A stretch of 20,805 bases of DNA, taken from contig JAVCCG010000054.1 of assembly GCA_030765605.1 (NCBI GenBank), forward strand, positions 1 to 20,805, written 5' to 3'. The notes below the pieces were generated by a model. That model did not search any database. It was not told the origin of the DNA and saw only the letters and a program-made list of their open reading frames with translations. Origin of the DNA: Candidatus Alcyoniella australis (GTDB lineage: Bacteria; Lernaellota; Lernaellaia; JAVCCG01; Alcyoniellaceae). The translations under genes and the position numbers were made by a program. Each line of letters opens with the position of its first letter. Within the stretch, counting starts at the first letter, position 1. Below, piece after piece: positions 1 through 20,805 of this stretch.

Positions 1-16
1 CATCCCCCACGCCTGC

Positions 17-47
17 AAAAAAATAAAACGGGCGGGTCGCCCCGCCC
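17..47 (-). terminator. Rho-independent terminator of the small lipoprotein gene
   Basis: Read on the minus strand, a perfect 7-bp GC stem (GGGCGGG/CCCGCCC, positions 30-47) with a GCGA loop is followed by a T-rich tract at 28 down to 17. It lies 28 bases past the stop codon of the minus-strand lipoprotein gene. This is a textbook intrinsic terminator. Confidence 0.9.
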
Positions 48-74
48 AAATTTAATCGGATCAATCCAATCGCG

Positions 75-686
75 CTAGGGCGTGATCTTTTTCGCCAAAT
101 CCTCGGTCACAACCAGCAGCACGAAAGCGCGATGGTAGACCCGCATCTGGTCCTGGAAGCGCTCCTGCCACTGCTGGCTCCAGTCCTCATCGAGCAGCGA
201 AAATTCGTCTTGGTAGATGCCCGAGTAGTAGTAGGCCCGGGCCCGCGCCAGCTCGCGCGCCGCTGCCGAATCATCGCCCGAAAGGCCCTGGCAGTGTACG
301 GCGAGCTTCTCCACGGCGTTCTGATAGGCGTTGAGCACCGCGCCCTCGCGCGTGGCCGCGCCCGAGGAGGTGCCGATGAATATCACGTGTCCCGGACGGT
401 CAACATTGCAGCGGTCGTAGCCCTCGGCCATGGCCCAGCACGGCCGCTGGAGCGGCTGTTGCGAGAGCACCTTGCGCTCGGGGCTGGACGGGCCGTTGCT
501 GATCGCTGTCAACGCGGCGGCCTGGGCCAACTGCGTGCCCTGGGCCGGAGCCGGGGGCAAATCGTCCGGCGGCTCGGCGCTCATCTGTTGTTCAACCCCG
601 GCCGTCGGTTGTTCGCCTTGCTTGGCGCAGCCCAGACACAGCACGAACAGCGCCGCGCAGAGCACTGCGATCAGTCGCTTACCCAC
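75..686 (-). CDS. Small putative lipoprotein of unknown function
   Basis: The 203-residue product is not a family I recognise. I start it at a GTG at 684-686 because an AGGGAG ribosome-binding site lies 7 bases upstream and the frame then opens directly into a signal peptide; the frame stays open further upstream, but that part is Arg/Ala-rich and not signal-like. Residues 1-19 form a basic then hydrophobic signal ending in a lipobox-like CLGC, with the candidate lipidated Cys at 20. The -3 residue is Cys rather than Leu, so lipidation is likely but not certain. A Pro/Gln/Ala-rich linker (25-80) precedes a compact domain (about 95-200) containing GTSSGAATREGAVLNAYQNA, an Ala-rich helical motif loosely like LPP20-type lipoproteins, and a Tyr/Trp/Gln-rich stretch. 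It is the last gene of the minus-strand envelope block and ends at a strong terminator. Exported location is fairly sure; the function is unknown. Confidence 0.75.
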   Translation of the reverse strand: MGKRLIAVLCAALFVLCLGCAKQGEQPTAGVEQQMSAEPPDDLPPAPAQGTQLAQAAALTAISNGPSSPERKVLSQQPLQRPCWAMAEGYDRCNVDRPGHVIFIGTSSGAATREGAVLNAYQNAVEKLAVHCQGLSGDDSAAARELARARAYYYSGIYQDEFSLLDEDWSQQWQERFQDQMRVYHRAFVLLVVTEDLAKKITP

Positions 687-725
687 TAAACATCTCCCTA
701 CGCCTGGCTCGCTCGCGTATTTTGT

Positions 726-756
726 AGCGGCTCCAAGCCCAATCCAAGCAGCCGCT
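726..756 (-). terminator. Inverted repeat downstream of the FG-GAP gene, possible weak terminator
   Basis: A perfect 7-bp inverted repeat (AGCGGCT at 726-732, AGCCGCT at 750-756) encloses 17 bases and lies 73-103 bases past the stop of the minus-strand FG-GAP gene. On the minus strand it is followed by ACAAAATA rather than a T-run, so termination would be weak. It could equally belong to the leader of the lipoprotein gene. Confidence 0.25.
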
Positions 757-828
757 TTAAACCGCTTGCTCCGCCGCGGCGAGCGTCGTTGTGCTTCGCG
801 CCCGGCGCGCTCGCCAGCCTTAAGCTGC

Positions 829-2652
829 CTATAAGGCTCCGCAGCCTCCGGTGCCGAACATACCAGGTTGTTCCTCGTCGTCGTCGTCATCGCCGTCCGG
901 GCAATCGACATCGACCTGCACCTGGTCGGGCTCGGAATCCTGCAAACAGTCGTTGACGATTAGTTCGAACACGTAGGTCCCGCATTCTTCAACAGTGAAG
1001 TTCGGGGCGACCGTCAACGCTTCCGCCAGGGTCGCGTCCGGGCCGGAGACCTGGGTCCAAGCATAGGTCAGCGCGTGGTCCTCGGGGTCGTAGCTCTGCG
1101 AGCCGTCGAGGGTCACCTCGTCGTCGATGTCAGCCTGCTGATCGTCGCCCGCGTCAGCCACCGGCGGCAGGTTGATCTCGGGCGAGTACACCAAGTAGAC
1201 CGCGCCCGTAGCATACTCAAACGGCGGTCCCTCAGTGCTCATCTGCGGCGCGCCGACCAACATGTCGGCAAGCATGTCGTTGTTCACATCGCCCATGGCC
1301 ACGCTCACGCCGAACTCATCGTACTCGCTCTCAGCGTTGATGATGTGCGTGGCGTCGTCTGGCAGGTTCAGCTCGTGGTTCGCGGGAAAGCCGTCGGAGC
1401 CATAGACCGCGTAGGCGCGACGCGTGCCCTCGTCGTTGAGGTACGAGCCGCCGAGAATATCGTCGATGCAGTCGCCGTCGATGTCGCCCGTGGCCAGGGA
1501 AACGCCGTAGTGCAGGGCTCTCGCGCTCTCGCCGAGGATCAGCACGTCAATGTCCGACGCGGTGTCCGTGTCGAGGCTCGCGGGCAGGCTGCTCGAGCCG
1601 TAGAACACGTAGGTCCGTCCGTCGCCGAATGCCTTCTCCGGCGATTGGCCGAACTCCGGCGCGCCGACGATGATGTCGCCGATGCCGTCGTAGTTGAAGT
1701 CGCCCGAGGTAATGTCGAACCCCAGGTTTTCGCCGGTGCCGTCGCGGCTGTCGATGGTCAGGTCGGCCGGGTCGCCGGCCAGGTCTTGAGTGTAGGGCGC
1801 GCCCCAGTTGGTGCGGCCGACGATCACGTAGGCCGTGCCGTCGCCGACCGGCTCGCCGATCAGCAGCTCGTCGATGCCGTCGCCGTTGACATCGCCCGCA
1901 TCCAGGCCGTTGCCGAAGCCGCGCAGGGTATTGGCCGCGATGAACTTCAGGTCGAAGTCAGCGATGGTCAGGATCGCTTCGGCGGCGAAGTCGCGGCCGA
2001 AGAACGCCAGCACCTGCCCCTTGCGGCTGATGACGGGATCGTTGGCGATGATCTCGTCGATGCCGTCGCCGTTGAGGTCGCCCGCCGCCACCGAGATGCC
2101 GAAGGCGCGGTAGGCGTCGGTTGCCAGTACGTTGACGTCGGCCAGCAGTTGCGGCGAGCTGTAGAGATTAAGCGGGATCTGGCTGACGCTCCACTGTGCG
2201 CGGCCATAGACCACGAACACGGCCCCCGTCGCCGACTCGGTGGCGGGGATCCGCGCGCCGGGCGCTGAGATCACCAAGTCGTCGATGCCGTCGCCGTTGC
2301 AATCTCCGGCGGCCAGGCTTGCGCCGAGTTCCCACGACGTGCCCATCTGGGCGCTGTCGTTGGTGATCTGCAGATCGACGATCGCGTCGTCATCCGCGCC
2401 CCAGTAGACGAACACGCGGCCGTAGGGGTATCCGCCGTCGCCGTTGCTGTTCCAGCCCGGGGCGCCCACGGCCACGTCGTCGAAACCGTCGGCGTCGAAG
2501 TCGCCCACGGCCACGGCCGTGCCGAAGTAGTTGTAGGTGCGGTTGCCCTCGAATTTAAGGTCAGCGTCGGCCGCCATGTCGAACTCGGCGCCAAGCACGG
2601 GCGCTGCGAACAGCAGCGCCAGCGCGATTGTAAGCAGGGTCGTTCTGTTCAT
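829..2652 (-). CDS. Exported FG-GAP beta-propeller protein with PKD-like domain and Asp-rich C-terminus
   Basis: The 607-residue protein has a Sec signal peptide (1-21, cleavage near LGA/EF). Seven FG-GAP repeats follow, with Ca-binding DxDxDG-type loops starting near residues 51, 117, 192, 254, 318, 390 and 455 (for example GDFDADGFDD and GDVNGDGIDE). Seven repeats are the number expected for a closed integrin-alpha-type propeller. A PKD/Ig-like domain spans about 497-582 (PVADAGDDQ, DGSQSYDPE, YAWTQVSGP). The end is an acidic linker (587-593) and a terminal GGCGAL. The ATG at 2650-2652 has GGGAG about 9 bases upstream. The gene starts 20 bases after the stop of the upstream OmpA-like gene, so the two are probably co-transcribed. 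Such proteins are typically surface-exposed adhesive or structural proteins; the ligand is unknown. The C-terminal Cys-Gly end resembles that of the C25 peptidase at 18500-20728. Confidence 0.88.
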   Translation of the reverse strand: MNRTTLLTIALALLFAAPVLGAEFDMAADADLKFEGNRTYNYFGTAVAVGDFDADGFDDVAVGAPGWNSNGDGGYPYGRVFVYWGADDDAIVDLQITNDSAQMGTSWELGASLAAGDCNGDGIDDLVISAPGARIPATESATGAVFVVYGRAQWSVSQIPLNLYSSPQLLADVNVLATDAYRAFGISVAAGDLNGDGIDEIIANDPVISRKGQVLAFFGRDFAAEAILTIADFDLKFIAANTLRGFGNGLDAGDVNGDGIDELLIGEPVGDGTAYVIVGRTNWGAPYTQDLAGDPADLTIDSRDGTGENLGFDITSGDFNYDGIGDIIVGAPEFGQSPEKAFGDGRTYVFYGSSSLPASLDTDTASDIDVLILGESARALHYGVSLATGDIDGDCIDDILGGSYLNDEGTRRAYAVYGSDGFPANHELNLPDDATHIINAESEYDEFGVSVAMGDVNNDMLADMLVGAPQMSTEGPPFEYATGAVYLVYSPEINLPPVADAGDDQQADIDDEVTLDGSQSYDPEDHALTYAWTQVSGPDATLAEALTVAPNFTVEECGTYVFELIVNDCLQDSEPDQVQVDVDCPDGDDDDDEEQPGMFGTGGCGAL

Positions 2653-2672
2653 GATCTATACTCCCTGACTTT

Positions 2673-4409
2673 CTACTGTTCGATGATGAATTCTACGCGT
2701 CGGTTCTGCGCGCGGCCTTGCTCGTTTGCATTGGTCGCGATCGGTCTGCTCTCGCCGTAGGGCTCGATCTTGAGCTTGGCCGGATCGATTCCCTTCTTCA
2801 CCAGGTAGTTCTTGACCGACTGCGCGCGACGGCGCGAGAGGTCCATGTTGTATTGGTCGGTCCCCTCCGAGGAGCAGTGCCCCTGGATCACGATGAAGTC
2901 AAACGCCTCGAGCTCGTTGATCTGGCGCACCACGTCGTCGAGCACGGGGTAGGATTTGGTGCGGATCACGTCGGAGTCGAAGTCAAAGTAGATCCGGTCG
3001 AGCTTCTCGATCTTGCGCCGTAGCTCGAGGACCTTGACGTTATCCTGATCCTTGACCACGGTCACGTCGTCGAACTTATCCTCGTAGCCCTTGGCGCTGG
3101 CGATCAGCTTGTAGCTGCCGGGCTGCCACTCCATCTTCTTTTCGCCGCCGGGCACGCTCACGGTCTGCTCTTGCTCGGTGTCCAGGTCGAACACCACCTT
3201 GCCGTCCAGCGGCTCGCCGGTGGCCTTGTCGCGCACGATCAGCGTCAGGGTCGTGGGCAATCTGTGCAGCACCAGCTTGACCTCGGTGGTCTCGCCGATG
3301 CGCACCTGGCCCTGCTTGGTGGCCGTGGAGTAGCCCTCCTTGGAGCCGGTCACGTCGTACATCCCCGGCTCGACCTTGGCCGTGTAGTGCCCGCGGCCGT
3401 TGGTCGAGGTATCCAGCTCCAGCGGCCCGCGGATCTCGAGATTGGCCTGGAGCGGCTCGTCGTTCTCATCGACCACCAGCACCTTGAGCTTGCCCTCGGT
3501 GGGCGCGCGACGGCAGTGGTAGTAATCCACGCCCGCGGCCAGGCGGTAGGCCGGGCAGCCCACGCCGCTGGTCAGTCCGGCGCCCGCACCGCCGATCACC
3601 CGCGGACCGGCGCCGAAGGTGTAGCGCAGTGTGCCGATGACCTCGATCGGGTTGGCCTGGAAGCGATCGACCGATCCCGAATCGACCCACGATCCCCAGG
3701 CCTCGACCGAGAACGACAGGCCGTTGTCAAAGGCGCGCGATACGCCCAGCCCGCCCTTCCACGCGTCGCCGACGTTGACGTCGTAGAGGTCCGAGTCGCC
3801 GCGGTACATGTAGCCGGCATTAGCCCCGACGTTGAGCACTTTAAAGTCGTGCTCGATCGCCAGGGTCGCGCCGCCGACAATGCGCCCCTCGCCCAGGAAA
3901 CGCTCGGCGTCGCCGGTGGGGAAGGTCGCATAGGGGGCCAGCGCCAGGCCCAGCCAGTGTTGATGCTGCTGCAGGATGCGGAACTTGATCTCCGCGCGGA
4001 TGTCGCCAAGCGACGTCTCGGTCCCCAGCTCGGACATCTCCGCGCCCTGGGCCATATCCTCGAAGGTGCGGCCGCGCGCCAGCAGGTGGACCGGTACGTC
4101 CAGGCCCACGCTGATGAAGCTCACCGGGCCGAAGGCCGCCAACAGGTCGGCGGTCAGCAGCTGGTTGAGCACGCCGGCCTCGGGCTCGTCGTCAATGCGG
4201 ATCTCAACCGGGCCGTTGGCGTAGTTAAAGTACAGCCCGCCGCCGAAGCCCATTGGGCACAGCGTGTGCGAATCCTCGATGGCGATGAAATTGCCGCCGA
4301 AGATCGAGGGCCAGAACAACTGGGCGTTGTATCCGTCCTCAGCCTGCGCCAGCGGCGCCGCCAGCACGATGGCCGTGCACAGCGCCAGTGCGATCAGCAT
4401 CCTTCTCAT
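2673..4409 (-). CDS. OmpA-family outer-membrane protein with two carboxypeptidase-regulatory-like domains
   Basis: The product is 578 residues. I place the start at the ATG at 4407-4409 because GAGGAG lies 7 bases upstream and a clean signal peptide follows (1-23, cleavage AQA/ED); the open frame before it is AT-rich leader. Residues about 25-300 alternate polar and hydrophobic residues with many Gly and aromatics (for example FGGGLYFNYA and YMYRGDSDLY), consistent with a beta-barrel. Two carboxypeptidase-regulatory-like beta-sandwiches span about 306-380 and 386-463. The OmpA/Pal peptidoglycan-binding domain is 472-578 (FDFDSDVI, GHCSSEG, NMDLSRRRAQSV, NRRVEFII). In OmpA/Pal domains the residue after GHx is usually the Asp contacting diaminopimelate; here it is Ser513, while Arg528 is kept, so binding may be altered. 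It probably tethers the outer membrane to peptidoglycan. It is the first gene of the operon with the FG-GAP protein. Confidence 0.9.
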   Translation of the reverse strand: MRRMLIALALCTAIVLAAPLAQAEDGYNAQLFWPSIFGGNFIAIEDSHTLCPMGFGGGLYFNYANGPVEIRIDDEPEAGVLNQLLTADLLAAFGPVSFISVGLDVPVHLLARGRTFEDMAQGAEMSELGTETSLGDIRAEIKFRILQQHQHWLGLALAPYATFPTGDAERFLGEGRIVGGATLAIEHDFKVLNVGANAGYMYRGDSDLYDVNVGDAWKGGLGVSRAFDNGLSFSVEAWGSWVDSGSVDRFQANPIEVIGTLRYTFGAGPRVIGGAGAGLTSGVGCPAYRLAAGVDYYHCRRAPTEGKLKVLVVDENDEPLQANLEIRGPLELDTSTNGRGHYTAKVEPGMYDVTGSKEGYSTATKQGQVRIGETTEVKLVLHRLPTTLTLIVRDKATGEPLDGKVVFDLDTEQEQTVSVPGGEKKMEWQPGSYKLIASAKGYEDKFDDVTVVKDQDNVKVLELRRKIEKLDRIYFDFDSDVIRTKSYPVLDDVVRQINELEAFDFIVIQGHCSSEGTDQYNMDLSRRRAQSVKNYLVKKGIDPAKLKIEPYGESRPIATNANEQGRAQNRRVEFIIEQ

Positions 4410-4720
4410 ATATTTACTCCTCGCTTGCATATTGGTCTGCCCTATTAAAAGGGTAGTTTCTATTCGCCGATTGAATGAATTTCCGTCAGGAACTATAAAT
4501 ATCGTTATCAATGAGACCCTGTCAAACTAAAAAAACGTTTTAATTATAATAATATAAGTAACGTTGAGGCCTCGGGGCGCGTGCTCCCCTCCGGCCATCG
4601 GCGACAGGTTCATGAGCAGCACCAATGCCGCCACACCCCGAGCCGCTTGGGTGGAAATTTGTCTTACCGGTAATAATAGGGCATATTCAGCGAGTAATCG
4701 GTCCTTGAGAACGGCCCCAA
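4410..4720. other. Divergent intergenic region with AT-rich core
   Basis: The 311 bases between the OmpA-like gene (minus) and the metallophosphoesterase gene (plus) contain no convincing gene. An AT-rich core at about 4490-4560 holds a perfect plus-strand TATAAT at 4545-4550 with no good -35 element, the overlapping minus-strand TATAAT at 4543-4548, and a minus-strand TTGACA at 4520-4525 whose best -10 (TATAGT, 4492-4497) is spaced too far. A broken inverted repeat (CTCGGGG near 4571, CCCCGAG near 4636) lies in what would be the plus-strand leader. Promoters in both directions are likely here, but I cannot place them exactly. Confidence 0.5.
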
Positions 4721-5956
4721 ATGATGTTGAAATTATCGCCACCGTATTTTCAAATATTAAAATATACAGCCTGCGGCATTGCAATCCTCGCCCTGGCCGC
4801 GGCCCTGTGCTGCTGCGGATACGACTCCCCTGGGGCGGAATGCGAGCCACAGTACATTGATTCCGAGTGCGGCCCGCCCACAGGCCGGGTCTATGCCGAG
4901 CATTTCTGGTTCGTGCAGATCAGCGATCTGCACCAGTCGCGGGACAACGGCTCGTCGGTCTTTGATTACGGCCTGACCCCCAAGGGCGATTACCAGGGAT
5001 TGCGCGAACAGCTCGAATATATCAACCAGGTGCTGCGGCCGGCGTTCGTGGTGGCCACCGGCGATCTGGTGGACGGCGGAGTGCTCGAACAGCTCCCCTG
5101 CCAGTGGCGCGATTATCGCCGCGGCGTGCTCGACGCTTGCTATGACGACCGTCAATATCACGACCTGCCGGGAAACCACGACGCCTACTTCGACTTTGAA
5201 CTCGATCACTTTCTGCGCTACTCGATCAGCAAAGAGACCCACCATTGGTGGACCGTGAAGACCGACGACGGCTGCCACGGGTTCGTGGCGCTTTGCAGCG
5301 TGGACCCGGGATACAACCGCGGGAGGATCGACGAGCGGGAGCTGGCCTGGATCGAGTCGGCGCTGGACGCGCTGGCGCCCTGCGGGATGGTGCTGCTCTT
5401 TGCCCATCACAACACCGACCAGGACCAAATCGCATCACTGCTCGGCCCCCAGGGCCTGCTGGCCGAGCGCGGCGTTACGGCGTTCGCCGCCGGACACGTA
5501 CACAACGACGGGCAATGGCACAACGCGGGCGTGCTCTACCTGCACACCGACGCGATGTACGTTAACCGTCCCGCAGGCTGCCGCGGCCGGATGCGGCTGT
5601 TTTCCATTGACCGCGGCAACCTCTCCTCAGCGCCCAAGGCGATCCTCGACTGCGGACCGCAGGTGTTGATCACCAGCCCCCAAGACGCGGCTGACGCCAA
5701 TCCATCCAACCCCCTGGGGCATGTGATCGGCGCGGAACTCGAGGTGCGCGCCCTGGGGCTGTTCGATCAGCCGTTGGAGCTGACGTTGAGCATCGACAGC
5801 AACGAGCCCCTTGAACTCGAGCCCATCGGCGGCTCGCTGTACAGCGCGCGCGTGGACTGCTCGGCACTGGCCGAGGGCCGCCATACACTCGAGGTTCGGG
5901 CCGCGGGATTCGATGATTGCGACAACGCGCGGCACAGCATCGAGGTCTTGCGATGA
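4721..5956 (+). CDS. Exported calcineurin-like metallophosphoesterase with C-terminal Ig-like domain
   Basis: The 411-residue protein carries all the metal-binding motifs of calcineurin-like phosphoesterases in order: DxH (D69, H71 in QISDLHQS), GDxxD (D115, D118), GNHD (N152-H153-D154), a conserved His pair (H229-H230) and GHxH (H259, H261). This predicts a two-metal phosphoesterase active outside the cytoplasm. Residues about 14-32 are a hydrophobic signal ending in ALCCCG. Lipidation at one of the three Cys is possible, but none sits in a canonical lipobox. After the catalytic domain, residues about 315-411 are beta-rich (LELTLSIDSN, HTLEVRAAGF) and look Ig-like, an arrangement known from TMEM62-like phosphoesterases. 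The start is the first of two adjacent ATGs; its ribosome-binding site is weak. It overlaps the next gene by four bases (ATGA), so the two are translationally coupled. The substrate cannot be told from sequence. Confidence 0.87.
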   Translation: MMLKLSPPYFQILKYTACGIAILALAAALCCCGYDSPGAECEPQYIDSECGPPTGRVYAEHFWFVQISDLHQSRDNGSSVFDYGLTPKGDYQGLREQLEYINQVLRPAFVVATGDLVDGGVLEQLPCQWRDYRRGVLDACYDDRQYHDLPGNHDAYFDFELDHFLRYSISKETHHWWTVKTDDGCHGFVALCSVDPGYNRGRIDERELAWIESALDALAPCGMVLLFAHHNTDQDQIASLLGPQGLLAERGVTAFAAGHVHNDGQWHNAGVLYLHTDAMYVNRPAGCRGRMRLFSIDRGNLSSAPKAILDCGPQVLITSPQDAADANPSNPLGHVIGAELEVRALGLFDQPLELTLSIDSNEPLELEPIGGSLYSARVDCSALAEGRHTLEVRAAGFDDCDNARHSIEVLR

Positions 5957-6567
5957 GTCGTTGGGCCGCGCTGTTGATCGCGACCGCGTTGCTCTGGACA
6001 GCCCCTGTTGCGGCCTCGGGCCCGCTGCTCGCGGGCGGATATCACCTGTTCACACCAAGCCCCTACCTGGACGAGCTGGCACGGTTCGTGGATGTCGGCC
6101 CGTTGAACGCGTTACAGCTCGAGCTGGGCTGGCGACAGTCGCTGACCACGCGGTTGAGCGTTGACGCGCGCGCAACGTACAGGCGCTCGGAGATAAGTAA
6201 GTCGCGCAACAACGCCCAGCTCGACCTGCGTTGGGAAGCGACGAGCGCGCTGTTCAGCCTGCGCGCAGCGCCGCTGGAGCGATTCTGGATCACGCCCCTG
6301 GTGGACGCGGGGGTCGGCGTGCACTACCTGCGCTCGAACCTGGATTACACCACGCGCGGCCAGGGCATCGAGAGCGGGTGCTGCTCGAACAGCGGCCTGG
6401 GCCTGCACGCCGCAGCCGGGGTGCTACTGCGCCCCGGACGTTGGCTGAACATCGAGCTGCTCTACCGCCGATCATGGGTGCCGCTTTACAACTTCGCGGG
6501 CTCGGGCCGCGTGTTCGACGTTGGCGGCCGGACCCTGCTGCTGGAACTTTTGCTCTCTTTGCCATGA
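5953..6567 (+). CDS. Small exported protein, probably an outer-membrane beta-barrel
   Basis: The 204-residue product starts at the ATG at 5953, which overlaps the TGA of the metallophosphoesterase gene (ATGA) and has GAGG 7 bases upstream; this placement also puts a signal peptide at the N-terminus (1-22, cleavage near VAA/SG). The mature part shows alternating amphipathic beta-strands rich in Leu, Arg, Tyr and Ser (for example LTTRLSVDARATYRRSE, LNIELLYRRSWVPLYN, RTLLLELLL) with Gly/Asn turns, and a length typical of small 8-stranded outer-membrane barrels. It ends in Pro rather than the terminal Phe usual for barrels, which weakens the call. No family is recognised. Coupling to the phosphoesterase suggests the two work together at the envelope. 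Confidence 0.72.
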   Translation: MSRWAALLIATALLWTAPVAASGPLLAGGYHLFTPSPYLDELARFVDVGPLNALQLELGWRQSLTTRLSVDARATYRRSEISKSRNNAQLDLRWEATSALFSLRAAPLERFWITPLVDAGVGVHYLRSNLDYTTRGQGIESGCCSNSGLGLHAAAGVLLRPGRWLNIELLYRRSWVPLYNFAGSGRVFDVGGRTLLLELLLSLP

Positions 6568-6640
6568 TCCGGGACCATTCCCTCGCCGCCTTGGGGTGGC
6601 CCACCGTCTACCATTTTGCAGCCAATACCTGACAGGGGAG

Positions 6641-6913
6641 CCGCGCATACTCGAGAAGAAGAGCAACCTGTTTTAGCTAGTAACTCTGTGCCTGGGCTAT
6701 TTCGCCGGATACGTGGTGTTCGGTGTGTCGCTCAAATGGCTGCTCAGGGACGGCCCGGGATTCCCCGGCATGCCCGGAATGGAAACGCAACACCACGGTC
6801 GGCGGGATGCTGGTCTGCCTGCTGGTGGCGCTGATGCGCTCGGCCTTGATCATCGCGATTCCCCGTGGTGCGGTGCTGGTCAGGATGGCGGCGCACCGAA
6901 GAATTTTTCCGAG
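6641..6913 (+). pseudogene. Remnant of a small membrane protein gene (in-frame stop plus frameshift)
   Basis: From 6641 one frame reads PRILEKKSNLF, then a TAG at 6674-6676, then LVTLCLGYFAGYVVFGVSLK and WLLRDG, which looks like a charged N-terminus running into a transmembrane helix. Near 6783-6800 the protein-like signal moves to another frame, reading TTVGGMLVCLLVALMRSALI and IAIPRGAVLVRMAAHR, a second hydrophobic segment with flanking Arg. An in-frame stop plus a shift between two helix-like segments is best explained by a decayed gene for a short two-helix membrane protein. No family is recognised, the ends are approximate, and sequencing error is an alternative explanation for the shift. 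Confidence 0.4.
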
Positions 6914-6943
6914 ACCGCGCCGCGTGTCAAACCCCGACGCGCA

Positions 6944-6960
6944 GGGGGAGCTTGTCCCCC
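6944..6960 (-). terminator. GC-rich hairpin after the dehydrogenase gene
   Basis: A 6-bp stem (GGGGGA/TCCCCC) with loop GCTTG begins 7 bases past the minus-strand stop codon at 6967. No T-run follows on the minus strand, so it may be only a weak or Rho-assisted end, or an mRNA-stabilising hairpin. Confidence 0.35.
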
Positions 6961-6966
6961 GGCCGA

Positions 6967-7815
<849 letters not shown>

Positions 7816-7941
7816 AACGCCTGTGCTCCGTTGCGAAATTCCGCTCCAACGGGAAAATAACTTAGCCGATCGGTCGCACAAGTCAAACGCGCGGGGCAGC
7901 CCTTTTCAGCACGCCTCGAGGCTATGGTTCGACAGTTGGGA

Positions 7942-8496
7942 TCAGCGACCCCGGCCGCCGCCTCCCTGGCCCTGGCCTCCCTGGCCCTGTCCCCGTCCCG
8001 GCATCTCGCCGCCGCGCTCCACGCAGCGCTGGAAGGCCGGCTGATGGTTGTCGCGCGAGGCATTACGCAGATAGACGAACACCTCGCGGATGTCCTGCTG
8101 GGTGACAAAGTTCAGGAACTCGTCGTAGAGCGCCACGTTCTCGACTTCGGCGCTCACGCCCTGCTCGCAGGCCTCGAGCAGCGAATCGGGCGCCTCGACC
8201 TTTGAGGCCCAGTCGTTGGTCGGCACGGTCACGCCGTACTTCTCGAACAGCGGAATCAGCATCGCACTGTGGCGCTGCTCAGCGTTAATGATGTTGGAAA
8301 ACGGCCGCACCTCACCGTGGCGCGCGATAATCGCGGCATAAAGCGCCTCGGCCTTGTACTCGTCGTTGAGCGCCGCCGTCAGTGCGTCGGCCGTGCGCTG
8401 GTCAAGTTGCTGAGCAACGGCCCGCCCCGGAGCAGCCGCGGCCAGCCCGATGAACAGCGCCAATCCTATCACCGCGATGGTCTGTATCTTTTTCAT
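7942..8496 (-). CDS. Secreted ferritin-like DUF2202 protein
   Basis: The 184-residue product has a Sec signal (1-28, cleavage near AVA/QQ) and one four-helix ferritin-like domain of the DUF2202 type. Helix motifs carry candidate metal ligands: DEYKAEALY (E46, E50), NAEQRHSAM (E73, H76), EVENVALYDEFL (E117, E119, E126) and RDNHQPAF (H151). The ExxH pair and the Glu-rich third helix suggest a di-metal centre outside the cytoplasm. The last 20 residues are a Gly/Gln/Arg repeat tail, as often seen in this family. The start ATG at 8494-8496 has AAGGAG 8 bases upstream. It lies 86 bases downstream of the lipase gene, and an inverted repeat sits in its leader. Metal storage or redox protection is plausible, but DUF2202 function is not established. 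Confidence 0.85.
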   Translation of the reverse strand: MKKIQTIAVIGLALFIGLAAAAPGRAVAQQLDQRTADALTAALNDEYKAEALYAAIIARHGEVRPFSNIINAEQRHSAMLIPLFEKYGVTVPTNDWASKVEAPDSLLEACEQGVSAEVENVALYDEFLNFVTQQDIREVFVYLRNASRDNHQPAFQRCVERGGEMPGRGQGQGGQGQGGGGRGR

Positions 8497-8516
8497 CTCG
8501 CATCTCCTTATCCGTT

Positions 8517-8537
8517 GGTTACACGTAAAGTATAACC
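8517..8537 (-). promoter_or_regulatory. Inverted-repeat operator candidate upstream of the DUF2202 gene
   Basis: On the minus strand GGTTATAC-5 bases-GTGTAACC forms an 8-bp inverted repeat with one mismatch, 21 bases upstream of the DUF2202 start. A minus-strand TTGACA lies at 8542-8547 and a -10-like TGTAAC at 8518-8523 (18-bp spacer), so the repeat would occupy the promoter spacer and -10. A regulator binding here could control the gene; the regulator is unknown. Confidence 0.45.
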
Positions 8538-8582
8538 ACTGTGTCAAGGGCCGAAGATGACGCCCGACATAATTGCGTGTCC

Positions 8583-9704
8583 TCAGGGCTTGGAGCTGTT
8601 GTGCTCGCGCAGCAGTTGCACGACCGCGTCGAAGACCTCGACGTCGAGGATGATGTCGTCGTGCGACAGGCCGGGCGCCATGATGTTCACCGGGTGCGAG
8701 CAGTCGTTGCGGTGGCTTTGGTTGAGGCAGGCCGACTCCGGCGGCGTGACAGTCATATCGACGTTGGAGTAGAACGCGCCCTGCCAATAGACCGTGCCGC
8801 CCTCCTCCACGCCAAAGGGCGTTTCGTCCACGTCGTTGGCCGCAGGGTCGCCGTTGAGCATCCACTGCACGCTGTTGTGGCTGTGCTGCTCGTCGGCGTA
8901 CGAGGGGCACATCTCATCGGCCCCCTCGCCCAACCAGAGGGTCAGGCAGATCGTGCTGCTGCCGTGGCTCGCGCCCGCCAGAGTCACCACGTCGCGCACA
9001 AACGCGTCGCCGCCGTACTGTTGGATCCACAGCCGAGTCGAGATCGCGCCCATGCTGTGGGCCACCACATCGACCTTTTCCGCGTTGGTGCGCGCCAGCA
9101 GCTCAGCCGCGTAGAGACCCAGCTCGTCCCGAGCGTTGGGGATGTTGGAGCCGCCGCTGTCGGAAAAATTGATCGAATAGACGTAGTCCGCGGGATAGCC
9201 CAACTCGATCAGCCGCTGGTACATCACGTCGAAATCAGCGCTGCTGCCCGTGATCCCATGCACCAACAGCACCGGGTCCTCGTCAAAACGATAGTAAAAG
9301 GCGTCGCCCAACACGTCGCTTTGGCCGTCCAAAGTGACGTACACATCGTAGGGCCTGCGCTGCGTGATCTCGACCGCCGGGAACACGGCCCGCGCCTGAT
9401 TGGGCCCCAGCACCTGCACCTCGAGCGCAGACAACGCGCCCACACTGACCTGCATGCCCGCGCTGAAGCCGCGGCCGCTGAGCAGCACCTCGGTCTGCAC
9501 CGAACAGCCGCCGTACGCCGGATCGACCGTTATCAATTCCAGATCTTGAGCCTGGTCATCGTCCCCCGCATCGTCGTCAGCCGCACCGTCGTCAGCCGTG
9601 TCGTCGTCATCGCCATCCTCGCCACAGGCCACGAACAGCAGCAACACGCAGACAATGATAATGGTGAACATTCGCAACGGATGAACCATGCTGCCGCCAA
9701 TCAT
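8583..9704 (-). CDS. Secreted lipase-like alpha/beta hydrolase lipoprotein
   Basis: The 373-residue lipoprotein has a signal ending in the lipobox LFVAC (lipidated Cys27), an Asp/Ala-rich linker (about 29-52), an IPT/TIG-like beta-sandwich (about 55-137), then a hydrolase domain (143-370). The oxyanion-hole motif is PVLLVHGITG (147-152). The nucleophile is Ser217 in AHSMG, the Ala-x-Ser-x-Gly variant common in Bacillus-type lipases. Asp316 (SNVDMTV) and His348 (LSHDDI) complete a plausible triad, as in class-2 lipases and EstA-like esterases. It should cleave ester bonds of lipids at the cell surface. I choose the ATG at 9702-9704 because GGAG lies 5 bases upstream and a promoter lies just ahead; an internal Met at residue 6 is a less likely start. 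DUF2202 and dehydrogenase genes follow on the same strand. Confidence 0.9.
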   Translation of the reverse strand: MIGGSMVHPLRMFTIIIVCVLLLFVACGEDGDDDDTADDGAADDDAGDDDQAQDLELITVDPAYGGCSVQTEVLLSGRGFSAGMQVSVGALSALEVQVLGPNQARAVFPAVEITQRRPYDVYVTLDGQSDVLGDAFYYRFDEDPVLLVHGITGSSADFDVMYQRLIELGYPADYVYSINFSDSGGSNIPNARDELGLYAAELLARTNAEKVDVVAHSMGAISTRLWIQQYGGDAFVRDVVTLAGASHGSSTICLTLWLGEGADEMCPSYADEQHSHNSVQWMLNGDPAANDVDETPFGVEEGGTVYWQGAFYSNVDMTVTPPESACLNQSHRNDCSHPVNIMAPGLSHDDIILDVEVFDAVVQLLREHNSSKP

Positions 9705-9733
9705 TATTTCTCCAGGTTGATTTTCTGTCCCGC

Positions 9734-9762
9734 ATTATCAAGCCGCATAAAACCGGGGTCAA
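9734..9762 (-). promoter_or_regulatory. Sigma-70-type promoter of the lipase gene
   Basis: On the minus strand, TTGACC (9757-9762) and GATAAT (9734-9739) are separated by exactly 17 bases, each matching 5 of 6 consensus positions. The predicted transcript start near 9727 leaves a leader of about 23 bases carrying the GGAG ribosome-binding site of the lipase gene. Confidence 0.7.
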
Positions 9763-9802
9763 GGACGAGCAACGACCATTTCTTTGACCGCTGGTGCTTT
9801 GC

Positions 9803-9925
9803 ACCCTACTGCTGCTGATGATCCATGTCCTGGTCCAAAATCAAGACATTGATCCCTACCTGTCCAACCTCACCTCGGCCAAACAGATCTTCAGCAAAAT
9901 CGAGATACGGTACCAGCACCCGTAG
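9803..9925 (+). pseudogene. Truncated C-terminal reading frame at the island edge
   Basis: An open frame of 40 codons ends at TAG 9923-9925 and reads LLLLMIHVLVQNQDIDPYLS then NLTSAKQIFSKIEIRYQHP. It has protein-like composition but no plausible upstream start, since a TGA closes the frame at 9785-9787. It looks like the 3' end of a gene cut by rearrangement. A transposase tail is a reasonable guess at an island boundary, but I do not recognise the family. Confidence 0.3.
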
Positions 9926-10098
9926 ATTTCTTCCCGCCACTATGCGAGTTGCCCGGCGCATGTTGATAGAGAACCCACCCGATCAATCCCGACCTGTGCA
10001 CTAACTTGTCCTGGTCCATATAGTCCTCCTACGGTCGAATGGTTGCTGGAAAACTCCCTTTTTGACCGAAAAGAGGACTCTCTTCAATTCTTAAAGTG

Positions 10099-10114
10099 CG
10101 TAAATTAGTTTACG
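10099..10114 (-). terminator. Hairpin downstream of the island operon, possible terminator
   Basis: A perfect 6-bp stem CGTAAA/TTTACG with loop TTAG lies about 170 bases past the stop of the APH-like gene. On the minus strand it is followed by CACTTTAAG, only a short T-tract. It is a candidate end of the four-gene transcript, weakly supported. Confidence 0.25.
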
Positions 10115-10286
10115 TTATCTTTCATCAGCCTATACTACCAAACTATCGAGCATGTAAGAATTGTTTGTTTGCAAGGGACGCAGAAAGCTAACCATGGTTT
10201 TCTTGTCTCTTGCGATTGCTTGTTTCCACGAAACGCTTAAGAGTTTTCCGAGTAGGCTTTGGATTATATCCAAATTTACATTACAG

Positions 10287-11279
10287 TCATCTCATACACC
10301 ATTTCGCAAGTTGTTTTGCTAATTGTAGCCGCGGCATTATTTGTTCTTCTTTAAATGAAAAGGAAAGTGCTCGCAGTGGTATCCAACGTAAAGCAGCTGT
10401 AATACGCTTGTTGTCCATCGCGAGTCCGTTAAGCTCACTTCTTTTTCTGTATTTTTCAAGAAATGATAATAAAAGATACTCGTCCACCTTGCCGCCATTC
10501 CAATCAGCACCAGCAAAAGAAAGTGCTGCTATAGCTGTATCTACTTCTGATGGACCAAGCTGTATACAGTCGAAGTCAAGAACAGCTAATTTACGGTCTT
10601 CAGTTATCAATACATTCGATGGCTTAAAATCTCCATGCAGCAGTTTCAACGAAGTCTTTTCGATAAGCATAGGATAATCTTGTAGTAACTTATTTGCCAA
10701 ATCCTCTCCTTCGGTAAATTGTCTGAGCATTTTCATATCTACGCCAGCATCACGCAATCGGGATTGTGCTTCTTTCCAGATGGCTTTGCTTTGATCGTAC
10801 CAATCCACTGGCATGATTGTAGGACGAAATTGTCTCGGAGAATTAATATACTTTGCAATAATTGTTTGGTAATCTGTACGGTGGAAATTTTCAAGCCACG
10901 CTGCACATTTGGAAATATCTCTACTCGTAGGTACGTGTCCAACAATCCAAGGATAAAGTATAATACGGTAACCAAAGCTGCATAATACTAATTCGCCCTT
11001 TTTATTTAGAAGCGGAGGAACTACAGCGCGATTGCCTGAGTTATATAGATCTCGTTGGATATTGGCGATCAACTCCGGGGCGACACGTTCTTCCTCCCGA
11101 TCAGCTGGATTATATACTTTAACAGCGGCGTGGATACCCGGTCCCCAAGCTTCAAATATTGCATTCCAACTTATAATATCTAGTAAGTGAATCGCTGTTA
11201 CACCGAATTGTGCATTTAATGTTGGAAGTAATTGTTTCACTTCGGCCAAGAGACGACTTCGCCAATCACGTGGCCTCAT
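10287..11279 (-). CDS. APH/choline-kinase-like small-molecule kinase
   Basis: The 330-residue protein has the aminoglycoside-phosphotransferase (protein-kinase-like) fold. The N-lobe Lys is probably K54 (AAVKVYN). The catalytic loop is HGDFKPSNVL (His215, Asp217, Asn222) and the metal-binding motif is LDFD (Asp235), so the core is intact. This superfamily phosphorylates hydroxyls of small molecules such as aminoglycosides, choline, homoserine or sugars; the substrate here cannot be read from sequence. The ATG at 11277-11279 overlaps the TGA of the upstream nucleotidyltransferase-dehydrogenase gene by four bases, and no strong ribosome-binding site is seen, so translation is probably by coupling. 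It is the last gene of the island operon. Its AT-rich codon use contrasts with the flanking chromosome. The position, next to a nucleotidyltransferase and a dehydrogenase, suggests it modifies a product of the same pathway rather than conferring antibiotic resistance. Confidence 0.85.
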   Translation of the reverse strand: MRPRDWRSRLLAEVKQLLPTLNAQFGVTAIHLLDIISWNAIFEAWGPGIHAAVKVYNPADREEERVAPELIANIQRDLYNSGNRAVVPPLLNKKGELVLCSFGYRIILYPWIVGHVPTSRDISKCAAWLENFHRTDYQTIIAKYINSPRQFRPTIMPVDWYDQSKAIWKEAQSRLRDAGVDMKMLRQFTEGEDLANKLLQDYPMLIEKTSLKLLHGDFKPSNVLITEDRKLAVLDFDCIQLGPSEVDTAIAALSFAGADWNGGKVDEYLLLSFLEKYRKRSELNGLAMDNKRITAALRWIPLRALSFSFKEEQIMPRLQLAKQLAKWCMR

Positions 11280-13024
11280 GTTGGATTGTCCAAGGGAGGT
11301 AGAGGAGGCGATCCTACTAGAATATGCACACCATATTTTTTCTCAAACCACCGAATTGTTTCTGTGACATCGGAATTGCCCATTCCTTCTTTTATTAACT
11401 CAGCCTGACGCATATAAACAGTTCGACTGAAATCGAGCTCTACTCCAACGCTAGTAGCGAGTTCTAATAGAAGTTGCTGATCCTTAGCGGCTGTTGCTAA
11501 TGTTACATTAGTCTGCCATTGCTGTCTAAGTACACCATTGGCGTATAAATCAGTCAAAATACGTGAAGCAGCCATTCCATTCGCAAGACAACCATATATT
11601 GCGTCAGAATCAAGACCTAATCGCTTTGCCAAACAAAAAGCTTCCGAGAACGCCTGGACTTGAATCTCGCCAACCATATTGTGGATTAACTTAGCCATGC
11701 TTCCATGTCCGGACGGTCCTACATGGAAGATTTCTCTAGCAAAGCAATCTAGGAGAGGGCGCACAACCTTGTAATCTTCAGTCGATCCACCAACCATTAC
11801 TGTTAGCGTTCCTGCCGAAGCTCCCCAAATTCCTCCACTCACTGGAGCATCAATAAAACCGTGTCCCAACTCCCTACATTTGCTGGAAGCCTGAACAACA
11901 CGTACTGGATCGTTTGTCGACAAGTCAACTAATATATGCCTTGGACATTCAGGTTTGATTATTTGTTCAAGAACTAACTCGATAATTTCTGGTGCTGGAA
12001 GAGATAAAAGAATGATTCTGCAGTGTTCCCAGATACCTTCTAGATTGTCCCTAGTCGCACCTAATCTAACAGCAGACTCACTTCGACGATCATCAAGATC
12101 AGCCACATATAATTCATACCCAGCTGCCAGAAGATGTCGAACGAGCCTTCCCCCCATTCTTCCTGCCCCAATGAGCCCAACCGATTGCTTTCGATCGCAG
12201 GGCATACCGTCTAATTCATTTATTACATTTATAAGTTGACCTCGCAAATAATCGGAGAGGTCCTCTTGTACCTTTGCTAGGGCCAACCGCCCCACTCGAA
12301 TTGCAGCTTGTGTGACCGTTTTCAGATCTATATCCGCGAGTGTAGAAGCTAATTCCGAGTGCTCTGTTGCGGTTAAATGTTTTTCAAGCCCTCTCTCTGG
12401 ACGAGAATAATGATGGTCTATGTGTGTTTTTTTATCGCGTATTATTCCCATTAAATCTCGTCGCGCCCTCGATAAGTATTCATGAGCATTCCATCGGTCA
12501 CAATTTCGTATGCTCTTGCGCAGTTTAACCAGATTCATAAGCAAAGAACTCGATCGTAGTTCTGGAGAAGAAGTGAAATTGCGAGGCTGTAGACTATTTA
12601 CTATTATTTCTTTATTAATATCAGAACTTACCCAAACAATCCAATATGTTGGCCCAATATTAAGTTCGGTTAACATCTCTGGTTTAGCTAAACCCACATC
12701 GACCGCGAAGCGACATCCATGGAAAAATAGAATAGTTATCAAGCGCCCAAACCAACGTAAATATCCATGCACATGAACATGCATTGGTGTGTCCATATAC
12801 GAAATGTCTTCCAATAAATTACGCTCAGCATTTTCTGGATCTGCAACAATCGCCCATAAATCCACATCCGATCCTCTTTCAACTCCGCCAAACACTGAGG
12901 AGCCACCCCAGACAAGGCATTGGATATCATCAAGCGCCAATACTTTTCTTAATATGTCATCAAGTATCTTGCGTTCCTCGAATCGAAGCTTCTCATAACC
13001 CGGAGGTAAAATTAAACCCATCAT
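11276..13024 (-). CDS. Fusion of a Pol-beta-type nucleotidyltransferase and a 3-hydroxyisobutyrate-dehydrogenase-like enzyme
   Basis: The 582-residue protein joins two enzymes. The N-terminal domain (about 10-115) is a Pol-beta-superfamily nucleotidyltransferase: GGSSVFGG (40-47), the metal-binding pair D53 and D55 (GSDVDLW), and a third Asp109 in RFAVDVG. Residues about 150-275 are helical. The C-terminal part (281-565) is a beta-hydroxyacid dehydrogenase: dinucleotide-binding GLIGAGRMGG (283-292), DAPVSGG (392-398), and the catalytic Lys445 with Asn449 in GSMAKLIHN. Both sites look complete. I take the ATG at 13022-13024, 5 bases after GGGAG; the ATG at 13034-13036 lacks such a site. The gene overlaps the end of the glycosyltransferase gene by 32 bases and the kinase start by 4. 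The domain pair suggests oxidation or reduction of a small hydroxyacid coupled to nucleotidyl transfer. I know of no named family with this architecture. Confidence 0.88.
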   Translation of the reverse strand: MMGLILPPGYEKLRFEERKILDDILRKVLALDDIQCLVWGGSSVFGGVERGSDVDLWAIVADPENAERNLLEDISYMDTPMHVHVHGYLRWFGRLITILFFHGCRFAVDVGLAKPEMLTELNIGPTYWIVWVSSDINKEIIVNSLQPRNFTSSPELRSSSLLMNLVKLRKSIRNCDRWNAHEYLSRARRDLMGIIRDKKTHIDHHYSRPERGLEKHLTATEHSELASTLADIDLKTVTQAAIRVGRLALAKVQEDLSDYLRGQLINVINELDGMPCDRKQSVGLIGAGRMGGRLVRHLLAAGYELYVADLDDRRSESAVRLGATRDNLEGIWEHCRIILLSLPAPEIIELVLEQIIKPECPRHILVDLSTNDPVRVVQASSKCRELGHGFIDAPVSGGIWGASAGTLTVMVGGSTEDYKVVRPLLDCFAREIFHVGPSGHGSMAKLIHNMVGEIQVQAFSEAFCLAKRLGLDSDAIYGCLANGMAASRILTDLYANGVLRQQWQTNVTLATAAKDQQLLLELATSVGVELDFSRTVYMRQAELIKEGMGNSDVTETIRWFEKKYGVHILVGSPPLPPLDNPT

Positions 13025-13778
13025 TCTCGCTCCCATTGAGAGGTGGCAATATCGATAAATCTATTTCCTTGACGATGCGATTCCCATGAGGATACTGAGT
13101 TAATTTCGCACTTTTCTCTGGATTCGTCAAACCCAATATGGTTGCCGCAACTTCTAATGCGGACGCACCAATATCGTAAACATGCCTATGCTTGTGGCAT
13201 TTTACGCCTAGTTCCACCTCTTCAATGCGACCGTATCGTGTACATTCAATGAGTATACCTAGATCTACAGAAAAACCTGGTGTAAAATGGATCTTTCGAG
13301 CAAGTTCATATCTAAGGGCAAATTCACCGGAAAGTGGATCGCGGATTTTAGACAATGAGGGCATAAATAATGTGAGTAAAGGACGAGCGCAAATTTCTGT
13401 CAGTCGTCCTGGTCCTGTATCAGGTAGATTAGGCTCTCTTTTATAATATCCCTTTACAAGAGAAACATCAGGCTTAAGCTTCATAAGTAATCTAGCGGCA
13501 ATATTGGTCGGGGGGCATTGCAAATCTCCATCTATAAAAATTAGGTTCTCCCCCCGCGCAACGTTTACGCCAGCACGAATCGCATAGTGCTTGCCTAATC
13601 GATTAACTGGAAAAACACAAGCGCCACATTTTCCAGCAATCCGTCCTGTATCATCCGTTGAACACGAATCGATGACGATTACCTCTTCAACATCATTTCT
13701 AACAGCATTGATAACACCGGCGATCGTCATTTCTTCATTATGAGCACAAATAATTGCTGAGTTTTTAACAGCAGTCAT
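12993..13778 (-). CDS. Family-2-type glycosyltransferase resembling glucosyl-3-phosphoglycerate synthase
   Basis: The 261-residue cytoplasmic enzyme has a GT-A fold: CAHNEE (11-16), VIDSCSTDDT (35-44), and the DxD-type metal site FIDGDLQ (D83, D85). The second half resembles GpgS-type (GT81) enzymes: DPLSGEFALR (147-156), a GFSVDLGILIE segment (168-178) and a His-rich KCHKHRH (193-199). GpgS transfers glucose from a nucleotide sugar to 3-phosphoglycerate. That acceptor is only a hypothesis here, because the generic dolichol-phosphate-mannose-synthase-like GT2 group is an alternative. No transmembrane segment is seen. The ATG at 13776-13778 overlaps the TGA of the SEFIR-FGE gene by four bases and is preceded by GAGGAG. 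The 3' end overlaps the next gene by 32 bases, so the protein is made in step with its neighbours. Confidence 0.85.
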   Translation of the reverse strand: MTAVKNSAIICAHNEEMTIAGVINAVRNDVEEVIVIDSCSTDDTGRIAGKCGACVFPVNRLGKHYAIRAGVNVARGENLIFIDGDLQCPPTNIAARLLMKLKPDVSLVKGYYKREPNLPDTGPGRLTEICARPLLTLFMPSLSKIRDPLSGEFALRYELARKIHFTPGFSVDLGILIECTRYGRIEEVELGVKCHKHRHVYDIGASALEVAATILGLTNPEKSAKLTQYPHGNRIVKEIDLSILPPLNGSENDGFNFTSGL

Positions 13779-15094
13779 AACGCCTCCTCATCTATCGCTG
13801 CACGGATACCTGAACTTCCCCATGTACTCTTTTTAGATCGACGATCTCGATAACGTGAACGGATTTCGTTTGCTAACCTTTTAAACGACCCCCCTCGCAA
13901 TGCACATAATTCATTACTGAGTGAACCGATAGGGTTGTCGATCCTTCCCGGTGCATATTCTCGAGTGTCATCTGCACACCATTCGAGAACATTGCCAGCC
14001 ATATCGAGTATGTTTTCAGGTGTTGCCCCCCGAAAGTGTTGAGATACAGGGGTGGTACCTGGTCGGTTCGCTCCGAAGTTTGCGTATTCAAATGTTGGCA
14101 ACTCATTACCCCACGGGAAAAGCCGATTTTCCAAACCCACTGCAACACGCTCCCATTCTGCTTCCGTTGGAAATCTAAGCCCAGCCCAATTTAAATATTC
14201 ATTGGCATCGTACCAACTTACACCAATAACGGGGTGTTCATCACCATTAAAGCATACATCATCAAGCCTCTGCGGCAACTCGTATCCAGTATCTTGGCAG
14301 AATAATTTATACTGTTTGTTTGTAATAGGTGTCCTCGCGAACCAAAAACCATCAATAGAGGCCGTATGTGGTATTGATTCATCTGGAATACGTTCGTTTG
14401 GCTTCCAATTGCCTGATCGTAATTGTCCCAACGAACTTCCTAATTGCACAGAACTTGTAGATATATAAACAAAGACCGTGCCATCCTTTATATTTTTCCT
14501 CAGAAGCCCTGCTTCTGGGTATATTGTTTTATCCCAAGTCGTCGGCAAGGCGACACTAGACTTATCCACCATCAGGGGCTTAATCTCCGTATCTTCACGA
14601 AGCCCTGGCGGTGTATTCCCCATAGACGGTAATGTCGGTCCTACAACCAAATCGATAAGCAGCTGTCGATAATTATCTTCGAATGTTTTTGGACTAGAAA
14701 GGTCATGAAAAGGCCATCCAATCAGAAAATCAGGTGCAGATAGCCTCCAACCCCCCCTTGTCAAAGCAGCAATTAGTTTATTGCGACAATTCGTACTGAA
14801 AATCTCTGAACTAATTAGCATAGACTCCCATCCTACACCAGTAACTCTTTCTCCATCTTCCATATCATGAACTTTTTTACGGTAGGCCGGAGAACAGAGG
14901 ACCAGAACTTTGTCAGCATTACGAACCTCTCTCTGCATAAATTCTGTAATGGTACTTCCTTGTAGATTCCAAGCATCTATTCTTGCGTCAATACCGTCCT
15001 GGCGAAGACGGGCGGCCAATTGTCTAACCCAAATTAAATATTCTTTGTCTTTCTCATAAGCATAGGAAATAAAAGTTCGAATTGGATTATCCAT
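13775..15094 (-). CDS. SEFIR domain fused to an FGE/sulfatase-modifying-factor fold without catalytic cysteines
   Basis: The 439-residue protein starts with a SEFIR (TIR-like) domain (about 5-150): FISYAYEKD (box 1), ARIDAWNLQGS (37-47), VLVLCSPAYRK (63-73) and GWESMLISSE (88-97). Residues 205-434 form an FGE-sulfatase/C-type-lectin-like domain: PVIGVSWYDANEYLNW, LRFPTEAEWE, FPWGNE, ILDMAGNVLEW and LRGGSF. True formylglycine-generating enzymes need two Cys just after the RGGS motif; here that stretch (400-433) is Arg/Ser-rich with none, so this is probably a binding module rather than an oxidase. SEFIR and TIR domains in bacteria act in immunity, some by consuming NAD; whether this one does is untested. 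The start ATG at 15092-15094 has GGA 5 bases upstream. It is the first gene of the island operon and overlaps the glycosyltransferase start by four bases. Confidence 0.88.
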   Translation of the reverse strand: MDNPIRTFISYAYEKDKEYLIWVRQLAARLRQDGIDARIDAWNLQGSTITEFMQREVRNADKVLVLCSPAYRKKVHDMEDGERVTGVGWESMLISSEIFSTNCRNKLIAALTRGGWRLSAPDFLIGWPFHDLSSPKTFEDNYRQLLIDLVVGPTLPSMGNTPPGLREDTEIKPLMVDKSSVALPTTWDKTIYPEAGLLRKNIKDGTVFVYISTSSVQLGSSLGQLRSGNWKPNERIPDESIPHTASIDGFWFARTPITNKQYKLFCQDTGYELPQRLDDVCFNGDEHPVIGVSWYDANEYLNWAGLRFPTEAEWERVAVGLENRLFPWGNELPTFEYANFGANRPGTTPVSQHFRGATPENILDMAGNVLEWCADDTREYAPGRIDNPIGSLSNELCALRGGSFKRLANEIRSRYRDRRSKKSTWGSSGIRAAIDEEAL

Positions 15095-15107
15095 AGCCGT
15101 CCATCCT

Positions 15108-15117
15108 TACTTAAGTA
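15108..15117. promoter_or_regulatory. Palindrome in the leader of the island operon
   Basis: TACTTAAGTA is a perfect 10-base palindrome lying between the predicted transcript start (near 15132) and the SEFIR-FGE start codon. It could be a small operator, but a palindrome this short in AT-rich DNA may be chance. Confidence 0.25.
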
Positions 15118-15138
15118 CTATAACATACCCATTTAGTA

Positions 15139-15168
15139 TTTATATTCAAATTGTTTTACTTTTGTCAA
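15139..15168 (-). promoter_or_regulatory. Near-consensus sigma-70-type promoter of the four-gene island operon
   Basis: On the minus strand a perfect TTGACA (15163-15168) is followed after 18 bases by TATAAA (15139-15144), 5 of 6 to consensus, in an A/T-rich context. The predicted start near 15132 gives a leader of about 38 bases before the SEFIR-FGE gene. No other convincing promoter is seen inside the operon, so all four genes are probably read from here. Confidence 0.75.
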
Positions 15169-15230
15169 CCTTTTTTATTTTTAAATCAATTATTACCGTC
15201 CCAGAATCTGTGAGTAGAGGCAGAATGGAC

Positions 15231-15294
15231 ATGAGCTCCCCATTCTGGTTTCTAGTTTTGTACACTCCAAAGAAACCATTTGAAAGGAGCTCAT
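15231..15294. repeat. 9-bp inverted repeat at the right side of the island operon
   Basis: ATGAGCTCC (15231-15239) and GGAGCTCAT (15286-15294) are perfect inverted copies separated by 46 bases. The right arm contains the ribosome-binding site of the small ORF that follows, so pairing in mRNA would hide that site. It could also be an end of an eroded mobile element. Confidence 0.45.
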
Positions 15295-15297
15295 GCC

Positions 15298-15510
15298 ATG
15301 GAGTCGAGTATAGCACTGGAGGTTGCGTGTGCGTGGTCAGAAGACGGGTTTTCGCTGGACGAGCTGGTTTTGCAAAACGAAGCGGTTGTCCGAGGAGAAG
15401 AGGTTTCCGGGACTGTTGTCGCTAGTGCTGACGCTGGTGGACGAGGTTTTCTCTGCCTTGGTCTTGTGCACGGCGAGGGAAGATGGCGTCCTGCGGCCTG
15501 CTGCGGGTGA
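15298..15510 (+). CDS. Small hypothetical protein, possibly truncated
   Basis: The 70-residue frame starts at an ATG with AAGGAG 8 bases upstream, a strong ribosome-binding site. It reads MESSIALEVACAWSEDGFSL then DELVLQNEAVVRGEEVSGTV, is acidic and GC-richer than the DNA on both sides, and has no signal peptide or known motif. The abrupt RWRPAACCG end suggests the 5' part of a longer gene cut off by rearrangement. A transposase or accessory gene fragment is possible. Other frames over the same stretch are also open, so coding is not certain. Confidence 0.4.
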   Translation: MESSIALEVACAWSEDGFSLDELVLQNEAVVRGEEVSGTVVASADAGGRGFLCLGLVHGEGRWRPAACCG

Positions 15511-16103
15511 AAACGAACCCGTCCCGGCACCCGTATTCCATCCATTTTAGTCTACTTCCATTTGACACACCACCCATCCCCTGGTAAAATATAAAGGTGC
15601 TCTTTAACAACTTAATAGACCATGGTGGTTGGAGTAACTACGGGGCTAGGAGTGTAGTTGACATAATGTTTTGCCGAATTTTCCATGCGATTATTTCGCT
15701 TTAGAATCATCCAGTTACAGACCTGCGAAAACAGAACCTATGCGATCAACTAAGCCCTTTCGTACTTAGGCGAAATTACAGGGAAATCGCGGTTTTTTTC
15801 GAAAGATTATCGCATGCGTGCTGTTTCAAGATTACCCTGATTAATCAAGAGCTTACGCGGCAGGGAAAACCAGTATATGAACATCGCATGGAGCCAAATC
15901 GCGATTACCTTGCAATTCCAACGACTATACGCGCTTCGTAACCTATACGAAATCTGTGATTTGAAATCGCAATTCGCATGCAAGTCCTAAAGTATTTTAC
16001 CAACTATGCCCCTCCAACCTGCTGATCAATAGGTCCAAAAGCCTTTTACAAGACGCTTTTACCCCCATGAAGTCGATTGTCGGATCGATAGGCATAACAG
16101 CAG
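15511..16103. other. Right noncoding part of the island
   Basis: The 593 bases between the small ORF and the GT4 gene contain no plausible gene. They hold a cluster of ATGCGAT/ATCGCAT motifs and a diverged tandem repeat (see separate entry), a TTGACA at 15658-15663 without a good -10, a CTAAG/CTTAG hairpin near 15750-15769, a short hairpin ATAAC/GTTAT at 16094-16107 over the GT4 stop codon, and the transition back to high GC at about 16100. An unrecognised structured RNA is possible. Confidence 0.45.
15683..15980. repeat. Cluster of inverted ATGCGAT motifs with a diverged tandem repeat of about 74 bases
   Basis: ATGCGAT occurs at 15685 and 15740 and its complement ATCGCAT at 15809 and 15883; CCATGCGAT at 15683 is a perfect 9-base inverted match to 15883-15891. 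Two neighbouring units share ATCGCATG (15809, 15883), GATTACC (15830, 15903) and TACGCG (15854, 15928) at nearly the same offsets (0, 20-21, 45), giving a period near 74. AAATCGC also recurs at 15784, 15896 and 15964. Confidence 0.45.
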
Positions 16104-17333
16104 TTATTTCGCGGCGATAAGCTCTTGCCAGCCTGTTTCCACCCGCCTGTAGACCGCGTCCCAGGTGAAGGGCTCTAGGGCCTGGGCAAGGTCGTAGTCG
16201 GTCTGGTCCAGGGGCGCATATTCGAGGGTCTGATTAAGGGCTGTGCTCAGATCATCGACAAAGCGTGGCAGGTCTTGGGGCAAGGGAGTGTCCACGTCGG
16301 TCAGTCTGGGCGGTTGGACCAGCCGTAGGGCCGGGCCCAGGCGCAAGGCCAGGTCGCGTTCCACACCGGGCAGTGCCGTGCTCACCAGGCGGCAGCCGCA
16401 GGCCAGGGCCTCGATCAGCACCAGGGGCAGGCCCTCGAAAAACGAGGGCAGCACGCAGACGTTGCAAGTGCGCATCAGTGCGGCCAATGCGGGTTGTCCG
16501 AGCTGGCCGTGGAGCACCACACCGGGCATTGCGCGCATGCGGTCGGCCAGGCGATCGGCCTCAGTCCCGCCCCCGCTGCCCGCCACGTGCAGTTCCAGCC
16601 TTGGCCGCCGTGCGCGCAGGCGCTGGAATGCGTCGAGCAGCCACGGCAGGCCCTTGGCCGCGGCGTATTTGCCCACGTAGAGCAGCCTTTGGCCGGGCGC
16701 CGCGTTGCGACCATCACAATGAAACAGTTGATTGCGATACCCCGCGCCGACCACGCGCACACGGGTGGGGTCTACCTCGAGTGTCTGCGCGAGCTGCTCC
16801 GCGTGCTCCTGGTGCAGCACTGCGAAGCGCTCAGCGCGGCGGCAGCCGGAAATCACCCGCGGCGCGATCTGCGGGCAGAGCTGCATCTGGCGCAGGCCCG
16901 TGGCGTGCGACTGCACGAACACCGGCACTTGCAGCGCCACGTCCTTGACCAGCGAACTGAGGATCCAGACGTGGTGCGAGTGGATCACGTCGGGCGCAAA
17001 CTCGCGCACCACAGCCGCGATCTGCGCACGCCAGGCCGTCTCGTAGGCTGTCAGCCGCTCATCGGACATGGTGCAAAAACGGGTGGAGACGTAGGGCATC
17101 ACGTCGCTCATCCCGGGCAGGGCGAAGTCCAGCTCTCCGGCTCCGAACACCAGCGGCCACACGTGCTGCGGGTCGAGTCCGCCCACAGCGGGCTGCGGAT
17201 CGTCCTGCGGCACGCCCACGATCACGCGCTGGTCCCATCCCGCGGCCCGGGCGTGACTCACCAGCGCCTCGAGGGTAATCCCGCTGCCGGTGTGTGACGG
17301 CCGTTGGGAGAGCAGATGAAGCAGCTTGCCCAT
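16104..17333 (-). CDS. GT4-family glycosyltransferase
   Basis: The 409-residue protein has the GT-B fold of GT4 glycosyltransferases. The N-terminal acceptor domain begins with a Gly-rich loop (HTGSGITLEALV, 14-25) and contains VIHSHHVWIL (117-125). The C-terminal donor domain starts near 214 (RLLYVGKYAAAKGLPWLLDA) and holds the E-x7-E motif FEGLPLVLIEALACG (E300, E308), which binds the nucleotide sugar in retaining enzymes of this family. It probably adds a sugar to a lipid or glycan precursor of the envelope on the cytoplasmic side; no transmembrane segment is seen. The ATG at 17331-17333 is chosen over an upstream TTG because the family-typical N-terminus begins there; the ribosome-binding site is weak. 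Its high-GC codon use puts it outside the island, and it is divergent from the TerC-like gene with 90 bases between them. Confidence 0.9.
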   Translation of the reverse strand: MGKLLHLLSQRPSHTGSGITLEALVSHARAAGWDQRVIVGVPQDDPQPAVGGLDPQHVWPLVFGAGELDFALPGMSDVMPYVSTRFCTMSDERLTAYETAWRAQIAAVVREFAPDVIHSHHVWILSSLVKDVALQVPVFVQSHATGLRQMQLCPQIAPRVISGCRRAERFAVLHQEHAEQLAQTLEVDPTRVRVVGAGYRNQLFHCDGRNAAPGQRLLYVGKYAAAKGLPWLLDAFQRLRARRPRLELHVAGSGGGTEADRLADRMRAMPGVVLHGQLGQPALAALMRTCNVCVLPSFFEGLPLVLIEALACGCRLVSTALPGVERDLALRLGPALRLVQPPRLTDVDTPLPQDLPRFVDDLSTALNQTLEYAPLDQTDYDLAQALEPFTWDAVYRRVETGWQELIAAK

Positions 17334-17423
17334 GCCCGATAATAGCGCGCTCGCAACGGTCCGGGCCAATGCGCGCGATTTACATCCGGTTCCATCCGGG
17401 GCTGGAAAAGGTTAGCCTGCGTT

Positions 17424-18353
17424 ATGCTTGGCAGCGGCAGCACTCTGGAGTGGATCGGCTTTTTCGTGGTGGTCCTGGGCCTGCTGGCCGTGGACCTGGG
17501 GCTGGTCAACCGCAAGTCGCACGTGATCCACATGCGCGAGGCCGCGGCCTGGAGCGCGTTCTGGATCACGATCTCGCTGATCTTCAACAGCTACATTTGG
17601 TACCGCCACGGCAACGAGGCCGCAGCCACGTTCTTCGCCGCCTACCTGGTGGAGAAGTCGCTGTCGGTGGACAACCTGTTCGTGTTCCTGGTGATTTTCA
17701 ACTATTTCCGCGTGGACCAGCAGTATCAGCACCGCGTGCTGTTCTGGGGGATCATCGGCGCACTGGTGATGCGCGGAGTATTCATCTTCGCCGGGACCGC
17801 GTTGCTGCTGCGCTTCAACTGGATGATCTACATCTTCGGCGCGTTCCTGGTCTACACCGGAATCAAACTCGGCGTGAGCCGCGGCGACCAGATCGATCCG
17901 GCCAAAAGCCCGGTGATGCGCTTTGCCACCCGCCGTTTGCGCGTGACCGAGCAAATGCAGGGGGCGCGCTTTTTCGTAATCCGCGACTCGCTGCTGTGGG
18001 CCACGCCGCTGCTGCTGGTGCTGATGATCATCGAGTTCAGCGACGTGATCTTCGCCTTTGACTCGGTGCCCGCGGTGTTGGGAATTTCCACTGATCCGTT
18101 CATCGTCTACTCGTCCAACGTCTTCGCGATCCTCGGCCTGCGCGCGCTGTATTTCCTGCTGGCCGCGGTCCTGGGCAAACTGCGCTTCCTCAACCTGGGC
18201 CTGGCGCTGATTCTCTCGTTCATCGGTGTGAAAATGCTGATCAGCCATTGGGTGCATATCCCGACGCTGGTCAGCTTGGCGGTGATCGCATCCTTGCTGA
18301 CGCTCTCGATCTTCGCCTCGGCGGCCTGGCCCGCGCACGACTCAGAGCAGTAA
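17424..18353 (+). CDS. TerC/Alx-family integral membrane protein, probable metal-ion exporter
   Basis: The 309-residue inner-membrane protein has about nine hydrophobic segments and the two hallmark acidic stretches of the TerC family: VEKSLSVDNLFVFLVIF (E77, D83) and EFSDVIFAFDSVPAVLG (E204, D207, D213), followed by the family-typical YSSNVFAILGLRALYFLL. Members such as Alx and MntX export manganese, and others are linked to tellurite resistance or to loading metals onto exported enzymes. Manganese or another divalent cation is the likely substrate, but this is by family only. The length is usual for the Alx-like subgroup. The ATG at 17424 opens the frame just before the first helix; AAGG lies about 13 bases upstream, so initiation signals are modest. 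It may stand alone, as the peptidase gene follows after 146 bases with its own leader. Confidence 0.92.
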   Translation: MLGSGSTLEWIGFFVVVLGLLAVDLGLVNRKSHVIHMREAAAWSAFWITISLIFNSYIWYRHGNEAAATFFAAYLVEKSLSVDNLFVFLVIFNYFRVDQQYQHRVLFWGIIGALVMRGVFIFAGTALLLRFNWMIYIFGAFLVYTGIKLGVSRGDQIDPAKSPVMRFATRRLRVTEQMQGARFFVIRDSLLWATPLLLVLMIIEFSDVIFAFDSVPAVLGISTDPFIVYSSNVFAILGLRALYFLLAAVLGKLRFLNLGLALILSFIGVKMLISHWVHIPTLVSLAVIASLLTLSIFASAAWPAHDSEQ

Positions 18354-18427
18354 GTTGCCGCCGAACCCGACCCGTCGAAGAGTCATAGATACTCAGCACT
18401 CAAACGACTGAACATAAATCCGATTTG

Positions 18428-18437
18428 TGGTATACCA
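18428..18437. promoter_or_regulatory. Palindrome upstream of the C25 peptidase gene
   Basis: TGGTATACCA is a perfect 10-base palindrome 62 bases upstream of the peptidase start. A hairpin CAGTC-6 bases-GACTG follows at 18454-18469 in the leader. Either could be regulatory; neither matches a site I know. Confidence 0.3.
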
Positions 18438-18499
18438 ACGCGCGTTGCCCCGACAGTCGGTTGTGACTGCCCCACCAGTTAGCAACGGAGAGTATTTCC

Positions 18500-20728
18500 A
18501 TGAAACGCCATTGCTTGATCGCCGCCTGCGGTCTGATTGCAGCCCTGCTGATCGTCGCGCCGTTGGCCCTTGGAACAAGCGAGCCCGAGACGATCGAGGT
18601 CAGCTATTCCTTTGACGAACCCGAGCTGATGCTCGATGGCCCCTACGGCGTGCCCACCATGCCCGGAGCGCTGATAATGCAGCGCGTGGGCCAGCCGATG
18701 CTGCCGATGGTGCCGGCGCGTATCCTGCTGCCCGAGGGCAGCGTGCCGACCAAGATCGAGGTGATTGCCGGACCGGCCGTAACCTTGCCCCAGCCGTTCC
18801 AGCCGCGGCTGGCAACCGAGCAACTGCCCACCAACGTGGCTGCCGCGGCACCGCAGCAGGGGACGTTCCTGTGGTCGGGCGAATTCCCGGGCAAGCTCTA
18901 TGAGCAGCACTCGATCCAGCATCTGCGCGGCGCGCGCATCCTGCTGCTCAACCTGTTCCCCGTACAGTACGACGCGGACTCCGGCTTGCTGCTGTACTAT
19001 CCGCAGCTCGACGTGCGCGTCGAGCTCGCTGACCAGGATGCGGACCTGGGGCAGCGCAACTTCCGCGGCAAGCAATCCGACCTTGAGCTGATCAGCGGTT
19101 TTGTCGACAACCCCGAGCTGCTGCAAAGCTATCCCGAGCGCATCGACGAGCCGGCCGCGACCTACGATTATCTGATCATCGCCAACTCCAGCCTGGTCTC
19201 GTCCGTGGCTTCCTACAAGACTTGGATCGAGGACACATACGGCATATCAGCCTACGTCAAGAACCTCTCCGAGATCTACAGCAGCTATTCGGGCGTGGAC
19301 AACGCAGCCGAGATCCGCGAGTTCATCCAGGACGCCTACGACGATTGGGACGTCGAGTACGTGCTGCTGGTGGGCGACACCGATCCCAACGGCACCCAGC
19401 TGCTGCCGCATCGCGGAGTGAAGGTCAACGTCAGCTCCACCTACGAGTACGACATGCCCTGCGACCTGTACTTTGCGGCCCTGGACGGCCCTTGGAACAA
19501 TGACGGCGATTCGTATTGGGGCGAGTCCAACGACGGAGCCGGCGGCGGCGATGTCGACCTCTACGCCGACGTCTACGTCGGCCGGATCAGCGCCGACAGC
19601 TCCACCGAGGTCGCCAATCAGCTGAACAAAACCATTGCCCACGTGCACAGCGGCTACACCAAGAAGGCGCTGTTGGTGGGCGAACAGCTCGATTCCTACA
19701 CCTACGGCGGCGACAACAAGGACCACGTCTGGGGCTACGTCAGCGGCCTGACGAGCAGCACGCTCTACGAGCGCGACGGCACGTTCAGCGCCAGCGCGGT
19801 GAGCGATGCGATCAACTCCAACAACTACGACTTCGTCAACCACCTGGGTCACGCCAACCCGAGCTACGTAATGGGCCTGGACAGCGACGACATCGTGGCT
19901 CTGAGCAACACCGATCCGGTGCTGGCCTATTCCCAGGGCTGCTACAGCGCATCGTTCGACAACCGCTGGTCCTCGGGCTCCTACGGCTCGGCCGACTCGG
20001 TGGGCGAGTACTTCGTGGTCAAGACCGACAACGGCGCCTGGGCCTACATCGGCAACTCGCGCTACGGCTGGTATCTGCCGGGCTCGGAGTACGGCGTCTC
20101 CAATATCTTCGACGTGCAGTTCATGGACGCGCTGTTTGGCGAGAACAAACGTCAGGTGGGCGACGCGCTGTACGACAGCAAGAACGACCTGGCCTCCAGC
20201 GTCTCGAGTTCGGGCGCCGAGCGCTGGGTCTACTTCGACCTGAACCTGCTGGGCTGCCCCTACATCCCGGTGATGTGCGGCGGCTGCGAGATCAGCGGCG
20301 CCTGCTATCCGCCGGGGACCACCAACGGCGATTGCTACATCTGCGACCCGGGCAGCTCGGCCACCAGCTGGTCGTACAACAACGGCGCGACCTGCGACGA
20401 TGGCGAGTTCTGCACGGTCAACGACGCCTGCTCGTCGGGCGCCTGCTCGGGCAGCGCGCGCGATTGCGACGACGGCGAGTTCTGCACCGGAACCGAGAGC
20501 TGCGACGAGGACGCCAACGCATGCGTATCCGCGGGCGATCCCTGCGACGAGACCGAGATCTGTGTTGAAGAAAGCGACGAGTGCTCGCCGCTGGGCGATG
20601 ACGACGATGACGACGACCTGGACGACGACGACGATGATGACGACGATCTGGACGACGATGACATGGGCGACGACGACATGGGCGACGATGACGACGACGA
20701 CGACACGTCGTTCTGCGGCTTTGTCTGA
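18500..20728 (+). CDS. Secreted C25 (gingipain-type) cysteine peptidase with Cys-rich modules and Asp-rich tail
   Basis: The 742-residue protein has a Sec signal (1-25), an N-terminal propeptide-like beta-rich region (about 30-215) and a peptidase C25 domain (about 220-590). Within it YDYLIIANSSL and EYVLLVGD are core strands, His451 in NHLGHANPS is the general base and Cys481 in YSQGCYSASF the nucleophile. Thr/Gly- and Cys-rich modules follow (about 590-695), with DDGEFC repeated at 633-638 and 657-662. Residues 700-735 are almost all Asp, encoded by GAC/GAT repeats with three Leu/Met-Gly interruptions, and the protein ends TSFCGFV. Gingipain-family enzymes are extracellular proteases usually carrying a type IX secretion domain; none is seen, and the Asp-rich Cys-Gly tail may replace it. 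ATG 18500 has GGAG 9 bases upstream. A terminator follows the gene. Cleavage specificity is unknown. Confidence 0.9.
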   Translation: MKRHCLIAACGLIAALLIVAPLALGTSEPETIEVSYSFDEPELMLDGPYGVPTMPGALIMQRVGQPMLPMVPARILLPEGSVPTKIEVIAGPAVTLPQPFQPRLATEQLPTNVAAAAPQQGTFLWSGEFPGKLYEQHSIQHLRGARILLLNLFPVQYDADSGLLLYYPQLDVRVELADQDADLGQRNFRGKQSDLELISGFVDNPELLQSYPERIDEPAATYDYLIIANSSLVSSVASYKTWIEDTYGISAYVKNLSEIYSSYSGVDNAAEIREFIQDAYDDWDVEYVLLVGDTDPNGTQLLPHRGVKVNVSSTYEYDMPCDLYFAALDGPWNNDGDSYWGESNDGAGGGDVDLYADVYVGRISADSSTEVANQLNKTIAHVHSGYTKKALLVGEQLDSYTYGGDNKDHVWGYVSGLTSSTLYERDGTFSASAVSDAINSNNYDFVNHLGHANPSYVMGLDSDDIVALSNTDPVLAYSQGCYSASFDNRWSSGSYGSADSVGEYFVVKTDNGAWAYIGNSRYGWYLPGSEYGVSNIFDVQFMDALFGENKRQVGDALYDSKNDLASSVSSSGAERWVYFDLNLLGCPYIPVMCGGCEISGACYPPGTTNGDCYICDPGSSATSWSYNNGATCDDGEFCTVNDACSSGACSGSARDCDDGEFCTGTESCDEDANACVSAGDPCDETEICVEESDECSPLGDDDDDDDLDDDDDDDDDLDDDDMGDDDMGDDDDDDDTSFCGFV
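20595..20705 (+). repeat. GAC/GAT trinucleotide repeat encoding the poly-Asp tail
   Basis: About 110 bases consist mainly of GAC and GAT codons, broken by CTG and ATGGGC. It lies inside the peptidase gene. Mixed use of both Asp codons suggests selection on the protein as well as repeat slippage. Confidence 0.8.
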
Positions 20729-20755
20729 GAGCACCTAACCGGCAGATAAACAGCG

Positions 20756-20786
20756 GGCCGCCCATTGTTCGGGCGGCCTGTTTTCT
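20756..20786 (+). terminator. Rho-independent terminator of the C25 peptidase gene
   Basis: A perfect 8-bp stem GGCCGCCC/GGGCGGCC (20756-20778) with a 7-base loop is followed by TGTTTTCT. It starts 28 bases past the peptidase stop codon. Confidence 0.85.
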
Positions 20787-20805
20787 ATCAGTCGCAGCCC
20801 AAGGC

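Follow-up and report, generated by a model that had tools for sequence, protein, structure and literature searches.

The window analysed was a complete contig of 20,805 bases from a genome of 4.29 Mb (157 contigs, 98% complete), which belongs to a little-sampled bacterial phylum for which n = 7 genomes were covered, this genome included. Four intact ORFs were located on its minus strand. Gene 1 (15094–13775, 439 aa) was predicted to encode a SEFIR-FGE protein, gene 2 (13778–12993, 261 aa) a GpgS-like GT2 glycosyltransferase, gene 3 (13036–11276, 586 aa) a nucleotidyltransferase-dehydrogenase fusion, and gene 4 (11279–10287, 330 aa) an APH-like kinase. Genes 1 and 2 overlapped by 4 bases (ATGA), and the overlap between genes 3 and 4 was also 4 bases. 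Genes 2 and 3 shared 44 bases when the first ATG of gene 3 was used and 32 bases from an internal ATG at 13024, where an upstream GGGAG could plausibly act as ribosome site. The 32-base overlap given in the initial annotation therefore holds for the internal start and fails for the first ATG. The annotated gene set, the operon layout and the position of the SEFIR protein as first product were confirmed by the ORFs, overlaps and Pfam domains.

A candidate promoter, TTGACA-18-TATAAA (15139–15168, minus strand), could be read by eye, with 6/6 matches in TTGACA (15168–15163), an 18-base spacer and 5/6 matches in TATAAA (15144–15139). The near-consensus promoter described earlier is thus present as sequence; however, a consensus scan did not list this site, and its total of 16 sites resembling promoters compares with 12.1 ± 3.5 in shuffled sequences. 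For these reasons, an operon promoter at this position is plausible but not established.

The G+C content was 0.40–0.45 over approximately 10–16 kb, compared to 0.57–0.68 on most of the flanks. GC3 was 0.32–0.35 in all four operon genes, whereas eight neighbouring genes had values of 0.80–0.89, in agreement with the foreign, AT-rich composition noted previously. Because this foreign GC3 is shared, the four genes probably moved in together, and the stretch was probably acquired as a single unit. Pfam analysis of the flanks revealed ordinary neighbour genes, namely lipase-like, SDR, GT4, TerC and phosphoesterase genes. Beyond the gene 4 end of the operon, 102 bases (9823–9924) matched contig C84 of the same genome with 85% identity and are a possible mobile-element remnant. 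Two further regions, 829–2652 and 18500–20728, code for secreted-type proteins which appeared FG-GAP-like and gingipain-like by eye. In their products, a tail rich in Asp leads into a short C-terminus that contains Cys (GGCGAL and FCGFV), an arrangement that is possibly a lineage-specific sorting signal.

Upstream of the operon, and not part of it, the AT-rich island contains a dispersed intergenic repeat (15559–16003, plus strand). This noncoding repeat of 422–445 bp recurred at least 18 times elsewhere in the genome, in complete or partial copies of 79–96% identity, which sit between ordinary genes, several of them at contig ends. Its 5' end is a conserved, promoter-like TTTGACA-17-TAAAAT, and its termini are short inverted ends, CTGGTAAAATA/TATTTTACCA. 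A block of approximately 50 bases near the 5' end (15608–15656) differed as a unit between copies, as if exchanged between them, and the window copy and copy L065 have the same version. The repeat could represent either a MITE-like element or a multicopy RNA. A known RNA was unsupported, with no Rfam match, a single-copy folding z of -0.87 and little covariation, and a short encoded peptide was dropped as substitutions were spread 26/21/21 over the codon positions.

Domain architecture of the four products

Gene 1 consisted of a SEFIR domain at approximately residues 1–170 and an FGE-fold domain of the C-type-lectin type at approximately residues 223–432. The Pfam scores were 34.5 bits for SEFIR (PF08357; cut-off 23), 52.4 bits for TIR_2 (cut-off 28) and 120.3 bits for FGE-sulfatase (cut-off 23.3), and the PADLOC bSEFIR model matched residues 2–173 with 1.9e-40. 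ThsB_TIR reached 20.6 bits, under its cut-off of 21.2. An alignment of the N-terminal half with two solved SEFIR domains, 5y8e and 5y8f, took in the GVGxE motif; GVGWE of gene 1 lies opposite GVGTE of 5y8e, and its Glu is a candidate for the acidic residue at TIR/SEFIR active sites.

The best solved matches of the C-terminal half were ToxD and human FGE. The SEFIR-FGE label of the initial annotation could be upheld for the fold but not for catalysis, as the FGE catalytic cysteine pair of the C-terminal GGSxxCxxxxC region is absent from gene 1, where the corresponding sequence is GGSFKRLANEIRSRYRDR with no Cys. An active formylglycine-generating enzyme was therefore rejected, and the missing pair indicates that this half probably binds rather than catalyses. 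A diversity-generating retroelement target was also rejected: RVT_1 was not found in the genome (98% complete), and neither was a template-like copy of the 3' part of gene 1, the only other match in the genome being 18 bases long (E 2.96).

Gene 2 scored 64.4 bits against Pfam Glycos_transf_2 (cut-off 23.3). GpgS was the closest protein, with E 8.6e-31 against the GpgS structure 7pdo and 159.3 bits against the NCBIfam GpgS model, which misses the equivalog cut-off of 262. The aligned NEE, DSCSTDD, GK, DGD and GRLTE motifs and the C-terminal His are kept; in GpgS these serve metal, UDP/nucleotide and phosphoglycerate binding. By these matches gene 2 is a short, divergent GpgS-like GT2 glycosyltransferase.

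Gene 3 revealed a Pol-beta-type nucleotidyltransferase at approximately residues 1–280 and a beta-hydroxyacid dehydrogenase at approximately residues 284–572. In the first half, NTP_transf_2 scored 15.3 bits and missed the Pfam cut-off of 21, a GSDVDLW motif was present by eye, and a weak C-terminal hint of LinB-like_C was obtained (0.098); a single-sequence structure prediction of this half was disregarded (pLDDT 36.7). The second half scored 117.6 bits for NAD_binding_2 (cut-off 21) and 68.9 for NAD_binding_11 (cut-off 30). Its best NCBIfam match was 2-hydroxy-3-oxopropionate reductase (5.2e-46, 157.3 bits against a cut-off of 397), and HIBADH reached 135.2 bits with a cut-off of 291.6. Gene 4 matched Pfam APH with 45.1 bits (cut-off 23.2), carries HGDFKPSN and LDFD motifs, and is on this basis an APH-fold small-molecule kinase. 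It gave a weak match to APH(9)-Ia (2.9e-5), no match among plasmid records and one weak match among phage records. The earlier statement that the downstream enzymes keep their catalytic residues was borne out for most motifs expected for activity, the residues being assigned from motifs read by eye and from family knowledge.

Search for a second locus

No second locus with all four genes was found among approximately 400 whole genomes, plasmid and phage records, and pattern scans over approximately 85,000 species, which need exact short matches. The suggestion of a conserved four-gene system thus gained no support from these collections, and scans of viral contigs found nothing. The nucleotidyltransferase half of gene 3 had no detectable relative in 385 other genomes, two further small phyla, plasmids or phages, and exact eight-residue patterns revealed no relative over approximately 85,000 species. 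Plasmid matches of gene 3 in Rhizobium and Paracoccus were rejected as relatives, as they covered the dehydrogenase half only and the Rhizobium locus has a plain dehydrogenase. Relatives of gene 2 were of GpgS level only, with no cassette genes in the flanks of approximately 1.5 kb fetched, and the GRLTE-form pattern matched two of the approximately 85,000 species, both with ordinary GpgS and no cassette. A core GpgS locus was rejected on these grounds.

SEFIR relatives occurred in nine panel genomes; the stretches retrieved from these, several of them short contigs, contained no cassette genes. Five SEFIR relatives examined by Pfam had SEFIR/TIR and no FGE domain, one of them being an NB-ARC/TPR protein. 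An E. coli plasmid and a P2-like prophage of Klebsiella also carry SEFIR-type genes, in both cases without the other three genes. In the Klebsiella P2-like phage ST15-OXA48phi14.1, the lone SEFIR gene (L077, 4989–6422) lies directly before the portal gene, likely a cargo position. A SEFIR gene that stands without its partners in close relatives had been named as evidence against a joint system; such solitary genes were seen in distant SEFIR relatives, and no close relative was found.

As the searches miss distant relatives, rarity of the four-gene operon in sampled genomes is better supported than uniqueness, which is not claimed; "unique" here means that no second copy was found. None of the papers searched linked SEFIR to formylglycine or reported the four-gene set, in line with the earlier remark that no named system of this composition was known.

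Possible functions of the operon

The tentatively preferred reading is an acquired operon for defence or signalling of the SEFIR type, whose enzymes would produce a metabolite, either modified or a phosphoglycerate-type glycoside, that works with the SEFIR-FGE protein. One horizontally acquired transcription unit would then carry a SEFIR immune or signalling protein together with enzymes of a small-molecule pathway. The dehydrogenase, the kinase and the GpgS-like transferase may yield a glycosylated phosphoglycerate-type metabolite, which the fused nucleotidyltransferase possibly nucleotidylates. Such a glycerate-type pathway is chemically coherent, because the GpgS acceptor and metal motifs are kept and the best dehydrogenase family forms glycerate; a small-molecule kinase likewise fits glycerate chemistry. 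The FGE-fold domain could serve as a ligand- or target-binding sensor, and the SEFIR domain as the effector, which like bSEFIR and TIR proteins would cleave NAD or signal by oligomerisation. By binding the metabolite, or sensing its loss, the FGE-like domain would keep the SEFIR effector inactive as long as there is no infection. The more specific form, a new immune operon whose three-enzyme, possibly nucleotidylated metabolite is monitored by SEFIR-FGE so that phage interference triggers SEFIR, is considered improbable.

The gene overlaps, the uniform GC3, the bSEFIR match, the 5y8e/5y8f alignment and the cysteine-free FGE half speak for a joint function. Against it stand the lack of a second locus, the SEFIR relatives without the enzymes, no other defence gene recognised on the 20,805-base contig, substrates assigned by family only, and scores that missed all NCBIfam equivalog cut-offs. 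A shared defence function of the four genes is plausible but unproven, since the gene set did not turn up in any further genome sampled.

The main rival, nearly as likely as the joint reading and itself a realistic possibility, is that two co-transferred modules work separately: a self-sufficient bSEFIR-type defence gene, and an unrelated three-gene metabolite or glycan cassette expressed by read-through. The cassette-free SEFIR homologues in the nine panel genomes, on the E. coli plasmid and in the Klebsiella prophage favour this arrangement, as does the fact that bSEFIR is a single-gene system. However, the ATGA overlap of genes 1 and 2 and their shared composition suggest co-regulation of the SEFIR and glycosyltransferase genes, and the SEFIR-FGE fusion was absent from the SEFIR relatives examined. 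Even if the modules were separate, the locus would show that a little-sampled phylum has a SEFIR protein whose partner domain is of the FGE fold.

A surface-glycan, compatible-solute or secondary-metabolite cassette, in which SEFIR-FGE would regulate or act as a scaffold and would not be an immune effector, is unlikely. Three of the four genes code for enzymes of sugar or hydroxyacid chemistry, and the GT4 glycosyltransferase gene (16104–17369) lies upstream of the operon; yet this gene has a host-like GC3 of 0.81 and stands outside the island, and no flippase, polymerase or exporter gene is present in the operon. Inactivation of an antibiotic by the APH-type kinase and the LinB-like nucleotidyltransferase is very improbable: antibiotic-modifying enzymes are known in both fold families and weak matches to APH(9)-Ia and LinB-like_C were obtained, but the scores are far under the cut-offs, and the hydroxyacid dehydrogenase fusion and SEFIR linkage do not fit.

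Comparison with known systems

The bSEFIR system is listed in PADLOC as a single-gene anti-phage system. Gene 1 resembles it in the N-terminal SEFIR domain and the PADLOC match; however, the model was matched only at positions 36–203 of 412, the C-terminal half of gene 1 has the FGE fold, and three more genes follow it in the operon. With GpgS, gene 2 shares the fold, the metal motif and the GRxTE acceptor motif, but it is approximately 60 residues shorter, has GRLTE in place of GRVTE and falls under the NCBIfam cut-off.

For FGE-fold (FGS/C-type-lectin) domains of bacterial conflict systems, a role as invasion sensors or a link to effectors has been proposed, and proteins carrying them are often DGR-diversified (PMC7159879, PMC10907252). 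Gene 1 has the same arrangement of an effector-type domain with a C-terminal FGE-fold domain. It differs in that neither a reverse transcriptase nor a template copy was found in the genome, and in that no MoxR/vWA or STAND partner occurs in this operon.

Thoeris and other small-signal TIR systems are comparable in the TIR-like domain of gene 1 and the possible metabolite partner, whereas the ThsB_TIR score lies under its cut-off and no ThsA was recognised here. In Thoeris, it is the TIR protein that synthesises the signal molecule. If the enzymes and SEFIR-FGE act together, the operon would tie a SEFIR protein to a purpose-made host metabolite, which would set it apart from TIR systems whose TIR enzyme produces the signal.
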